This document shows, piece after piece, positions 1-64,000 of a stretch of 64,000 nucleotides of DNA (the first letter of the stretch is position 1; every line of letters begins with the position of its first letter). A model generated the notes under the pieces. The model made no database searches. It saw only the letters and a list, made by a program, of their open reading frames with translations, and was not told the DNA's origin. The position numbers and the translations under genes are program-made. This stretch comes from Curtobacterium flaccumfaciens UCD-AKU (lineage in GTDB: Bacteria; Actinomycetota; Actinomycetes; Actinomycetales; Microbacteriaceae), in the NCBI RefSeq assembly GCF_000349565.1, contig NZ_KB714631.1, positions 103,969 to 167,968 of the forward strand, given 5' to 3'.

Positions 1-13
1 CCGCGCCTCCAGG
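1..13. repeat. Partial arm of the recurrent terminator-like palindrome
   Basis: The first bases (CCGCGCCTCC then AGG) match the right arm of the palindrome family seen complete at 5195-5240, 23859-23901 and 56479-56526. It lies about 18 bases past the stop codon of the binding-protein gene, the same placement as other copies. The left arm is outside the window, so this is tentative. Confidence 0.4.
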
Positions 14-31
14 CCGGTTCTCGGTTGCGTC

Positions 32-1051
32 CTACGACAGCTTCTTGCTGTCCTCGAGCCAGCCCGCGAGCTTGGTCATGTAGTCGGCCTGCGACGTGTA
101 GTCGAGGGCCGGGAACGTCCAGCTGTGGACCTGGCCGGCCTTGAGCGCGGCGTTGTCGGCGAAGGTCGGCTGCTTCTCGAGGTCGGCGACCTGGTAGCCC
201 TGCTGCGACAGCAGCAGCACGTCACCGGTGATCTGACCGGCGTTCTCCCACGAGTAGATGCCCCAGTAGAAGCCCTTCGGCTTCGGGTTGACGAAGTCGA
301 CCCCGTACGACGCGTACATCTGCAGCGACGGCTCGTCGGTCGGGCGGGTGACGTACGCGCCATCACCGTCGGCGTACATCGAGACGACCGACAGGTCCGT
401 GTCCTTCGAGACCTTCTCGAGCTCGTCGGCGGCGGTGTCGAAGCGCTTCTCGGCGGCGTCGACCGTCGACTCCTTCGCGCCGAGCGACTCGGAGAGCTTC
501 GCGATCTCCTCGATGACGTCCTCGCCCTTGCCACCCCACTTCACCTCGGCGACCGGCGCGATCGCCTTGATCTGCTTCTCCTGCGCCTTGTCCTTGAAGC
601 CGTAGCCGGGCTGCGTGGTGTCGAGCGTGCCCTTCGCGTCCGTCGGGTAGACCGAGGTCACGACGAGGTCGGGCTTCAGCGCGGCGAGCTGCTCCAGGTC
701 GATGTCGCCGTAGGCGGTGCCGAGCTGGGTGATGCCGTCGGTGTCGAGGCCCTTGAACCGGGCGTCCTTCGCCATCGTCAGCTGCCCGAAGGTGCCGACG
801 GGCTTCAGGCCGTACTCGATGAACGACAGGGCGATGTCGTTCAGCACGACGACGCGCTTCGGCGTGTGGTCGACCTTGACGGTCGCGCCGGTGGCGTCCT
901 GGTACGACCACGCCTTCGACGCGGCGGTGCCGCCGTCTGAGTCGGAGTCGTTCGAGTTGCCGGTGCTCGAGCAGCCGGTCAGGAGGAGTGCCGATACGGT
1001 CACGGAGGTCAGGAGGGCGGCGCGCAGGTGGCCACGTCGGGAGGTCTTCAC
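32..1051 (-). CDS. Iron-siderophore ABC transporter substrate-binding lipoprotein
   Basis: A 339-residue binding protein that would capture ferric siderophore outside the membrane and pass it to the two permeases encoded next door. A signal peptide with RR near residue 5 is followed by lipobox LLTGC with the lipidated Cys at about 27. The body has TroA/FepB-like features: a first-lobe stretch RVVVLNDIALSFIEYG and a long backbone helix. The start is GTG at 1051; no Shine-Dalgarno sequence fits because an iron box occupies 1053-1071, so a leaderless or nearly leaderless mRNA is likely. The gene follows the ATPase by 11 bases. The family is clear; the exact siderophore cannot be told. Confidence 0.9.
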   Translation of the reverse strand: MKTSRRGHLRAALLTSVTVSALLLTGCSSTGNSNDSDSDGGTAASKAWSYQDATGATVKVDHTPKRVVVLNDIALSFIEYGLKPVGTFGQLTMAKDARFKGLDTDGITQLGTAYGDIDLEQLAALKPDLVVTSVYPTDAKGTLDTTQPGYGFKDKAQEKQIKAIAPVAEVKWGGKGEDVIEEIAKLSESLGAKESTVDAAEKRFDTAADELEKVSKDTDLSVVSMYADGDGAYVTRPTDEPSLQMYASYGVDFVNPKPKGFYWGIYSWENAGQITGDVLLLSQQGYQVADLEKQPTFADNAALKAGQVHSWTFPALDYTSQADYMTKLAGWLEDSKKLS

Positions 1052-1052
1052 A

Positions 1053-1071
1053 TTAGGAGAGGCTAACCTAA
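1053..1071 (-). promoter_or_regulatory. DtxR/IdeR-type iron box before the binding-protein gene
   Basis: TTAGGAGAGGCTAACCTAA matches 17 of 19 positions of the actinobacterial iron-box consensus (TTAGGTTAGSCTAACCTAA). It overlaps the last codons and stop of the ATPase gene. On the minus strand it holds TAGCCT, a plausible -10 hexamer, just upstream of the GTG start. This predicts an iron-repressed internal promoter giving extra binding protein. Confidence 0.85.
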
Positions 1072-2001
1072 CTTTGCGGCACTCGCCAGCACGTCTTCGG
1101 TTTTCGTGCGTGTGACGGTGTGCTCGGTTCCGGCACTCGGGAGCGGGTCGTGCTCGTCCGCTTCGGGCACGATCATCGGCGCACCGGTCACGGGGTCGGG
1201 GAACACCCGGGCGTGCAGGCCGAACGCGTGCTCGAGCAGTGCCGGGGTGAGGACCTCGTGCGGTGTGCCGTCGGCCACGACCCCGCCGTCGTGCAGCACC
1301 ACGAGCCGGTCCGAGTACCGCGCCGCCAGCGACAGGTCGTGCAGCACCATCACGATCGTCGACCCCTGCTCGCGGTTCAGCCGTCGGACGAGCCGCAGGA
1401 CCTCGAGCTGGTGCGCGAGGTCCAGGTAGGTCGTCGGCTCGTCGAGCAGGAGCGTCTCGGCCTGCTGCGCGACGACCATGGCGATCCAGGCGCGCTGGCG
1501 CTGTCCGCCGGACAGGCTCGTGACGTCACGGTGCGCTACCTCGGTCAGGCCGGTGGCGGCGATCGCGTCCTCGGCGACGGCGGCGTCCTCGGCGGTCCAT
1601 GGCTTCGCCCACGACTGGTGCGGGTTCCGGCCGCGCATCACCAGGTCGAGCACGCTGGTGCCGGCCGGGGCGACGGGGGACTGCGGCAGGATCGCGAGCT
1701 TGCGGGCGACCTGGCGGTTCGGCTCCTTGCGGATCGGGGCGCCGTCGAGCAGGACCTCGCCGGCCTGCGGCTTGAGCACGCGGCCGAACGCCTTGAGCAG
1801 GGTCGACTTGCCGCAGCCGTTCGCGCCGAGGAACGTCGTGACGGTGCCGCGTTCGATGCGCAGGTGCAGGTCGCGCAGGACCGGCTGGCGGTCGTAGCCG
1901 ACGGACAGGCCCTGGGCTTCGAGCACGCTGTCGTGCTGGTGCTGGTGCTGGTGCTGGTGCTGGTGCAGGTGCTGGTGGTCGGGGTCGTGCGCTGTTGTCA
2001 T
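1063..2001 (-). CDS. Iron-siderophore ABC transporter ATP-binding protein
   Basis: A 312-residue ABC ATPase powering ferric-siderophore import. Walker A GANGCGKST lies at about 59-67, the signature LSGGQ at about 163-167 and Walker B LLLDEPT at about 184-190, as in FecE/FepC. The ATG at 2001 overlaps the permease stop by 4 bases (ATGA), so translation is probably coupled. Residues 5-23 are an odd His/Gln run encoded by a hexanucleotide repeat; the family normally starts close to the VLEAQGLSVGY segment. The run could bind metal or be a neutral expansion. Confidence 0.92.
   Translation of the reverse strand: MTTAHDPDHQHLHQHQHQHQHQHDSVLEAQGLSVGYDRQPVLRDLHLRIERGTVTTFLGANGCGKSTLLKAFGRVLKPQAGEVLLDGAPIRKEPNRQVARKLAILPQSPVAPAGTSVLDLVMRGRNPHQSWAKPWTAEDAAVAEDAIAATGLTEVAHRDVTSLSGGQRQRAWIAMVVAQQAETLLLDEPTTYLDLAHQLEVLRLVRRLNREQGSTIVMVLHDLSLAARYSDRLVVLHDGGVVADGTPHEVLTPALLEHAFGLHARVFPDPVTGAPMIVPEADEHDPLPSAGTEHTVTRTKTEDVLASAAKLG
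1936..1977 (-). repeat. CTGGTG hexanucleotide array coding a His-Gln run
   Basis: Five perfect CTGGTG units, one CAGGTG variant and a final CTGGTG lie in the 5' end of the siderophore ATPase gene and encode alternating Gln and His (one Leu-His). Changes in unit number keep the frame, so length variation between strains is expected. Confidence 0.9.
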
Positions 2002-3149
2002 CGGGACATCTCCTTGCGGTGACGGACGAGGAGCCAGATCAGGTACGGCGCCCCGATCACGGTGGTGATGATGCCGACCGGCACCTGCCACGGGAACGCG
2101 GAACGGGACAGCAGGTCGGCGGCGAGCACGAGCACGGCTCCCAGAGCACCGGCGAGCAGCAGCGGCGGCCGGTTCGTGCCGGCGAGCCGGAGCCCGACCT
2201 GCGGCACGACGAACGCGACGAAGCCCACCGGTCCCGCGGCGGCCACGGCGGCGGCGGTCAGCACGACCGCGAGCGCGATGACGAGCAGCCGGTGCCGCTG
2301 GACGCCGAGTCCGACGCCGGTCGCGACCTCGTCGCCGAGCTGCCCGATGCCGAGTGCCGCACTCGTCGCGAGTGCGATCGGCACCGCGACCACGGCCACC
2401 AGGAGCAGCGGCCAGACGCTCTCCCACGAGGTGCTCGACAGGCTGCCGACCAGCCACTGCGAGGCCGCGGTCGCGACCGTGATCTTCGCCCGGACGAGCA
2501 GGTAGCTGGTCACGGCGTCGAGGGTCGCGCTCACGCCGATGCCGACCAGCACGAGCCGGTAGCTCTGCACGCCACCGCGCCAACCCAGGCCGTAGACCAG
2601 GACCGCTGCGACCAGGGCGCCGATCGTGGCGGCCACCGGGATCCCGCCACCGAGCACCAGGGACGACACCGAGTACGTCCCGCCGCCCAGGACGATCGCG
2701 GCGACCGCACCGACGCTCGCGCCCGCGGTGACGCCGATGATGTCCGGGGTGCCGAGGGGGTTCCGCGTGAAGGTCTGGGTCAGTGCCCCGGCGACCCCGA
2801 GGGTCAGGCCGACGAGTGCGCCGGTCAGCACGCGGGGCAGGCGCAGGGTGGTGATGATGAAGGCGTCGGGACCGGACTCCAGCCCGAGCAGGGACCGGAT
2901 GACGACCCCGGGCGCGATCCACGTCGAGCCGACCGCGGTGCCGAGGACGATGAGCACCAGGACGGTGGCGAGCGACGCGACGGTGTACCAGAACACCCGG
3001 GGGCGCCAGGCGAGGCCGACGGGGCCGATGCGGATACCGGCACGGCCGGGGGTGCGGGCTGCGGGGCCGTTCGTGCCCGGCGCACCGGGTGTACTGCCGG
3101 GCGTGCTGCCGGGCGCGTTCCCGCTGCTGCGCACCGCTGCCCCGCTCAC
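1998..3149 (-). CDS. Iron-siderophore ABC transporter permease (FecCD family)
   Basis: A 383-residue inner-membrane permease with the multi-helix FecCD fold. Family motifs include LPRVLTGALVGLTLGVAGALTQ, TRNPLGTPDIIGVTAGAS and AAAGPVGFVAFVVPQVGLRL. I chose GTG at 3149, which overlaps the stop of the upstream permease gene as GTGA. The first 40 or so residues are low-complexity Gly/Pro/Ser, so the true start could be slightly internal. The frame stays open far upstream, but that part is antisense-like shadow of the other permease. With the 3146-4258 permease it would form a heterodimeric channel. Confidence 0.9.
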   Translation of the reverse strand: MSGAAVRSSGNAPGSTPGSTPGAPGTNGPAARTPGRAGIRIGPVGLAWRPRVFWYTVASLATVLVLIVLGTAVGSTWIAPGVVIRSLLGLESGPDAFIITTLRLPRVLTGALVGLTLGVAGALTQTFTRNPLGTPDIIGVTAGASVGAVAAIVLGGGTYSVSSLVLGGGIPVAATIGALVAAVLVYGLGWRGGVQSYRLVLVGIGVSATLDAVTSYLLVRAKITVATAASQWLVGSLSSTSWESVWPLLLVAVVAVPIALATSAALGIGQLGDEVATGVGLGVQRHRLLVIALAVVLTAAAVAAAGPVGFVAFVVPQVGLRLAGTNRPPLLLAGALGAVLVLAADLLSRSAFPWQVPVGIITTVIGAPYLIWLLVRHRKEMSR

Positions 3150-4258
3150 AGCGACACCAGCGATCGGCGGCGGGCCACGGCGACGAACACCGGGCCCCCG
3201 ATGACGGCGAGCACGATGCCGACCTCGACCTCGGAGAACCCGCCGATCAGGCGACCGATGACGTCGGCGACCAGCACGAGGGCGGCGCCGACCAGACCGG
3301 ACACCGGCAGCGTCCAGCGGTGTCCGGTGCCGACGAGCGCGCGGGCGACGTGCGGGACCGTCAGTCCGACGAAGCCGATCGGGCCGGCCGCCGCGGTCGC
3401 CCCGGCGGCGAGCAGCGTGATCCCGCCCAGGCCGACCAGCCGGGCGACGAGCACGTTCTCGCCCAGGCCCTTCGCCAGCTCCGACCCGAGCCCGAGGGCG
3501 TCGAGGGCGCGGACGTTCAGCACCGCGAGCACGAGTCCGGCGGCCAGGAACGGCCACACCGCCCCGAGGATGTCGAGCTGGCGTGCGGCGAGCGACCCGA
3601 CGACCCAGAGCCGGTACGCGTCGAGCGACGCCTGGTCGGTCAGCACGACGAACGAGGTCAGGGCGGCGAGCAGCGCCGAGACCGCGGCGCCGGCGAGGGC
3701 GAGCGGCACCGGGCTGGCCGTGCCGCTGCCGGCGATCGTCACCGAGAAGACGACGACGCTGGCGACCAGGGCCCCGACCAGTGCGAACCAGACGGTCGCG
3801 CTCGTGCTCGTCACCCCGAACACGTAGACGCCGAGCACCACCGCGAGCCCCGCGCCCGACGAGACACCGAACAGACCGGGGTCGGCGAGTGGGTTGCGGG
3901 TGTGTCCCTGCATGAGCAGTCCGGCGATGCCGAGGGCCGCGCCGACCGCTGCGCCGATGAGCGTGCGCGGGATGCGGGAGCCCCACACGATCGCCTCGTC
4001 GGTGCTCGATCCGGTGCGCGTGAGCCCCGCCCACACCTCGGCGACGCCGATGCGGTTGCTGCCGAGCAGCATGCTCGCCACGGCGACGAGGACCAGGGCG
4101 ACGACGAGGCCGATGATGACCGCGGTCCGTCGTCGCATCGCGGTCCGGTGCACACCGAGGGCGCGGGACGCGTCGCCGTCCCGGGCGCTGGACACGACGG
4201 GTTCGGGGGCCTCCGGACCGGAAGCCAGAACGGGATTGGGGGCTGGCACGGAAGTCAT
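3146..4258 (-). CDS. Iron-siderophore ABC transporter permease (FecCD family), first gene of operon
   Basis: A 370-residue FecCD permease, partner of the 1998-3149 product. Motifs include RIPRTLIGAAVGAALGIAGLLMQ, TRNPLADPGLFGVSSGAGLAVV and AAAGPIGFVGLTVPHVARAL. The ATG at 4258 sits 1 base from the iron box, leaving no room for a normal ribosome site. A downstream start at Met41 (before RRRTAVIIGL) is possible and would give a normal short N-tail before the first membrane helix. It heads a four-gene iron-uptake operon and is divergent from the siderophore-interacting protein gene. Confidence 0.9.
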   Translation of the reverse strand: MTSVPAPNPVLASGPEAPEPVVSSARDGDASRALGVHRTAMRRRTAVIIGLVVALVLVAVASMLLGSNRIGVAEVWAGLTRTGSSTDEAIVWGSRIPRTLIGAAVGAALGIAGLLMQGHTRNPLADPGLFGVSSGAGLAVVLGVYVFGVTSTSATVWFALVGALVASVVVFSVTIAGSGTASPVPLALAGAAVSALLAALTSFVVLTDQASLDAYRLWVVGSLAARQLDILGAVWPFLAAGLVLAVLNVRALDALGLGSELAKGLGENVLVARLVGLGGITLLAAGATAAAGPIGFVGLTVPHVARALVGTGHRWTLPVSGLVGAALVLVADVIGRLIGGFSEVEVGIVLAVIGGPVFVAVARRRSLVSL

Positions 4259-4259
4259 C

Positions 4260-4278
4260 TTAGGTTAGCCTTGCCTCA
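4260..4278. promoter_or_regulatory. DtxR/IdeR-type iron box filling the divergent gap
   Basis: TTAGGTTAGCCTTGCCTCA matches 16 of 19 iron-box positions. It fills essentially all of the 19-base space between the two divergent start codons, so one repressor site would control both directions. On the plus strand TAGCCT at 4266-4271 sits exactly at -12 to -7 if transcription starts at the A of the ATG at 4278, as for a leaderless mRNA. Confidence 0.85.
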
Positions 4279-5108
4279 TGGCGAAGACCCCGCGGCTCCT
4301 GCCGACGAACCCCCGGCTCTTCCGCGCCCGTGTCCTCCGGACCCAGCGGGTGACCCCCTCGATGCAGCGTGTCACCGTCACCGGCGACGACCTGCACGAG
4401 TTCGGCTACCTCGGTTTCGACCACTGGTTCCGCCTGTTCGTCCGGCGCCCCGACCAGGACGCCTTCCGGATGCCCGACCTGGACGGCAAGAAGTGGTGGC
4501 CGACGTTCCTCGGCATCCCCGAGGACATCCGCCCGCACTGCGCGAACTACACCGTCGCCGCCTACCGGCTGCTCGCCGACGGCACCGCCGAGCTCGACAT
4601 CGACTTCGTCGTGCACCTGGACCACCGCGGTCAGCTCGAGGGCCGTGCCGCGATCTGGGCCTGCTCCGCCCGCCCCGGCGAAGAGCTCGCGATGCTCGAC
4701 CAGGGCTGCATCTTCGACGTCCCGGCCGGCACCAGCGAGGTCGTCGTCGCGGCGGAGGAGACCGGCCTGCCGGGCATCGTCGGCATCGCCGCGTCGTTGC
4801 CGCGCGACACCGTCGGCCGCATCATCCAAGAGGTCCCGACCGCCGCCGACATCCGTGACCTCGACGCCCCCACCGGCGTGCAGGTGACGTGGATCGTCCG
4901 GCAGCCGGGCGCGGTCCCCGGCAGTGGCGCCCTCGCGGAGCTGCAGCGGCACGTGCCGTCCGACGACAGGGGCTACGCGTTCGTCGTGGGGGAGTCGAAG
5001 CTCGCCACCGAGGGCCGCCGCCACCTGCACCGTGCGGGACTGCCGAAGTCGCGCATCACGTTCTCCGGGTTCTGGAAGCACGAGACGAAGGTCTCCGTCC
5101 CCGCCTGA
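4278..5108 (+). CDS. Siderophore-interacting protein (FAD/NAD(P)H ferric-siderophore reductase family)
   Basis: A 276-residue cytoplasmic flavoprotein of the ViuB/SIP family, which releases iron from imported ferric siderophores by reduction. The N-terminal half is an FAD-binding barrel (start RVLRTQRVTPSMQRVTVTG, then NYTVAAYR near 90-97). The C-terminal half is NAD(P)H-binding-like and ends in the typical SIP tail with ITFSGFWKHE. The length fits the family. It is divergent from the importer operon with a shared iron box, which fits co-repression by iron. Confidence 0.92.
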   Translation: MAKTPRLLPTNPRLFRARVLRTQRVTPSMQRVTVTGDDLHEFGYLGFDHWFRLFVRRPDQDAFRMPDLDGKKWWPTFLGIPEDIRPHCANYTVAAYRLLADGTAELDIDFVVHLDHRGQLEGRAAIWACSARPGEELAMLDQGCIFDVPAGTSEVVVAAEETGLPGIVGIAASLPRDTVGRIIQEVPTAADIRDLDAPTGVQVTWIVRQPGAVPGSGALAELQRHVPSDDRGYAFVVGESKLATEGRRHLHRAGLPKSRITFSGFWKHETKVSVPA

Positions 5109-5118
5109 CCCGCGCGCT

Positions 5119-5170
5119 GCCTGGCAGGTGTGCCCGGTTCCGCCAGGTAAGCCCGCCCTCGCCAGGTACG
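5119..5170. repeat. CCAGGTANGCC extragenic repeat units
   Basis: Three degenerate units of about 20 bases (containing GCCAGGTAAGCC, GCCAGGTACGCC and a weaker CTGGCAGGTGTGCC) lie between convergent genes. The same CCAGGTACGCCCG core forms a 23-bp palindrome arm at 17244-17266, so this is a dispersed extragenic family. Confidence 0.55.
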
Positions 5171-5194
5171 CCGCGCCCGTGGCGCGACCAACGG

Positions 5195-5240
5195 ACGGAC
5201 GGGAGGCCCGGTGCCAGCTGGCACCGGTCCTCCCGTCCGT
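5195..5240. terminator. 46-base palindrome, likely bidirectional terminator
   Basis: Arms ACGGACGGGAGG and CCTCCCGTCCGT flank a further perfect 20-base inner palindrome at 5208-5227, with one mismatched pair (5207/5228). It lies between convergent genes, 12 bases from the stop of the minus-strand permease gene. There is no T-run, as is usual for GC-rich actinobacterial hairpins. The arm sequence recurs at four other places in the window. Confidence 0.75.
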
Positions 5241-5252
5241 GGTGGGGCCGCG

Positions 5253-6164
5253 TCAGCCCTTGAGGCCCGAGCCCGTCACGCCCTCCACGATCTGCCGCTG
5301 GAAGATCAGGTAGAGGATGATCAGCGGCAACGCCGCCAGGAGCGCACCCGCCTGGATGTCGGCGTAGCGCTGCCCGAAGCTGCCCTGGACCGTGGCGAGC
5401 CCGACCGGGATCGTCATGAGGTCCGGGTTGGACAGCACGAACAGCGGCAGCAGCAGGTTGTTCCACACCCCGACGAAGGTCAGGATCGTCACCGCTGCGA
5501 TCACCGGACGCGACAGCGGCAGGATGACCGACCAGTAGACCTTCCAGATACCGGCGCCGTCGATGCGCGCAGCTTCTTCGAGCTCCTTCGGGATGCCGTC
5601 GAAGAACTGCTTGAAGATGAACACCGCGATCACGGCGGGCACCTGCGGGAAGATCACCGACCAGTACGTGTTGAGCAGGCCGACCGCGTTGAGCTCCTGG
5701 AAGATCGGGATGATCAGCACCTGGGTCGGGATCATGATGCCCAGGATGATGAGCAGGAACGCGATGTTCCGGCCGCGGAACACCAGCCGCGACAGCGCGA
5801 ACGCCGCCATCGAGGCGAACAGCACGGTGAGCACCGCGGTCACGACGCTCGTGATGCCGCTGGCCAGGTACCAGTTCCAGATGTCGCCGGCCTGGAACAG
5901 CGACGCGTACGAGTGCAGCGTCGGGTTCCAGGTCGACAGGATCGAGTTCGCGCCGAGCGCGGCGACACCGTTGTCGGACAGCGACGTCTTCAGCGCGAAC
6001 ACACTCGGGATGAGCCAGATGATCGCGAAGATCGTCAGGATGATGCCCGACGCGATCGTGAAGCCGCGCCCGCTGACACCGATCTTGGCGGCGCTCGTGG
6101 GAGCGGCGGACGAGACCCCGGTGCGGAGCTTCCGGCCGGTGGTGATGCTCTCGGTGGCGGTCAT
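5253..6164 (-). CDS. Carbohydrate ABC transporter permease, CUT1 MalG-type
   Basis: A permease of about 303 residues with six predicted membrane helices and the EAA loop EEAARIDGAGIWKVYWSVILPL, which docks the ATPase. The C-terminus QRQIVEGVTGSGLKG is typical of MalG-type subunits. I take the ATG at 6164, one base after the upstream permease stop; a GTG at 6173 in the same frame, overlapping by 8 bases, is an alternative. It forms an importer with the MalF-type subunit (6166-7131) and the lipoprotein (7186-8538). No ATPase gene is nearby. The substrate is probably an arabinose-containing oligosaccharide, from the neighbouring GH51 gene and shared operator. Confidence 0.9.
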   Translation of the reverse strand: MTATESITTGRKLRTGVSSAAPTSAAKIGVSGRGFTIASGIILTIFAIIWLIPSVFALKTSLSDNGVAALGANSILSTWNPTLHSYASLFQAGDIWNWYLASGITSVVTAVLTVLFASMAAFALSRLVFRGRNIAFLLIILGIMIPTQVLIIPIFQELNAVGLLNTYWSVIFPQVPAVIAVFIFKQFFDGIPKELEEAARIDGAGIWKVYWSVILPLSRPVIAAVTILTFVGVWNNLLLPLFVLSNPDLMTIPVGLATVQGSFGQRYADIQAGALLAALPLIILYLIFQRQIVEGVTGSGLKG

Positions 6165-6165
6165 G

Positions 6166-7131
6166 TCAGGCACCGATCTCTCGCTTGGCGGCAGCGCGCT
6201 CGACGAGCTGCCGGATGACCGCGATCGCCACGATCACGATGAACAGGAGGACCGACGCAGCCGACGCGGCACCGAGCCGGTTGTCGGTGAATCCGACGCC
6301 GGTGATGAGCTGCAGCGAGACCTGGGTGGAGATGCCCGGTCCGCCGTTCGTCATCAGGTAGACCTGGTCGAAGATCTTCAGGCTCGCGATGATCTGCAGC
6401 AGGATGACGAGGGTCGTCGTGCGGCCGAGCAGGGGGAGCGTGATCGACTTGATCTGCTGCCAGTTCGAGGCACCGTCGACGGCGGCGGCCTCGTACAGTT
6501 CGCGCGGGATCTCCTGCAGGCCGGCCAGGTAGAGCACGAAGTTGAAGCCGAGGGTCCACCACACGGTGGCGATGGCGACACCGATCATCGCCGTGTTCGG
6601 GCTGGCCAGGACACCGGCGCCCGGAGTCATCCCGAGCAGCGACTGGACGCTCGCGAAGAGACCGGTGCTCGGCGTGAAGATGAACACCCAGATGAGCGAG
6701 ATCGTCGCCGACGGCAGGATGAACGGCAGGAAGAACGCCAGACGGAAGAACCACTGGCCGCGGTTCATCCGGTTCGTCAGCACGGCGAACACGAACGCCA
6801 GGATCACGAGCGGCGGGGTCGTGTACAGCGTGAACTGCAGTGTGTGCCAGAGCGAGGACCAGAAGTCGTCGCGACCGAGCATCTCCGCGTAGTTCGCGAA
6901 CCCGGCGAAGCTGCCGAGCCCGGTGCGGACCGTCGAGGTGTTGAAGAAGCTCGTGACGATCATCCAGACCGTCGGGCCGAGCAGGAAGGCGATGTAGAAC
7001 AGGCCGAACGGGGCGAGGAACAGCCAGCCGCTGCGGCCCTGGCCGCGGGTCAGGCTGGAGCGGTACGGGCGGAGTCGTCGCGGCGCGCTCGCCGCGTCCG
7101 TCGGGCGGTCGAGGACAGGTGCTGTGGTCAC
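6166..7131 (-). CDS. Carbohydrate ABC transporter permease, CUT1 MalF-type
   Basis: A 321-residue permease subunit. It has a first helix LFLAPFGLFYIAFLLGP, several further helices and the EAA motif around ELYEAAAVDGASNWQQ, followed by ITLPLLGRT. The start is GTG at 7131; the ATG a few bases upstream is out of frame. It lies 54 bases after the binding-protein gene and just before the MalG-type gene, so the order is SBP-MalF-MalG. Confidence 0.92.
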   Translation of the reverse strand: MTTAPVLDRPTDAASAPRRLRPYRSSLTRGQGRSGWLFLAPFGLFYIAFLLGPTVWMIVTSFFNTSTVRTGLGSFAGFANYAEMLGRDDFWSSLWHTLQFTLYTTPPLVILAFVFAVLTNRMNRGQWFFRLAFFLPFILPSATISLIWVFIFTPSTGLFASVQSLLGMTPGAGVLASPNTAMIGVAIATVWWTLGFNFVLYLAGLQEIPRELYEAAAVDGASNWQQIKSITLPLLGRTTTLVILLQIIASLKIFDQVYLMTNGGPGISTQVSLQLITGVGFTDNRLGAASAASVLLFIVIVAIAVIRQLVERAAAKREIGA

Positions 7132-7185
7132 GTCATCGTGCCTTTCGCAGGGTGTTCACGTCGTTCGTGGTGGTCGCAGGCCCGA

Positions 7186-8538
7186 TCACAGCGGGCTCGG
7201 CGTGTTGAGGTAGGTCGACAACTGGGACTTGATGGCGCTCATGGCCGCGGCGGGGGAACTGCTGCCCTGCTGCACGAGGGCCAGCTGGGCGCCCACGGTG
7301 TTCTCGAACGTGGACCCGGAGCCGCCGTACCAGGCAGCGTCGTCGAACACCGCGGTCTCGGCAGCGGAGGCGTAGTTCGACTGCGGTGTCAGCTTCTTGT
7401 AGGCCGAGCTGTCGTACGTCGGCAGGTACGCCGGCACGTGACCACCCTTTGCCCAGGTCAGGCTCTGCTCGAGCATCTGCTTGATGAACAGCATCGCCGC
7501 CTGCTTCTGCTCCGGCGTACGGTCCTTCTTCGGCAGGATGAACGTGTGCGAGTCGGCCTGGGTCGCCGGCTTGTCGAAGAGCTGCGGGATCGGAGCCATC
7601 CCGAACTTCAGCCCCTTGATCGACTGGGCGGTGCTGATCTCCCACTCGCCCTGCATGAAGAAGCCGGCCTTGCCGGTGAACATGAGCGTCTGCGCGGTGG
7701 CGTAGTCGAGGCCCTTGTTGAGCCAGCCCTGCTTGACCCACTTCTGGGTCATGTCGGTGACCTTCGTGTAGGCGTCCTCGTTGACCGTGAGCTTGGAGCC
7801 GCCGTCGCTGATGAACGGCGTCGCCCCCTCGATCTGGTTGTACATCGTCCAGAAGAAGCGCCACGGGGTCGCGACCTCACTGACGTTCGCGACGTTGAGC
7901 GCCGTGCCGCCGGTGACCTTCGAGACTGCCGCCAGGGCCTTCTCGAAGGCGTCGATCCCCGTCAGGTCCTTGAGGTTGTCGTCGCTGTCGAGCAGGCCGG
8001 CCTTCCGGCACACGTCGACGTTGTAGAACAGCACGAAGGGGTGGGTGTCGAGCGGCACGCAGATGTTCTTGCCGTCGGTCTTCTGCGCCGTCCAGGCCTT
8101 CTGGTTGAAGTCGGCGGCGCTCATACCGACGCCGGCGAGGTCCTCGGAGGTGATGGGATCGAGCAGGTCACCGTCCCACAGGGGCTTCGCCCGGGTCAGG
8201 TGGGAGATCGCGACGTCCGGCGGCTTGTTCCCGACGGTGGCGAGTGTGACCTTCGAGTAGTACGGGTTGCCCCACGCGAACGTGGTGGCCTGCAGCGCGC
8301 TCGATCCGCCGTGCTGCTTGGCGTAGCCGGCTTCCATGTCCTGCATGCGGACGCCGTCACCGCCGCCGAACAGGTTCCAGAAGACGAGGGTCTCGGGGTT
8401 GAGGGCACTGCCGGCGAGACCGGCGGCGAGGGGACTGGAGCAGGCGGCGAGCGGCAGGACCGTCGCGGCCGCTGCACCGGCGGCGAGGAAGCCCCGCCGC
8501 GAGAGGCGCGACGCAGGTGTTGCGGGTGGGATCGGCAT
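7186..8538 (-). CDS. CUT1 sugar ABC transporter substrate-binding lipoprotein (Tat-type signal)
   Basis: A 450-residue extracellular sugar-binding lipoprotein of solute-binding family 1. The signal peptide has a twin-arginine motif (SRRGFLAAG, about 13-21) and a lipobox ending LAAC near residue 33. The mature part has the ABC sugar-binder pattern: VFWNLFGGGDG near the start, repeated YNVDVCRKAGL-type motifs, and a Trp-rich C-lobe. It is first in its operon. Upstream are an arabinose-type operator (8658-8669) and two tandem palindromes. Arabino-oligosaccharide binding is inferred from context. Confidence 0.92.
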   Translation of the reverse strand: MPIPPATPASRLSRRGFLAAGAAAATVLPLAACSSPLAAGLAGSALNPETLVFWNLFGGGDGVRMQDMEAGYAKQHGGSSALQATTFAWGNPYYSKVTLATVGNKPPDVAISHLTRAKPLWDGDLLDPITSEDLAGVGMSAADFNQKAWTAQKTDGKNICVPLDTHPFVLFYNVDVCRKAGLLDSDDNLKDLTGIDAFEKALAAVSKVTGGTALNVANVSEVATPWRFFWTMYNQIEGATPFISDGGSKLTVNEDAYTKVTDMTQKWVKQGWLNKGLDYATAQTLMFTGKAGFFMQGEWEISTAQSIKGLKFGMAPIPQLFDKPATQADSHTFILPKKDRTPEQKQAAMLFIKQMLEQSLTWAKGGHVPAYLPTYDSSAYKKLTPQSNYASAAETAVFDDAAWYGGSGSTFENTVGAQLALVQQGSSSPAAAMSAIKSQLSTYLNTPSPL

Positions 8539-8590
8539 GGCATCACTCCATCGGGATGGGCCGGGCTCGGGAACAGGGTCGGTGCTCCCG

Positions 8591-8632
8591 CCGGAGCATC
8601 GCTGCTCCGGACCCGGAGCACTGCTGCTCCGG
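8591..8632 (-). promoter_or_regulatory. Two tandem 20-bp palindromes in the leader of the sugar-binding gene
   Basis: CCGGAGCA-N4-TGCTCCGG occurs at 8591-8610 and again at 8613-8632, centre to centre 22 bp, about two helical turns. They lie 53-94 bases upstream of the start at 8538, between it and the arabinose-type operator. They could be a second pair of repressor sites or two RNA hairpins in the leader. Confidence 0.6.
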
Positions 8633-8657
8633 ACACGGAACGACCTTCCGGTGCTCC

Positions 8658-8669
8658 GTGAGCGCTCAC
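8658..8669. promoter_or_regulatory. LacI-family operator GTGAGCGCTCAC (copy 1)
   Basis: A perfect 12-bp palindrome with the central CG typical of LacI-family sites, 119 bases upstream of the sugar-binding gene. The identical sequence occurs at 8739, 25124, 33440 and 33462, all before arabinose genes. Confidence 0.85.
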
Positions 8670-8738
8670 ATTAGCGCTCGCCCCTGTCATCCGCCACCCC
8701 TTTCGCGACGGCGTGGAACCCGGTAGCGTTTCCGTCAG

Positions 8739-8750
8739 GTGAGCGCTCAC
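8739..8750. promoter_or_regulatory. LacI-family operator GTGAGCGCTCAC (copy 2)
   Basis: The same perfect palindrome as at 8658, 81 bp away, and 82 bases upstream of the GH51 start. The two copies could allow looping by a tetrameric repressor or control each direction separately. Confidence 0.85.
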
Positions 8751-8832
8751 TTTCGTGACGGCCCGCTTCGGTTCCCGTACGCGCCCCCACCGCTCCCCGC
8801 ACGAACCGCACTGCCACGATCGAAGGAGATCC

Positions 8833-10338
8833 ATGCCCCGCACACACCTCGTCCTCGACGCCGCGTTCACCGTGGGGCCGGTGCGACGTCGCCTGTTCGG
8901 CGGGTTCGTCGAGCACCTCGGCCGCCACGTCTACGACGGCATCCACGAGCCCGCCCACGAGACCGCCGACGAGCACGGCTTCCGAGGGGACGTCGTCGAA
9001 CTCGTCAAGGAACTCGGCGTCTCCGCCATCCGCTACCCCGGTGGCAACTTCGTCTCCGGCTACAAGTGGGAGGACGGTGTCGGCCCCGTCGAGCAGCGCC
9101 CCCGCCGTCTCGACCTCGCCTGGCACTCGACCGAGACGAACGAGGTCGGCCTGCACGAGTTCCAGCACTGGCTCGACCGGGTCGGCTCCGAGCTCATGCT
9201 CGCCGTGAACCTCGGTACCCGCGGCACGCAGGAGGCGATCGAGCTCCTCGAGTACGCCAACATCGACGCCGGCACCGCACTGTCCGATTACCGTCGTTCC
9301 AACGGTCGCCAGGAACCCTTCGCCATCACGATGTGGTGCCTCGGCAACGAGATGGACGGCCCGTGGCAGCTCGGCCACAAGAACGCCGACGACTACGGCA
9401 AGCTCGCCGCCATGACCGCCAAGGCCATGCGACAGATCCAGCCCGACCTCGAGCTCGTCGCCTGCGGTTCCTCCGGGGCGTCGATGCCGACGTTCGGCGA
9501 GTGGGAGCGCACCGTCCTCGAGCACACCTACGACGACGTCGACTACATCTCCGCGCACGCCTACTACGAGGAGGACGACGACCTGCCGTCGTTCCTCGCC
9601 TCGGGCGTCAACATGGACCACTTCATCAAGACGGTCACCACGGCCGCCGACCACGTCCAGGCGCAGAAGAAGTCCGACAAGCGCATCGACATCTCGTTCG
9701 ACGAGTGGAACGTCTGGTCGATCAAGAAGTGGGAAGCCAAGGCCAAGACCTTCACGCTCGACGAGTGGCCCGTCGCCCCGCGTCTGCTCGAGGACGTCTA
9801 CACCGTCGCGGACGCCGTCGTCGTGGGTGGCCTGCTCATCTCGCTGCTCCGCCACGCCGACCGCGTGGCCTCGGCCTCGCTCGCCCAGCTCGTCAACGTG
9901 ATCGGCCCGATCATGACCGAGCCCGGCGGCCCGGCCTGGCGCCAGACGACGTTCTTCCCGTTCTCGGTCACCTCGCGCCTGGCGCAGGGGACGTCGCTGC
10001 AGGTCAAGGCCTCCGGTGACACCGTCGACGGTGGCAAGCACGGCGAGGTCCCGGTCGTGGACTCCGCCGCCACCGTGACCGAGGACGGCAAGGCCGCGGT
10101 CTTCCTGGTGAACCGCCACCCGTCCGAGCCGACCACGGTGACGATCGACCTCGCCGGCATCGGTGCGACGGGCGACGTCCACGCCGAGGGTGTCTGGGAC
10201 GACGACCTGCACGCCGTGAACGACCTGGAGAACACCTCGCGCGTGGGGCTGCGCACGAACGAGTCGGTCCGCCGCGAGGGCGACACCGTCACGATCGAGC
10301 TCCCGCCGGTCTCCTGGACCGCCGTCTCGATCGGCTGA
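8833..10338 (+). CDS. Intracellular alpha-L-arabinofuranosidase, GH51
   Basis: A 501-residue GH51 enzyme releasing terminal alpha-L-arabinofuranose from arabino-oligosaccharides. Key motifs are GGFVEHLGRHVYDGI near 23-37, the acid/base Glu in GNEMDG at about 173 and the nucleophile Glu in FDEWNVW at about 291; a C-terminal beta-domain follows. There is no signal peptide, so it acts in the cytoplasm on imported substrate. The ATG at 8833 has a good ribosome site (GAAGGAGAT, four bases before). The frame is open further upstream but would run through the operator region. It is divergent from the CUT1 importer, with operators between. Confidence 0.95.
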   Translation: MPRTHLVLDAAFTVGPVRRRLFGGFVEHLGRHVYDGIHEPAHETADEHGFRGDVVELVKELGVSAIRYPGGNFVSGYKWEDGVGPVEQRPRRLDLAWHSTETNEVGLHEFQHWLDRVGSELMLAVNLGTRGTQEAIELLEYANIDAGTALSDYRRSNGRQEPFAITMWCLGNEMDGPWQLGHKNADDYGKLAAMTAKAMRQIQPDLELVACGSSGASMPTFGEWERTVLEHTYDDVDYISAHAYYEEDDDLPSFLASGVNMDHFIKTVTTAADHVQAQKKSDKRIDISFDEWNVWSIKKWEAKAKTFTLDEWPVAPRLLEDVYTVADAVVVGGLLISLLRHADRVASASLAQLVNVIGPIMTEPGGPAWRQTTFFPFSVTSRLAQGTSLQVKASGDTVDGGKHGEVPVVDSAATVTEDGKAAVFLVNRHPSEPTTVTIDLAGIGATGDVHAEGVWDDDLHAVNDLENTSRVGLRTNESVRREGDTVTIELPPVSWTAVSIG

Positions 10339-10695
10339 CAAGACGCCTCGGCGCACGCCACGGCGGGCGTCGAGTGAGCACAGAGGACGTCGGGCGCTCG
10401 CGCCCGACGTCCTCTGCTCGTTGCGGGGGCGCGGCGCGCGGCGCGCGGCGGGCCGCGGCCGAGTCTCGTCTGGGCGGACAGGGCGCGGCACGCGGATGGC
10501 GCAGCCTGTCCGCATGGCCGAGTCTCGGGCTGCGGACGTGGACGCGGCGGCCGGGAGGCCCGTGGCGGCCTGGCACCGAGCCTCCCGTCCGGCGTGCGGC
10601 GAGACCACGACCGAGTCTCGTCTGGGCGGACAGGGCGCGGCACGCGGATGGCGCAGCCTGTCCGCGGGGCCGAGTCTCGGCACGAGCGTGCCGCG
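10339..10695. repeat. Gene-free gap with a perfect 55-bp direct repeat and a terminator-family copy
   Basis: This gap lies between convergent genes. A 55-bp sequence beginning CCGAGTCTCGTCTGGGCGGA occurs at 10459-10513 and, identical, at 10611-10665. Between them lies a degenerate copy of the palindromic terminator family (arms 10548-10559 and 10580-10591, one mismatch). GGCCGAGTCTCG cores also follow both copies. No gene is supported here. A decayed relative sits in coding sequence at 42876-42933. Confidence 0.9.
10547..10592. terminator. Degenerate copy of the recurrent palindromic terminator
   Basis: Outer arms CGGCCGGGAGGC and GCCTCCCGTCCG pair with one mismatch around a less well paired centre. 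The arm sequence is that of the 5195-5240 hairpin. It is placed between two converging genes. Confidence 0.6.
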
Positions 10696-11727
10696 TCAGC
10701 GCGCCGGCGGTGCCGCCGTGCTCGCGCGCTCGACGAGCCGCACCGGCACCAGGTCCGACGCGACGCTGACCCGCTCGCCGTCGATCTGGGCGAGCAGGGT
10801 GGCGACCGCTCGGCGGCCGACCTCGTCGAAGGACTGGTGCACGGTGGTCAGCGGCGGCCAGAACGAGTCGGACTCGGGGGAGTCGTCGAACCCCACCACG
10901 CTGAGCGACGACGGCACCGGGCGGCCGGACTCGTGTGCGGCGCGCAGGACCCCGAGGGCGGTCTGGTCGTTCGCGGCGAACACCGCGGTGATCTCCGGCC
11001 GTGCGGCGATCTCGAGCCCGGCCTCGTACCCGTGCTCGGTCGTCCAGCCACCGCGGAACACCGGGGGGACGGGCCGACCGGCGCGCGACAGGGTGTCCTG
11101 CCACGCGGCGAGGCGACGGGCCGCCGAGTACGACGAATCCGGACCGGCGACGTGCCAGACGGTCTCGTGGCCCAGGTCGAGCAGGTGCTGCGTGGCCTGC
11201 CGGGCGCCGTCTGCCTGGTCGGTGTCGATCGCGGGGTGGTCCGTGCTGCCCGTGGAGTCGACGATCACCATGGGGACGCCGTCGGGCAGCACGACCTCGG
11301 CGGTGTCGATGATGTGCGACTCGATGATGATCACGACGCCGTCGACGGCCTGTTCGTGCAGGCGTGAGAAGGCGGACCGGACGCCCGCCTCGGTGCGCGA
11401 GGCCATGGGCAGCAGGGTGATCGTGAAGTCGGCGACCCCGGCGGCGTCGGCGATGGCCTCGAGCGTGCGCATGTTGCCGAAGGACGCGAGCGTGAACATG
11501 ATCACGCCGATGGTCCGGAAGCGGCCCGAGCGCAGGGCGCGGGCGGCACGGTTCGGCCGGTAGCCGAGGGACTCCATCGCGCGCTGGACGCGGTCGCGGG
11601 TCTCCGGGCTGACGTTGTCGAAGCCGCGGGCGACCCGCGAGACGGTCTGCATCGAGACCCCCGCGGCGTCGGCGACGGCGGCCATCGAGGGGGCGCGGCG
11701 GGTGCCGGCGGGGGACTCCATCGTCAC
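10696..11727 (-). CDS. LacI-family repressor of the GH35 beta-galactoside locus
   Basis: A 343-residue regulator: N-terminal helix-turn-helix (MAAVADAAGVSMQTVSRV, then the hinge RPNRAARALRSG) followed by a periplasmic-binding-protein-like sensor domain. I chose GTG at 11727, which has AAGGAG seven bases upstream; ATG at 11721 is an alternative. It is divergent from the CUT1/GH35 operon, with two matching palindromic operators in the gap, so it most likely represses that operon and itself until a galactoside inducer binds. Confidence 0.9.
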   Translation of the reverse strand: MTMESPAGTRRAPSMAAVADAAGVSMQTVSRVARGFDNVSPETRDRVQRAMESLGYRPNRAARALRSGRFRTIGVIMFTLASFGNMRTLEAIADAAGVADFTITLLPMASRTEAGVRSAFSRLHEQAVDGVVIIIESHIIDTAEVVLPDGVPMVIVDSTGSTDHPAIDTDQADGARQATQHLLDLGHETVWHVAGPDSSYSAARRLAAWQDTLSRAGRPVPPVFRGGWTTEHGYEAGLEIAARPEITAVFAANDQTALGVLRAAHESGRPVPSSLSVVGFDDSPESDSFWPPLTTVHQSFDEVGRRAVATLLAQIDGERVSVASDLVPVRLVERASTAAPPAR

Positions 11728-11784
11728 GCTGGCGCTCCTTCCGGATCGAGGGGCCGAACGGTCGGCCTCCCCGGACGCTAGCGC

Positions 11785-11835
11785 ATGTTGACGTTGCCAT
11801 GCTATCGTCGCAACGTTCGATGTTGACGTCAACAT
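11785..11835. promoter_or_regulatory. Two LacI-type operators, one perfect (ATGTTGACGTCAACAT)
   Basis: A perfect 16-bp palindrome with central CG lies at 11820-11835, and a 13/16 match at 11785-11800 (ATGTTGACGTTGCCAT). Centres are 35 bp apart, in the divergent gap between the repressor and the CUT1 operon. They differ from the GTGAGCGCTCAC sites, so they should belong to the adjacent LacI protein. Confidence 0.8.
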
Positions 11836-11917
11836 CGGTGACCGCCCGGACCCCCTGATCCGGCCCGGGCCGAGCCGCCGACATCGACCACCCGAACGCA
11901 GCAGACGAAGGAGTCAC

Positions 11918-12862
11918 ATGAGCACGCTCGCAGCGCGCCCCGGTGAGGCAGCACCGCGCCCCACCGCCGAGCGCCCCGCCGGCCGCCGCCCCAAGCCGCG
12001 GGGACGGTTCACCGGATGGCTGTTCGTCGGCCCGTTCGTCGTCGTCCTGGTCCTGATGCTCATCGTGCCGATCGGGTACGCGCTCTGGCTCAGCCTGTTC
12101 CGCGACCAGCTCATCGGCGGCAACCAGTTCGTCTGGTTCGCCAACTACGTGCAGCTCTTCCAGGACGCCAAGTTCTGGTCCGGGCTCGGTCGGGTCGCGA
12201 TCTTCCTGGTCGTCCAGGTGCCGATCATGCTCGGCCTCGCGCTCGTCGCCGCCCTGGCCCTCGACAGCGCCCGACTGTGGGGGACGAGCTTCTTCCGCAT
12301 CGCGGTGTTCCTGCCCTACGCGGTCCCCGGTGTCGTCGCAGCCCTGATCTGGGGCTTCATCTACGGCAACCAGTTCGGTCTGACCGGTGCCGCGAACGAC
12401 GCGCTCGGCATCGACCTGCTGCAGCCGTTCAGCCCGAGCTGGGTCCTGACGTCGATCGGCAACGTGGTCACGTGGGAGTTCCTCGGCTACAACATGCTGA
12501 TCTTCTACGCCGCACTCCGCACCGTCCCCGGTGAGCTGTACGAGGCGGCGGAGCTCGACGGCGCCGGCCCGATGCGCACGGTCCTCTCGATCAAGCTCCC
12601 GGCGCTCCGCGGCCCGATGGTCATCGCCACGATCTTCTCGATCATCGGCAGCTTCCAGCTCTTCAACGAGCCGAACCTGCTCAAGACGCTCGCCCCGAAC
12701 GTCATCGGCAGCGCCTTCACCCCGAACATGTACGCCTACTCGCTGTCCTTCAGCGGCCAGCAGTTCAACTACTCCGCCACGGTCGCGATCGTGATGGGCG
12801 TGATCACCGCGGTGATCGCCTACGTCGTCCAGGTCCGCGGCACCCGCGAGGAGAACCGATGA
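11918..12862 (+). CDS. Carbohydrate ABC transporter permease, CUT1 MalF-type (GH35 operon)
   Basis: A 314-residue permease. It has a basic N-tail, a first helix in LFVGPFVVVLVLMLIVP, and the EAA loop in ELYEAAELDGAGPMRTVLSIKLPALRG. The ATG at 11918 has GAAGGAG eight bases upstream. It is the first gene of the operon MalF-MalG-SBP-GH35, probably transporting galactose-containing oligosaccharides. The 4-base ATGA overlap with the next gene suggests coupled synthesis of the two subunits. Confidence 0.92.
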   Translation: MSTLAARPGEAAPRPTAERPAGRRPKPRGRFTGWLFVGPFVVVLVLMLIVPIGYALWLSLFRDQLIGGNQFVWFANYVQLFQDAKFWSGLGRVAIFLVVQVPIMLGLALVAALALDSARLWGTSFFRIAVFLPYAVPGVVAALIWGFIYGNQFGLTGAANDALGIDLLQPFSPSWVLTSIGNVVTWEFLGYNMLIFYAALRTVPGELYEAAELDGAGPMRTVLSIKLPALRGPMVIATIFSIIGSFQLFNEPNLLKTLAPNVIGSAFTPNMYAYSLSFSGQQFNYSATVAIVMGVITAVIAYVVQVRGTREENR

Positions 12863-13830
12863 GCACCATCCAGCACCCCGCCGGGCCCGCAGCGGCCACG
12901 GTGACCGAGGCGACCACGACGCAACGCGCGCCGCGCACCCGCTCGATCCGCGCCTCCCGGCAGCTCCGCACCGCGGAAGGCGGACGCAAGCCGAAGCGTT
13001 CCGGCCTGCTGACCGCGGTCATGGTCGTCTTCGTCGTGTACTCGTTCGCGCCGCTGTTCTACCTGCTCGTGAACAGTACGAAGACGCAGTCGTCGCTGCT
13101 CTCCACCTTCGGTCTGTGGTTCGGCGGGGACTTCAACCTCTGGCAGAACATCGTCGACACGGTGACGTACAACGACGGCATCTTCCTGCAGTGGTTCGGC
13201 AACACGCTGCTCTACGTGGTCGTCGGCGCCGGCGGAGCCACCCTGCTCGCCACGGTCGCGGGCTACGGCATGGCGAAGTTCCAGTTCCCAGGGCGCCGTG
13301 CGGTCTTCGCCGTCGTCCTCGGCGCCATCGCGGTCCCCGGCACGGCACTGGCCGTCCCGACCTTCCTGCTCTTCTCGCAGGTGGGCCTGACGAACACCCC
13401 GTGGTCGATCATCCTGCCCTCACTGATCAGCCCGTTCGGCATGTACCTGATCTGGACCTACGCGGTCGACGCGATCCCCGCCGAACTGCTCGAAGCCGCC
13501 CGCATGGACGGTGCCGGCGAGTTCCGGATCTTCTTCACCATCGCGCTCCGCCTGCTCGCTCCCGGTGTCGTCACGGTCCTGCTGTTCGCGGTCGTCGCCA
13601 CCTGGAACAACTACTTCCTGCCGCTCATCATGCTGAGCGACCCGAAGTGGTACCCCCTGACGGTCGGCCTGAACCAGTGGAACGCGCAGGCCACCGGGTC
13701 CGGCGCGCAGCCGATCTACAACCTCGTCGTCACGGGATCGCTCCTCACGATCATCCCGATCGTGGTCGCGTTCCTCTTCCTCCAGCGCTTCTGGCAGTCC
13801 GGCCTCGCAGCCGGGTCGGTCAAGGCCTGA
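12859..13830 (+). CDS. Carbohydrate ABC transporter permease, CUT1 MalG-type (GH35 operon)
   Basis: A 323-residue permease. It has an N-terminal cytoplasmic tail of about 50 residues, six membrane helices and the EAA segment ELLEAARMDGAGEFRIFFTI. The C-terminus LQRFWQSGLAAGSVKA is typical of MalG-type subunits. It overlaps the MalF-type gene by 4 bases and precedes the binding protein by 97 bases. Confidence 0.92.
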   Translation: MSTIQHPAGPAAATVTEATTTQRAPRTRSIRASRQLRTAEGGRKPKRSGLLTAVMVVFVVYSFAPLFYLLVNSTKTQSSLLSTFGLWFGGDFNLWQNIVDTVTYNDGIFLQWFGNTLLYVVVGAGGATLLATVAGYGMAKFQFPGRRAVFAVVLGAIAVPGTALAVPTFLLFSQVGLTNTPWSIILPSLISPFGMYLIWTYAVDAIPAELLEAARMDGAGEFRIFFTIALRLLAPGVVTVLLFAVVATWNNYFLPLIMLSDPKWYPLTVGLNQWNAQATGSGAQPIYNLVVTGSLLTIIPIVVAFLFLQRFWQSGLAAGSVKA

Positions 13831-13927
13831 CCCCTCGGACACCAGGCGCACGGCGACCCCGCCACGCGCCGCCCGGTCCGGCACACAGCAGCACCACCCC
13901 CTCCACGAAGAAGTGAAAGGCACTCCC

Positions 13928-15262
13928 ATGAACAAGCGTCTCCGGCGCGGGCTCAGCGCCCTCGCCATCGGCGTCACCGCCGCGATCGCCCTCGCCGCGT
14001 GCGCCTCCGGCAGCTCCGGCTCCGGCGGTTCGGCCGACGACATCGACAAGGCCCTGAAGGACGGTGGCACCCTGACCTACTGGTCGTGGACCCCGTCGGC
14101 GAAGGCCCAGGTCGCCGCGTTCGAGAAGCAGTACCCGAAGGTGAAGGTCAAGCTCGTCAACGCCGGCACCGGCGCCGACCAGTACACCAAGCTGCAGAAC
14201 ACGATCAAGGCCGGCTCGGGTGCCCCCGACGTCGCCCAGGTCGAGTACTACGCCCTGCCGCAGTTCGCCCTGTCCGAGTCGCTCCTCGACCTGTCGAGCT
14301 ACGGCTTCGACTCGCTCGAGAAGGACTTCGCGAAGAGCACCTGGAGCTCGGTGTCGATCGACGGCAAGGTCTACGGCCTGCCGCAGGACTCCGGCCCCAT
14401 GGCGCTGTTCTACAACAAGAAGGTCTTCGACAAGCACGACATCGCCGTGCCGAAGACGTGGGACGAGTACGTCACCGCAGCCAAGAAGCTGCACCAGGCC
14501 GACCCGAAGGCGTACATCGCCGCGGACTCCGGCGACGCCGGCTTCACCACGAGCATGATCGCCCAGGCCGGCGGCACCCCCTTCACCACCGACGGTGACA
14601 AGGTGACCATCAACCTGCAGGACGCGGGCTCGAAGAAGTGGACGAGCACCTGGAACGAGCTCGTCGAGCAGGGCCTGCTGTCGAAGACGGTCGGTTGGAC
14701 CGACGACTGGTACAAGCAGCTCGGCAACGGCGAGATCGCCACGCTGATCACCGGCGCCTGGATGCCCGGCAACCTGGAGTCCGGCGTCGCCCAGGCCTCG
14801 GGTGACTGGCGTGTCGCCCCCATGCCGACCTACGACGGCGGCACCGCCCAGACCGCGAACAACGGCGGCAGCGCCGAGGTCGTCATGAAGCAGTCGAAGA
14901 ACCCGGCACTCGCCGCGGGCTTCCTCAAGTGGCTGAACTCCTCGAAGGAGTCCACGAAGGTCTTCATGGAGTCCGGCGGCTTCCCGTCGACCACCGCTGA
15001 CCTGGACTCGTCGGCCTTCCTCGACGAGAAGCCGTCCTACTTCGGTGGGCAGCAGATCAACAAGGTGCTCGTCGACGCGTCGAAGTCCTCGGACAACGAC
15101 TTCACGTACCTGCCGTACCAGGTGTACGCGAACAGCGTCTACGCCGACACCGTCGGCCAGGCGTACGAGAACGGCACCTCGCTCGACGCCGGCCTGCAGG
15201 CCTGGCAGAAGGCCCTCGCCAAGTACGGCAAGGACCAGGGCTTCACGGTCTCGACCAAGTAG
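13928..15262 (+). CDS. CUT1 sugar-binding lipoprotein (GH35 operon)
   Basis: A 444-residue solute-binding lipoprotein. The signal peptide is short and hydrophobic, and the lipobox ends LAAC at about residue 24. The mature protein starts with a Ser/Gly linker and then GGTLTYWSWTPSAKAQVAAF, the usual sugar-binder opening. The ATG at 13928 has AAAGG seven bases upstream; a GTG at 13913 in frame would weaken the signal peptide. It is followed by a strong hairpin that may raise its expression over the downstream enzyme. Confidence 0.92.
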   Translation: MNKRLRRGLSALAIGVTAAIALAACASGSSGSGGSADDIDKALKDGGTLTYWSWTPSAKAQVAAFEKQYPKVKVKLVNAGTGADQYTKLQNTIKAGSGAPDVAQVEYYALPQFALSESLLDLSSYGFDSLEKDFAKSTWSSVSIDGKVYGLPQDSGPMALFYNKKVFDKHDIAVPKTWDEYVTAAKKLHQADPKAYIAADSGDAGFTTSMIAQAGGTPFTTDGDKVTINLQDAGSKKWTSTWNELVEQGLLSKTVGWTDDWYKQLGNGEIATLITGAWMPGNLESGVAQASGDWRVAPMPTYDGGTAQTANNGGSAEVVMKQSKNPALAAGFLKWLNSSKESTKVFMESGGFPSTTADLDSSAFLDEKPSYFGGQQINKVLVDASKSSDNDFTYLPYQVYANSVYADTVGQAYENGTSLDAGLQAWQKALAKYGKDQGFTVSTK

Positions 15263-15278
15263 TTCCCGGTATCCCCGC

Positions 15279-15308
15279 GGGGCCGTGCGGACACGTCCGC
15301 ACGGCCCC
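15279..15308 (+). terminator. Intra-operon hairpin after the sugar-binding gene
   Basis: Arms of 14 bases (GGGGCCGTGCGGAC and its complement GTCCGCACGGCCCC) with an AC loop lie 16 bases after the binding-protein stop and 41 before the GH35 start. This is a partial terminator or 3'-end stabiliser; either would give more binding protein than enzyme. Confidence 0.75.
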
Positions 15309-15349
15309 GCTCCACGCCCGGCTCCGGCCGGCCATGAGAAGGTCACACC

Positions 15350-17179
15350 ATGCGCTTCGCCATCGGCGACACCGACTTCCTGCTCGACGGCGAGCCGCAC
15401 CGGGTCCTGTCCGGCGCGATCCACTACTTCCGCGTGCACCCCGACCTGTGGGCCGACCGGATCCGCAAGGCCAAGCTGATGGGCCTCAACACCATCGAGA
15501 CCTACGTGGCGTGGAACGCGCACGCGCCGTCGCCGGGGGAGTTCGACCTGTCCGGCGGCCTGGACCTCGGCCGCTTCCTCGACCTCGTCGCGGCCGAGGG
15601 CATGCACGCCATCGTCCGCCCCGGCCCCTACATCTGCGCCGAGTGGACCAACGGCGGGCTGCCGTACTGGCTCTTCGCCGACGGCTCCGTGGGGGTCCGC
15701 CGAAACGAGCCCGGGTTCCTCGCAGCGGTCGAGACGTACCTGCAGCACCTGGCCCCCGTGCTGGTCCCGCGGCAGATCGACCAGGGCGGGCCCATCGTCC
15801 TGGTGCAGGTCGAGAACGAGTACGGCGCCTACGGCTCCGACCCCGAGTACCTGCGCGCGCTGGAGCAGATGCACCGCGACATCGGGCTGACCGTCCCCTT
15901 CACGAGCGTCGACCAGCCGATGGGCACCATGCTCGAGGACGGCTCGCTGCCCTCACTGCACAAGACCGGTTCGTTCGGCTCCCGCTCCGCCGCCCGGCTC
16001 GAGCGCCTGCGGCAGGCCCAGCCCACCGGCCCCCTGATGTGCTCGGAGTTCTGGGACGGCTGGTTCGACAGCTGGGGCGAGCACCACCACACCACGCCGG
16101 CGTCCGCCAGTGCCGAGGACCTGGACGTCCTGCTCGCCGCCGGCGGCTCGGTGAACATCTACATGTTCCACGGCGGCACGAACTTCGGCTTCACGAACGG
16201 CGCGAACGACAAGGGCGTCTACCGTCCGATCGCGACGTCGTACGACTACGACGCCCCGCTCGATGAGGCCGGCCGGCCGACGTCGAAGTTCCACGCGTTC
16301 CGCTCGGTCATCGAGCGCTACGCGCCCGTGCCGCCGCTGCCCGCAGCGATGGAGCCGGGTGGGCCGGGTCGCCTCGGTCCCGTGGCCGCGTCCGGCGACG
16401 GCCTGGAGGCCCGGATCGCCCCCGCCACGGACCTCGCCGTCCGGCTGGACCGCGTCGCCTCGCTCCGTTCCCTGCTGCCCACGCTCACGACGTGGTCCGC
16501 GCACGACGAGCCGCCGACCTTCGACGCCCTCGGAGCCGCGAGCGGCTTCGTCGTCTACCGCGCCGAGGTCGACCTGCCCGCCGGAGGGGTGCTGACCGTC
16601 GGCACCGAGGTGCGTGACCGTGCGATCGTGTCGGCCGACGGTGTCGTCGTCGGGGTCCTGGAGCGCGAGCACCACGACCGGGCCATCACCCTGCCGCCGG
16701 TGACCGGCACGCTCGAACTCCTCGTCGAGGACCAGGGCCGGGTCGACTACGGCGTCCGCATCGGTGAGCCGAAGGGCTTGATCGGGGGCGTCTCGATCGA
16801 CGGCGTCCCGGTGGCCCGCTGGACGGCGTCCCCGCTCGCACTCGACCCGATCGCGCCGGCAGCCGTCACCGCACTGGCCGAAGCCGCTGCCTCCGGTGGT
16901 GACGTGCTCGCCGGACCGACGTTCGCAGCTGGCTCGTTCGACCTCGACACCGTGGACGACCGGTACCTGTCGCTCGACGGGTTCCGGAAGGGTGTCGCCT
17001 GGGTCAACGGGTTCTGCCTCGGTCGGTACTGGTCGCGGGGCCCGCAGCGGACCCTTGCGATCCCGGGGCCGGTGCTCCGCCACGGTCGCAACGAGCTCGT
17101 CGTGCTCGAGCTGCACGCCGCCGCGTCGCGCACCGCGTGCCTGCTCGTCGAGCCCGACCTGGGCCACACCGAGGCGTAG
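15350..17179 (+). CDS. Beta-galactosidase, GH35
   Basis: A 609-residue GH35 enzyme removing terminal beta-galactose. The N-terminal barrel carries SGAIHYFRVHPDLW near 21-34, the acid/base Glu in ENEYG near 157 and the nucleophile Glu in CSEFWDGWFDSWG near 233. Beta-sandwich domains follow, ending near CLGRYWSRGPQRTLAIPG. There is no signal peptide, so it works on imported oligosaccharides. It is last in the LacI-controlled CUT1 operon. Against free lactose as the natural substrate is the setting among arabinan enzymes, which points to plant galactan or arabinogalactan fragments (inference). Confidence 0.93.
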   Translation: MRFAIGDTDFLLDGEPHRVLSGAIHYFRVHPDLWADRIRKAKLMGLNTIETYVAWNAHAPSPGEFDLSGGLDLGRFLDLVAAEGMHAIVRPGPYICAEWTNGGLPYWLFADGSVGVRRNEPGFLAAVETYLQHLAPVLVPRQIDQGGPIVLVQVENEYGAYGSDPEYLRALEQMHRDIGLTVPFTSVDQPMGTMLEDGSLPSLHKTGSFGSRSAARLERLRQAQPTGPLMCSEFWDGWFDSWGEHHHTTPASASAEDLDVLLAAGGSVNIYMFHGGTNFGFTNGANDKGVYRPIATSYDYDAPLDEAGRPTSKFHAFRSVIERYAPVPPLPAAMEPGGPGRLGPVAASGDGLEARIAPATDLAVRLDRVASLRSLLPTLTTWSAHDEPPTFDALGAASGFVVYRAEVDLPAGGVLTVGTEVRDRAIVSADGVVVGVLEREHHDRAITLPPVTGTLELLVEDQGRVDYGVRIGEPKGLIGGVSIDGVPVARWTASPLALDPIAPAAVTALAEAAASGGDVLAGPTFAAGSFDLDTVDDRYLSLDGFRKGVAWVNGFCLGRYWSRGPQRTLAIPGPVLRHGRNELVVLELHAAASRTACLLVEPDLGHTEA

Positions 17180-17199
17180 CCGCCCGCCCGCGGCCTGGT

Positions 17200-17266
17200 C
17201 AGATCGGGCCTACCTGGTCGAATCGGGCGTACCTGGTCGGAAGTTCCGACCAGGTACGCCCGATTC
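17200..17266. terminator. 23-bp perfect palindrome with an extra upstream half-copy
   Basis: Arms 17220-17242 and 17244-17266 are perfectly complementary 23-mers (core GGCGTACCTGGTCGG) with one base between them. A 20-base direct copy with two or so changes precedes it at 17200-17219. It lies between converging genes. The core recurs at 5119-5170. Confidence 0.75.
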
Positions 17267-17296
17267 CGCTTTCCAGCGCGGGCGTCATGGGAAGGA

Positions 17297-17602
17297 TCAG
17301 TCGCTGTCGAGGGCGTCCAGGTCTGCCAGCGCCCGCTCGGCGTCGGCGATCCGGTCGGCCTCGGGGCGACTCCACCACTCGGGGCCGCGCTCGCCCAGGC
17401 CGTGCTTGGCCAGGCCGTTCCGGTGCCGCGCCGCCGCCAGGGCCTCGTCGTCGCCTGCGCGCTTCGCGGTCTTCACGGCGTTGCGGCCGCGCCCCAGGTG
17501 CGAGCGGAGTGCGGCGGCGAGCTGCTCGGGCACGGCGGGGTCGGTGCGCCGCCAGCGTCGGCCGTCCACGACGAAGAAGTGGTCGTCGGGTTCGGCGGTC
17601 AT
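17297..17602 (-). CDS. Conserved hypothetical protein, small and charged
   Basis: A 101-residue soluble protein. The N-terminal part, DDHFFVVDGRRWRRTDPAVP, then a basic helix with RSHLGRGRNAVKTAKR and a C-terminal GLGERGPEWW segment resemble small proteins I recall from actinobacteria that are sometimes labelled 'biopolymer transporter Tol' without support. No catalytic motif is visible. The ATG at 17602 is chosen because the frame upstream turns into low-complexity shadow. Function unknown. Confidence 0.75.
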   Translation of the reverse strand: MTAEPDDHFFVVDGRRWRRTDPAVPEQLAAALRSHLGRGRNAVKTAKRAGDDEALAAARHRNGLAKHGLGERGPEWWSRPEADRIADAERALADLDALDSD

Positions 17603-17726
17603 GGTCCGAGTCTGCTCCGTCGGTGGTGGGTGGACAGGGGTCGATGAGCCGCGAACGCGTCCGCCCGCCGACCCGGTCGACCTGCTTCGCGGGCATCGAC
17701 CAGAGCGGAGTGCGTGGCACGGGCCG

Positions 17727-17772
17727 ACACACGAACGGCCCGACGTCAGCAGACATCGGGCCGTTCGTGTGT
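17727..17772 (-). terminator. Terminator hairpin after the CsbD-like gene
   Basis: Arms of 17 bases (core CACACGAACGGCCCGA and its complement) with a 12-base loop lie 15 bases beyond the CsbD stop on the minus strand. No other gene is seen in 17603-17786. Confidence 0.75.
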
Positions 17773-17786
17773 TCACGAGCAGGTGC

Positions 17787-17963
17787 TCACTTGTCGTCGA
17801 CGGCGTCCTTCGCCTTCTCCGTCTGCATGCGCGCCTCGCCCATGTGCTGGTCCTTCTTGCCCTGGGCGTGGAGCTCCTGGTCGTCGGTGTGCTCACCGAC
17901 CTTCTCCTCGACCTTGCCCACGATCTTCTGGGTGGCGTCCTTGGCCTTGTCTCCGAGCGACAC
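17787..17963 (-). CDS. CsbD-family stress-response protein
   Basis: A 58-residue, highly charged, Lys/Glu-rich protein. SLGDKAKDATQKIVGKVEEKVG at the start and the later GEARMQTEKAKDAVDD repeat show the CsbD pattern of two amphipathic Lys/Ala/Glu segments. CsbD proteins are induced by general stress; their biochemical role is unknown. The GTG at 17963 is favoured because GGAAGGAA lies just upstream, giving a start at SLGDKAKD as in homologues. Confidence 0.85.
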   Translation of the reverse strand: MSLGDKAKDATQKIVGKVEEKVGEHTDDQELHAQGKKDQHMGEARMQTEKAKDAVDDK

Positions 17964-18070
17964 GGTGATTCCTTCCGGTGGGGGCATCACCGGTGGACCC
18001 GGCGGTGTGTCACCGACAGTACGGACGGAGGTGTACCCCGTTCACTGCGGCAGGACATGTGCGCCGCTGA

Positions 18071-19171
18071 TCAGGGGATGAGGCGGTCGGCCCGGTAGCG
18101 AGCGAACAGGTCCGCGAAGGCCTGTTCGGTCCGACGGAACGCCGTGAACCCGGCGTCTCGGCTCTTGCCCATGTCGGTCACGACCTCCATCGCGCGGCCC
18201 AGGTCGGCGTCGGTGTGCCACCACGAAGCGAGTCGGTTGATGTCGGCCTCGGCGAGACCGTGGCGCTCGGCGATGCCGGCCCACTCGGACTCGTACGGGG
18301 CCATCTGCTCCTCGAGCGGTCGCGGAGCGTCCTGGTAGCCCACCACGCGCGCGGGGTCGACACCGAGGTGCGCGGCCAGGCGCGGCCACATCCAACGCCA
18401 GCGGAAGACGTCACCGTTGACGATGTTGAACGGCTCGTCCGCACCCTCGGGTGACGTCGCAGCCCACACCATGTGCTCGGCGAGGATGCCGGCGTCGGTC
18501 ATGTCGGTCAGGCCGTTCCACTGCGCCTCACTGCCGGGGAACACGAAGTCCAGGTCGAGTTCCTTCGCCAGCGTGGCCTGCACGGCGAGTGTGAGGCCCA
18601 TGTTCATGGCGTTGCCGACGGCGTGCCCGATCACGGTGTGGGAGCGGTGCACCGACCAGGTGAACCCCTGGCGCTCCGCGGCTGCGAAGAGTTCGTCCTC
18701 TTGCGCGTAGTAGAAGTTCGGGGTGTCGAGGCGCGGCTCCTCCTCGTGGAAGGGGGTGTCGGGCATCTCGCCGGCGGCGTACGCCTCGAACGGGCCGAGG
18801 TAGTGCTTCAGGCCGGTGACGAGGGCGACGTGCTCGAGCGGAGCGTGCGACAGTGCCGCGAGCAGGTCGCGGACCATTCCGCCGTTCACGCGGATGTTCT
18901 CCGCCTCGGTGTCCTGCCGCTGCCAGGCGGTGAAGAAGACGTGGGTCGGGCCTTCGTCGGCGAGTGCAGCCGTCAGGCTCTCGGGGTCGCGCAGGTCCGC
19001 GGCGACCGTCCGGACGCCCTGCTCGGCGAGGGGCCGGCGCGAGAGTGCGGTCACGTCCCAGTCGAGCTCGAGCAGGTGGCGCACCAGGGCAGAACCGGTG
19101 ATGCCACTGGCTCCGACGACCAGGGCTTCGCGGCGGGCGGGGGGCTGTTCGGTCGATCCGGTTGCAGTCAT
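18071..19171 (-). CDS. PRISE-type short-chain reductase (progesterone 5-beta-reductase/iridoid-synthase-like)
   Basis: A protein of about 366 residues with an N-terminal Rossmann fold: VVGASGITGSALVRHL (variant Gly motif) near 20-35, then VFFTAWQRQ. The series LVTGLKHYLGPFEAY, TPNFYYAQED, WSVHRSHTVIG and FNIVNGDVFRWRWMWP closely follows the plant and bacterial PRISE enzymes, NADPH-dependent reductases of enones and enals. The Tyr of NFYY is in the expected place of the PRISE catalytic Tyr. ATG 19171 is chosen; ATG 19183 in frame is an alternative. It is a single gene with no obvious operon partner. Substrate unknown. Confidence 0.85.
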   Translation of the reverse strand: MTATGSTEQPPARREALVVGASGITGSALVRHLLELDWDVTALSRRPLAEQGVRTVAADLRDPESLTAALADEGPTHVFFTAWQRQDTEAENIRVNGGMVRDLLAALSHAPLEHVALVTGLKHYLGPFEAYAAGEMPDTPFHEEEPRLDTPNFYYAQEDELFAAAERQGFTWSVHRSHTVIGHAVGNAMNMGLTLAVQATLAKELDLDFVFPGSEAQWNGLTDMTDAGILAEHMVWAATSPEGADEPFNIVNGDVFRWRWMWPRLAAHLGVDPARVVGYQDAPRPLEEQMAPYESEWAGIAERHGLAEADINRLASWWHTDADLGRAMEVVTDMGKSRDAGFTAFRRTEQAFADLFARYRADRLIP

Positions 19172-19208
19172 CCTTCGATGCAACCCACGTTGGACGACAC
19201 GTGTTCCC

Positions 19209-19607
19209 TCACCGCGGACGGCGGATGCGGATCGGACCCTTGGCGGTCGACGGGTCGACGACGGACCCGCCCTGGGTGATCTCGACCTCGCCGCGCGCGA
19301 CCATGCGCCGGGCGGCTCGCCGTGCCGGCTCCATCAGCGGTCGCCAGTCGTCCGGGTCCAGCGAGCGTGCGACCTCGGACGGGCAGATGCTCGAGGTCCG
19401 TGCCCGGGCTGCGAGCAGTTCGTCGATGCGCTGCTCGAGGGCCCGGTCGGTGTCGTCGAGACCGTGCCGGCGACAGGCGCCCGAGCACCACTTCGCCTCC
19501 GGTGCCGCGGACGACGGCATCCGTCGACCGCACGAGGCACAGGTCCGCTCGGCGTGTGCCGACTCCGACGCCGACGCATCGGCTTCCGTCCTGATCGCCC
19601 GTCCCAT
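19209..19607 (-). CDS. DUF3253 protein with N-terminal Cys-rich knuckle
   Basis: A 132-residue protein. Residues around 21-46 carry CASCGRRM and WCSGACRRH, a four-Cys zinc-knuckle-like pair resembling DUF2256. The C-terminal two thirds match DUF3253 (VARSLDPDDWRPLMEP, then RRMVARGEVEITQGG and KGPIRIRRP), a small winged-helix-like domain. The ATG at 19607 has GAGGA seven bases upstream. It is divergent from the GH13 gene. A nucleic-acid role is suggested by the shape but not shown. Confidence 0.8.
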   Translation of the reverse strand: MGRAIRTEADASASESAHAERTCASCGRRMPSSAAPEAKWCSGACRRHGLDDTDRALEQRIDELLAARARTSSICPSEVARSLDPDDWRPLMEPARRAARRMVARGEVEITQGGSVVDPSTAKGPIRIRRPR

Positions 19608-19688
19608 CACCCCATCCTCGTCCTGCCGTCCGCGGGGGTACACAGCGACCACGCACCCGGCCCAGGTGCGCCTGGCAGCATCGGAGCG

Positions 19689-21029
19689 GTGAACCCCGAC
19701 ACCGCCCCCACCCGTCCGTCCGAGCCCGCCTGGGTCCAGCACGTGATGTGGTGGCACGTCTACCCGCTCGGCTTCGTCGGCGCCGAGGTCCGCCCTGCGT
19801 CACCGGTGGGGGAGCATCCGCTCGAACACCGCCTCGACGGCCTGACCGGGTGGCTCGACCACGTCGTCGACCTCGGTCTGAACGGCCTGTTGCTCGGCCC
19901 GGTGTTCGCGAGCTCGACCCACGGGTACGACACGGTCGACCACTTCCGGATCGACCCGCGCCTGGGCGACGACGCCGACTTCGACCGTCTGGTCACCGCG
20001 GCGCACGAGCGGGGCGTGCGGGTCCTGCTGGACGGGGTGTTCAACCACGTCGGCCGCGAGCACCCGGCCTTCACCGCGTTGTCGGAACAGGGCCCCGAGG
20101 CACCGACCGCCGACCTGTTCGCCATCGACTGGTCCGGCTGGCAGCCGGGACAGCCCGTGCCCGTCGGGCTGTTCGAGGGGCACGACATCCTCGTCGCGCT
20201 CGACCACGACAGCCGCGCCACCGAGGACCTCGTGGTGCAGGTCATGACGCACTGGTTGGAGCGGGGGATCGACGGCTGGCGGCTCGACGCGGCGTACGCG
20301 GTGCCGCCGGCGTTCTGGGCGCGGGTGCTGCCACGGGTGCGGGAACGGTTCCCGGATGCCTGGTTCAGCGGTGAGGTCATCCACGGCGACGCGGCGGCGA
20401 TCGCACGCGACTCGACGATGGACTCGCTCACCCAGTACGAGCTGTGGCAGGGGATCTGGCACGGCATCGCGGACCGCAACGGCCACGAGCTCGCGCACGC
20501 GATCGAGCGGCACGACGCCCTGCTCGCCACCTTCGCCCCGACCACGTTCGTCGGCAACCACGACGTGACCCGGATCGCGAGCGCGGTGGGGGAGCGGTTC
20601 GCCGGGCACGCCGCCGCGGTGCTGTTCACGGTCGCGGGGACGCCGGTGGTCTACGCCGGTGACGAGTACGGCTGGACCGGTGTGAAGGAGGAACGCGAGG
20701 GCGGCGACGATGCAGTCCGCCCGGAGTTCCCGGCCGAGGTGCCCGCGCCGACGGACCTGACGCACGCGTACGAGGCGCTCATCGCCCTGCGCCGCCGGAA
20801 CCCGTGGCTGCACCGGGCACACACCGACGTCGTGCACCTGACCAACACCGCCGTGGTGCTGCGCACCGCGACGGCGGACGCCGCCGTGGTGACCGCCCTG
20901 AACCTGTCGGACGACCCCGTCGAGGTGCCCGTGGCCGACGCGACGCAGGTCGAGGCGGGCGGGGCCGATGTCGGGGACGGGACCCTGCGCCTCCCGGCCG
21001 GGGGGTGGGCCGTCCTGTCGCGTTCGTGA
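19689..21029 (+). CDS. GH13 alpha-amylase-family glycoside hydrolase
   Basis: A 446-residue single-barrel GH13 enzyme. The regions are visible: MWWHVYPLGFVGAE near 20-33, LLDGVFNHVG near 113-122, the nucleophile Asp in GWRLDAAYA near 200, the acid/base Glu in FSGEVIHGD near 229 and FVGNHDVTRI with the third Asp near 292. There is no signal peptide, so it acts on intracellular alpha-glucans or maltodextrins. The GTG at 19689 has GGAG close by. The frame continues far upstream, but that part is antisense to other genes. Exact specificity cannot be told. Confidence 0.88.
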   Translation: MNPDTAPTRPSEPAWVQHVMWWHVYPLGFVGAEVRPASPVGEHPLEHRLDGLTGWLDHVVDLGLNGLLLGPVFASSTHGYDTVDHFRIDPRLGDDADFDRLVTAAHERGVRVLLDGVFNHVGREHPAFTALSEQGPEAPTADLFAIDWSGWQPGQPVPVGLFEGHDILVALDHDSRATEDLVVQVMTHWLERGIDGWRLDAAYAVPPAFWARVLPRVRERFPDAWFSGEVIHGDAAAIARDSTMDSLTQYELWQGIWHGIADRNGHELAHAIERHDALLATFAPTTFVGNHDVTRIASAVGERFAGHAAAVLFTVAGTPVVYAGDEYGWTGVKEEREGGDDAVRPEFPAEVPAPTDLTHAYEALIALRRRNPWLHRAHTDVVHLTNTAVVLRTATADAAVVTALNLSDDPVEVPVADATQVEAGGADVGDGTLRLPAGGWAVLSRS

Positions 21030-21030
21030 G

Positions 21031-21071
21031 CAGAAACGGTCGGGTCCCCATCGAGGACCCGACCGTTTCTG
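21031..21071. terminator. 17-bp perfect hairpin between converging genes
   Basis: Arms CAGAAACGGTCGGGTCC and its exact complement with a 7-base loop, starting two bases after the GH13 stop and ending 19 bases before the mmsB stop. It should serve both strands. Confidence 0.85.
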
Positions 21072-21089
21072 CGCACCAAGCGAACAACG

Positions 21090-22271
21090 CTACTTGCGGG
21101 CGGACGCCGCCCGGCGCTTGTTGAACACGTCGAACGCGACGGCGGCGAGCAGCACCAGACCCTTGATCAGGGACTGGAACTCGGTGCCGACACCGAGGAT
21201 CGACATGCCGTTGTTCAGCAGGCCGATGATGAGACCACCGACGATGGCGCCCGGCACGGTGCCGATGCCGCCGGTGACCGCAGCGCCACCGATGAACACG
21301 GCGGCGATGGCGTCGAGCTCGAAGCCGTTGCCGGCGCCCGGAGCCGCCAGGTTGAGCTGGCCGGTGAAGACCACGCCCGCCAGGGCCGAGATGACACCCA
21401 TGTTGACGAAGAGCAGGAACGTGACCCGCTTCGTCTTCACACCCGACAGCTGCGCGGCCAGCGCGTTGCCACCGATCGCGTAGATGTGGCGGCCGAACAC
21501 GGCGCTCCGCATGACGACCGAGTAGATCACCACGAGCGCACCGAGCACGACGAGCACGATCGGGGTGCCGTTGTAGCTGGCGAGCAGGAGCGCCACGTAG
21601 ATCACGAGCACGGCGCCGAAGGCCGTCTTCACGATGAACCAGGCGAACGGCTCGCTCTCGAGCTGGTACTTGCGACGCGTGATGCGACCGCGGAACGCTG
21701 CGATCACCATGACGGCCGCGGCGGCGAAGCCGAGGATCATCGTGAGCGGCTCGTACCCGGTGGTGCCGAAGGACGGCAGGAAACCGGAGCCGAGCGAGCG
21801 GAAGCCGGTCGGGAACGGCGAGATCTGCTGGTTCTGCAGGACGATCTGGGCCGCGCCGCGGAAGGCGAGCATGCCCGCCAGCGTCACGATGAACGCCGGG
21901 ATCCCGAAGTAGGCGATCCAGAAGCCCTGCCAGGCACCGACGAGGGCACCGACGACCAGGCAGAGCACGACCGCGATGGGCCACGGGATGTTCCACTGCG
22001 TGATCATCACGCCGGCCATGGCACCGGTGAAGGCGACCACCGAACCGACCGACAGGTCGATGTGCCCGGCGATGATGACCATCACCATGCCGATGGCCAG
22101 GATGAGGATGTAGCTGTTCTGGACGATCAGGTTCGAGACGTTGATCGGGGCCAGCGTGATGCCGTTCGTGGTCACCTGGAAGAAGATGACGATGACGATC
22201 AGCGCGATGAACAGGCCGATCTGTCGGAGCTGCCCGGTGAGGTAGCCGACGGCGGACTTAAGCGCGTTCAT
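21090..22271 (-). CDS. mmsB: CUT2 multiple-monosaccharide ABC transporter permease
   Basis: A 393-residue permease of the RbsC/XylH type, closest in pattern to GguB/MmsB. It has about ten hydrophobic segments, the conserved [17 protein letters not shown] near 65-81 and [14 protein letters not shown] in the C-half. It is last in the operon SBP-ATPase-permease, and its start overlaps the ATPase gene by 14 bases. It probably imports L-arabinose and related sugars, judging by the arabinose-type operator upstream of the operon. Confidence 0.93.
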
Positions 22272-23811
22272 TGACAGGGGTCTCCCGTTCCTGGGTCATG
22301 TACTGCATGAGGACCTCGGGCGTCGCCTCGGAGCGCGGGACGTCGGCCGTGATGGTGCCCTCGGAGAGCGTGTAGATGCGGTCGCAGATGCCGAGCAGTT
22401 CGGGGAGCTCGGAGGAGATCACGATGACCGCCTTCCCCTGGTCGGCGAGCTGGTTGATGATCGTGTAGATCTCGTACTTCGCGCCGACGTCGATGCCGCG
22501 GGTGGGCTCGTCGAGGATGAGCACGTCGGGGTCGGCGTACATCCACTTCGACAGGACGACCTTCTGCTGGTTCCCGCCGGAGAGCTTCCCCGTCACGACG
22601 TCGACGTTCGGCGCCTTGATGTTGAGGCTCTTGAGGAACTGGCTCGCGACCGTGGTCTCCTCCGAGGAGTTCACGAACCCCCAGTTCGCGAGCTTCCCGA
22701 GCGCCGACCCGGAGATGTTCCGCTTGATGTCGTCGATCAGGTTCAGGCCGTAGCGCTTGCGGTCCTCGGTGACGTAGGCGATGCCGTTGTCGATCGCCTG
22801 CGAGACGGTGTGCGTCTTGATCGGCGTGCCGCGCTTGTAGACGGTGCCGCTGATGCCGGTGCCGTACGACTGGCCGAAGACGCTCATCGCGAGTTCGGTG
22901 CGGCCGGCACCCATCAGCCCGGCGATGCCGACGACCTCGCCGGCCCGGACGTTCAGGTTGGCCCGGTGGATGATCTCGCGCGACGAGTCGAGCTGGTGGT
23001 GGACGGTCCAGTCCTCGATCCGCAGCAGTTCCTCGCCGATGACGGGGTTCTCGCGCTCGGGGTACCGGTTCGACAGGTCACGGCCGACCATCCCGCGGAT
23101 GATCCGGTCCTCGGACACGTCGTCGGCCCGCATGTCGAGCGTCTCGATGGTCTTGCCGTCGCGGATGATCGTGACCTTGTCCGCGATCGCCTTGATCTCG
23201 TTGAGCTTGTGGCTGATGATGATCGCCGTCATGCCCTCGGCCTGCAGCGAGCGGATGAGCTCGAGCAGGTGCGCGGAGTCGTCGTCGTTCAGCGCGGCGG
23301 TGGGCTCGTCGAGGATGAGGAGCTTCACCTCCTTCGAGAGCGCCTTCGCGATCTCGACGAGCTGCTGCTTGCCGACACCGAGGTCGACGACCTTGGTGAC
23401 GGGGTTGTCCTTCAGCCCGACGCGCCCCAGCAGCTCGGCTGCCGTCAGGTTCGTCTTGTTCCAGTCGATGAAGCCGCCCTTGGACTGCTCGTTGCCGAGG
23501 AAGATGTTCTCAGCGATCGACAGGAAGGGGCTGAGGGCCAGCTCCTGGTGGATGATGACGACGCCGGCGGCCTCGGAGTCGTTGATGTTGGCGAACCGCA
23601 CGGGTTCGCCGTCGAGCAGGATCTCGCCGTCGAAGGAGCCGGCCGGGTAGACCCCCGACAGCACCTTCATCAGCGTCGACTTGCCTGCGCCGTTCTCGCC
23701 GCAGATCGCGTGGACCTGGCCGCGCTCGACCTCGATCGTGACCCCCTGCAGGGCCTTGACGCCGGGGAACGTCTTGGTGATGTCCCGCATCTCGAGGATG
23801 GTGTCCGCCAT
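22258..23811 (-). CDS. mmsA: CUT2 multiple-monosaccharide ABC transporter ATP-binding protein (two ABC domains)
   Basis: A 517-residue duplicated ATPase. The first domain has Walker [10 protein letters not shown] near 37-45 and [12 protein letters not shown]. The second domain has the degenerate nucleotide loop GLMGAGRTE and signature [14 protein letters not shown], as in RbsA/XylG/GguA. A (GC)-rich alternating tract and a hairpin separate it from the binding-protein gene, so it is probably expressed at a lower level than the binder. Confidence 0.95.
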
Positions 23812-23828
23812 GTGGACGCCTTTCCGTC

Positions 23829-23848
23829 GTGCGCGCGCGTGCGCGCGC
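23829..23848. repeat. Alternating purine-pyrimidine tract
   Basis: Twenty bases of strictly alternating GT/GC (beginning GTGCGCGCGC) lie 18 bases upstream of the mmsA start. Such tracts can adopt left-handed DNA under negative supercoiling; here the role, if any, is unknown. Confidence 0.6.
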
Positions 23849-23858
23849 TGGTGGAGAC

Positions 23859-23901
23859 GGACTGGAGGCGCGGTGCGCAGCTGGCACCGCGCCTCCGGTC
23901 C
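23859..23901 (-). terminator. Intra-operon copy of the recurrent palindrome
   Basis: Arms of 18 bases (core GGAGGCGCGGTGC) with one mismatch and a 7-base loop lie 16 bases after the stop of the chvE-type gene and before mmsA. The sequence is that of the terminator family, here used inside an operon as an attenuator. Confidence 0.75.
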
Positions 23902-23917
23902 GAGAGATGGGCCCTGA

Positions 23918-25045
23918 CTACTTCAGGTCGGCTTCGGTGTAGTAGCCCGAGTCGACGAGGACTTCCTTGTAGTTGTCCTTCGTGACGACCGTCGGCTGGA
24001 ACAGGAAGGTCGGGACGACCTTGACCTTGTTGTCGTAGCTCTTGGTGTCGTTGACCTCGGGCTTCTTGCCGGTGAGCAGGTCCTCGGCCATGGTGACCGA
24101 CTGCTTGGCGAGCTTGCGCGTGTCCTTGTAGATGGTCGAGTACTGCTGCCCGGCGATGATCGACTTGACCGAGGCGGCCTCGGCGTCCTGGCCCGTGACG
24201 GTCGGGAGCGGACGGTCGCTCGTGCCGTACCCGGCACCCTGCAGTGCCGAGATGATGCCGATCGAGATGCCGTCGTACGGCGAGAGCACGCCGTCGAGCG
24301 TGGTGCCGCCCGAGTAGGACTTGGCGACCAGGTTCTGCATGCGGGCCTTGGCCGTGGCCGGGTCCCACTGCTGCGTCGCGGCCTGGGACAGCTTGTCCTG
24401 GCCGGACTGGATCTTCAGCGTGCCGTCCTCGAGGTACGGCTTGAGCGTCTTCATGGCGCCGTTGAAGAAGAACCCGGCGTTGTTGTCGTCGAGCGAGCCG
24501 GCGAAGACCTCGATGTTGAAGGGGCCCTTCTCGCCGGTCTTCTTGCCGTCCGCGTCGAGGACACCCAGGCCGGTGAGCAGGCTGTTCGCCTGGTCGACGC
24601 CGACCTTCTCGTTGTCGAAGGACACGTAGTAGTCGACGTTCTTGTTGCCCGTGAGCAGGCGGTCGTACGAGATCACCTTGATGCCGGCCTTGGCGGCGGC
24701 GTCGAGCTGGTCGGAGAGCGCGCCACCGTCGATCGACGCGATGATCAGGACCTTCGCGCCCTTGGTGATCATGTTGCTGACCTGCTGGGCCTGCTGCTGG
24801 ACCTTGTTGTCGCCGTACTCGAGGTCGACCTTGTAGCCGGCCTTCTCGAGGTCGCTCTTGACGGCGTTGCCGTCCTTGATCCACCGCTCGGAGACCTTGG
24901 TGGGCATGGCGACGCCGACGAGGGCGCCCTTGTTGTCGCCGCTGCCGCCACCATCGGTGGATGCACGGCCGCCGGCCGAGCAAGCGGCCAGCGAGATCGC
25001 GATGCCGACGGCTGCGACGCCCGCGATGATCCTGCGCTTCATCAT
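23918..25045 (-). CDS. chvE: CUT2 multiple-monosaccharide substrate-binding lipoprotein
   Basis: A 375-residue periplasmic-binding-type lipoprotein of the XylF/ChvE group. The signal peptide is [18 protein letters not shown] with lipobox LAAC near residue 23. The mature part has [16 protein letters not shown] and [16 protein letters not shown], then [10 protein letters not shown], all family hallmarks for binding pyranose monosaccharides. ATG 25045 is used (GAGG seven bases upstream); the frame further up crosses the operator. It is first in the operon and divergent from the LacI regulator. Confidence 0.94.
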
Positions 25046-25123
25046 CGAAGTACCTCTGTTCCTTCGCGTCGTCCTCGACGCGGTCGGGTGCCGGGGCTGC
25101 TGTGCCCCGCGGGATGCGCTCGT

Positions 25124-25135
25124 GTGAGCGCTCAC
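25124..25135. promoter_or_regulatory. LacI-family operator GTGAGCGCTCAC (copy 3)
   Basis: The same palindrome as at 8658 and 8739, here within a 14-bp palindrome (TGTGAGCGCTCACA at 25123-25136). It lies in the divergent gap, 78 bases from the chvE-type start and 90 from the regulator start, so the regulator probably represses both. Confidence 0.88.
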
Positions 25136-25225
25136 ATCTTGTGGGTTCCGTGACGGGGTGTCAACTCAGCGTCGCCGTTTCGTGATCTTGCCGCGGTGGC
25201 CGGACCGAGCGGTACGGTTGGCCAC

Positions 25226-26275
25226 GTGAGCACCAGGACCGCCCCCGAGGGCACGGGCGGCAAGCGCCGGAAGGCCCCGACGATCTTCGACGTCGCCGAA
25301 CGCGCGGGCGTGTCCCACCAGACCGTCTCGCGTGTCATCAACGGTGACCCGACCGTCCGCGAGCAGTACCGGACGCAGGTCACCGACGCCGTCACCGCGC
25401 TCGGGTACCGGCCCCGCGCCGCCGCCCGGGCACTCGCCGGCGGGCGGAGCAAGGCGCTCGGCATCATCACCGCCGGCGACGCGCTGTACGGACCGTCGAG
25501 CACCTCGATCGGCTTCGAACGGGCCGCGCGGTCCGCCGGGTACCACGTGCTGCTGTCCACCCTGCCCGAGGAACCGACGCCGTCCGACCTGTCCGGCGCG
25601 CTCACCACGCTGCTCGCGCAGGACGTCGCCGCGATCGTGCTCGTCGCCGCCGACAACCGGGTGCTCGACGCCCTCGCCTCGCTCACCGTGCCGGTCACGG
25701 TGCCCGTCGTGGTGTCGAACGCGGTGCAGCGCGACGCCGTCCGGAACCCGGTCGCGCCGAGCGTCGCCGCGGTCGCGATCGACCAGGCCGCCGGCACCTC
25801 GCTCGTGATGCAGCACCTGTTCGACCGCGGACACCGCCGGATCGTGCACATCGCCGGACCGCACGTGTCGCAGGAGTCCGAGGTCCGCCGTGCCACCTAC
25901 GTGCGGATCATGCAGGACGCCGGGCTCGAACCCGTCGTGCTCGAGGGCGACTGGACCCCGGCGAGCGGCTTCGCAGCTGCCCGGCACATCGACGTTGGGA
26001 CGGTCGACGCGGTCTTCGCGGGCAACGACCAGATGGCGCTCGGGGTGCTGCACGCCTTCGCCGACGAGGGGCTGCGGGTGCCCGACGACATCGCGGTCGT
26101 GGGCTTCGACGACGTCCCCGAGGCCGCGCACTTCACGCCGCCGCTGACCACCGTGCGGCAGGACTTCCGGGCGATGGGGGAGCGGGTGCTCGACACCGTG
26201 CGGGCCCTGGTCGAGGGGGAGCCCCGTGACGAGACGCTGCTCGCGCCCGAGCTGGTGGTGCGGCGCAGCACGTAG
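25226..26275 (+). CDS. LacI-family regulator, candidate master of the L-arabinose regulon
   Basis: A 349-residue repressor: helix-turn-helix TIFDVAERAGVSHQTVSRVI near 19-38, hinge RPRAAARALAGG, then a sugar-sensing domain ending near the typical TTVRQDF and LVVRRST. GTG 25226 is chosen; GTG 25196 in frame is possible, and neither has a strong ribosome site. It is divergent from the CUT2 importer with a GTGAGCGCTCAC site between. The same site precedes the GH51, CUT1 and araBDA genes, so this is the best candidate in the window to bind all five. The ligand, L-arabinose or its phosphate, is inferred. Confidence 0.9.
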   Translation: MSTRTAPEGTGGKRRKAPTIFDVAERAGVSHQTVSRVINGDPTVREQYRTQVTDAVTALGYRPRAAARALAGGRSKALGIITAGDALYGPSSTSIGFERAARSAGYHVLLSTLPEEPTPSDLSGALTTLLAQDVAAIVLVAADNRVLDALASLTVPVTVPVVVSNAVQRDAVRNPVAPSVAAVAIDQAAGTSLVMQHLFDRGHRRIVHIAGPHVSQESEVRRATYVRIMQDAGLEPVVLEGDWTPASGFAAARHIDVGTVDAVFAGNDQMALGVLHAFADEGLRVPDDIAVVGFDDVPEAAHFTPPLTTVRQDFRAMGERVLDTVRALVEGEPRDETLLAPELVVRRST

Positions 26276-26528
26276 CGAACGGCTCGCACGGTGCAGCATC
26301 GTGCGGCCGGTGCGGGGTTCTCCCGTGCGCGGGCCCGCGGCGCACGGTGCAGCGTTGTGCGGCCGGTGCGAGGTTGATCGCTCGGTGCGGCGCTACAGTC
26401 CCGCACCGAGCGATCAACCCCGCACGGACCGAAGGGCCGCGCACAGTGCGAGGCCGCGCACGACCCCGCACCGACCGAGGGGCCGCGCACGGTGCGAGGC
26501 CGCGCATGACCCCGAGCTGACCCGACCG
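26276..26528. repeat. Extragenic GTGCGAGG / GCACGGTGC repeat block
   Basis: There is no gene here. The gap holds repeated units such as GCACGGTGCAGCATCGTGCG and GCACGGTGCAGCGTTGTGCG, both followed by GCCGGTGCG, then an inverted pair (GATCGCTCGGTGCGG with CCGCACCGAGCGATC around 26370-26415) and several GCGCACNGTGCGAGGCCGCGC units. Related sequence fills 45796-45940 and 47870-48340. Confidence 0.8.
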
Positions 26529-27482
26529 TCAGCCCTTCAACGCCCCGGACGACAGCCCGGCGACGTAGAACCGTTGCAACCCGACGTACAGCGCGATGCA
26601 CGGGATCATCGCCACCACCGACCCGGCGACGAGGTTGCCGTACGACACCTGCCCGTACGCCCCGGTCTGCAGGTTGAGCAGCGCGACCGGCAGCGTGTAC
26701 AGCGAGTCCTTCGTCAGGAACGTCAGCGCTCCGAGGAACTCCGTCCACGACGCCAGGAAGGCGTAGAGCGCCGCGGTCGCCGCCCCGGGCAGGAGCAGCG
26801 GGCGGAGCACCGACACGACGACCCGGAAGCGCGAGGCCCCGTCGACGAAGGCCGAGTCCTCGAGCTCGGTGGGGATCGACTCGAACGCGTTCCGCATCAC
26901 GAACACCCCGAACGGCAGGTTCACCGTCGTGTAGAACAGCACGAGTCCGAGCAGCGAGTTCGTCAGCCCCATGGCGTTCATCTCGAGGTACAGCGGCGTG
27001 AGGATGGCCTGGAACGGCACCATCATCGTCAGCAGCACCAGGCCGAACACGACGCCGGATCCCCGGAACCGGAAGCGGGCGAAGCCGTAGCCGGCCATCG
27101 TCGCGATGACCGCGGTCAGCACCGCCGTGGCGATCGACACGATGAGCGAGTTCACGACGCCGGTGAGCAGGTGCGACGACGAGGCGAACACGGCGGCGAA
27201 GTTCTGCCACCCGAGCTGGAAGAACGTCGCCGGGTCCGGGGCCTGCGTGATGACGGCCTCGGACTGGAACGCCCGCAGGATCGACCAGATGAGCGGGACA
27301 CCGAACACAAGCGCGGAACCGATGCCGGCGATCGCGTAGAGGGTGCGCTTCACGGTGGTGTCGCGCGGGTGCTGGACGCTGCCCTGCTGGTGGCGCCGAC
27401 GTCGGCCGTCGCCCGTGGTGGTCAGGGTCCTGGTGGACAGGTCCGGCGCCGAGAGGGCCGCACGGGAGGTCGTGGTGCTCAT
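26529..27482 (-). CDS. Carbohydrate ABC transporter permease, CUT1 MalG-type (GH127 locus)
   Basis: A 317-residue permease. A long basic cytoplasmic tail (about 45 residues with RRRRHQQ) precedes the first helix. The EAA-type loop is at ELEDSAFVDGASRFRVVVSV, and the C-terminus GLQRFYVAGLSSGALKG is typical of MalG-type subunits. It is last in the operon GH127-SBP-MalF-MalG, four bases after the MalF-type stop. The probable cargo is a beta-arabinofuranose oligosaccharide. Confidence 0.92.
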   Translation of the reverse strand: MSTTTSRAALSAPDLSTRTLTTTGDGRRRRHQQGSVQHPRDTTVKRTLYAIAGIGSALVFGVPLIWSILRAFQSEAVITQAPDPATFFQLGWQNFAAVFASSSHLLTGVVNSLIVSIATAVLTAVIATMAGYGFARFRFRGSGVVFGLVLLTMMVPFQAILTPLYLEMNAMGLTNSLLGLVLFYTTVNLPFGVFVMRNAFESIPTELEDSAFVDGASRFRVVVSVLRPLLLPGAATAALYAFLASWTEFLGALTFLTKDSLYTLPVALLNLQTGAYGQVSYGNLVAGSVVAMIPCIALYVGLQRFYVAGLSSGALKG

Positions 27483-27486
27483 GGCG

Positions 27487-28455
27487 TCAGTCCTTCTCTC
27501 GCAGTGCCCAGAACTGGAACACCGTCACGGCGGCGATCACCACGACGAGGGCGATCGACTGGGCGGTCGCGGCCCCGAGCTGCAGGTTCACGAACCCGCG
27601 GTTGTAGATCGCGTTCACGATGGTGGTGGTCTCGGTGCCCGGCCCGCCCTGGGTCAGGATGTAGAACTGGTTGAAGGCCAGCAGCGACCCGATCACCGAG
27701 ATGATGACGCTCAGCGCGACGGTCGAGCGGATCATCGGGAACGTGATGAGGCGTTCGGTCTGCCACCAGGACGCCCCTTCGAGCTGCGCGGACTCGTAGA
27801 CCTCGTCGGGGACGCCCTGCATCGCCGACATGAGCAGCACCATCGTCAAGCCCGACACCGCCCAGACCACGAGCACGCAGATGAGCACCGTCGCCAGCGG
27901 GCCGTTCACGAGCCACGCGGTGCTGCCGTCGGTGATCCCGAGCCAGCGGAGCACCATGTTGACGGCGCCGGAGTTCGGTTGCGCCTCGAGCACGAGCATG
28001 AACGAGAGCGTCGTCAGCCCGACCACGTACGGCAGGAAGAACACCGTCCGCAGGATCGTGCTGCCGCGGCGGCGGGCCCGGACGAGCACGGCCAAGAAGT
28101 ACCCGAGCGCCAGGATCGGCAGGGTCACGATCGCCGTGTACAGCAGCGTGTAGCCGATCGCGTGCACGAACGTCGGGTCCTGGAACAGCGTCAGGTAGTT
28201 CTGCAGCCCGATGAACCGGTACGGGCCGATCAGGGGCCAGTTCGTGAACGAGATGTAGAGCGCGAACACGAGCGGGACGAGCACGAAGACGGCGACGAAC
28301 AGGATCGCCGGGGCGACGAGGACGGCGCCGGTGCGCGGCGGGTGGGTGAGCGAGTTGCGGGTCCGGGCGGAGCCGCCGCGCCCCGGGCCGCGGCCCACGG
28401 TGGGACGGCCCGGGCCGGTCCGGCCGGCGGGACGCCGGGTGGAGATGGTCGACAT
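27487..28455 (-). CDS. Carbohydrate ABC transporter permease, CUT1 MalF-type (GH127 locus)
   Basis: A 322-residue permease with a basic Gly/Arg-rich tail, first helix LFVAVFVLVPLVFALYISF and EAA loop EVYESAQLEGASWWQTERL. ATG 28455 matches the usual position about 40 residues before the first helix. The open frame further upstream is out of register with the binding-protein gene and is not coding. The 77-base gap to the SBP gene carries a short CGAGACGAG microrepeat. Confidence 0.92.
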   Translation of the reverse strand: MSTISTRRPAGRTGPGRPTVGRGPGRGGSARTRNSLTHPPRTGAVLVAPAILFVAVFVLVPLVFALYISFTNWPLIGPYRFIGLQNYLTLFQDPTFVHAIGYTLLYTAIVTLPILALGYFLAVLVRARRRGSTILRTVFFLPYVVGLTTLSFMLVLEAQPNSGAVNMVLRWLGITDGSTAWLVNGPLATVLICVLVVWAVSGLTMVLLMSAMQGVPDEVYESAQLEGASWWQTERLITFPMIRSTVALSVIISVIGSLLAFNQFYILTQGGPGTETTTIVNAIYNRGFVNLQLGAATAQSIALVVVIAAVTVFQFWALREKD

Positions 28456-28487
28456 GCGTGCACCTCTCTGTGCATCAACAAGAGCGA

Positions 28488-28529
28488 GACGAGCCAGAGC
28501 CCGAGACGAGCGAGACGAGCGAGCAGGCA
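28488..28529. repeat. CGAGACGAG microrepeat
   Basis: Three copies of CGAGACGAG in variable spacing lie between the binding-protein and MalF-type genes of the GH127 operon. No function is visible. Confidence 0.5.
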
Positions 28530-28532
28530 GGC

Positions 28533-29849
28533 TCAGGCCTGCACCTGGTCGAGGATCCGCTGGTAGTCGGACTGCGCCGTCCGCATGGCGGCAGCGCTCC
28601 CCGACCCGAACACGGCCTCGCGGAACATCGCGAAGTACGGCGACGACGGCTGGTTGTTGAGCAGGTTGTACGCCAGCGTCTGCGGCGCGTAGCCCTTCTC
28701 GATGGCGTCGAGCGGGCCGTACGCCAGCGGGAACCGCTTGCGGTACTCCGGGGTGGCGGCGTCGGACCGCGTCGGGAAGTACCCGCCGTCCGGCAGTGCC
28801 TGCTGCTGTTGGAGCGCGTTCGCGTACTGCATGAACGCCCACCCACCGGACGGGTTCGCCGCCCCGTTCGGGATGCACATGTTGTCGCCGCCGTCGAAGA
28901 ACGACCGCTGGCCGTCCCACGACGGGATGAGCACCGTCTGCATCTTCGCCCGCATCGCCTTGGTGGCCGCGGGCACGGTCGCCCCGTACGAGGTCGGGAA
29001 GATCCCCACCTTGCCGGCCCGGAAGTCGGCACCCCACGTGGTACCGGCGTCGGAGTACGTCGCCTTCGACAGCACGCCGTCCTTCCACAGTTGCCGGTAG
29101 AACTCGAGCATGCGTTCGAGGGCCTCGTTGCCGGTGATGTTCGGCCGCTGGGAGCCGACCTCGCCGGTCATCATGTCGACGCCGGTCGCCCAGACGTGCG
29201 GCTGCGTGACGAAGCCGATGATGCCGGCGGCGTTGCCGGAGATCGACCAGCCGTACACGTCGTCGTCGAGCTTCCGGATGGCCTTCGCCGCGTCGAGCAG
29301 CGTGGACAGGTCCTTCGTCGATTCCTCGACGTCGAGGCCCGCACGCTCGAACAGCTCGGTGTTGACGAACAGCTGCGAGTTGTCCGCCAGGTACGGCAGC
29401 CCGTAGTACCGGTCGCGGTACTCGAGCAGGCGCAGGTGCCCCGGCGAGATCGCATCGAAGTAGTCCAGGCTCTTGACGACGTCGGTCAGGTCGGCGAACG
29501 CCTCGCGGAAGATGAACAGCTGCGAGTTGATGTCGTCGATGTCCACGACGTCCGGCGGCTCACCGCCGCGGATCGCGGTCGCCAGCTTGGTCACGTACTG
29601 CGCGTCCGGCACCGGGGTCAGCTGGACCTGCAGCTCCGGGTTCGCCTTGTTGAACCCGGCGACGGCCGACGTCAGGCCGGCCTGGGTCGCCGACCGGCAC
29701 CACACCTGCACCGTGCCGGTCGCGTTCTTCCCGAAGCTCGCGGGCTTCGCGACGACCTTCGGCAGGGTGCCGGAGCACCCGGCCAGGGCGAGGGCTGCCC
29801 CGCCGGCGACGCCGCCGACGAGGAACGCACGGCGGTCCACGCCGGTCAC
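28533..29849 (-). CDS. CUT1 sugar-binding lipoprotein (GH127 locus)
   Basis: A 438-residue solute-binding lipoprotein. The signal has an Arg pair (VDRRAFLVGG) and lipobox ALAGC near residue 25. The mature part begins GTVQVWCRSATQAGL and contains PPDVVDIDDINSQLF and YGLPYLADNSQLFVNTELF, the standard family-1 sugar-binder motifs. GTG 29849 overlaps the GH127 stop as GTGA, showing that enzyme and binder are translated together. Confidence 0.92.
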   Translation of the reverse strand: MTGVDRRAFLVGGVAGGAALALAGCSGTLPKVVAKPASFGKNATGTVQVWCRSATQAGLTSAVAGFNKANPELQVQLTPVPDAQYVTKLATAIRGGEPPDVVDIDDINSQLFIFREAFADLTDVVKSLDYFDAISPGHLRLLEYRDRYYGLPYLADNSQLFVNTELFERAGLDVEESTKDLSTLLDAAKAIRKLDDDVYGWSISGNAAGIIGFVTQPHVWATGVDMMTGEVGSQRPNITGNEALERMLEFYRQLWKDGVLSKATYSDAGTTWGADFRAGKVGIFPTSYGATVPAATKAMRAKMQTVLIPSWDGQRSFFDGGDNMCIPNGAANPSGGWAFMQYANALQQQQALPDGGYFPTRSDAATPEYRKRFPLAYGPLDAIEKGYAPQTLAYNLLNNQPSSPYFAMFREAVFGSGSAAAMRTAQSDYQRILDQVQA

Positions 29850-31855
29850 CGCGCCAGCGGGAGCCAGACGCGCATCGGCGCGGCTCCCCGGTTCGCCCAC
29901 GCGTAGTACGGGACCGCGGTCGCGGTGACGTCGTGGACGTTGCGACCGGCCTGGAGGCCCGTGGTGGCGCCCTGCGGACCGGCCACGTCGTCGACGTTGG
30001 TCGCGTCGCGGGCCGTGGTCGCGCCTCCCGGCCCGTCCAGACGCTGGTACGGCCAGGCCGGCTGCACGTGCTCGGCCGGGGCGTGCCCCGGGATCCGCAG
30101 CGTGACGACGCCGTCGAGCAGGTCGTCGCGGTGTTCCTCGGTGATCGGCGCGTCGGCGTCGACCGTCAGGTCGTCGACCGTGAAGCCCCGCTGGTCCGCC
30201 TGCTCGACCGCGTACACGAGCGGGCCGCGCTCGATCGCGACCTGCCCGCGGGCGGCGTCGATGCGGGCGTCGGCGACGTACCGGTGCGGTGTCGTGTCGA
30301 AGACGAGCTCGACGGTGTCGCCCGCCGACCACTCGCGGTCGACGACGTGCAGCGTGCCCGCCGTGGGGTTCGCGGACCCGTCCGGACCCGTGACGGTCGT
30401 GGTGTCCGACCAGGCCGGGATCCGCAGGCCCAGGGCGAGCGGGCCGTCCTCGGTGACCGTGACGCGGACGCGGCCGTCGTGCGGGGAGTCGGTGTCGACG
30501 CGCACCGGACCGAGGTCCGCGGTGGCGTACTGGTGGATCTGCAACCCGCCGTCCGTCGCGGTCGCCAGGTAGCCGTCGAGGCTCGCGAAGGTCCGCATGA
30601 TGTTCGGCGGGCAGCAGGCGCAGTCGAACCAGCCGCGACGCCCGTGGGCGGGGGAGCGGTTCTCGTCCTGGTGGGCGTGGTCGCGCTGCTGCAGCGGGTT
30701 CACGTAGAAGTACTCGGTGCCGGCCAGGCTCACCCCGGCGAGGAACGCGTTGTAGAGCAGGCGCTCGATCGCGTCCGCGTACACGGGCTTGCCGGTCGCG
30801 AGCAGCAGGCGCCAGGCCCACTGCACCCCGCCGATCGCCGCGCAGGTCTCGGCGTAGCCGCGGTCGGTCGGCAGCTCGTACGGGTCGCCGAACGCCTCCC
30901 AGTCCCAGCGAGCCCCGAGGCCGCCGGTGATGAACGCCTTCGTCGCCATCATGTCCGCGAACTGCGTCTCGCTCGCGGTGAGGAGCTCGGTGTCCCCGGT
31001 CTCGATCGCGACGTCCACGGCACCCGCGGCCAGGTACACGGCGCGGACGGCGTGCCCTTCCACCGTCGTGGCTTCGCGGCTCGGCACCCGGTCGGAGAAG
31101 TACGTCGGCTCGCCGCCGGCGCGCTCGATGATCCCGTGGCCCCGGGCATCGACGAACCAGTGCGCCAGGTCGAGGTAGGCGCGGTCGCCGGTCTCGCGGT
31201 ACAGCTCGACCAGGCCCATCTCGACGACGGGGTGGCCGTCGACGTCGCGGGTCTTCGGCGTGCCGTCCGGGGCGGTACCGTCGCCGAACGTGCGGACCAG
31301 GTGGTCGGCGTTCTTGATCGCGACCTCGAGGAGCCCGGTGTCGCCCGTCGCACGGTGCTGGGCCACGGCCGCCTGGTACAGGTGCCCGGCGCAGTACATC
31401 TCGTGGCTCCACTTGAGGTCCGTGTACCGCTCGCCCTTGCCGCGGACCTGCTGCACGGAGTCCAGGTAGCCGTCCTCGGCCTGGGCTCGGGCGTACAGCG
31501 CGGTGACCTCGCGCTGCAGGTCGAGCAGGTCCTCGGCGGGGGCGCGGCCGTACTCCCACGCCACGGCCTCGAGCCACTTCGTCACGTCGGAGTCCATGAA
31601 GATCGGGCCGACGGCCTCGCCCTCCTCGAGCCCCGCGGCGATGCGCAGGTTCCGGAAGTTGCCGGCCGTCTCGAGCTGCTGGTAGCCGCTCCGCACGGCG
31701 TCACGGCCGTTGCGCTCCTGTCGGAGCGCCCAGAAGCCGCCCGTGATCCGGGCGTCGCCGGTCGGCAGCGGCCGGAGCGTGAGGTGCGCGTCGGCGGTCG
31801 GGAGGACCGGGGTCGCGGTGTGCGCGCCGCGATCGGTCGCGAGCGTGGTGGTCAT
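29846..31855 (-). CDS. Beta-L-arabinofuranosidase, GH127
   Basis: A 669-residue enzyme of the HypBA1 family, which removes beta-1,2-linked L-arabinofuranose as found on plant hydroxyproline-rich glycoproteins. The metal/catalytic set is present: Glu336 and Cys338 in AETCAAIGG, and Cys414/Cys415 in DCACCPPN, corresponding to the zinc-bound Glu and Cys residues and catalytic Cys of HypBA1. There is no signal peptide. ATG 31855 has AAGGAGG four bases upstream. It is first in an operon with a CUT1 importer and divergent from a LacI regulator. Length and motifs are complete. Confidence 0.93.
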   Translation of the reverse strand: MTTTLATDRGAHTATPVLPTADAHLTLRPLPTGDARITGGFWALRQERNGRDAVRSGYQQLETAGNFRNLRIAAGLEEGEAVGPIFMDSDVTKWLEAVAWEYGRAPAEDLLDLQREVTALYARAQAEDGYLDSVQQVRGKGERYTDLKWSHEMYCAGHLYQAAVAQHRATGDTGLLEVAIKNADHLVRTFGDGTAPDGTPKTRDVDGHPVVEMGLVELYRETGDRAYLDLAHWFVDARGHGIIERAGGEPTYFSDRVPSREATTVEGHAVRAVYLAAGAVDVAIETGDTELLTASETQFADMMATKAFITGGLGARWDWEAFGDPYELPTDRGYAETCAAIGGVQWAWRLLLATGKPVYADAIERLLYNAFLAGVSLAGTEYFYVNPLQQRDHAHQDENRSPAHGRRGWFDCACCPPNIMRTFASLDGYLATATDGGLQIHQYATADLGPVRVDTDSPHDGRVRVTVTEDGPLALGLRIPAWSDTTTVTGPDGSANPTAGTLHVVDREWSAGDTVELVFDTTPHRYVADARIDAARGQVAIERGPLVYAVEQADQRGFTVDDLTVDADAPITEEHRDDLLDGVVTLRIPGHAPAEHVQPAWPYQRLDGPGGATTARDATNVDDVAGPQGATTGLQAGRNVHDVTATAVPYYAWANRGAAPMRVWLPLAR

Positions 31856-31904
31856 GTCGCCTCCTTGCGATGTGACTCGGGCCGTCCGGGTCGTCATCGA
31901 TCCG

Positions 31905-31916
31905 GAAAACGGTTTC
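31905..31916. promoter_or_regulatory. Candidate LacI operator GAAAACGGTTTC
   Basis: A near-palindrome with central CG (one mismatched pair) in the divergent gap between GH127 and the 32018 regulator, 50 bases from the GH127 start. It is the only LacI-like site I see there and differs from the other two operator types. Confidence 0.55.
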
Positions 31917-32017
31917 TGCGGTGGACGCTACGACACGGGGCGCACGTCGCGCAAGAGCATTCCGGTGCTTTTGTGTAAGGTCATCGGCACGTCCTGGTCA
32001 TCGGAAAGGTGGTTGCC

Positions 32018-33016
32018 GTGACGCTCGAACGCACCGGACAGCCGATCCGGATCACCGACGTGGCGGCGCTCGCCGGAGTGTCGATCGGCACCGCGTCGAA
32101 GGCGCTGAACGGCACCGGACAGCTGCGGGACGCCACCCGGCTGCGGGTGAAGGAAGCAGCCGAGAAGCTCGGGTTCGTCGGCGACGCCCGTGCCCGTGCG
32201 CTGTCCTCGGGGCGGACCTACACCGTCGGCATGATCACCACCGACTCGTTCGGCCGGTTCTCGATCCCGGTGCTGCTCGGTGCCGAGGACGCCCTGTCCG
32301 CTGGGCGTATGGCCGTCCTGCTGTGCGACACCCGCGACGACCACGTGCGCGAGGCCCACTACCTGCGCTCCCTGGCGGCCCGCGGTGTCGACGGCATCAT
32401 CGTGACCGGCCGCTCCGCCGACGCCCGGCCCCCGATCGACGCGTCCATCCCCGTCGTCTACGCCTTCTCGCCCTCGACCGACGACAGCGACGTGTCGGTC
32501 ACGCTCGACGACGCCGCCGGTTCGGCACTCGTCGCCTCGCACGTGCACTCGCTCGGGAGGCAGCGGGTCGCGATCGTGACGGGGCCGGCGCGGCACCGGT
32601 CGGCAGCGCGTCGCGTCGCCGGTGCCACGTCGGTGCTCGGGTCGCACCTGGTCACCGAGCCGCTGTACGGCGAGTGGTCGGAGCGCTGGGGGCGGCAGGC
32701 CGTGGACGTGCTGGCCCGGCAGTCGCCCGACGTCGACGCGATCGTCTGTGGCAGCGACCAGATCGCCCGGGGCGTGTGCGACCGGCTGCGGGAGCTCGGG
32801 CGCTCGGTGCCGGGAGACGTCGCGGTCACGGGCTTCGATGACTGGGACGTGATGGCGCTCGCCTCGAGGCCGCCGCTGACCACGGTCGACCTGCGGCTCG
32901 AGGAGCTCGGGCGCGTCGCGGGGCAGGCGCTCCTCGCCCTGATCGACGGCGGGACCGCGGCGTCGGCGGCCGTGACGCCGTCGCTTGTCATCCGCGAGAG
33001 CACGGTCGGGGCGTAG
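32018..33016 (+). CDS. LacI-family regulator of the GH127 operon
   Basis: A 332-residue regulator: helix-turn-helix ITDVAALAGVSIGTASKALN near 12-31, hinge VGDARARALSSG, then a sensor domain ending PSLVIREST. GTG 32018 is chosen because AAAGG lies eight bases upstream; GTG 32009 is an alternative. It is divergent from the GH127/CUT1 operon, so it probably controls it, with an arabino-oligosaccharide or arabinose as inducer (inferred). Confidence 0.9.
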   Translation: MTLERTGQPIRITDVAALAGVSIGTASKALNGTGQLRDATRLRVKEAAEKLGFVGDARARALSSGRTYTVGMITTDSFGRFSIPVLLGAEDALSAGRMAVLLCDTRDDHVREAHYLRSLAARGVDGIIVTGRSADARPPIDASIPVVYAFSPSTDDSDVSVTLDDAAGSALVASHVHSLGRQRVAIVTGPARHRSAARRVAGATSVLGSHLVTEPLYGEWSERWGRQAVDVLARQSPDVDAIVCGSDQIARGVCDRLRELGRSVPGDVAVTGFDDWDVMALASRPPLTTVDLRLEELGRVAGQALLALIDGGTAASAAVTPSLVIRESTVGA

Positions 33017-33439
33017 GTCGGTCACGACACCCCGTCCGCCGTGGTCGAGTGGTCACGAACCGTCGCTCTGCGCGCCGCCAGCCGACCGTTCGTGACCGCG
33101 CGGCGGGGAGGCAACGGGGCGTCGTGACCGTGCCGGGCGCCGCCGTTCGGGGTGTCGCGGGTCCGGCGGGTCGGCGCTCCCGGGTGTGGGCGGCGAGGGG
33201 TCGGGACTCGCGCGGGTGTGGGGCGGCGTGTGGTCGCACATCGTCGTCGCCCTCGTGCGTCGCGCGGTCACGACCCGTCGTGCGTGGGACGTCGATCGGT
33301 CAGGAATGGTCGGCTGCAGGTGCGCCGGACGACGGTTCGTGACCGGTCGGCGGAACTGAGCGGGGAGTTTCGACCGGCGGGGGAAGCGGGCGGACGAGTG
33401 GGACGGGCAGGACGGGCGGCGCGCCGCCGCGTTGCGTGT
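33017..33439. repeat. Gene-free gap with alternating-orientation GGTCACGA repeats
   Basis: No gene is supported between the LacI gene and araB. GGTCACGAACCGTCG at 33051-33065 is matched by its exact complement at 33330-33344. Further GGTCACGA-type cores lie near 33019, 33088 (inverted), 33122 (inverted) and 33267. The set looks like an eroded extragenic palindrome array. Confidence 0.75.
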
Positions 33440-33473
33440 GTGAGCGCTCACGTGCCAGGATGTGAGCGCTCAC
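33440..33473. promoter_or_regulatory. Two LacI-family operators GTGAGCGCTCAC (copies 4 and 5)
   Basis: Perfect palindromes at 33440-33451 and 33462-33473, centre to centre 22 bp, about two helical turns, so two dimers would sit on the same face. The second ends 28 bases before the araB start, overlapping where transcription must start. Confidence 0.9.
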
Positions 33474-33501
33474 TGAGGACGACGAGGTTCTGGAGGAACG
33501 C

Positions 33502-35205
33502 ATGGGCGACGACCGCCGACAGCGGATCGTGGACGGCCGCACCACGCTCGGGATCGAGCTCGGCTCCACCCGCATCAAGGCCTGCCTGGTGGACGAGGAC
33601 CTCGTCCCCATCGCAGCCGGCTCCCACGAGTGGGAGAACGAGTACGTCGACGGGCGCTGGACCTACTCGCTGCAGGCCGTCGAGACCGGACTCCAGGCCG
33701 CGTACGCCGCCCTGGTCGCCGACGTCGAGTCGCAGTACGGCGTGACCCCGACGACCTTCCGCGCGGTGGGCGTGAGCGCGATGATGCACGGCTACCTGGC
33801 GTTCGACGCCGCGGGCGAGCTGCTCGTGCCGTTCCGCACCTGGCGCAACACCTCCACGGGTCCCGCAGCCGAACGGCTCAGCGAGGCCCTCGGGTTCAAC
33901 ATCCCGCTGCGCTGGTCGATCGCGCACCTGTACCAGGCGGTCCTCGACGACGAGCCGCACGTGGCCGAGATCGCCGGTGTGACGACCCTGGCCGGCTACG
34001 TCCACCGTCGTCTGACCGGTCGGAACGCGCTGGGTGTCGGTGACGCCAGCGGCATGTTCCCCATCGAGGGCGGCCCCGTCGACAGCGGCCCCGGTGACCC
34101 CGGTGCCAAGGACTTCGACCGCGCCATGCTCGCCACCGCGCAGGACCTGATCGGCCTGCCGGACCTGCGGTCCCTGCTGCCCGAGGTCCTGGTCGCCGGC
34201 GCCGAAGCGGGCGAGTTGACCCCCGAGGGTGCGGCCTGGCTCGACCCGACCGGCACGCTCGAACCCGGTGCACCGCTCTGCCCGCCCGAGGGGGACGCCG
34301 GCACCGGCATGGTCGCCACGAACGCCGTCGCCCCGCGCACCGGCAACGTCAGCGTCGGCACGAGCATCTTCGCGATGGTCGTGCTCGAGCAGCCGCTGAC
34401 CACGGCGCACGAGGAACTCGACGTCGTCACCACGCCGGCCGGCGACGCCGTGGCGATGGTGCACTGCAACAACGGCGCGAGCGAGATCGCGAGCTGGGCC
34501 CGGGTGTTCGGGCGCTTCGACGAGGCCTCGAGCGAGCGGACCGGCGCGACGCCGATCGGCATCGACGACGTCTACGCCACGCTGCTCGCCGAGGCCGTCG
34601 CCGACGACACCGACCCGGACGCCGGCGGCCTGCTCTCCTTCAACTACCTGGCGGGCGAACCGGTCACCCACGTCGAGGACGGCCGGCCCCTGCTGCTCCG
34701 CACCCCCGGCGCACGCTTCACGCTCGGCAACCTGGTGCGCTCCGAGGTGCACGGCGCCTTCGCGACCCTGGCCATCGGCATGGACGTCCTGCACGGCGAA
34801 CAGGTGCAGGTGGACCGGATGACTGCGCACGGCGGGCTCTTCCGGACGCCCGGCAGCCCGCAGCGGCTGCTCGCGGCGGCGTTGCGCGTGCCGATCGCGC
34901 TCGAGGAGACCGCGGGCGAGGGCGGCGCGTGGGGGATCGCGGTGCTGGCCGCCTACCTCGAGCACACCGACCAGCAGCTCGCCGACTACCTGTCGGACAC
35001 CGTGTTCGGCGGGGACGCCGTGCACGTGGCCGAACCCGAGCCGGCGGACGTCGCCGGGTTCCAGACGTACCTGGACCGCTACCGGGCGGCACTGCCCGTG
35101 CAGGACGTCGCCGCGGCGGCGACCCGCCCCAGCGCGACCACAGGACCGACCGAAGCGACCGACGGCGCCGACCCGCGCCTCCAGACAGAGGAAGTGACCC
35201 GATGA
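33502..35205 (+). CDS. araB: Ribulokinase (FGGY family)
   Basis: A 567-residue FGGY kinase phosphorylating L-ribulose. The N-terminal phosphate loop is in [19 protein letters not shown] near 14-32, followed by the FGGY pattern around [14 protein letters not shown] and a second ATP-binding half ending [15 protein letters not shown]. The protein alone could be taken for a xylulokinase-like FGGY member, but the uninterrupted araB-araD-araA order makes ribulokinase the clear call. ATG 33502 has GGAGGAACGC upstream. It overlaps araD by 4 bases. Two operators precede it. Confidence 0.92.
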
Positions 35206-35912
35206 CGGACGCGATCGACGAGACCACACGCCAGGCGGTGGCGACGACGCGGGAGCGCGTCGCGCGCCTGCACGGCGAACTCGTCCGCTACGGCCTCGTG
35301 ATCTGGACCGGCGGCAACGTCTCCGAGCGCGTGCCCGGTACGGACCTGTTCGTCATCAAGCCGAGCGGGGTGTCGAGCGACGACCTGACGCCGGAGAACC
35401 AGGTCGTCTGCACGCTCGACGGCGTGCCGGCCGAGGGCTGGGGCAACGCGCACGGTCCCTCGAGCGACACCGCCGCGCACGCCTACGTGTACCGGAACAT
35501 GCCCGAGGTCGGCGGTGTCGTGCACACCCACTCGACGTACGCGACCGCCTGGGCCGCCCGCGCCGAGGCGATCCCGTGCGTGATCACGGCGATGGCGGAC
35601 GAGTTCGGCGGACCGATCCCGGTCGGCCCCTTCGCGATCATCGGCGACGACTCGATCGGCCACGGCATCGTCGACACCCTGAGCGGTCACCGCAGTCGTG
35701 CGGTCCTGATGCAGAACCACGGCGTCTTCACGATCGGCAAGGACGCGAAGGACGCCGTCAAGGCGGCCGTGATGTGCGAGGACGTGGCACGGACCGTCCA
35801 CATCGCGAAGCAGGGCGGCGAGGTCGTCCCGATCCCCGAAGCAGACATCGATCGACTCTTCGATCGCTACCAGAACGTCTACGGACAGAACCCCGAAGGA
35901 GCCATGCGATGA
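35202..35912 (+). CDS. araD: L-ribulose-5-phosphate 4-epimerase
   Basis: A 236-residue class II aldolase-fold enzyme making D-xylulose 5-phosphate. Zinc ligands are visible as HTH (about 108-110) in [14 protein letters not shown] and His173 in QNHGVFTIG; the TGGNVSERV phosphate/substrate loop is near 36-44. ATG 35202 overlaps the araB stop as ATGA, and araA starts in the same way at its end, so all three ara genes are translationally coupled. Confidence 0.95.
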
Positions 35913-37444
35913 CGCAGGACACCACCGTCGACCCCCAGGCCACGCTCGACAGCTACGAGGTCTGGTTCCTCACCGGCTCCCAGGGGCTCTACGGCGAGGA
36001 GACCCTGCGCCAGGTCGAGGAGCAGAGCAAGGCCGTCCACGCGGAGCTCGCCGGGCACCTGCCGGTGCAGCTCGTCTGGAAGCCCGTCCTCAAGGACGCC
36101 GACGGCATCCGCCGGGCGCTCATCGAGGCGAGCGCCGACGACAAGGTCATCGGTGTCACCACGTGGATGCACACGTTCAGCCCGGCCAAGATGTGGATCG
36201 GCGGCCTGCAGGCCCTGACCAAGCCGCTGCTGCACCTGCACACGCAGGCGAACGTCACGCTGCCCTGGGCGGACATCGACTTCGACTTCATGAACCTCAA
36301 CCAGGCCGCGCACGGCGACCGTGAGTTCGGCTACGCCCTGGCCCGCCTGGGCGTCCGACACGCCACGGCCGTCGGCCACGTCTCGGACCCGCGCGTCCAG
36401 CAGCGCGTCGCGAACTGGACCCGTGCCGCCGCAGGTGCCGCGGCCGTCCGCGAGCTGAAGCTCACCCGCTTCGGCGACAACATGCGCTACGTCGCCGTCA
36501 CCGAGGGCGACAAGACCGAGGCCGAGATCGAGCTCGGCGTGCAGGTCAACACGTGGGCGGTCAACGAGCTCGCAGCAGCGGTGGACGCCGCAGCAGCGGA
36601 CACGGCAGCGGTCGACGCGCTCGTGGCGACGTACGAGCGCGACTACGACGTGGACCCGTCACTCCGCAGCGACGGTGGCGAGCGTCACGCCGCGCTCCGC
36701 GACGGCGCCGCCATCGAGATCGGCCTCCGCACGCTGCTCGCGCAGAACGGCAGCGCCGCCTTCACCACGAACTTCGAGGACCTCGGCTCGCTCAAGCAGC
36801 TGCCGGGCCTGGCCGTGCAGCGCCTGATGGCCGACGGCTACGGCTTCGGCGCCGAGGGCGACTGGAAGACCTCGGTCCTGGTCCGCGCGATGAACGTCGC
36901 CGGCGCCGGCCTGCCCGGTGGTGCGAGCCTGATGGAGGACTACACCTACGACCTCACCCCGGGCGCCGAGAAGATCCTCGGGGCGCACATGCTCGAGGTC
37001 TCGCCGACGCTCACCACCACGAAGCCGACGCTCGAGATCCACCCGCTCGGCATCGGCGGCAAGGACGACCCGGTCCGCCTGGTCTTCACCGCCGACTCCG
37101 GCGAGGCCGTCGTCGTCGCGCTCTCCGACACCCGCGACGGGTTCCGCCTCACCGCGAACGTCGTCGACGTCGTGCCCCCGACCGAGGCCCTGCCGAAGCT
37201 TCCCGTCGGCCGTGCGGTCTGGGAGCCCCGGCCGTCGTTCCCCGTCGCCGCCGAGGCCTGGCTCACCGCCGGCGCCGCGCACCACACCGTCATGACGACG
37301 GCGGTCGGCCTGCAGGTCGTCGAGGACTTCGCGACGATGGTCGGCACGGAGTTCCTGGTGATCGACGAGCACACCACCGCACGCGGGTTCCGCGACGAGC
37401 TGCGTCTCCAGCAGACGTGGCACCGTCTCGACCGCGGCTTCTAG
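35909..37444 (+). CDS. araA: L-arabinose isomerase
   Basis: A 511-residue enzyme converting L-arabinose to L-ribulose, with the usual family length. It begins with [20 protein letters not shown] near 21-40, then [15 protein letters not shown], the metal-site Glu residues in NFEDLG and in [12 protein letters not shown], and the late [21 protein letters not shown] 35909 overlaps the araD stop by 4 bases. It is followed 17 bases later by the flavoenzyme gene. Confidence 0.96.
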
Positions 37445-37461
37445 GGGAGTCAGGACCCACG

Positions 37462-38736
37462 ATGGACGACGTGATCGCGGCCGAGCGCACGCGCACGAAC
37501 TGGGCGGGCAACGTCACCTACCGCGCCTCGGCGCTGGCCCGCCCGACGTCGGTGGACGAGCTCCAGCAGCTCGTCGCCTCGACGCCGCGCCTGACGGCGC
37601 TCGGCTCGCGACACTCGTTCAACACCATCGCCGACACCGATGCCGTCCAGGTCTCGCTGTCGGACCTGCCGCCCGTGCTCGACATCGACACGGCCCGGCG
37701 GGTGGTCCGTGTGGCCGCGGGCATGACGCACAGTCAGGTCGCGGCCGGACTGGAGGCCCGTGGCTGGGCCCTCGGGAACCTCGCGTCCCTGCCGCACATC
37801 TCCACGGCCGGTGCCGTCGCCACGGGGACGCACGGCTCCGGTGTGCGGAACCCGTCGCTCGCGCAGGCGGTGGTCGGCCTCGACGTGGTGCGCGCCTCCG
37901 GCGCGCTCGACCACGTCGACGCTGCGTCGCCGGACGGGCTGCTCGACGCCCACCGCGTGGGGATCGGCGCGCTCGGCGTCGTCACCGCGGTGGAGCTCGC
38001 GATCGAGTCGACGTTCCAGGTCGCCACGGCGGTGCACCTCGACCTGCCGTGGGAGGCCGTGGCCGCGCAGTTCGACCCGGTGATGTCCGACGCGTACTCG
38101 GTGTCGATGTTCACGTCGTTCGACGACCGGGGCGCCCGGCAGGTCTGGGTCAAGCACCGCGTCGACGAGGCCGCACCGACGGTCGACCTCGTGGCCCTCG
38201 GAGCCCGTGCAGCCTCGGGTCCGGTGCACCCGGGTGAGAACGACCCTGCCGGGGTCACCGAGCAGGGCGGCGTGCCAGGGCCGTGGGCCGAGCGGCTGCC
38301 GCACTTCCGGTCCTCGTTCACCCCCTCGACCGGGGCCGAGATCCAGGCCGAGTACCTGATCCCCGCGGCCTCGGCCGTGGCGGCACTCGAGGCGCTCCGA
38401 CCGCTGGCGTCGCTGTTCGCGCCGATCCTCATCGCCGCCGAGGTCCGCACCATCGCGGCCGACACCGCCTGGCTCGCGCCGTCATCCGGCCGACAGTCGG
38501 TCGGTCTGCACTTCACGTTCCGCCGGGACGCCGCCGCCGTTGCGGCGGCGGTCACCCGGATCGAGGACGTCCTCGAGCCCTTCGACCCGCGGCCGCACTG
38601 GGGCAAGGTCTCGGCTGCCGGCGCCGAGCGGCTGCACGAGGCGTACCCGCGGCTGTCCGACTTCGCCGCACTCGCCCGTGACCTCGACCCCACGGGGCGG
38701 TTCCGCAACGCGTTCCTCGCGCGCATCCTGTCCTGA
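37462..38736 (+). CDS. FAD-linked oxidase of the alditol oxidase family
   Basis: A 424-residue VAO-fold flavoenzyme close in length and pattern to alditol oxidase (AldO). The FAD-binding part has LTALGSRHSFNTIADTD, where His51 of RHSFN matches the residue that carries covalent FAD in AldO. HISTAGAVATGTHGSG and the C-terminal RPHWGKV segment follow. It should oxidise a polyol or sugar with oxygen. The gap to araA is 17 bases, so it is probably part of the ara operon, suggesting L-arabinitol, xylitol or a related polyol as substrate (inference). Confidence 0.88.
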   Translation: MDDVIAAERTRTNWAGNVTYRASALARPTSVDELQQLVASTPRLTALGSRHSFNTIADTDAVQVSLSDLPPVLDIDTARRVVRVAAGMTHSQVAAGLEARGWALGNLASLPHISTAGAVATGTHGSGVRNPSLAQAVVGLDVVRASGALDHVDAASPDGLLDAHRVGIGALGVVTAVELAIESTFQVATAVHLDLPWEAVAAQFDPVMSDAYSVSMFTSFDDRGARQVWVKHRVDEAAPTVDLVALGARAASGPVHPGENDPAGVTEQGGVPGPWAERLPHFRSSFTPSTGAEIQAEYLIPAASAVAALEALRPLASLFAPILIAAEVRTIAADTAWLAPSSGRQSVGLHFTFRRDAAAVAAAVTRIEDVLEPFDPRPHWGKVSAAGAERLHEAYPRLSDFAALARDLDPTGRFRNAFLARILS

Positions 38737-38747
38737 CGCGATTGACA

Positions 38748-38782
38748 GGTGTCCCGCACCACCGGCTGTGGTGCGGGACACC
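38748..38782. terminator. 15-bp hairpin ending the ara operon
   Basis: Arms GGTGTCCCGCACCAC and its complement with a 5-base loop start 11 bases after the flavoenzyme stop and end 7 bases before the stop of the small minus-strand gene; likely used in both directions. Confidence 0.85.
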
Positions 38783-38789
38783 CGGGTCC

Positions 38790-38900
38790 TCAGTCCTTGC
38801 GGGACAGGTCGATCAGGAGCCTGACCACGGTCACGAGCAAGCTCGCGATCCCCAGCCAGGGCACCCGACGCCTGGACCGATCATCGGCGTCGTTCGACAT
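38790..38900 (-). CDS. Small single-helix membrane protein (36 residues)
   Basis: A 36-residue reading frame: charged head SNDADDRSRRR, hydrophobic stretch WLGIASLLVTVVRLLIDL (about 15-32) and tail SRKD. The ATG at 38900 has a near-ideal ribosome site (AGGAGG, six bases before). The layout, a basic flank then one helix, fits a small inner-membrane peptide. I do not recognise a family. It is separated from the ara operon by a hairpin and lies downstream of a strongly folded region on its own strand. Confidence 0.6.
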   Translation of the reverse strand: MSNDADDRSRRRVPWLGIASLLVTVVRLLIDLSRKD

Positions 38901-38943
38901 CGCTCACCTCCTGGTGTCGTCGCCGGCTGACACGAGGAGCTTC

Positions 38944-39080
38944 GGCCGAGGGATGCGTCGCCGAGCGGGCTCGGCTACCATCGGTTCCGAGCGTTGGAAT
39001 CGGGATGGTTGATGCATCCCTTGGCTTTCCACTCGGAAGGCGAATCGAGGCCCGGAACTGTTGTCGCAGTCCCGGGCCTC
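38944..39080. ncRNA. Candidate structured RNA: three-way junction plus terminal hairpin
   Basis: A 13-bp closing helix (38944-38956 with 39014-39026, two G-U pairs) encloses two hairpins: GCCGAG-CGGG-CTCGGC at 38960-38975, and an 11-bp stem with a 2-base bulge and 7-base loop at 38978-39008. A small stem at 39025-39040 competes with the base of the closing helix, and a 14-bp hairpin follows at 39047-39080. The order on the plus strand (aptamer-like fold, switchable stem, terminator) resembles a leader or small RNA. Strand and function are not known; it is not a tRNA. Confidence 0.5.
39047..39080 (+). terminator. GC-rich hairpin following the folded region
   Basis: GAGGCCCGGAACTG pairs with CAGTCCCGGGCCTC (13 of 14, the other a G-T type pair) around loop TTGTCG, followed by ACGCTTT. 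It is a probable terminator on the plus strand, 168 bases before the next gene. The rest of 39081-39247 shows only GGGGATCCCC and no gene. Confidence 0.6.
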
Positions 39081-39247
39081 ACGCTTTCGCCCAGGTCGCG
39101 CTCCGGCGGTGACACGACCGGAGCCAGCCGACGTGCATGTGTCCGCTGATATGCAGATCGACTCTCACAGGGGATCCCCATCGGATGCCCCGGCGAACCC
39201 CCGCTTCGGTACCGGTCGTCCACATGTGAGGACGCAAAGGTCGGGGC

Positions 39248-40192
39248 ATGGCGAACCTCAACCGCATCATCGGCATGGCCTCGAAGGTCATCGACAAGCA
39301 GCTCCAGAAGCGTGGGCAGGGGGGAACCGCGCCCGGCGCCGGATCGCAGCAGGGCGGAACCGACTGGCGTGGCATCGTGCGGAGCGCCGCGGACAAGCTG
39401 ACCGGTGACGACCGGGGACAGCAGCAGCCGCCGCAGCAGTACGGCCAGCCGCAGCAGTACGGCCAGCCGCAGCAGTACGGCCAGCCGCAGCAGTACGGCC
39501 AGCCGCAGCAGTACGGCCAGCAGCAGCAGCACGCAGGCACGCCGCAGCACGGGGCCGACGCCGACAAGGTCGCCCTGGCGAAGTACGACTACCTGCTCCG
39601 CACCTCGTCGCCGGAGCAGCTCGAACAGGTCCACCACGACGCCTTCGCGCGGCTCACCTCCGGGCAGCGCCAGCAGGTCCGCGACCGCCTGAACTCCGAG
39701 CTCCCGCCCCACGAGCACCTGCGCGACGACTCGGCGGGCGGCATGGCCCGTGCGATGACCCGCGGGGAGATGTCGCGTCCGGGTCTGGTCCGACGGGTCC
39801 TCGGGGGTTCCGGCCGCTCGGGCAACGCCAACGGCAACGGTCGCGGCCGCGCCGGGGCCTTCGCCGGCGGTGCAGCGGTCGGCGCTGGCGCGATGGCGTT
39901 CGGTGGCCTCGCCGCCGCGGTGGCCGGGGGAGCGGTGCTGAGCGCCGCCGCCGGTCCGGTGCTGGCAGGGGCTGCCGACCTCGGCGTGGACTTCGAGGGC
40001 ATCGCCTCGGGCATGGGTGACCTCGGACTCGGTGACCTCAGCGGTGGCGTCGATGGACTCGCCGGTCAGGGTGAGCAGCTCCTCGGTGGCTTCGGTGAGC
40101 AGGCCGCGGGCTTCGGTGAGCAGGCGTCCGGTCTCGGCGAGCAGGCGTCGAACCTCGGCAACGACTTCCTCGGTGGGCTCTTCGACCGCTGA
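39248..40192 (+). CDS. Hypothetical repeat-rich protein with Q/Y/G/P tract
   Basis: A 314-residue protein with four parts: a short N-terminal helix (LNRIIGMASKVIDKQLQKRG), a Gln-rich tract with PQQYGQ repeated five times (about 62-91), a soluble domain around ADKVALAKYDYLLRTSSPEQLEQ, and a hydrophobic Gly/Ala region (about 199-240) ending in GFGEQAAGFGEQASGLGEQA repeats. I recall similar actinobacterial proteins carrying a misleading 'cation-transporting ATPase' label; no P-type ATPase motif is present. The hydrophobic segment could insert in membranes and the tract could self-associate. Function unknown. Confidence 0.8.
   Translation: MANLNRIIGMASKVIDKQLQKRGQGGTAPGAGSQQGGTDWRGIVRSAADKLTGDDRGQQQPPQQYGQPQQYGQPQQYGQPQQYGQPQQYGQQQQHAGTPQHGADADKVALAKYDYLLRTSSPEQLEQVHHDAFARLTSGQRQQVRDRLNSELPPHEHLRDDSAGGMARAMTRGEMSRPGLVRRVLGGSGRSGNANGNGRGRAGAFAGGAAVGAGAMAFGGLAAAVAGGAVLSAAAGPVLAGAADLGVDFEGIASGMGDLGLGDLSGGVDGLAGQGEQLLGGFGEQAAGFGEQASGLGEQASNLGNDFLGGLFDR
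39431..39520 (+). repeat. Five perfect 18-bp tandem repeats (PQQYGQ)
   Basis: CCGCAGCAGTACGGCCAG is repeated five times without a single change, encoding PQQYGQ each time. Perfect identity at third positions suggests recent expansion; copy number should vary between strains. Confidence 0.95.
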
Positions 40193-40254
40193 CACACGAC
40201 GGTGCGAACGCATCGGGAATAGCGGGACGGCGTCCGGCGCTTGCAATGTTTCGT

Positions 40255-40274
40255 CGTGCGTCGTCCGACGCACG
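40255..40274. promoter_or_regulatory. 20-bp perfect palindrome upstream of the peptide importer
   Basis: CGTGCGTCG-TC-CGACGCACG lies in the 203-base gap before the binding-protein gene, 121 bases upstream of its start. It could be a repressor site for the operon or a terminator of the preceding gene. TTGCAA just before it may be a -35 element. Confidence 0.5.
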
Positions 40275-40395
40275 CGAGATTCGGACGGGCCACCGTCGCG
40301 GTGTCAGGATGGATGCCGCCCGGCGGGTGGACCGTTCCGCCGTCGCAGCGACCGCCACCGCGATCGCGCCCCCTTCCCCGAGGAGCAGCCCCGTC

Positions 40396-42063
40396 ATGAG
40401 ACGCCCCAACCGCCTGACGATCACCGCGGCCGTCGCCGCAGCAGCAGCCCTGGTCCTGACCGGCTGCTCGGGTGGGGGCTCGTCCGACGACGGTGCCGAC
40501 GGCACGGCCAAGGGCGGCACGCTCAACATCCTGACGCCGCAGACCTCGTTCCACCTCGACCCGGCGACCAGCCAGAGTCTCGGCATCACGTCGATGGGGC
40601 TCGTCGCGCGTCGACTCACCACCTGGGACGTCGAGCCGGGCAAGACGGCGAAGGTCGTGCCCGACCTGGCGACCAACACCGGCGTCTCGAGCGACGACGG
40701 CAAGACCTGGACCTACACGCTGAAGGACGGCGTCGAGTTCCAGGACGGCACGCCGATCACCACGAAGGACATCAAGTGGGGCATCGAGCGCTCGTTCGCG
40801 CCGACGCTGAGCGGTGGCCTGAGCTACCACAAGTCGCTCCTGGTCGGTGGTGACTCCTACAAGGGCCCGTTCGACGGCAAGTCGCTCGACAGCATCGAGA
40901 CCCCGAACGACAAGACCATCGTCTTCAAGCTCAACGCCGCGTACGGCGACTGGCCGTGGCTCGCGTCGATGCCGGCGTTCACCCCGGTGCCCGAGGGCGA
41001 CGGCAAGGACACCGGCGCCTACGACCTGAAGCCGGTCGCGTCCGGCCCGTACCAGGTGCAGTCGAACACGCAGGGCTCGCAGGTCACGCTGGTCCGCAAC
41101 AAGAACTGGAGCGCGAAGACCGACGAGGTCCGCACGGCCGGCCCGTCGAAGATCGTGTTCAAGGAGAGCCAGGACCAGTCCACGGCCACGCAGACCCTGA
41201 TCGCGGACAACGGCGACGCCAAGAACTCCTTCGGGGCGATCTACCTCGGTGCCGCGGAGCTGAACCAGGTGCGCAGCAACCCGGCCGCCCAGGACCGCCT
41301 CGCCACCTCGAAGGCCGGCCCGATCAGCTACATGGCGATCAACACGCAGCGCGGTGCGCTCAAGGACCTCAAGGTCCGACAGGCCCTGCAGTACGCCGTC
41401 GACCGCAAGTCGTTCCGGATCGCCGCAGGCGGCGCGATCGCCGGGTCGTACGCCTCGACCCTGATCACCCCGGGCATCGCGGGGCGCCAGGACTACGACC
41501 TGTACAAGACGAAGGCCACCGGCGACGTCGACAAGGCGAAGCAGCTGCTCAAGGAGGCCGGTGTCTCGGGCCTGAAGCTGACCCTCGTCACGCAGAACGA
41601 CCCGACGTACCTCGCCCAGGCGCAGGCGCTGCAGTCCGGACTGAAGCGTGCCGGCATCACGGTGACACTCAAGCCCCTGGACTACGACTCCTTCACGCAG
41701 GCGACCACCAACGGCACCGACTTCGACCTGTCGCTGTCGAGCTGGCAGCCGGACTTCCCGAGCGCGAACGCCAACCTCCAGCCGCTCTACGCCTCGTCGC
41801 AGATCGGTGGCGGCGGCTACAACGTCTCGAAGTACAGCAACCCCGAGGTCGACGCCCTCATCGCGAAGGCGAGCTCGACGGTCGACCAGGACGCCGCGCA
41901 GAAGCTCTGGGCCCAGGCCGACCAGAAGATCATGGCCGACGCCCCGGTCGTGCCGCTGATCTACGCGAAGCAGTCGTTCCTCGCCGGGTCGAACGTGCAG
42001 AACTTCCAGATCGCGGACTTCCCCGCGTACCCGAACTACCTCAAGGTCTCGCTCAAGCAGTGA
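40396..42063 (+). CDS. Peptide/nickel-type ABC transporter substrate-binding lipoprotein
   Basis: A 555-residue DppA/OppA-family (SBP family 5) lipoprotein. The signal peptide MRRPNRLTITAAVAAAAA is followed by lipobox VLTGC near residue 26. Typical elements are GGTLNILTPQTSFHLDPAT, the DGVEFQDGTPITTKDIKWGIERSF block, PVASGPYQVQ and the late DAPVVPLIYAKQSFLAGS. The ATG at 40396 gives a proper signal peptide; the frame upstream is basic shadow. It is first of four coupled genes. Substrate could be peptides or oligosaccharides. Confidence 0.92.
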   Translation: MRRPNRLTITAAVAAAAALVLTGCSGGGSSDDGADGTAKGGTLNILTPQTSFHLDPATSQSLGITSMGLVARRLTTWDVEPGKTAKVVPDLATNTGVSSDDGKTWTYTLKDGVEFQDGTPITTKDIKWGIERSFAPTLSGGLSYHKSLLVGGDSYKGPFDGKSLDSIETPNDKTIVFKLNAAYGDWPWLASMPAFTPVPEGDGKDTGAYDLKPVASGPYQVQSNTQGSQVTLVRNKNWSAKTDEVRTAGPSKIVFKESQDQSTATQTLIADNGDAKNSFGAIYLGAAELNQVRSNPAAQDRLATSKAGPISYMAINTQRGALKDLKVRQALQYAVDRKSFRIAAGGAIAGSYASTLITPGIAGRQDYDLYKTKATGDVDKAKQLLKEAGVSGLKLTLVTQNDPTYLAQAQALQSGLKRAGITVTLKPLDYDSFTQATTNGTDFDLSLSSWQPDFPSANANLQPLYASSQIGGGGYNVSKYSNPEVDALIAKASSTVDQDAAQKLWAQADQKIMADAPVVPLIYAKQSFLAGSNVQNFQIADFPAYPNYLKVSLKQ

Positions 42064-43862
42064 CCGATCCGATCCTGCAGGTCGAGGGGCTCCGCGTCGC
42101 GTTCGGCGACGCGGAGCCCGTCGTCCGTGACGTCTCCTTCGACCTGACGCCCGGCCGGGTCCTCGCCCTGGTGGGGGAGTCAGGCTCGGGCAAGTCCGTC
42201 AGCGCCATGAGCGTGCTCGGGCTCCTGCCGCCGCAGGCCTCGGTGTCGGGCAGCGCCCGGTTCCGCGGCGAAGAGCTCATCGGTGCCGCCACCGAGACCG
42301 TCCGCGCCGTCCGTGGTACGGGCATCGGCGTGGTGTTCCAGGAGCCGATGAACTCGTTCACACCGGTCCTGTCGATCGGCACCCAGATCGCCGAGGCCGT
42401 CCGGGTACACCCGTCGGGACTCGACCGTGCCGGTGTCACGGCCCGCGTCGACGAGTTGCTCCGCGACGCCGGGCTCGCCGACCCCGAGCGCATCCGGAAG
42501 GCCTACCCGCACGAACTGTCCGGCGGCCAGCTCCAGCGTGCGATGATCGCGATGGCCCTGGCCGGCGATCCGGTGGCGCTCTTCGCCGACGAACCCACGA
42601 CCGCGCTCGACGTCACCGTGCAGGCCGGCATCCTCGACCTGCTGCGGCGGCTCGGCCGCGAGCGTTCCCTGGCCGTGTTGCTCATCACCCACGACATGGG
42701 CGTGGTGGCGGACGTCGCGGACGACCTGCTGGTGCTGCGTCGCGGCGACCCGGTCGAGCACGGGACCGTCGCCGAGGTCTTCGACCACCCGACCGCCGAC
42801 TACACGCGCGAGCTCCTCGCGGCCGTCCCCAGCCTGGAGGCGCGTGGAAGCTCCGCCGAGCCGCTCGCGTCGACCGAGACTCGGCCTGCCGGACCGGACG
42901 CGGCTCCGGCAAGCCGCAATCTGTCCGCAGACGCGAGCACCGCCTCGGCCCCGGCCGACGTCGACGACGCGAGTCGCGCCTCTCCCCACCGGCACGGCCG
43001 GCCCGCCGCTGGCGCGTCGGACCAGAACCGGCGGCGTGGGCCCAGTCCGCTCGTGGCGCGCCTGCGCGACGTCGCCGTGCGGTACTCGCGCCGAGGCGCA
43101 CCCACCGTGTCCGGTATCGACCTCGACCTGCACGCTGGCGAGACCGTCGGCCTGGTGGGCGAGTCCGGTTCCGGCAAGTCGACGATCGGGCGCGCGCTCG
43201 CGGGCCTGGTGCCCGTCGTCGCCGGCTCGGTCGAGGTGGACGGCAGCGACCTGCGCACCGCTCGCGGACGCCGGCTGCGCGAACTGCGCAGCCGGGTCGG
43301 CATCGTGTTCCAGGACCCGGCGTCGTCGCTCAACCCGCGGCAGACCATCGGCTGGAGCATCGCGGAACCGCTGCTCGTGCACGGCACCGACTCCGCAGCC
43401 GAACGCGCCGAGCGTGTCCGCGAACTGCTGATCGCCGTGCAGCTCGACCCGACGTGGGCCGAGCGGTTCCCGCACCAGCTGTCCGGCGGCCAGCGGCAGC
43501 GAGTCGCCGTCGCGCGTGCGCTCGCGCTGCGGCCGGCACTCGTGATCGCCGACGAACCGACCTCGGCACTCGACGTGACGGTGCAGGCCGCCGTGCTCGA
43601 CCTGCTCGCCGGCCTGCAGCAGGAGTTCGGCTTCGGCATGCTGCTCATCAGCCACGACCTCGCCGTCGTCCGCCAGCTCGCCGACAAGGTGATCGTGCTG
43701 CGCGACGGCCGGATCGTCGAACGGGGGAGTACCGACGCGGTGCTCGACGACCCGCAACAGGACTACACGCGCATGCTCCTCGCCGCAGCGCCCGTCGCCG
43801 ATCCCGTGCGACAGGCCGCCCGCCGCGAGGCGTGGCGCGCGTGGGAAGGAGTGGCCTCGTGA
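42060..43862 (+). CDS. Fused two-domain ABC ATPase (DppD-DppF type)
   Basis: A 600-residue protein joining the two ATPases of an oligopeptide-type importer. Domain 1: Walker A GESGSGKS near 39-46, [12 protein letters not shown] and [12 protein letters not shown]. Domain 2: [14 protein letters not shown] near 367-380, [15 protein letters not shown] and [13 protein letters not shown] Ser/Ala/Asp-rich linker of about 65 residues (about 258-325) joins them. Linker DNA at 42876-42933 resembles the extragenic repeat at 10459-10513, as if an intergenic spacer had become coding. GTG 42060 overlaps the binding-protein stop by 4 bases. Confidence 0.93.
42876..42933 (+). repeat. Decayed copy of the 55-bp extragenic repeat inside coding linker
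   Basis: Read against the complement of 10459-10530, the ends agree (GAGACTCGGCC then TGC and GGAC at one end, CTGTCCGC then AGACG at the other) over about the same length, with a diverged middle. It encodes part of the linker between the two ATPase domains. Confidence 0.5.
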
Positions 43863-44794
43863 CGGCCAACGTGGTCGACCGACCGGTCGCACCGTCCGGC
43901 CGTACGACCGGCTTCCGGGCCGTCGTGCGGCGGGTGCGGCAGGACCGCTGGGCGGTGGCCTCGGCCGTCGTCATCGCGGTGTTCCTGGTGGTCGCCGTGG
44001 CGGCCCCGCTCATCGCGAAGGCGTCCGGGCAGGACCCGTACTCGTACGACATCGACGCGCTCAACTCGTTCGGTGCTCCGCGCGGTCCGGGCGGCGGCAT
44101 CAGCGGCGAGCACTGGTTCGGCGTCGAGCCCCTGACCGGGCGCGACCTGTTCTCGATCGTCACGTACGGCGCGCGGACCTCGCTCGGCATCGGACTCGCC
44201 GCCACCCTGGTGTCGATCGTCATCGGCGTGCTCGTCGGCGTCACGACCGGGTTCTTCGGCGGCTGGTACGACCGGGTGCTCTCGCGGGTCGTCGACGTGA
44301 TCTTCGGGTTCCCGTCGCTCGTGTTCATGATCGCCCTCACCGCGATCGTGCCGTCGTCGTTCCCGAAGCCCGTGCTCGTCGTGCTCGTCATCGGGTTCTT
44401 CGGCTGGCCGGCCGTGGCCCGTGTCGTGCGAGGACAGACGCTGTCGCTCGTCAGCCGGAACTACGTCGTGGCCTCCACCGCGATGGGTGCCGGCCGGTGG
44501 CACGTCATCCGCACGCAGCTGCTGCCGAACCTCGCCGCGACCATCACCGTCTACGCGACGATCTCGATCCCGTCGATGATCGGTGCCGAGGCCGCGCTCT
44601 CGTTCCTCGCCGTCGGGGTCAACCCGCCGACGCCGTCGTGGGGTCGCAGCATCGGTGACGCCATCGGCTGGGTGCAGACCGACCCCATGTACCTCGTGTT
44701 CCCCGGAGCCGCACTGTTCCTCATCACCCTCGCCTTCAACGTGCTCGGCGACGCCCTGCGCGACGCCCTCGACCCGCGAGGGGGCACCGCGTGA
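43859..44794 (+). CDS. Peptide/nickel-type ABC transporter permease, DppC-type
   Basis: A 311-residue permease. It has an N-terminal tail with VVRRVRQDRWAVAS, a first helix, the soluble loop with the LTGRDLFSIVTYGARTSL motif of DppC/OppC, and the EAA region NYVVASTAMGAGRWHVIRTQ. The C-terminus NVLGDALRDALDPRGG is typical. GTG 43859 has GGAAGGAG upstream and overlaps the ATPase stop by 4 bases. Confidence 0.94.
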   Translation: MTANVVDRPVAPSGRTTGFRAVVRRVRQDRWAVASAVVIAVFLVVAVAAPLIAKASGQDPYSYDIDALNSFGAPRGPGGGISGEHWFGVEPLTGRDLFSIVTYGARTSLGIGLAATLVSIVIGVLVGVTTGFFGGWYDRVLSRVVDVIFGFPSLVFMIALTAIVPSSFPKPVLVVLVIGFFGWPAVARVVRGQTLSLVSRNYVVASTAMGAGRWHVIRTQLLPNLAATITVYATISIPSMIGAEAALSFLAVGVNPPTPSWGRSIGDAIGWVQTDPMYLVFPGAALFLITLAFNVLGDALRDALDPRGGTA

Positions 44795-45795
44795 ACGCCG
44801 CGACCCTGCGCTTCCTCGCGATCCGCCTGCTCGGTGCGGCGGTCGTGCTGCTCGTCGTCGCGGCCATCACGTACGCGCTCTTCATGCTGCTGCCGACCAA
44901 CCCGGCGCGGGCGATCTGCGACAAGCCCTGCACCCCGGACCGACTGCGCGAGGTGCAGGCGTTCCTGGGCACCGACAAGCCCTGGCTCGCACAGTTCGGC
45001 GCCTACCTGGCCGGCATCTTCACCGGCCGGACCTTCGGCAGCGGCAACAGCGTCATCGAGTGCGCGGCGCCGTGCTTCGGGTACTCGTTCCAGCTGCACG
45101 AGAGCGTCACCGAGCTCATCCTCGCGCGCCTGCCCGTCACCGCCTCGATCGCCGTCGGAGCCGCTGTGCTGTGGCTCGTGGCCGGGGTGTTCGGGGGCAC
45201 CGTCTCGGCGCTGCGTCGCGGCACCTTCGTCGACCGGGCCGTGATGACGGTCGCGGTCGCGGGTGTCTCGTCGCCGGCGTACCTGGTCGGACTGCTCGGC
45301 ATCCTGCTGTTCGGGTTCGTGCTCGGGATCCTGCCGACGAGCGGCTACGTGGCCTTCGGCGACGACCCGGTCGGCTGGTTCACCCACCTGATCCTGCCGT
45401 GGTGCGTGCTGGCCTTCATCAGCGCTGCGATCTACGCCCGGCTGACCCGCGGCGAGATGCTCGAGTCGATGTCGCAGGACTTCGTCCGGACCGCTCGGGC
45501 CAAGGGACTGCGGGAACGCCAGGTCGTCGTGCGGCACGGACTCCGGACGGCGATCCTGCCCGTGGTGACGCTGTTCGGGCTCGACCTCGGGTCGCTGCTC
45601 GGCGGTGCAGTCATCACCGAGAAGGTGTTCTCGATGCAGGGTCTCGGCGCGCTGCTGATCGACGCGGTGCACACGCTCGACCTGCAGGTGGTCGTCGGCT
45701 TCACGCTGTTCTCGGCGCTGCTGATCGTGACCGCGAACGTGATCGTCGACATCGTCTACGCGTTCGTCGACCCGCGGGTGCGGCGCCGGGCGTAG
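44791..45795 (+). CDS. Peptide/nickel-type ABC transporter permease, DppB-type
   Basis: A 334-residue permease with the DppB/OppB plan: first helix, a periplasmic loop with PTNPARAICDKPC and two further Cys (CAAPCFGYSF), then RLPVTASIAVGAAVLWLV. The EAA motif is at QDFVRTARAKGLRERQVVVRH, and the protein ends DIVYAFVDPRVRRRA. The four-Cys pattern in the outer loop suggests disulfides outside the membrane. GTG 44791 overlaps the DppC-type stop. Having DppC before DppB is less common but seen. Confidence 0.94.
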   Translation: MNAATLRFLAIRLLGAAVVLLVVAAITYALFMLLPTNPARAICDKPCTPDRLREVQAFLGTDKPWLAQFGAYLAGIFTGRTFGSGNSVIECAAPCFGYSFQLHESVTELILARLPVTASIAVGAAVLWLVAGVFGGTVSALRRGTFVDRAVMTVAVAGVSSPAYLVGLLGILLFGFVLGILPTSGYVAFGDDPVGWFTHLILPWCVLAFISAAIYARLTRGEMLESMSQDFVRTARAKGLRERQVVVRHGLRTAILPVVTLFGLDLGSLLGGAVITEKVFSMQGLGALLIDAVHTLDLQVVVGFTLFSALLIVTANVIVDIVYAFVDPRVRRRA

Positions 45796-46005
45796 GGCGC
45801 GGTCGAGCCTCGCACCGTGCGGGGCGCGCTGGTTCGTGCGAGGTTGCCCGCTCCGTTCTGCACTACGGCGCCGCACCGAGCGGGTAGCCCGTCACGGTCC
45901 GACGAACCCTGCACCGTGCGTCTGCGCCCGGCCCGGCCCGGCTCGCCCCGCCCTGCGCCGGCTGCCCGCCCCGCCCTGCCCCGGCTCTCCGCCTGCCCGG
46001 CTGCC
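45796..46005. repeat. Extragenic GCACCGTGCGGGG / GTGCGAGG repeats
   Basis: Contains CTCGCACCGTGCGGGGCGCG, GTTCGTGCGAGGTTGCCCGCTC with an imperfect inverted mate around GCACCGAGCGGGTAGCC, and GACGAACCCTGCACCGTGCG. These are members of the family at 26276-26528 and 47870-48340. No gene is seen. Confidence 0.75.
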
Positions 46006-46470
46006 TCAGGCCGGGCGCCCCACGAACCGGTAGACCGAGCCGTCGTCGGTGCGCGTCAGCACGCCGAGGTCCACCGCATCCCGGCGCACGATGGACACGT
46101 CGGCCGCCAGCATGCCGATCGCGGCGTTCAGCACGGCCTCCGGCACGGCGCGGTCACACCCGAGGCGCTCGAACACGAGCTCCACGATCCGGACGGACAG
46201 CGCATGTCGTTCGACGTCCTTCACCGGCATCCGCTCGATCCGGTCGAACTCGAGCACCGCTGCCGGCGACTGCAACCGCTGGAGTTCCCGTGCCGTCCGA
46301 CCGAGCACCGCGGCGTCGGGGCCGTCGTCGGTGACCCAGTCGAACGAGCCGACCGCCGCCTGGGTGCGGTCGTCGGCGGGGGCTCCGCCGAACACCGCCG
46401 CACGGAGGGCCGGGGACGCCAGGACGGAGACGACCTGACGCGCCCGGCCGACCACCCGGGCGACGTCCAT
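46006..46470 (-). CDS. DUF2087-type winged-helix protein
   Basis: A 154-residue protein. The N-half is helical (RARQVVSVLASPALRAAVF). The C-half has the DUF2087 pattern, ending VSIVRRDAVDLGVLTRTDDGSVYRFV, where Arg-Arg-Asp and the Tyr-Arg end are typical. It looks like a small winged-helix regulator. Its ATG shares one base with the stop of the Eis-type gene (TGATG), so the two are co-translated, suggesting it regulates or assists that enzyme. Function otherwise unknown. Confidence 0.75.
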   Translation of the reverse strand: MDVARVVGRARQVVSVLASPALRAAVFGGAPADDRTQAAVGSFDWVTDDGPDAAVLGRTARELQRLQSPAAVLEFDRIERMPVKDVERHALSVRIVELVFERLGCDRAVPEAVLNAAIGMLAADVSIVRRDAVDLGVLTRTDDGSVYRFVGRPA

Positions 46471-47789
46471 CAGAAGTACGTGATGCCGTGCGGCGTCCGC
46501 GGCGGCAACAGCATCGCGCGGAGCAGCTCCACCGACGCCGGGTCCGCAGCGCGGACCAGGCCGGCGGCCGCCAGGGTGACGGGGGAGACCGAGCCGATCA
46601 GCACCGCACCGAGCTCCGCGACGTCGAGCTGGACGTCAGACCCGGCCACGTCGACGTCGTCGGCGACGCGCGTGACGGTGCCACGGGCCTCCTGGACGTC
46701 CAGCCGGTACGTGCCGGTCGTGTGGCCGAGCGCATCGGTGACCGCGAGTGTCAGCGAGCCGTCGGTGGCGAACGGCCTCGACTCGAGCACCGCCGCCACG
46801 TCGAGCACGCGCAGCCAGACGTGGTCCTCCTCGTGGTCGACGTCGTACGCACGGTTGTCGCCGAGCGCCGCGACGATCGGGTCGTCGAGGCGGGACCGGT
46901 TGTACTTCACGACGTCGTTGAGGTCGACCGACAGCAGGAACTCCCACAGGGCGGTGTAGGCCCGGTCGTCCGCGTAGACCAGGTCGACGATCTCGAGCGC
47001 GGTGTCGGAACCGCTGGTCTCCTTGACGCGCCAGGTGACGTAGCCGTCGATGTCGTCCGAACCGTCGGGCCGGTGCACGGCAGCGCGGACGTCCTTCGCC
47101 TTCTGGCCGTCGGGGCCACGCAGGCCGAAGACGACGTCCCAGGTGCCGGTGTTGCGGACCATGGAGCCGGGGGTGCGGGCGTGGAAGCGGTCGAAGACGG
47201 CCTTGCCCGGGCCGTCGGCGAGCCACTGCGGCGTCACGACCGACACCGTGCCGGAGGTCGGCGCCAGCAGGGGGAGCGCGCGTTCGCGGCGGACGTGGAT
47301 CGCGCGCTCGCGGATGGCGCTGCCGAAGCCGAAGCGGCGGTAGATGGTGCCCTCGGACGCGGTCAGCGACGCCACGGCGTAGCCCTCGGCGACGCCCCGC
47401 TCGAGCGCGTGCGTCATCATCCGGCGCAGGATGCCGCGGCGGCGTTCGGTCGGACGGACGGTGACCGCGGAGATCGCCTGGGTGTCGACGGAGGACCCGT
47501 CTCCCCAGCTCAGCGCCTTGCGGAACCAGGTGAAGGTGCCGGCCGGCCAGGTCTCGTCGACGGACCCCGGGAACGGCTTCCGCACGTAGACGCCGAGGAA
47601 GGTCTCTTCGTCGGCGATGAAGTGCGACGCCATGCGGGCTGCGCCCTCGGCGTCGGGGTCGGCTTCGTGGAAGCCCATCCCGACGGCCTGCATCCACGGT
47701 GCCGTCTCGGCGTTCGGTGCCCCCTTGTCGTCCGTCCCGGGCGCGAACTCGCGCAGCTCGTAGCGGTCGTCGAATGCATCGTTGCTCAC
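46470..47789 (-). CDS. eis: Eis-type GNAT N-acetyltransferase
   Basis: A 439-residue acetyltransferase of the Eis family, enzymes that acetylate amines including aminoglycosides and some peptides. The acetyl-CoA loop VRPTERRRGILRRMM is at about 111-125, a Tyr-Arg-Arg-Phe-Gly-Phe-Gly motif near 151 matches the catalytic Tyr region, and the C-terminal third has the SCP2-like fold. It ends in Phe (GITYF), like mycobacterial Eis, whose terminal carboxylate acts in catalysis. Start GTG 47789. It is paired with a DUF2087-like gene. The natural substrate is unknown. Confidence 0.9.
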   Translation of the reverse strand: MSNDAFDDRYELREFAPGTDDKGAPNAETAPWMQAVGMGFHEADPDAEGAARMASHFIADEETFLGVYVRKPFPGSVDETWPAGTFTWFRKALSWGDGSSVDTQAISAVTVRPTERRRGILRRMMTHALERGVAEGYAVASLTASEGTIYRRFGFGSAIRERAIHVRRERALPLLAPTSGTVSVVTPQWLADGPGKAVFDRFHARTPGSMVRNTGTWDVVFGLRGPDGQKAKDVRAAVHRPDGSDDIDGYVTWRVKETSGSDTALEIVDLVYADDRAYTALWEFLLSVDLNDVVKYNRSRLDDPIVAALGDNRAYDVDHEEDHVWLRVLDVAAVLESRPFATDGSLTLAVTDALGHTTGTYRLDVQEARGTVTRVADDVDVAGSDVQLDVAELGAVLIGSVSPVTLAAAGLVRAADPASVELLRAMLLPPRTPHGITYF

Positions 47790-48344
47790 GTTCCGACACT
47801 ATCGGGACCGGGTGACGTCGCGACAGCCGGGTGGTCTGCGTGGGGTCACGTGCCGGGAGTTGGGTGTCGGGGTGCACGGTGCGGGGTTCGTGGGTCAGGG
47901 CGGTGGAGGTGGCTCGGTGCGGGGTTGTGGCGGGGCACGGGGCGGGCAAGTTCGCACGGGTCGGGCGATCCGGCACGGTGCGCAGGCGCGACGAACCGGC
48001 ACCGCGCGACGAACCCTGCACCGCACGACGAACCCTGCACCGCACGACGAACCCGGCGCGGTGCGGTTCCGTGGTCGCGTCCTGGGGGCTCGACCGAAGC
48101 CGCACGGTGCGGGGTTCGTGGGCCGGGGCGGTGGAGGCGGCTCGGTGCGGGGTTGTGGCGGGGCACGGGGCGGGCAAGTTCGCACGGGTCGGGCGATCCG
48201 ACACGGTGCGGCTCTGCTGCTCTGCGGCAGGAGCTCGCACCGGGAGCGGGAACGCGCACGGAGTCTCCGGCACTGCACGGTGCGCTGGCGCGACAAACCT
48301 GCACCGCACGACGAACCCCGCACCGTGCGACGGGCGGTGCCGCG
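47790..48344. repeat. Gene-free 555-base gap with large direct repeats
   Basis: A 109-base segment starting GCACGGTGCGGGGTTCGTGGG occurs at 47874-47982 and 48102-48210 with four differences. Between them lie three tandem 19-mers of the type CACCGCACGACGAACCCTG (48000-48056). Related pieces follow to 48340. No coding frame has a plausible start and codon pattern; the long frames across it are artefacts of composition and repetition. Confidence 0.9.
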
Positions 48345-48878
48345 TCAGTCGGTCGCGCCCCGCGGGGGATCGACGAGCAGGCCGACGCGGTCGGCCAGGT
48401 AGTCGGCGAGGGGGACGGCGGCGCCGGCCGTCGGGGACCACCGGACGGAGGGCACGTCGTCGGCGACGAAGAGCACACCGTCGGCGGCGACCAGGGTCTC
48501 GTCGACGGGGATCGGGACGGCGCCGTGGTTGACCGTCTCACCGGCGGCGAAGTGTCCCTTCGCGGCGGCGGCACGGTAGGCGCGACGGACCTCGGCGGAG
48601 ACCGACTGGTACTGCGAACGACCGGGTTCGGTGACCCGGGTGATCGACCCGGTGGCCCAGACACCGCCGGCGGTCTCGGGGGACGACCCGATCAGGAGCG
48701 CTCCGACCCGCCACACCCGCCCGAGCGGCCGCATGGTGGGGTCACGACGGATCCCGAGGACGGCCTTTGGCTGGACGTACTCGCCGAGCGCTTCGTCGGG
48801 GACGTCCGCGGCGCGGAGCCGTCGGGCCGCTGCGTCGAGGAGCTCCCGCGCCCGCTGCACTCCGTCCGTCACGTCCAC
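48345..48878 (-). CDS. Conserved hypothetical protein
   Basis: A 177-residue soluble protein. It has an N-terminal amphipathic helix (GVQRARELLDAAARRLRAA), then EYVQPKAVLGIRRDPTMRPLGRVWRVGALLI and a later NHGAVPIPVDETLVAADGVLFV. I recall homologues in Microbacteriaceae sometimes annotated 'glutaminase', but no glutaminase catalytic motif is visible. GTG 48878 is the family start. Its first 137 bases overlap the 3' end of the signal peptidase frame. Function unknown. Confidence 0.78.
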   Translation of the reverse strand: MDVTDGVQRARELLDAAARRLRAADVPDEALGEYVQPKAVLGIRRDPTMRPLGRVWRVGALLIGSSPETAGGVWATGSITRVTEPGRSQYQSVSAEVRRAYRAAAAKGHFAAGETVNHGAVPIPVDETLVAADGVLFVADDVPSVRWSPTAGAAVPLADYLADRVGLLVDPPRGATD

Positions 48879-49515
48879 CGAGCCTAGACCGGGTGGGGGT
48901 CGTGGTCTCGGTGGTGCTCCGTTCGACGTGGTGTGCTGCGCTGCGACGCCCGCGGCCGGTGCCCGCCCGACGACGACGGGCGGTGCTGACGAAGCCGGCG
49001 GTCATCATGACCGCGCCGTACGTCAGGAGCACGCCGGCGACCAGCGGGATGAGCCAGCTGCGCGACCCGTTGACGAGCTGGTTGACCAGGCCGATGTCCG
49101 GGACGCTGTACCAGAGGACTCCGCGGATCTGCACGGCGGTGACGGGGGCGGGGTCGGCCTCGGCGTTGTTGTCGCCCTTGAGGACGAAGGTCCGTCCGCC
49201 GTCCGACGACGAGGACACCGACACCACGCGGTGGCTGATGACCGCGGGCTGGCCGGAGACGATCTGGTAGGTGACGACGTCGCCGACCTGGATGTCCTCG
49301 ACCGGGGTCGGCCGGACCACGAGCAGGGTGCCCGGGGGGAGTGTCGGCTCCATCGACTGCGTCAGGACGGTGAGCGGCATCGACCCCGTGGCCTTCGGGA
49401 CGACGATCAGCACGACGGCCAGCGCAGCCACGATGAGCAGGAGCCCGGTGCTGAGCCCGAACGCGACGGCGCGGACGACCGCTCGCCACCCGGTGCGTGG
49501 GGCGGGGGTGCTCAT
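48742..49515 (-). CDS. SipW/ER-type signal peptidase I
   Basis: A 257-residue membrane protease that should cleave the signal peptides of the three neighbouring exported proteins. An N-terminal helix (about 14-39) is followed by the catalytic Ser in TQSMEPTLPPG (about 54), His in VISHRVVSV (about 95) and Asp in LKGDNN (about 115). Ser with His instead of Ser with Lys marks the SipW/archaeal-ER class. A second helix lies at about 150-172. The Arg-rich tail after it is long and overlaps the next gene by 137 bases, so the true end may be nearer 48884 if there is a frameshift. ATG 49515 overlaps the upstream stop. Confidence 0.88.
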   Translation of the reverse strand: MSTPAPRTGWRAVVRAVAFGLSTGLLLIVAALAVVLIVVPKATGSMPLTVLTQSMEPTLPPGTLLVVRPTPVEDIQVGDVVTYQIVSGQPAVISHRVVSVSSSSDGGRTFVLKGDNNAEADPAPVTAVQIRGVLWYSVPDIGLVNQLVNGSRSWLIPLVAGVLLTYGAVMMTAGFVSTARRRRAGTGRGRRSAAHHVERSTTETTTPTRSRLGGRDGRSAAGAGAPRRSGPTAPRRGRPRRSARRVRPAKGRPRDPS

Positions 49516-50408
49516 GCGCCGCATCGGATCGCCGCCCCGTTGTCCTGGGTGAAGAGCGTGACCTTGCCGGTGCCCGCGACGGTCGAGGTGGGGTTGCCGG
49601 CGCTGTCGAGCACCTTGACGGTGACGGTGAGCGTGCCCGAGGTGCCGGCGCTCGCGGGGACGTCCGGCGGTGCGATCGTGATGAACGCGGAGTAGTCCTG
49701 CGCCTTCTTCCCGACCGGGGTCGAGCCGACGAAGGCCCCGTACCAGGTGTCCTGCGGGCGGTTCGCGGCGTCCCAGCGCACCTCGACGTACCAGCCGCCG
49801 TGGTCGGTGCAGACCAGCGACGGGGTGGTGTCGACGGTCGCCGCCGGGGTGGTCAGCGTGAAGCTGCCGGTGACGACGCCCGAGCTCCAGGTGCCGCTCG
49901 TGACGGTGAGGCCGACGTTCACCGTGGTGGTCGCGCCGGCCGGGGCAGACGACTGCAGGGTGCTGCGCGTGCACCAGATCGCGGAGGCCCCGGCGGCGAG
50001 CTTCGCGCTCATGCTCGGCAGCGACGCCCAGGTTCCGCTGACGGATCCGGTTCCGACGGCCGTGCTCGTGGTGCAGGCCGTGGTCGAGGCGACCGGCCAG
50101 GCGACGACGGTGACGGCCTTGGCGAGTGCAGTCGAGCTGCCGGAGGCGACCGAGACCGTGGTGGTGGCGGTGCCGCCGAGGGTGCCCGAGTCGGTCAGGG
50201 TGATCGGCTTCGTCGTCGAGGTGACACTCGCCGAGAAGGCGGTGGTGAGTGCGCTCGTGCCGCCGATCGACGCCGTGACGGTGCCGACCGTCGTGCTCGC
50301 CGCGGTGGTGCCCGAGGCGCTCCACAAGGCCCACGCGGCACTCGAGGTGCCACCGACGAACACGGCGGTGAGGAGCACGGCGACGAGGAGTCGGAGGCGG
50401 CGGTTCAC
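49512..50408 (-). CDS. SipW-type exported protein, third of the cluster
   Basis: A 298-residue secreted protein. The N-terminus RRLRLLVAVLLTAVFVGGTSSAAWALWSASG shows the alternate signal peptide seen in SipW substrates such as TasA, with the ALWSASG motif at the end of the hydrophobic stretch. The mature part is rich in Thr/Ser/Ala and predicted beta strands, with a Trp/Tyr/Cys-containing segment (CTDHGGWYVEVRWD) and a C-terminal Cys. GTG 50408 overlaps the upstream gene as GTGA. It is probably a surface or matrix fibre component. Confidence 0.82.
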   Translation of the reverse strand: MNRRLRLLVAVLLTAVFVGGTSSAAWALWSASGTTAASTTVGTVTASIGGTSALTTAFSASVTSTTKPITLTDSGTLGGTATTTVSVASGSSTALAKAVTVVAWPVASTTACTTSTAVGTGSVSGTWASLPSMSAKLAAGASAIWCTRSTLQSSAPAGATTTVNVGLTVTSGTWSSGVVTGSFTLTTPAATVDTTPSLVCTDHGGWYVEVRWDAANRPQDTWYGAFVGSTPVGKKAQDYSAFITIAPPDVPASAGTSGTLTVTVKVLDSAGNPTSTVAGTGKVTLFTQDNGAAIRCGA

Positions 50409-50983
50409 GCGGCGACCTGCGTTCCGGTGACGGTGAGGGTGAAGTCGGTGGTGGCGCCGGCGACGGTCTGCGGGGCGTCGGCGTCGAGGGCCATCTCGAG
50501 GCACGCGATCCCGCTGCTGCCGGCCGGCAGGGTGACGACACCGGAGCCCGTGTCGAAGGTGGCGAGCCGCGCGCTCGTGCCGGTGAGCCCGGGCACGCAC
50601 TTCGCGGTCGACGACACCATCGCGAGGTGGAGCGTCAGCTCACCGGACGCCGCCGCGACGGAGGACTTCGAGGACGTCGTCGTGACGCGCACGGAGAGCG
50701 GGATCGACCCGGTGTTCCGCATGGTGAACGTGCCGGTGGTGCTGGTGCCCGGCCCGAGGACCGCGGTGTTCATCGCCGTCGTGCCGCCGACGGTGATGGT
50801 CGCCGTCGCGGAGCGCACGGTGGTGGCGGCCGTGCTGGCCGTGCCGTTCCAGAGTGCGTAGGTGCCGCCGACGCCGAGGAGCGCCGTGCCGACCGCGACG
50901 ACCAGGCCGAGCGCGACCGGCCACACCCAGCGGTGGCGTCGGGAGGCGCGGTGGCGTCCCGTCGTCCGCGGTGTGGCGGTCAT
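50405..50983 (-). CDS. SipW-type exported protein, second of the cluster
   Basis: A 192-residue secreted protein with a basic head (RHRASRRHRW), hydrophobic segment VWPVALGLVVAVGTALLGVGG and the TYALWNGTAS alternate-signal motif near 40-51. The mature domain is Thr/Ser/Val-rich beta protein with FTMRNTGSIPLSVRVTTTS, as in TasA/camelysin-like domains, and two Cys (KCVPG, IACLEM) that could form a disulfide. It is translationally coupled to the next gene. Confidence 0.85.
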   Translation of the reverse strand: MTATPRTTGRHRASRRHRWVWPVALGLVVAVGTALLGVGGTYALWNGTASTAATTVRSATATITVGGTTAMNTAVLGPGTSTTGTFTMRNTGSIPLSVRVTTTSSKSSVAAASGELTLHLAMVSSTAKCVPGLTGTSARLATFDTGSGVVTLPAGSSGIACLEMALDADAPQTVAGATTDFTLTVTGTQVAA

Positions 50984-51032
50984 GTCCCTGCTCCTGGTCG
51001 TCGTGGTCGGTGGGGTGGGGGCGATCGGTGGG

Positions 51033-51587
51033 TCAGGAACCGATCGCGGTCTGGGTCAGCGTGAAGGCGAGCGCGCTGAGGTTGAGCGATCCGCCCTGAC
51101 CGGTGGTCGCGGCGGCGGGCAGCGTCACGGTGAAGACGACCTTGACCGTCGAGGTGGACGACGACGGCGAGACGACGAAGGTGTTCGCGTTCGACGAGGA
51201 CTGCACGACCGAGGCGCTCGTCGACGTGACGGCCAGCGTCTTCGTCGTGGCGGCGATCAGCGCGCTGTCACCGGTGATGCTCTGGTTGGCGTAGGTCAGG
51301 TTGGCCTTGAGGTCCTGGCCGGTCGCGCCGATGTTCAGCGTCTGCGTGAACTGGAACGTGTTGCCCGGCACCATCAGCGCCTTCGTCGGGTCGATCGCGG
51401 CGGAACGACCGTTCGTGATGTCGGTCCAGGCGCCGTCGTTGTTGGCGCTGAGCGTCAGGGTGCCGGCGCTCACCGCGGACGCGGCGCTCGAGGCGCTGGC
51501 GTTCCAGAGGGCGAACGTGCCGGCACCGCCGAGGAGGAGTGCGACGCCTGCTGCGCCGGCGATGGCACCGGTGACGATCTTGTGCAT
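51033..51587 (-). CDS. SipW-type exported protein, first of the cluster (likely major subunit)
   Basis: A 184-residue secreted protein: HKIVTGAIAGAAGVALLLGG followed by the clear alternate-signal motif AGTFALWNASAS near 22-33. The mature part is a Cys-free Ser/Thr/Ala beta-rich domain. Being first in the operon, compact and Cys-free suggests the main building block of a fibre, with the two following proteins as minor or anchoring parts. ATG 51587. The leader of about 185 bases carries a hairpin. The resemblance to TasA is in signal type and composition, not in any catalytic residue. Confidence 0.85.
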   Translation of the reverse strand: MHKIVTGAIAGAAGVALLLGGAGTFALWNASASSAASAVSAGTLTLSANNDGAWTDITNGRSAAIDPTKALMVPGNTFQFTQTLNIGATGQDLKANLTYANQSITGDSALIAATTKTLAVTSTSASVVQSSSNANTFVVSPSSSTSTVKVVFTVTLPAAATTGQGGSLNLSALAFTLTQTAIGS

Positions 51588-51625
51588 GGAGTGGTTCCGT
51601 TCCTGCGTGCCTGGGCGCGCTGAAG

Positions 51626-51660
51626 CCCACCGGGGACGTTCGGGTGTCCTGCCCGGTGGG
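51626..51660 (-). promoter_or_regulatory. Leader hairpin of the SipW-type cluster
   Basis: CCCACCGGG pairs with CCCGGTGGG, and an inner GGAC/GTCC pair extends the stem around GTTCGGGT. It lies 39 bases upstream of the first start codon, in the transcribed leader if the promoter at 51779-51807 is right. Confidence 0.55.
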
Positions 51661-51778
51661 GAGGTTGTCATCGACCCAGTGGTTGGAAGGGGTCGCGGCT
51701 GACCGGTGCCGAGAACGGTCGCCGGGCCTCTGAGCGCAGGGACTGCTGCTCGGGCGGGCTGGACTCGCTCTGGGGACG

Positions 51779-51807
51779 ACGTTAGCTGTCCCCCAAAGTG
51801 CGGACAA
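51779..51807 (-). promoter_or_regulatory. Predicted promoter of the SipW-type cluster
   Basis: On the minus strand TTGTCC, a 17-base spacer and TAACGT form a good sigma-70-like pair. This would give a leader of about 185 bases. Prediction only. Confidence 0.5.
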
Positions 51808-51839
51808 GCGAGAACGAGCGTTCACCGGGACCCCAGAAC

Positions 51840-51904
51840 GGGGGGCATTTGAGTCCTCGTGTTGGAGGACATGCTTTGTACCCCGGTTTCTGGGTGTGTA
51901 CTCC
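51840..51904 (+). promoter_or_regulatory. Folded region and predicted promoter before the PnuC-like gene
   Basis: GGGG-GCAT, then GTCCTC-GTGTTG-GAGGAC, then ATGC-CCCC (51841-51884) form a nested stem. TTGTAC, a 17-base spacer and TACTCC (51876-51904) could be the promoter. I looked for FMN, TPP and other known riboswitch cores here and did not find one. The rest of 51588-51982 holds no gene. Confidence 0.4.
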
Positions 51905-51982
51905 GTGCGGACAGGGGAAACCCGGAAGGAATGCCGGTACGGGTGGCGTCGTTGCACCGTCCGGCGGAAACGAGGAGGGCCC

Positions 51983-52648
51983 ATGGACATCGTGCGTTGG
52001 TTGTTCGACGCGCAGATCGTCATCGGCGACCAGACGGTGCTGTGGCGTGAGGTGATCGGCAACGTCTTCGGGCTGCTCAGCGCCCTCGGTGGCATGCGTC
52101 GCAAGGTCTGGGCCTGGCCGGTCGGACTGGTCGGCAACGCCCTGCTCTTCACCGTCTTCATGGGTGCGCTGTTCGACACCCCCAACCCCGTCAACCTGCT
52201 CGGCCAGGCGGGCCGTCAGGTCATGTTCATCATCGTGAGCGTCTACGGCTGGTACCGGTGGACGCACCGCCCCGAGGACGCGACGACCGTGATCGACCCG
52301 CACTGGGCCTCCTGGCGGTCCCGCCTGCTGCTCGTCGTCGGCCTGGTCGGCGGCACCGCCCTGCTGACCCCCGTCTTCCGCGCGCTCGGATCCTACGAAC
52401 CGGTGTGGAGCGACGCCTGGATCTTCGTCGGCTCGCTGCTCGCCACCTACGGCATGGCCAAGGGGTGGGTCGAGTTCTGGCTCATCTGGGTGGCGGTCGA
52501 CCTGGTCGGCGTGCCGCTGCTGTTCTCCGCCGGGTACTACGCATCGGGGCTGATGTACGTCTTCTACGGCGTCTTCACCCTGACCGGGTTCTTCGTGTGG
52601 ATGCGCCAGCGGGTCCGCCCGCCGGCGGCGCCGATCACCGTCGGCTGA
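51983..52648 (+). CDS. pnuC: PnuC-family vitamin transporter
   Basis: A 221-residue membrane protein with about seven helices. The family signs are VIGNVFGLLSALGGMRRKVWAWPVG near the start, VYGWYRW, and a late WVEFWLIWVAVDLVGVPLLF carrying the W-x-E/x-W substrate motif. PnuC proteins facilitate uptake of nicotinamide riboside; actinobacterial relatives (RibM) carry riboflavin, so the vitamin is not certain. ATG 51983 has GAGGAGGG upstream. It stands alone, with a hairpin after it. Confidence 0.88.
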   Translation: MDIVRWLFDAQIVIGDQTVLWREVIGNVFGLLSALGGMRRKVWAWPVGLVGNALLFTVFMGALFDTPNPVNLLGQAGRQVMFIIVSVYGWYRWTHRPEDATTVIDPHWASWRSRLLLVVGLVGGTALLTPVFRALGSYEPVWSDAWIFVGSLLATYGMAKGWVEFWLIWVAVDLVGVPLLFSAGYYASGLMYVFYGVFTLTGFFVWMRQRVRPPAAPITVG

Positions 52649-52653
52649 CGGCC

Positions 52654-52670
52654 CGGGGGCACGGCCCCCG
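52654..52670 (+). terminator. Short GC hairpin after the PnuC-like gene
   Basis: CGGGGGC-ACG-GCCCCCG, six bases after the stop codon. Confidence 0.6.
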
Positions 52671-52714
52671 CTCTGGGACGAGACAAACGGCCCGCGATGC
52701 GCTGCAATGGTCGG

Positions 52715-53347
52715 ATGGAACCCCTGCACGGCGAACGCGTCGAGGACGACGAGTCCCTCGCAGAGCGCACCGTGCGCGCAGCCATCCGCGCGTACCGGTT
52801 GCACCCGTTCGACGACGTCGACGCCGCGGTCATCGCCGACGTCGCCGGCGTTCCGCTCGAGACGGTCGAGCGGCTGTTCCCGACCTGGCACGCCCTGCTG
52901 CTGGTCACCTACGACCGGTGGGTGCGGCTGCGCGGGACCCGACGGAAGCCCCCGCCGACGTGCATGATCGAGCACGTCCGCCAGACCCTCGCCGAGGACG
53001 TCGCCGATCCGGGCCTCGTCCGGGTCCTCGCCGGACTGATCACCGTGGCCAGCTCGGAGTCCGGGTTCGCCGAACTGTTCCGCAAGCGGTTCGAGGAGTA
53101 CGCCGAGCAGCTGACCGTCGGGCTGCAGCGCGACTTCGACAAGGGCGCCGAAGAGGCCGGGATCCCCGCGTACCAGGCGGCGACGCAGCTGCTCGCGATG
53201 TACGAGGGGCTGCAGATCCAGATGCTCGTCCGCCCGCACATCGACGTCCTGGTCGAGTTCGATCGTGCGGCCGACACCCTGCGTCAGGGGTGGAAGCGGC
53301 ATGCCGTTCCCTCGTGGGACCTCAACGAGACGCCTGTCCGCGTCTGA
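52715..53347 (+). CDS. TetR-like transcriptional regulator
   Basis: A regulator of about 210 residues. The N-terminal region has a helix-turn-helix of TetR type (AVIADVAGVPLETVERLFPTWHALLL), followed by an all-helical ligand-binding part with VLAGLITVASSESGFAELF and a C-terminal EFDRAADTLRQGW helix. ATG 52715 is chosen; ATG 52697 in frame adds six residues and neither has a good ribosome site. No adjacent divergent target gene is obvious, so its targets are unknown. Confidence 0.8.
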   Translation: MEPLHGERVEDDESLAERTVRAAIRAYRLHPFDDVDAAVIADVAGVPLETVERLFPTWHALLLVTYDRWVRLRGTRRKPPPTCMIEHVRQTLAEDVADPGLVRVLAGLITVASSESGFAELFRKRFEEYAEQLTVGLQRDFDKGAEEAGIPAYQAATQLLAMYEGLQIQMLVRPHIDVLVEFDRAADTLRQGWKRHAVPSWDLNETPVRV

Positions 53348-53399
53348 GGGCCGCGAGCGCGAGCGCACCGCGAACGCGACTCGTGTATCAGGAAAGTGC

Positions 53400-53428
53400 T
53401 TGCCAAGTTGGAAAGTAGTTGCCATACT
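53400..53428 (+). promoter_or_regulatory. Predicted promoter of the membrane protein/wHTH pair
   Basis: TTGCCA, a 17-base spacer and CATACT lie in an unusually AT-rich island 23-51 bases before the start at 53451. The spacer contains AAGTTGGAAAGTAGTT, a possible operator for the regulator encoded second in the pair. Confidence 0.6.
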
Positions 53429-53450
53429 GGTGTCAACAAGAGGGGACACC

Positions 53451-53885
53451 ATGGACCACACCACCGCACGACCCGGACCCGCCGAGGCGGCCCGACTGCT
53501 CGACCAGGCGGACCGGATCGGCCGACGCGCGCACGACGCCGTCCGCTGGCCGTACGTCACGTTCATCACCGCGCTCGGCGTCGCGACGTCGCTCGGCACG
53601 CTCGGCATGGGACTCACGACGGGGGACGCGTTCGCCGCGGTCTACGTCGGCACCCTCGTCGCGCTGTTCGCCCTGGTGGTGTTCTTCATGGTGAGCATCC
53701 GCGGCCGCTCGGCCTTCGCCCGGAGCCGCCGCTGGACCGTCTACATCGCCAGCTGGGCGGTCACCTACCTGGCGGCGATCGCCGTGGTCGGGTGGGTGCA
53801 CGGCTCGGTGCTCTGGTCGGGCATCACCTCGGGGCTCGTCCTGCTGGTCGCGCTCGTCTGTGCGGCTCGTGAGGCCCGCTCGTGA
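53451..53885 (+). CDS. Four-helix membrane protein
   Basis: A 144-residue protein: a soluble N-tail with AEAARLLDQADRIGRRAHDAV, then four hydrophobic segments (TFITALGVATSLGTLGMGL, FAAVYVGTLVALFALVVFFMV, YIASWAVTYLAAIAVVG, GITSGLVLLVALVCAA). I do not recognise a functional family; similar genes are often paired with a small ArsR/MarR-like regulator, as here. ATG 53451 has AGGGGA upstream. It overlaps the next gene by 4 bases, so the pair acts as a unit, perhaps a membrane sensor with its regulator (inference). Confidence 0.78.
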   Translation: MDHTTARPGPAEAARLLDQADRIGRRAHDAVRWPYVTFITALGVATSLGTLGMGLTTGDAFAAVYVGTLVALFALVVFFMVSIRGRSAFARSRRWTVYIASWAVTYLAAIAVVGWVHGSVLWSGITSGLVLLVALVCAAREARS

Positions 53886-54190
53886 GCACCACGGAACGGA
53901 CGCACCCGCGGCACGAGCTCGACGACCTGCTGCAGCACCCGGTGCGCTTCTCGGTGATCGCCGCCCTGACCCGCGCCGGCACGCTGGGGTTCCGCGAGGT
54001 GCGGGACGCGGTCGAGGTCAGTGACTCGGTGCTGAGCAAGCAGGTGTCCGCGCTCGAGGCGGCCGGCTACGTGTCGGTGGGGAAGGGCTTCGTGGGCAAG
54101 ACGCCCCGGACTTCGATCACCCTGACCGCCTCGGGCCGGGCCGTCTGGGCCGCCCACCTGGACGCGCTCCGCCGCATCGCCGCCGGCTGA
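53882..54190 (+). CDS. Winged-helix transcriptional regulator (MarR/ArsR-like)
   Basis: A 102-residue DNA-binding protein: HPVRFSVIAALTRAGTLGFREVRDAVEVSDSVLSKQVSALEAAGYVSV is the recognition core, then a wing with TPRTSITLTASGR and the end helix HLDALRRI. It matches the small winged-helix group (HTH_34 type). GTG 53882 overlaps the membrane protein stop as GTGA. It probably autoregulates through the AT-rich promoter at 53400. Confidence 0.88.
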   Translation: MSTTERTHPRHELDDLLQHPVRFSVIAALTRAGTLGFREVRDAVEVSDSVLSKQVSALEAAGYVSVGKGFVGKTPRTSITLTASGRAVWAAHLDALRRIAAG

Positions 54191-54259
54191 CCAGCGACGC
54201 GAGCTCCGCGGGCCGGCGACGCGAGCACCGCGGGCCGACGGGGCCGAGCACCGCCCCGC

Positions 54260-55480
54260 TCAGCCCCGCCGCCCCCGCCGCCACGACAGCACCTGCCGCA
54301 CCGTCACCTTCGACCCGTACTGCGCGACCGAGTGCCGGAACAGGTACTCGGCGAACCACAGCAGCAGCCCGGCGACGACGAACACCTCGACGATGCAGAC
54401 CACCGACTCCGTCACGGTCAGGGCCCCGACGGCGTTCCGCACCATCGCGGTGATCGGCGTGAAGGTCGGGAAGTACGTGAAGAACTGCGCCACCGGCGAC
54501 GTCGGCGTCGTCATCACGAAGAACGCCGCGTACAGGGGGATGATCAGCGCGAAGATCGCTGCCGACTGCAGGGCCGAGGCGTCCTTGATCGACGGCACCG
54601 CGGCCCCGACGGCGACGAACAGCCCCGATGCGAGCAGCACTCCGCCGACGAGCAGCAGCGCCCCGGTCACCATCCGCCACGGGTCGATGGTCAGCCCGCC
54701 GAGCTGCGACGACAGCAGCGGCAGGGCGACGAGCAGTCCGACCAGTCCGGGCACGACGAACACGCTGACCTGCACGAAGCCGACGAGCAGCATCGCGATG
54801 ACCTTGCCGCGGATCAGGTCGCCCGCGGTCACCGTGGTCAGGATCATCTCGGAGATCCGGTTCTCCTTCTCCTCGACCACGACGGTGACCATCCGGGCGG
54901 CGAGCAGGATGACGAGCCCGAAGAACGCGGCGACGAACAGGAACGGCGGCACGACGGACAACCAGCCCGGCGCGACCCGGCCGTCGGCGTAGGTGGTGAC
55001 GTCGGTGGCGGGCGGGTTGCGGAGCAGCTGCACGGTCTCGGGGTCGTCGACCGACGCGGCGACGCTCTGCTCGAGCACCCGCTGGGCGAGCGACGAGTAC
55101 ACGCCGTTGGCGAAGAGCCCGCGGTCGGCCGCGTCGACCCGGATCGCGGTGGTGGACGGTGACGACGGGAACACGATGAAGGCGTCGAGGTCGCCGGACC
55201 GCACGGCGGCGCGGTCTGCGGCGGCGCTGGTGGACGGTGTCCCGCCCCACTTCGCGGCGACGGACTCGGACACCAGGCCGGAATCGTCGACGTAGTGGAA
55301 CGGTGTCTTCGTGGCCGACGACCCGGAAACCACCGAGTCCGTGCCGGCGGCCTGTCCGATGCCGACGAGCAGCGAGACCACCACGATGACGACCGGCAGC
55401 GCGAGCGTGCCGATCCAGAACGCGGGCTTCTTGACCGCACGGACGAACTCGAACCGGACGACCGTACCGAGGTTGCTCAT
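54260..55480 (-). CDS. ABC-2 type transporter permease (NatB-like)
   Basis: A 406-residue permease. It has an N-terminal helix after VRFEFVRAVKKPAFWIGT, a large extracellular loop (about 60-175), then five or so helices with the cytoplasmic VVEEKENRISEMILTTVTAGDLIRGK segment typical of NatB/YhaP exporters. It works with the ATPase encoded just upstream (ATGA overlap). Sodium or drug efflux has been shown for family members; here the cargo is unknown. The frame upstream of 55480 is shadow of the ATPase gene. Confidence 0.9.
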   Translation of the reverse strand: MSNLGTVVRFEFVRAVKKPAFWIGTLALPVVIVVVSLLVGIGQAAGTDSVVSGSSATKTPFHYVDDSGLVSESVAAKWGGTPSTSAAADRAAVRSGDLDAFIVFPSSPSTTAIRVDAADRGLFANGVYSSLAQRVLEQSVAASVDDPETVQLLRNPPATDVTTYADGRVAPGWLSVVPPFLFVAAFFGLVILLAARMVTVVVEEKENRISEMILTTVTAGDLIRGKVIAMLLVGFVQVSVFVVPGLVGLLVALPLLSSQLGGLTIDPWRMVTGALLLVGGVLLASGLFVAVGAAVPSIKDASALQSAAIFALIIPLYAAFFVMTTPTSPVAQFFTYFPTFTPITAMVRNAVGALTVTESVVCIVEVFVVAGLLLWFAEYLFRHSVAQYGSKVTVRQVLSWRRGRRG

Positions 55481-56412
55481 GCCGCTGCCCCGTCGGTCGA
55501 CGTCAAGGCCAGGGCGTCGTGCCCGTACACCTGCACGAAGATCTCGTCGAGCGGGATCCGGCGCATCTCGAACGCGGTGACGTGCACCCCGGCCGCGACG
55601 AGTTCCGCCAGGACGTCCGCACCGTCCGGGGCGGCGGCCTGCGTGGGGACGAGGTAGGCGACGTGCCCTTCGTGCCGGGCGAGCCGGTACAGCGGCGACT
55701 TCGGCACCGGGCCGTCGAGCCCGACGCGGGCGACCGCGCCGCCGAAGGCGTCCTGCACGTCGGGCACGGATCCGTAGGCGGCGGCCCGGCCGTCCTTGAG
55801 CAGCAGGATGCGGTCGCAGAGCCGCTCGACCTCGTCCATGTGGTGGGTCACGAGGACTACGGTCGCGCCGTCGGCCTTCCGTTCGTCGACCAGGTCGAGC
55901 AGGAGCCGCCGGTTCACCGGGTCGAGCCCCTTGGTCGGTTCGTCGAGGATGAGCAGCCGCGGCTGGTCCATGATCGTGATGCCGAGCTGCACCTTCTGCT
56001 GCTGCCCGCCGGACAGCTTGTCGACGCGCAGCTTCGCACGGTCGGCCAGCCCGACGCGCGCCAGGTAGTCCATGCTCCACGCGGTCGCTTCGGCGCCGCG
56101 CAGCCCGCGCAGACGCCCGAAGTAGGTCATCACGTCGATGACGGATTCCTTGCGGTACAGCCCGCGCTCTTCGGGCAGGTAGCCGATTCCGCCCGTGGCC
56201 GGCCGGTAGGGGCGACCGTCGATCGTCAGCGTCCCCGCCGTCGGCGTGGTGATGCCGAGCAGCGCACGGATCGTCGTGGTCTTGCCGGAGCCGTTGCTGC
56301 CGAGCAACCCGAACGTCTCACCGGGGGCGACGTCGAACGACAGCCCGTCGACCACGGTGCGATCCCCGAACCGCATCACGAAGTCCTGCACGCCGATGCT
56401 CGCCCCGCTCAT
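55477..56412 (-). CDS. ABC transporter ATP-binding protein (NatA-like)
   Basis: A 311-residue ATPase: Walker A GSNGSGKTTTIRALLG near 38-53, GYLPEERGLYRKESV after it, signature LSGGQQQKVQLG and Walker [18 protein letters not shown]-terminal extension of about 90 residues (VARVGLDGPVP onward) is the usual DUF4162-like tail of this class. It is first of a two-gene operon with the ABC-2 permease. Confidence 0.93.
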   Translation of the reverse strand: MSGASIGVQDFVMRFGDRTVVDGLSFDVAPGETFGLLGSNGSGKTTTIRALLGITTPTAGTLTIDGRPYRPATGGIGYLPEERGLYRKESVIDVMTYFGRLRGLRGAEATAWSMDYLARVGLADRAKLRVDKLSGGQQQKVQLGITIMDQPRLLILDEPTKGLDPVNRRLLLDLVDERKADGATVVLVTHHMDEVERLCDRILLLKDGRAAAYGSVPDVQDAFGGAVARVGLDGPVPKSPLYRLARHEGHVAYLVPTQAAAPDGADVLAELVAAGVHVTAFEMRRIPLDEIFVQVYGHDALALTSTDGAAA

Positions 56413-56478
56413 GCGGCGACCCTACCGGCAGCGGCTGACGTCTCGGATGCCGGTCGCGGCCCGAGATGGTGACCCCAC

Positions 56479-56526
56479 GGCGGACGGGAGGCACGGTGCC
56501 TGCCTGCACCGCGCCTCCCGTCCGCC
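56479..56526. terminator. Copy of the recurrent palindromic terminator
   Basis: Arms of 21 bases (core GGACGGGAGGC then CGGTGC) with one mismatch and a 6-base loop, ending 11 bases before the stop codon of the minus-strand alpha-glucosidase gene, so downstream of it in transcription. This is the longest complete copy after the 5195 one. Confidence 0.8.
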
Positions 56527-56537
56527 ACCTGGTTCCG

Positions 56538-58196
56538 TCAGGAACGCAACCAGGCCGTCCCCACGCCCGACAGGTCGCCGTCGACCACCGGGGCCGAGGC
56601 GAGCAGCAGTTCCCCGGCCGGCAGCGCGAAGGGCTCGTCGCCGAAGACCGTCACGCTCGTCCATCCGTTCGGCCGACGGAACGCGAGCACGTCGTCGCGG
56701 CGGGTCTCGATCCACTCGAGCTGTTCCTCGGACTGCAGCTGGCCGCGCAGGCCGAGCGCCTTCCGGTACAGGTGCAGGGTGGAGTCGGGGTCGGCGTCCT
56801 CGGCCTCGACGCTGGAGTCGGCGAACCACGCCGGCTGTGGCAGGTGCGAGCCGTCCGGACCGAAGCCGAACGACGAGCCGGTGCGCGTCCACGGGATCGG
56901 CACGCGGCAGCCGTCACGGCCGACGTCGACGCCCGGGTTGCGGAAGAACGCCGGGTCCTGGCGGTCGGCGTCCGGGATGTCGCCGACCTCGTGCAGGCCG
57001 AGCTCCTCGCCCTGGTACAGGTAGGCGGAGCCGGGCAGGGCGAGTTCGAGCAGTGTGGCGGCCTGTGCGCGGCGCAGGCCGAGCGACCGGTCGAGCGCGT
57101 CCTGCGAGCCGCCGGCGAGCAGCCAGGCGCTGCCCTGCTTGTCGGTGCCGCCGGCGCGCGGCGGCAGGGCGTAGCGGGTGGCGTGCCGGACGACGTCGTG
57201 GTTGGAGAACACCCACGTGGTCGACGAGCCGGACTGCTCGGCGAGGCCGAGGTTGAACTCGATGATCGTGCGGAACTGCCCGGCGTCGAAGTCGGCCTCG
57301 AGCAGGTCGAAGTTGAACGCCTGACCGAGCCCCTCGGCGCTGGCGTAGCGGGCACGGCGGTGGGCGGGGACCCAGGCCTCGGCGACCGCGGTGCGGGCCG
57401 GCGTGTACTCGTTGAAGACCGTCCGCCACTCGGCGTAGATCTCGTGCACGTCGTCGCGGTCCCAGAGCGGGTGCGTGCCGTCCTTCGGCATCTCGGCGAG
57501 CTCGGCCCAGGTGGGCAGGGTCTCGCCCAGGTCCTTCGCCAGGCCGTGAGCCACGTCGATGCGGAACCCGTCGACGCCGCGGTCGGACCAGAAACGCAGG
57601 GTGTGCAGGAAGTCGTCGCGGACCTCGCGGTTCGCCCAGTTCAGATCGGGCTGCTCCTTCGCGAAGCTGTGCAGGTACCACTGGCCGTCGCCGACGGCGG
57701 TCCAGGCCGGCCCGCCGAAGATCGAGATCCAGTCGGCGGGGGCGTCCTCGCCGGACGGCCCACTGCCGTCGCGGAACACGTAGCGGTCGCGGGCGGGGGA
57801 GCCCTTCGGCGCTGCGAGCGCCTCGCGGAACCACTCGTGCCGGTCGCTCGTGTGGTTCGGGACGACGTCGACGATCACCCGGATGCCCGTGGCGTGCAGT
57901 GCCTCGACCATCCGGTCGAAGTCGTCGAGGGTGCCGAGGCGCGGGTCGACGTCGCGGTAGTCGTCGACGTCGTAGCCGCCGTCGGCCAGGGCGGACGGGT
58001 AGAAGGGGCTGAGCCAGACGGCCTCGACGCCGAGTGAGGCCAGGTACGGCACCCGCTCGGTGATGCCGGGCAGGTCGCCGATGCCGTCGCCGTTCGCGTC
58101 GGCGAACGAGCGGGGGTAGATCTGGTAGACGCTGGCCTGGCGCCACCAGGTCTCGTCGTTCGTGGTGGCGGCGGGCTGGGCGAGGGTGTCGGTCAC
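56538..58196 (-). CDS. Alpha-glucosidase, GH13 (oligo-1,6-glucosidase type)
   Basis: A 552-residue GH13 enzyme releasing glucose from the non-reducing ends of alpha-glucosides. SVYQIYPRSFADANGDGIGD near 22-41, VVPNHTSDRHEWF, the nucleophile Asp214 in GFRIDVAHG, the acid/base Glu273 in AEAWV and Asp334 in FSNHDVVRH are present, and QPDLNW matches the alpha-glucosidase subfamilies. There is no signal peptide. GTG 58196 has GAAAGG six bases upstream. It is last in the SBP-MalF-MalG-glucosidase operon, which suggests import of maltose-, isomaltose- or sucrose-like sugars. Confidence 0.94.
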   Translation of the reverse strand: MTDTLAQPAATTNDETWWRQASVYQIYPRSFADANGDGIGDLPGITERVPYLASLGVEAVWLSPFYPSALADGGYDVDDYRDVDPRLGTLDDFDRMVEALHATGIRVIVDVVPNHTSDRHEWFREALAAPKGSPARDRYVFRDGSGPSGEDAPADWISIFGGPAWTAVGDGQWYLHSFAKEQPDLNWANREVRDDFLHTLRFWSDRGVDGFRIDVAHGLAKDLGETLPTWAELAEMPKDGTHPLWDRDDVHEIYAEWRTVFNEYTPARTAVAEAWVPAHRRARYASAEGLGQAFNFDLLEADFDAGQFRTIIEFNLGLAEQSGSSTTWVFSNHDVVRHATRYALPPRAGGTDKQGSAWLLAGGSQDALDRSLGLRRAQAATLLELALPGSAYLYQGEELGLHEVGDIPDADRQDPAFFRNPGVDVGRDGCRVPIPWTRTGSSFGFGPDGSHLPQPAWFADSSVEAEDADPDSTLHLYRKALGLRGQLQSEEQLEWIETRRDDVLAFRRPNGWTSVTVFGDEPFALPAGELLLASAPVVDGDLSGVGTAWLRS

Positions 58197-58210
58197 GTCG
58201 GGCCTTTCGT

Positions 58211-58239
58211 GGGTCGAGGGGTTCGTCGGGTTCGTGGGG
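58211..58239 (+). other. Four G-tract run, possible G-quadruplex
   Basis: G-runs of 3, 4, 3 and 4 with loops of 4, 6 and 5 bases lie on the plus strand in the 77-base gap between the MalG-type and alpha-glucosidase genes. Because both genes are on the minus strand, this would form in the template strand, not the mRNA. Confidence 0.5.
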
Positions 58240-58273
58240 TGTGTGTCGGTCGGGTCCGCACCGGCGGTGTCGG

Positions 58274-59194
58274 TCACTTGATGGCGCCCTGCGTCACGCC
58301 CGCCATCACCCACCGCTGGGTGACGAGGTAGACGATGATCGCCGGGGCCATGGCCATCAGGTACGAGGCGAACGACACGTTGTAGTTGTTGCTGAACTGC
58401 GTCTGGAACATCTGCTGCAGCACCGGCAGGGTCTGCAAGCCCGGGTCGGAGGTGATCAAAGACGGCATCACGAAGTCGTTCCAGGACGCGAGGAACGCGA
58501 AGATGCCGACGGTGGCGCTCATCGGTGCCAGCAGCGGGAACACGAGTCGCCAGAACACCTGTCCCGTGCTCGCACCGTCGATGCGTGCACTCTCCTCCAG
58601 TTCCGCCGGGATCGAACGCAGGAAGGCCGTGAAGAGCAGCACGCTGAAGGACAGTTGGAACATGACGTGCAGGATCGCGACGCCGAGCGGGTTGTCCAGG
58701 TGCGCGAGCCCGGTGAGCTTCACCTGCGACAGCGCGAGCACCGGGAACGGCAGGAACATCGCGGCGAGCAGGTAGAAGAACGACCAGCGGAACAGCCGGC
58801 GGTCCCAGTTCCGGGCGATCGCGTACGCCGTGAACGAGGCGAGCAGGATCGTGCCGACGACGGTGATCGCGGCGACGAACACGGAGACCCCGAACGCCCG
58901 CGGGAAGTCGGTCAGCTGCCACGCCTGCACGAAGCCGTCGACGCTGAACGGCGCCGGCAGCGAGAACGCGTTGCCGTCGACCGCCTGGCCGGTGGTCTTG
59001 AACGCCATCGTCAGGGTGACGTAGAGCGGCACGAGGACGGTCAGTGCGCAGAGGACGAGGACGACGGTGACGGGCCAGTTGGCGGTGCCGCCGCGCCGAC
59101 CGGCGGATCGTCCGCCGGCGGATCGGTCGGCGTCGACGGACCGGATGCTGCCGGTCGCGGTGGTCCCCGGTCGCAGGGGTGCTTGCAGGGACAT
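58274..59194 (-). CDS. Carbohydrate ABC transporter permease, CUT1 MalG-type (alpha-glucoside locus)
   Basis: A 306-residue permease with a cytoplasmic tail rich in Gly/Arg, a first helix VTVVLVLCALTVLVPLYV, EAA loop ELEESARIDGASTGQVFWRL and terminal RWVMAGVTQGAIK. ATG 59194 shares one base with the MalF-type stop (TGATG), indicating tight coupling. Confidence 0.93.
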   Translation of the reverse strand: MSLQAPLRPGTTATGSIRSVDADRSAGGRSAGRRGGTANWPVTVVLVLCALTVLVPLYVTLTMAFKTTGQAVDGNAFSLPAPFSVDGFVQAWQLTDFPRAFGVSVFVAAITVVGTILLASFTAYAIARNWDRRLFRWSFFYLLAAMFLPFPVLALSQVKLTGLAHLDNPLGVAILHVMFQLSFSVLLFTAFLRSIPAELEESARIDGASTGQVFWRLVFPLLAPMSATVGIFAFLASWNDFVMPSLITSDPGLQTLPVLQQMFQTQFSNNYNVSFASYLMAMAPAIIVYLVTQRWVMAGVTQGAIK

Positions 59195-60162
59195 CAGAGC
59201 GCTGCCTTCCCGCGGGTCGCCCGCAGCTGGATCACGGCGATGACGACCGCGATGACGAAGAAGATCGTGGCGTTCGCCATCTGGTAGGCGTAGTCGCCGC
59301 CGTTGAAGCCCTTGAAGATCGACATCGCGACACTGGTGGTCGAGGTGCCGGGGCCGCCGTCGGTCAGGCCGACGATGATGTCGTACGAGTTCAGGAAGTT
59401 CTTGAACCCGATGACCAGGTTGATCAGGATGTAGCCCGCGGTCAGCGGTGCGGTGATCGAGACGAGTTGGCGCCAGGCACTGGCACCGTCGAGGGCCGCC
59501 GCTTCGTACACCTCGCCCGGGATCGAGAGCACCCCGGCGATGTAGATGAGGAGCGTCGACGGGATCGCCTGCCACGCGGTGACGACCACGATCGCCAGCC
59601 AGGCCAGATCGGGGTCCGCCAGGATGCTCTGCTCGAGCGGGCCGAACCCGATCGCCGTGGCGAAGGCCGGCAGGCTGTTCGCGAACAGGAACGAGAACAC
59701 GTACGCGATGACGATGCCCGAGATCACCATGGGCAGCACGAACACCGCGCGCAGGGCGATCTTGCCGCGGATCTTCGACGTCAGCGCGATGGCGAGCAGG
59801 AACGCGATCGCGTTGACGACGATCACGGTGACGAGCGAGAACCCGAGCGTGAACAGGTACGCCTGCAGGATCGCCGGGTCGGAGAACACCGCGATGTAGT
59901 TGGTGAGCCCGGTGAAGCGGAACTCGCCGAAGCCGACGGAGTTCGTGAAGCTCAGCACGATGCCCATCACGGCCGGCAGCGTGATGGCGAGCGTGAAGAG
60001 CACCAGCGTGGGCAGCAGGAACGCCAGGAACAGTGGGTCGACGCGGGGCTTCCGGCGTCCGTCCCGCAGTCCCTTCCGTCGTCCGGCCTGGAGGCCCGGG
60101 GCGGCCCCGCCACGGCGGCGGCGGTCCGCCGTCGTGATCGATTCGGTGGTCGTGGTTGCCAT
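59194..60162 (-). CDS. Carbohydrate ABC transporter permease, CUT1 MalF-type (alpha-glucoside locus)
   Basis: A 322-residue permease with a basic N-tail, first helix PLFLAFLLPTLVLFTLAITLP, several further helices and the EAA loop EVYEAAALDGASAWRQLVSI, then TAPLTAG. ATG 60162 follows the binding-protein stop by 12 bases. As in the other CUT1 loci here, no ATPase gene is present. Confidence 0.93.
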   Translation of the reverse strand: MATTTTESITTADRRRRGGAAPGLQAGRRKGLRDGRRKPRVDPLFLAFLLPTLVLFTLAITLPAVMGIVLSFTNSVGFGEFRFTGLTNYIAVFSDPAILQAYLFTLGFSLVTVIVVNAIAFLLAIALTSKIRGKIALRAVFVLPMVISGIVIAYVFSFLFANSLPAFATAIGFGPLEQSILADPDLAWLAIVVVTAWQAIPSTLLIYIAGVLSIPGEVYEAAALDGASAWRQLVSITAPLTAGYILINLVIGFKNFLNSYDIIVGLTDGGPGTSTTSVAMSIFKGFNGGDYAYQMANATIFFVIAVVIAVIQLRATRGKAAL

Positions 60163-60174
60163 TCGGACGTCTCC

Positions 60175-61473
60175 TTACGCGGCCGTGCGGAGCGCGAGAC
60201 GCGCCCAGTCGGCGTCGAGGGTGCGGAGCTGGCGCTGCGGGTCGCCGCCGAAGGCGATCGACTGCGCGGAGTTCGCGACCGGGATCTCGGCGGGGATGAG
60301 CTGCGAGGCACCGAGGTAGAAGGCTGCGTCGTCGTAGTACGACTGCATGCCGCGCAGGGCGGGGTTCGACGCCGGGGGAGCGTCCTTGCGAACGCCGAAG
60401 CCGTTGTTGTCCGCGTTGTACTGGTCGTTGACCTTCGACTGCATCAGGAAGGTCAGGAACTCGCGGGCGGCCTCCTGCTTGCGCGACGCCTCCGGGATCC
60501 AGAGGGCCAGGTCGACGTTCACGCGCACCTTCCGGTCGGCCGGGTCGTCGGTGACGGGCAGCGGGAAGGTGCCGAGGTCCATGTCCTTGTTCGTCTTGGC
60601 GATCTCACCGAGCGCCCACGGTCCCTGCAGGTACATGCTCGCCTTGCCCTGGGCGAAGGCGAGGTTGCCGTCGCCGTACCCACGGCTCGCGGCGCCGTCC
60701 TGGTGCCAGGCGCGGAGTCGCACCATGCGCTCCATCGGCTCCCGCAGGTCGCGCTCGAACGAGACGGCCGATCCCGTTCCGACGTTCGTGCCCTCGCGCC
60801 GCAGGGCCTCGAAGGTCGCCGGGGTGTCGATCATGCCGCCGATCGAGTAGTCGAACATGCCCTGGGCGATCGTCCAGTTGTCCTTGAACGTGCCGTAGAT
60901 CGGCGCGATGCCGGCCTTCGTCAGTCGTTCGCACACGTCGGCGAACTCGCTCCACGTCGTCGGGACCTCGAGCCCCTGCTCCGCGAACAGTGCCTTGTTG
61001 TAGATCACCGACGCCGCGGTCACCGAGTAGGGCAGGGCGCTCTTCCGGCCGGGGTAGTCGGCGGTCTGCTCCATGAGCGGCCACAGGTCGGGGTTGATGG
61101 TGTCGGCCTGCGGCAGGTCGGACAGGTCCGTCAGCGCACCGTGCTCGACGAACGGCACGACCGAGAAGTTGTAGTTCCAGCAGCCGAGGTCCGGCGGTCG
61201 GTTCCGGACGAAGTTCGCGGACATGCTCGAGGTCGAGTCGCGGACGACCCGGATCTTCGACTGGGTCTGGTGGAACCGTGCGATGAGCTCGTCGAAGTAG
61301 CCGATGACCTCGGGCTTCGACACGTAGAACGTGATGGTCTCCGGCCTGGCGCTCGAGGACCCGATCGGGGCGCACCCGGCGAGCGCGAGGCCCGCCCCGA
61401 TGCCGCCCGCTCCCAGCAGGAACGAGCGTCGGCTGACCGAGGCTGCGTTCCTGGCGGTGGCGTGTGCTTGCAC
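60175..61473 (-). CDS. CUT1 sugar-binding lipoprotein (alpha-glucoside locus, Tat-type signal)
   Basis: A 432-residue solute-binding lipoprotein. Twin Arg in SRRSFLLGAGG (about 14-24), lipobox ALAGC near 34. The mature part has ETITFYVSKPEVIGYFDELIARF, RPPDLGCWNYNF and YNKALFAEQGLEVP typical of family-1 binders. GTG 61473 has GGAG five bases upstream. It is first in the operon and divergent from the ROK-type regulator. Confidence 0.92.
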   Translation of the reverse strand: MQAHATARNAASVSRRSFLLGAGGIGAGLALAGCAPIGSSSARPETITFYVSKPEVIGYFDELIARFHQTQSKIRVVRDSTSSMSANFVRNRPPDLGCWNYNFSVVPFVEHGALTDLSDLPQADTINPDLWPLMEQTADYPGRKSALPYSVTAASVIYNKALFAEQGLEVPTTWSEFADVCERLTKAGIAPIYGTFKDNWTIAQGMFDYSIGGMIDTPATFEALRREGTNVGTGSAVSFERDLREPMERMVRLRAWHQDGAASRGYGDGNLAFAQGKASMYLQGPWALGEIAKTNKDMDLGTFPLPVTDDPADRKVRVNVDLALWIPEASRKQEAAREFLTFLMQSKVNDQYNADNNGFGVRKDAPPASNPALRGMQSYYDDAAFYLGASQLIPAEIPVANSAQSIAFGGDPQRQLRTLDADWARLALRTAA

Positions 61474-61534
61474 GTCGTCTCCGTCCGTCCGGACCCGGCG
61501 TCCCTGCCGTTCCGTCCCGCGAGCGGCTCCGATG

Positions 61535-61605
61535 CAGCCCGCGGAACTAAATGTAGCGAGAAAATCTAATTCTGCAAGGAACTCGTCGCACGATAGGGTC
61601 ACGGC
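61535..61605. promoter_or_regulatory. AT-rich control region between the importer and ROK regulator
   Basis: The stretch around 61545-61575 is the most AT-rich in the area, with a direct repeat CTAAAT ... CTAATT about 19 bases apart and an intervening GAGAAAAT. NagC/Mlc-type ROK regulators bind AT-rich sites, so this is the likely operator and overlapping promoter zone. Confidence 0.5.
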
Positions 61606-62835
61606 ATGCCGCCACCCCGTGGAACGAGCGCAGAGACGCTGCTCGCGTACGCCTTCGACTCCGCGGCGTTCACCGCGACCGAGGCGATCGACGCCACCGG
61701 GCTGACCCGGTCGACCGTCCTGGGTGCGGCCGAGGAACTCGTCCGGCTCGGCTGGCTCCGCGAGCTCGACGACGCCCGTGCCGCGGGGGAGTACCGGATG
61801 GGACGCCCCGCCCGGCGCTACGAACTCGACACCGTCGCCGGGGTCGTCGTCGGCGTGGACGCCGGCCAGCACCGGGTCACCACCTTCGTCGCCGACCTGC
61901 GCGGCACCGTCCTGGGCCGTGCCGAGGGGGCGCTCGGTGCATCTGGCCTCGACGTGCCCGTGCGGCTCCGGGTCATCGCCGACACCGTGGCCGCTGCGCT
62001 CGCTTCGGCAGGCGTCGACCGCACCCGGGTCCTGGTCACCGTCGTGGGTGTCCCCGCACCGGTCGACGCCGCCGGTGCCTCGCCCGACGACGGCGGCTTC
62101 TGGGTCCGGATGAACCCGGGGTTCGACGGCACCGTGCCGGGCGGGCGGGTGCTCGTCGAGAACGATGCGAACCTCGCCGCGCTCGCCGAACGGCCGTCCT
62201 CGGGTGACGCGTCCTTCGCGGCGCTGCTGTCCGGCGAACGCTACGGCGCTGGCCTCGTCGTCGACGGGGTCCTGCTGCGCGGCGCCCACGGCGGAGCGGG
62301 GGAGATGCGGGTGCTCGAGCTCGTCGAGGGCGTCGGTTCGTCCGCCGGCATCGGCGCCGTCGCCCGAACCTTCGTGGCCGACGCCGTCGCCGCGGGGCGC
62401 ATCCCCGCGGACGCCGCGCTCGCCGCGGACGCCGCACTGGTGTTCGCGGCCGCACGGAGCGGTGATCCGGTCGCGCGCACCATCGTCGACCGCCTGGGCG
62501 ACCGCCTGGCCCGGGTCTGCGTCCTGCTCGCGAGCCTGCTCGACATCGACCGCGTGGTGGTCGCCGGCGCGATCGCCCAACCGGCGGTCGCCGTCATTGA
62601 CCGTGCCCGCGACCTGCTCGCCGAGGGGCACTTCGACCCGGTGCCCGAACTCGTCGCGTCGTCGCTCGGCGCCGACGTCGTCGTCATCGGGGCCGTGGCC
62701 CACGCGGTCGATGCGGTGCGGGCCGACCCGCTGTCCTTTCCGCTGCTCAGCCGGGCAGCGGCACCTCGTGGTCCCGGTCCCACGGTTCCGTCCAGCCGAG
62801 TCGGTCGAACAGTGCATCCAGCAGCATCGCGGTGA
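61606..62835 (+). CDS. ROK-family transcriptional regulator
   Basis: A 409-residue regulator of the NagC/XylR group: N-terminal winged helix (FTATEAIDATGLTRSTVLGAAEELVRLGWL), then a sugar-kinase-like domain with GVVVGVDAGQHRVTTFVADLRG, VENDANLAALAE and a GAHGGAGEMRV segment. The usual zinc-binding Cys cluster of ROK proteins is not evident. Its last 29 codons overlap the 3' end of the Nudix gene on the other strand. It is divergent from the alpha-glucoside importer and so probably controls it. Confidence 0.88.
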   Translation: MPPPRGTSAETLLAYAFDSAAFTATEAIDATGLTRSTVLGAAEELVRLGWLRELDDARAAGEYRMGRPARRYELDTVAGVVVGVDAGQHRVTTFVADLRGTVLGRAEGALGASGLDVPVRLRVIADTVAAALASAGVDRTRVLVTVVGVPAPVDAAGASPDDGGFWVRMNPGFDGTVPGGRVLVENDANLAALAERPSSGDASFAALLSGERYGAGLVVDGVLLRGAHGGAGEMRVLELVEGVGSSAGIGAVARTFVADAVAAGRIPADAALAADAALVFAAARSGDPVARTIVDRLGDRLARVCVLLASLLDIDRVVVAGAIAQPAVAVIDRARDLLAEGHFDPVPELVASSLGADVVVIGAVAHAVDAVRADPLSFPLLSRAAAPRGPGPTVPSSRVGRTVHPAASR

Positions 62836-63439
62836 AGCCCCACACCAGGTGGTCGTCGCCGTCGGCCTCGATCGTGAACGCTGCTCCGCGCCACTCCTGA
62901 CCACCGCGGCGGATCACCGTCACGCCGCGGTTCGCCGGGTCGAGCAGATCGGCAACCGGCACCCGGAACACCGCGGCCGACTCGTGCTCGTCGACGACGT
63001 GGATCGGTGACGGGTCCCGCCACCAGCCGATGACCGGCTGGACCAGGTGGTTCGAGAACGCCAGCGGTACGGCGGGCAGGGGGCCGAGCACCTCGACGCC
63101 GGCGGGATCGAGGCCCGTCTCCTCCTGCGCCTCGCGCAGTGCGGCGGCGACGGCGTCCACGTCGCCCGGGTCGATGCGCCCGCCGGGGAACGCGACCTCG
63201 CCGGCGTGGGCGCGCAGGGTCGTGGCCCGGGCGAGGAGCAGGACGTCGAGGTCGCGCGGGACCCCGGGTGCCGTCGCGGGTCGGTCGCTCGGGATGCGGT
63301 CGAGGACGCCGAAGAGCATCAGGACGGCCGCCCGTCGCGGGGTGGACGTCCCGCCGGGTTCGCCGATCGGCCCGGCGTCGCCCCAGCCGTCCGCAGCGAC
63401 CGCGGCGAGTGCTGCCCGTGCTGATCCGTCGTGCGTCAC
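62747..63439 (-). CDS. Nudix hydrolase (CoA pyrophosphatase-like)
   Basis: A 230-residue hydrolase of nucleoside-diphosphate-linked compounds. The Nudix box runs from about 86 to 110, with GGRIDPGD then ALREAQEETGLD containing the REXXEE metal-binding Glu residues. The preceding LLLARATTLRAHAGEVAFPGG matches the UPF0035/CoA-diphosphatase motif. GTG 63439. It overlaps the ROK gene tail to tail by 89 bases. Confidence 0.9.
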   Translation of the reverse strand: MTHDGSARAALAAVAADGWGDAGPIGEPGGTSTPRRAAVLMLFGVLDRIPSDRPATAPGVPRDLDVLLLARATTLRAHAGEVAFPGGRIDPGDVDAVAAALREAQEETGLDPAGVEVLGPLPAVPLAFSNHLVQPVIGWWRDPSPIHVVDEHESAAVFRVPVADLLDPANRGVTVIRRGGQEWRGAAFTIEADGDDHLVWGFTAMLLDALFDRLGWTEPWDRDHEVPLPG

Positions 63440-63621
63440 CCGTTCACCATAGATGCGGCCACCGGGAGCTCCGGTGACGCTGGCGCGCAGGAAGCTTCAC
63501 TGGGGATTGTTCGGGCGTCTCCTGGGAGCGGGGCAGGTGGGAACTGTGGGAACCGGAAGCGCCTCGGTGCCCCGTTCGCAGCGGGCCACCGCCACGATGG
63601 CAACGTCCGCCGGGAGGCCCC

Positions 63622-64000
63622 ATGTTCCACGATCTGCTCCGACCCCTGTTCCACATCGCCGTCGTCGCACCGTCCGTGCTCGTCCCGGTCGACGTCATCG
63701 CGGTGCTCCTCACCGTCGCCGCGCTCCTGCCCGCGTTCGGTCGTCGCTCCCGGCACCCGGTCCGGGGCCTGGTCTGGCGGCTCGGCGCCATGGCCGTCGG
63801 AGCCGTGCTCGGCTTGGTCGCGGTGTGGTGGTTCGGCGACGTGCAGGACCTGTACGGGGTGTCGTTCACGCCGGTCACCCGGATGTGGGTGGCCTTGGCC
63901 TTCGGCGGTGTCGGCCTGCTCGTCGTGGTCGTCGTCCAGGGCGGCTGGCTGCGCCGCGTCCTCGGCCTGCTCGCGGCGGTGGCGGTGGCGCTGGCCGCCG
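63622..64000 (+). CDS. Membrane protein, N-terminal part only (cut by window end)
   Basis: An open frame runs from ATG 63622 (GGGAGG four bases upstream) to the window edge, 126 codons. It encodes FHDLLRPLFHIAVVAPSV, then hydrophobic segments around VIAVLLTVAALLPAF, GAMAVGAVLGLVAVWWFG, MWVALAFGGVGLLVVVVVQ and LRRVLGLLAAVAVALAA. The pattern of four helices at the N-terminus resembles the membrane anchor of some actinobacterial esterases, but the diagnostic part is missing, so I leave it unnamed. Confidence 0.7.
   Translation, partial: MFHDLLRPLFHIAVVAPSVLVPVDVIAVLLTVAALLPAFGRRSRHPVRGLVWRLGAMAVGAVLGLVAVWWFGDVQDLYGVSFTPVTRMWVALAFGGVGLLVVVVVQGGWLRRVLGLLAAVAVALAA

Follow-up and report, generated by a model that had tools for sequence, protein, structure and literature searches.

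Type I toxin–antitoxin systems such as hok/sok and tisB/istR-1 combine a short hydrophobic or amphipathic peptide with a long, structured mRNA leader in which the Shine–Dalgarno (SD) sequence is held in a hairpin. A small antisense RNA opposes the leader rather than the SD sequence itself, and several genomic copies together with a plasmid copy are also found. The RNA stops translation of the toxin mRNA or makes it unstable, and the peptide is toxic if made in its absence. The known type I toxin families, Hok, Ldr, Ibs, TisB and Fst, are present in Pfam. According to a 2025 paper, such systems were until then known from Proteobacteria, Firmicutes and Tenericutes alone, to which it adds Cyanobacteria (PMC12390103). 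The locus analysed here lies in a stretch of 64 000 nucleotides from the actinobacterium Curtobacterium flaccumfaciens UCD-AKU (the window). We put the probability that it is a type I toxin–antitoxin-like module at roughly 0.7; comparison of its copies suggests that the RNA acts for the most part as a short antisense RNA, which would hold back a 36-residue, membrane-type peptide encoded on the opposite strand.

The initial annotation had described positions 38944–39080 as a three-way junction followed by a small stem and a strong hairpin, and this layout was recovered in the predicted plus-strand fold and found again in relatives. The plus strand of this region has a minimum free energy of −83.3 kcal/mol, compared with a mean of −56.4 (SD 3.7) for dinucleotide shuffles (z = −7.2, none of 200 shuffles equal), and the minus strand is almost as unusual (−73.9 kcal/mol, z = −6.8, 0 of 200). 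The junction, entered without a strand, spans 38945–39025, with helix P1 formed by 38945–38959 and 39011–39025, P3 by 38960–38975 and P2 by 38977–39009. No Rfam family reached its gathering score anywhere in the window, a permissive scan of 38700–39300 gave eight matches, each under its own gathering score, and both tRNA and tmRNA are absent from the window, in agreement with the earlier statement that the element is not a tRNA and has the layout of no family recognised there. The search for compensatory base changes in relatives that had been proposed as a check was also run; the pairing is kept, with compensatory changes in 9 of 27 pairs and 8 of 40 pairs. The folded RNA is real and lies outside the known families. 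Its helices, however, probably do not belong to a single RNA domain. A conserved promoter-like element (38953–38981) lies inside the junction. Downstream of the RNA, positions 39248–40192 encode a glutamine-rich protein with repeated PQQYGQ units.

The structured region rarely occurs alone. On the minus strand it is followed by an open reading frame for a peptide of 36–37 residues, with the SD sequence in a conserved hairpin, so that the earlier minus-strand reading of the region as the leader of a 36-residue peptide gene holds good; in the region preceding this gene, the majority of the invariant stretches fall within promoter-like boxes and short stems. In the window the reading frame, which would encode the proposed toxin, occupies 38790–38900 on the minus strand with an ATG start, as supported by the list of open reading frames, the relatives and an AlphaFold2 model. 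A hairpin past its stop codon (38748–38782, minus strand), evident in the sequence and by eye in many other copies, is the probable mRNA terminator. When 68 loci were examined for such units, 65 yielded a peptide (L043, L044 and L159 had none), with a length of 36–37 residues in 63 of the 65. The window peptide is 58–75% identical to the 22 other aligned copies, and 11 of its 36 positions are invariant among these 23 sequences; the N-terminal part is charged, and a W–L pair is invariant. A single-sequence AlphaFold2 model of the window peptide has a helix at residues 15–35, with a mean pLDDT of 95 over residues 21–30, and in the alignment residues 20, 24, 27, 31 and 34 form, by eye, a polar stripe of a sort that is a feature of small membrane toxins. 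The peptide is probably amphipathic and membrane-active, and both its length and its modelled amphipathic helix are those of type I toxins, which usually have fewer than 60 residues. In scans of four family members, Pfam returned only DUF3382, under the cut-off and in three of them (the HMMER filters drop most weak matches), with no match at cut-off to a known type I toxin family, while NCBIfam gave one match, also under the cut-off, and PHROGs gave none.

On the evidence of the codon alignment, for which 55 of the 65 units were used, the coding DNA is constrained beyond the protein sequence. Codon 21 is TTG in all 54 units with leucine at that position, although TTG makes up 1% of the leucine codons in three open reading frames of the window. 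Codons 19 and 23 are GCG and GTG, respectively, in 55 of 55 units, codon 17 is GGG in 50 of 51, and codon 10 is AGG in 38 of 45. Across codons 17–23 (38832–38852, minus strand) the synonymous sites are almost frozen, and CGAGCTTGCTCG is able to form a hairpin within the coding region.

For the comparisons of the noncoding region, eight divergent units (L131, L139 and L143–L148) were excluded to give alignments of 57 units, and removal of near-duplicates from these left 49. A further alignment, A2, holds 48 of the 49, L138 being left out on account of an insertion. Columns with less than 15% letters were dropped, which altered some P1 arms in the loop–loop count and in the comparison of P1 arms within and between copies; the raw sequence was used for raw folding and for the TANNNT columns, and was recovered where possible for the corrected energies and the wobble counts. 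The wobble count itself, made on the 49 units, is strand-neutral.

The leader of the putative peptide mRNA carries the SD sequence AGGAGGT at 38906–38912 (minus strand, conserved in the alignment), within a hairpin with arms at 38908–38918 and 38929–38939 (element 38906–38939, minus strand, from the alignment). Wobbles in this hairpin favour the minus strand over the plus strand by 71 to 24 among the 49 units, whereas composition-corrected energy prefers the plus strand; in the mRNA models for the same units the SD sequence is only partly paired, with a mean unpaired probability of 0.31. A second hairpin, H1 (39094–39119, minus strand), identified from the alignment, would form the 5′ end of the mRNA, and here wobbles (57:35, 49 units) and composition-corrected energy both favour the minus strand. 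The −10 position of the mRNA lies at 39126–39131 (minus strand) and conforms to TANNNT in 49 of 57 units. It departs from this pattern in the other eight, seven of which have an intact peptide, the window copy included; since the window has TCGGCT here, production of its peptide mRNA may be weak. The same position also departs from TANNNT in L112, a close neighbour of the window copy.

The CGCCGG of the H1 loop is complementary to the CCGGCG of the SD-hairpin loop, with 291 of 294 cells pairing across the 49 units, and a loop–loop contact is possible. Covariation cannot judge this pairing, because both stretches are almost invariant, and the contact was set aside as a candidate. A leader reading frame of the mok type was likewise rejected, as no reading frame recurs over the leader among the 65 units when the list is judged by eye.

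In a scan of the 57-unit alignment (786 columns, covering 300 bp before and 230 bp after the start codon), TANNNT was conserved at only two columns on either strand: the minus-strand column of the mRNA (49 of 57) and a plus-strand column present in 56 of 57 units, with no more than three elsewhere. The plus-strand column sits between P3 and P2, inside the three-way junction. In the window it is a −10-like TACCAT (38976–38981, plus strand), 17 bp from a −35-like ATGCGT (38953–38958, plus strand), and together these would form the antisense promoter. Its middle bases vary (TACACT in 32 units, TACCAT in 12, TATGCT in 7, and others, among the 57), and, as raw counts, an NTG lies upstream at 17 bp in 47 units, 18 bp in 8 and 19 bp in 1 of the 57. 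Box and NTG are spaced as in a sigma-70-type promoter, and we regard them as a putative promoter, while the conservation of TANNNT could be owed in part to the junction and P2 rather than to a promoter. A longer plus-strand RNA holding P1 was also considered and rejected, there being no second conserved TANNNT column for its promoter, a judgement that covers TANNNT-type promoters only.

The proposed antisense RNA, the putative antitoxin, would be about 95 nucleotides long (38988–39085, plus strand), its start being placed from the −10 element and its end from the last hairpin, and would contain three stems. These are SL1, which is the core of P2; a box stem (39024–39041, plus strand) with the near-invariant CCACTCGG, supported by the alignment and by compensatory changes; and the strong hairpin H2 (39047–39080, plus strand), a candidate terminator with 11 double changes on the tree and no U tract after it. 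For the stretch that follows the inner −10 box, a covariance model termed R1 was built from 48 sequences; it matches the window at 38976–39087 with 96.2 bits.

Which strand each stem serves was judged from the way its pairs change. Downstream of the box, wobbles favour the plus strand in P2 (39:7), in the box stem (32:12) and in H2 (34:12). On the tree, SL1, the box stem and H2 together show 22 changes to plus-strand G–U pairs compared with five to A–C (p = 0.0015), and 15 changes on both sides of a pair, none of them in SL1, although the pairs counted came from a plus-strand prediction, which leans the count towards plus. Composition-corrected energy agrees with the wobbles for H2, the box stem and H1, and shows no preference at P2 (p = 0.43) or at P3. 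Judged from the alignment, P1 is a real helix; its arms pair at −19.7 kcal/mol within a copy compared with −14.1 kcal/mol across copies, and compensatory changes are present among the 23 units at the window's site. Wobbles favour the plus strand in both P1 (27:0) and P3 (16:7), but neither helix could form in a plus-strand RNA starting at the inner promoter, because such an RNA excludes them. Raw folding energy of the junction is better on the plus strand in 43 units and on the minus strand in 14, with two ties (59 of the 65 units folded). We discarded it as a guide to strand, because the G+T content there is higher on the plus strand (0.569) and the sign reverses against shuffles; after composition correction the preference of the whole junction is for the minus strand.

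The fate of the plus-strand box is linked to that of the peptide. Every one of the 55 aligned units whose peptide of 36–37 residues is intact also has an intact box; among 12 units in which the peptide is broken or missing (L142, L158 and ten orphan RNAs) the box is kept in eight and lost in four (Fisher p = 6 × 10−4, relatedness ignored). The 55 intact units include seven departures from TANNNT at the mRNA −10 element and none at the antisense element, the asymmetry expected of a toxin and its restraint. Six of the divergent units were checked (L139 and L148 lie outside this check), and all have a plus-strand TANNNT in the leader. The 12-unit group does not include three R1 places without a peptide in group g26, where the box reads GACACT in L233 and TAAACT in L232, and where L234 has TANNNT only three bases further on.

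The ten orphans, all within the genus (L222–L231), match the whole R1 model with 86–110 bits, and by eye their deletion junctions differ: L222 and L229 retain the 3′ end of the peptide gene and L226 a truncated start, whereas in L230 and L231 the peptide and the SD hairpin are missing along with the 5′ arms of both P1 and P3, and the RNA is otherwise whole. This last pattern suggests that the plus-strand unit that matters begins near the box rather than at the helix closing the junction.

When 59 genomes, among them that of the window, were searched at the DNA level, 32 had matches at E ≤ 0.01. In the three matched genomes outside the genus only 33–56 bases were covered, and several matches within the genus were equally short. 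The peptide was found at 61 places in 43 of 66 Curtobacterium genomes, including the window's own, with one place in 30 genomes, two in eight and three in five. R1 gave 70 strong places in 47 of the 66, a count from which three weak opposite-strand matches (E = 4 × 10−5 to 1 × 10−4) were excluded. The RNA lies opposite the peptide in 60 of the 61 places, with 74–87 bp between start codon and −10 box. The one peptide in the genus without the RNA (L139/L235, G010:C1:834169-834276) also appears, by eye, to lack the SD hairpin upstream. Comparison of flanks distributed the 65 units over six recurring sites (23, 11, 10, 7, 3 and 3 units) and eight single ones, and no genome holds two units at one recurring site.

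The Curtobacterium plasmid G54a carries another copy, some 0.8 kb away from mobF, the MobF relaxase gene. Its peptide is 74% identical over 35 residues (tblastn E = 0.3 in a large collection), the RNA opposite it scores 67.4 bits, and no feature is entered at the position of the match in the gene table used, a table known to be incomplete. At the level of the order, the peptide was found in two of 396 genomes at E ≤ 1 × 10−4, namely the window's own and one weak match (3.8 × 10−5), at whose locus (L201) R1 gave no match at E ≤ 1. At the family level, among 398 genomes of a larger group, the peptide gave matches in 30 (E ≤ 0.01, mostly weak) and R1 in 20 (E ≤ 0.001), matches of 30–36 bits being left uncounted; the clear members outside the genus are in g26 (G092, G174, G368 and G400) and in G461 of g56. 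A search of phages gave no match at E ≤ 1.

Taken as a comparison of sequences, these results argue for conservation of the locus, for two promoter-like boxes, for a plus-strand pattern of change in the downstream stems, for the link between box and peptide and for dispersal that includes a plasmid; from them we infer transcription, pairing in vivo, repression and toxicity of the peptide. According to the proposed mechanism, a minus-strand promoter near 39126 would give an mRNA that encodes the 36-residue amphipathic peptide behind a long folded leader and the SD hairpin. A plus-strand promoter at 38953–38981, within the region that folds as the junction, would give the RNA of about 95 nucleotides, with its three stems, ending at the strong hairpin. 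This RNA would be complementary to the part of the mRNA leader that precedes the SD sequence, and its pairing there would block ribosome access or create a duplex open to RNase III. The peptide would then be produced only when the antisense RNA falls.

The alternative that survives best, although we consider it unlikely, is that a cis-antisense RNA controls a small membrane peptide that is not toxic, such as a regulator of a transporter or of a stress response. All of the anatomical evidence would fit this equally, and the genes that flank five recurring sites and two singletons seem, by eye, to be ordinary genes of metabolism and transport. Against it, the RNA has been kept and the peptide lost at ten places, as for an addictive or costly gene, and the presence of the peptide in only a part of the genus and the plasmid copy near mobF fit such a gene as well.

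Far less probable is a minus-strand riboswitch or RNA thermometer in the leader of the peptide gene, acting without an antisense RNA. The wobbles of the SD hairpin and H1 and the composition-corrected folding of the junction agree with it, but it gives no role to a strong hairpin that lies near the 5′ end of the leader and changes as a plus-strand RNA does, nor to an antisense −10 box kept in every aligned unit with an intact peptide.

The least probable is the plus-strand reading of the initial annotation, a regulatory RNA or riboswitch with the junction as aptamer, the box as switch stem and H2 as terminator: the window copy does fold strongly on the plus strand, which is also favoured by the wobbles of P1 and P3 and, before composition correction, by the junction in 43 of 59 units, but the downstream genes differ between recurring sites, conserved promoter-like boxes lie within the supposed aptamer, the toxin-less L230 and L231 have dispensed with the 5′ arms of P1 and P3 while keeping the remainder, and the strand pattern of base changes points instead to an antisense RNA against the peptide mRNA.

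The type I module that we favour may be extended tentatively, in a form that we think possible but doubtful. The locus would then be the first type I family of the Actinomycetota and would have a two-site target, in which codons 17–23, with TTG at codon 21, would be an RNA-level element, perhaps recognised by the antisense RNA or else by the leader, and the mRNA would be silent unless both contacts were open.

If correct, the type I module would extend type I toxin–antitoxin systems to the Actinomycetota, a phylum not named in the 2025 account as far as its available text goes; the main text of that paper contains no word beginning with 'Actino' (PMC12390103). A literature search, at the level of titles and the beginnings of abstracts and with few subscription papers, found no mention of the Curtobacterium locus or of any type I system from actinobacteria, and within the literature searched the type appears to be unreported in this phylum. 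Such loci may have been missed in Actinomycetota because the peptides are short; the RNA model and the peptide profile would now be available to find further members. With natural copies that are intact, toxin-less or on a plasmid, it would be possible to test directly whether the antitoxin promoter depends on the toxin.

Among described RNAs, the similarities are weak: that to sar RNA (RF00262) concerns the H2 hairpin alone (21.4 bits, gathering score 43), and that to scr5239 (RF02605) includes the H2 hairpin (23 bits, gathering score 64). The msoT1/msoA1 system of Microcystis likewise consists of a small peptide and an antisense RNA encoded in cis, and lies outside the phyla known earlier; it differs in belonging to the Cyanobacteria and in having been tested in E. 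coli (PMC12390103), and the likeness drawn here to the Curtobacterium locus is one of anatomy. From hok/sok and tisB/istR-1 the Curtobacterium locus differs in having no Pfam family at cut-off (four proteins), in being without a conserved mok-type leader reading frame and in its host phylum, the Actinomycetota, whereas it resembles both in the type of peptide, the leader, the SD hairpin, the proposed antisense RNA, the several copies and the occurrence on a plasmid.
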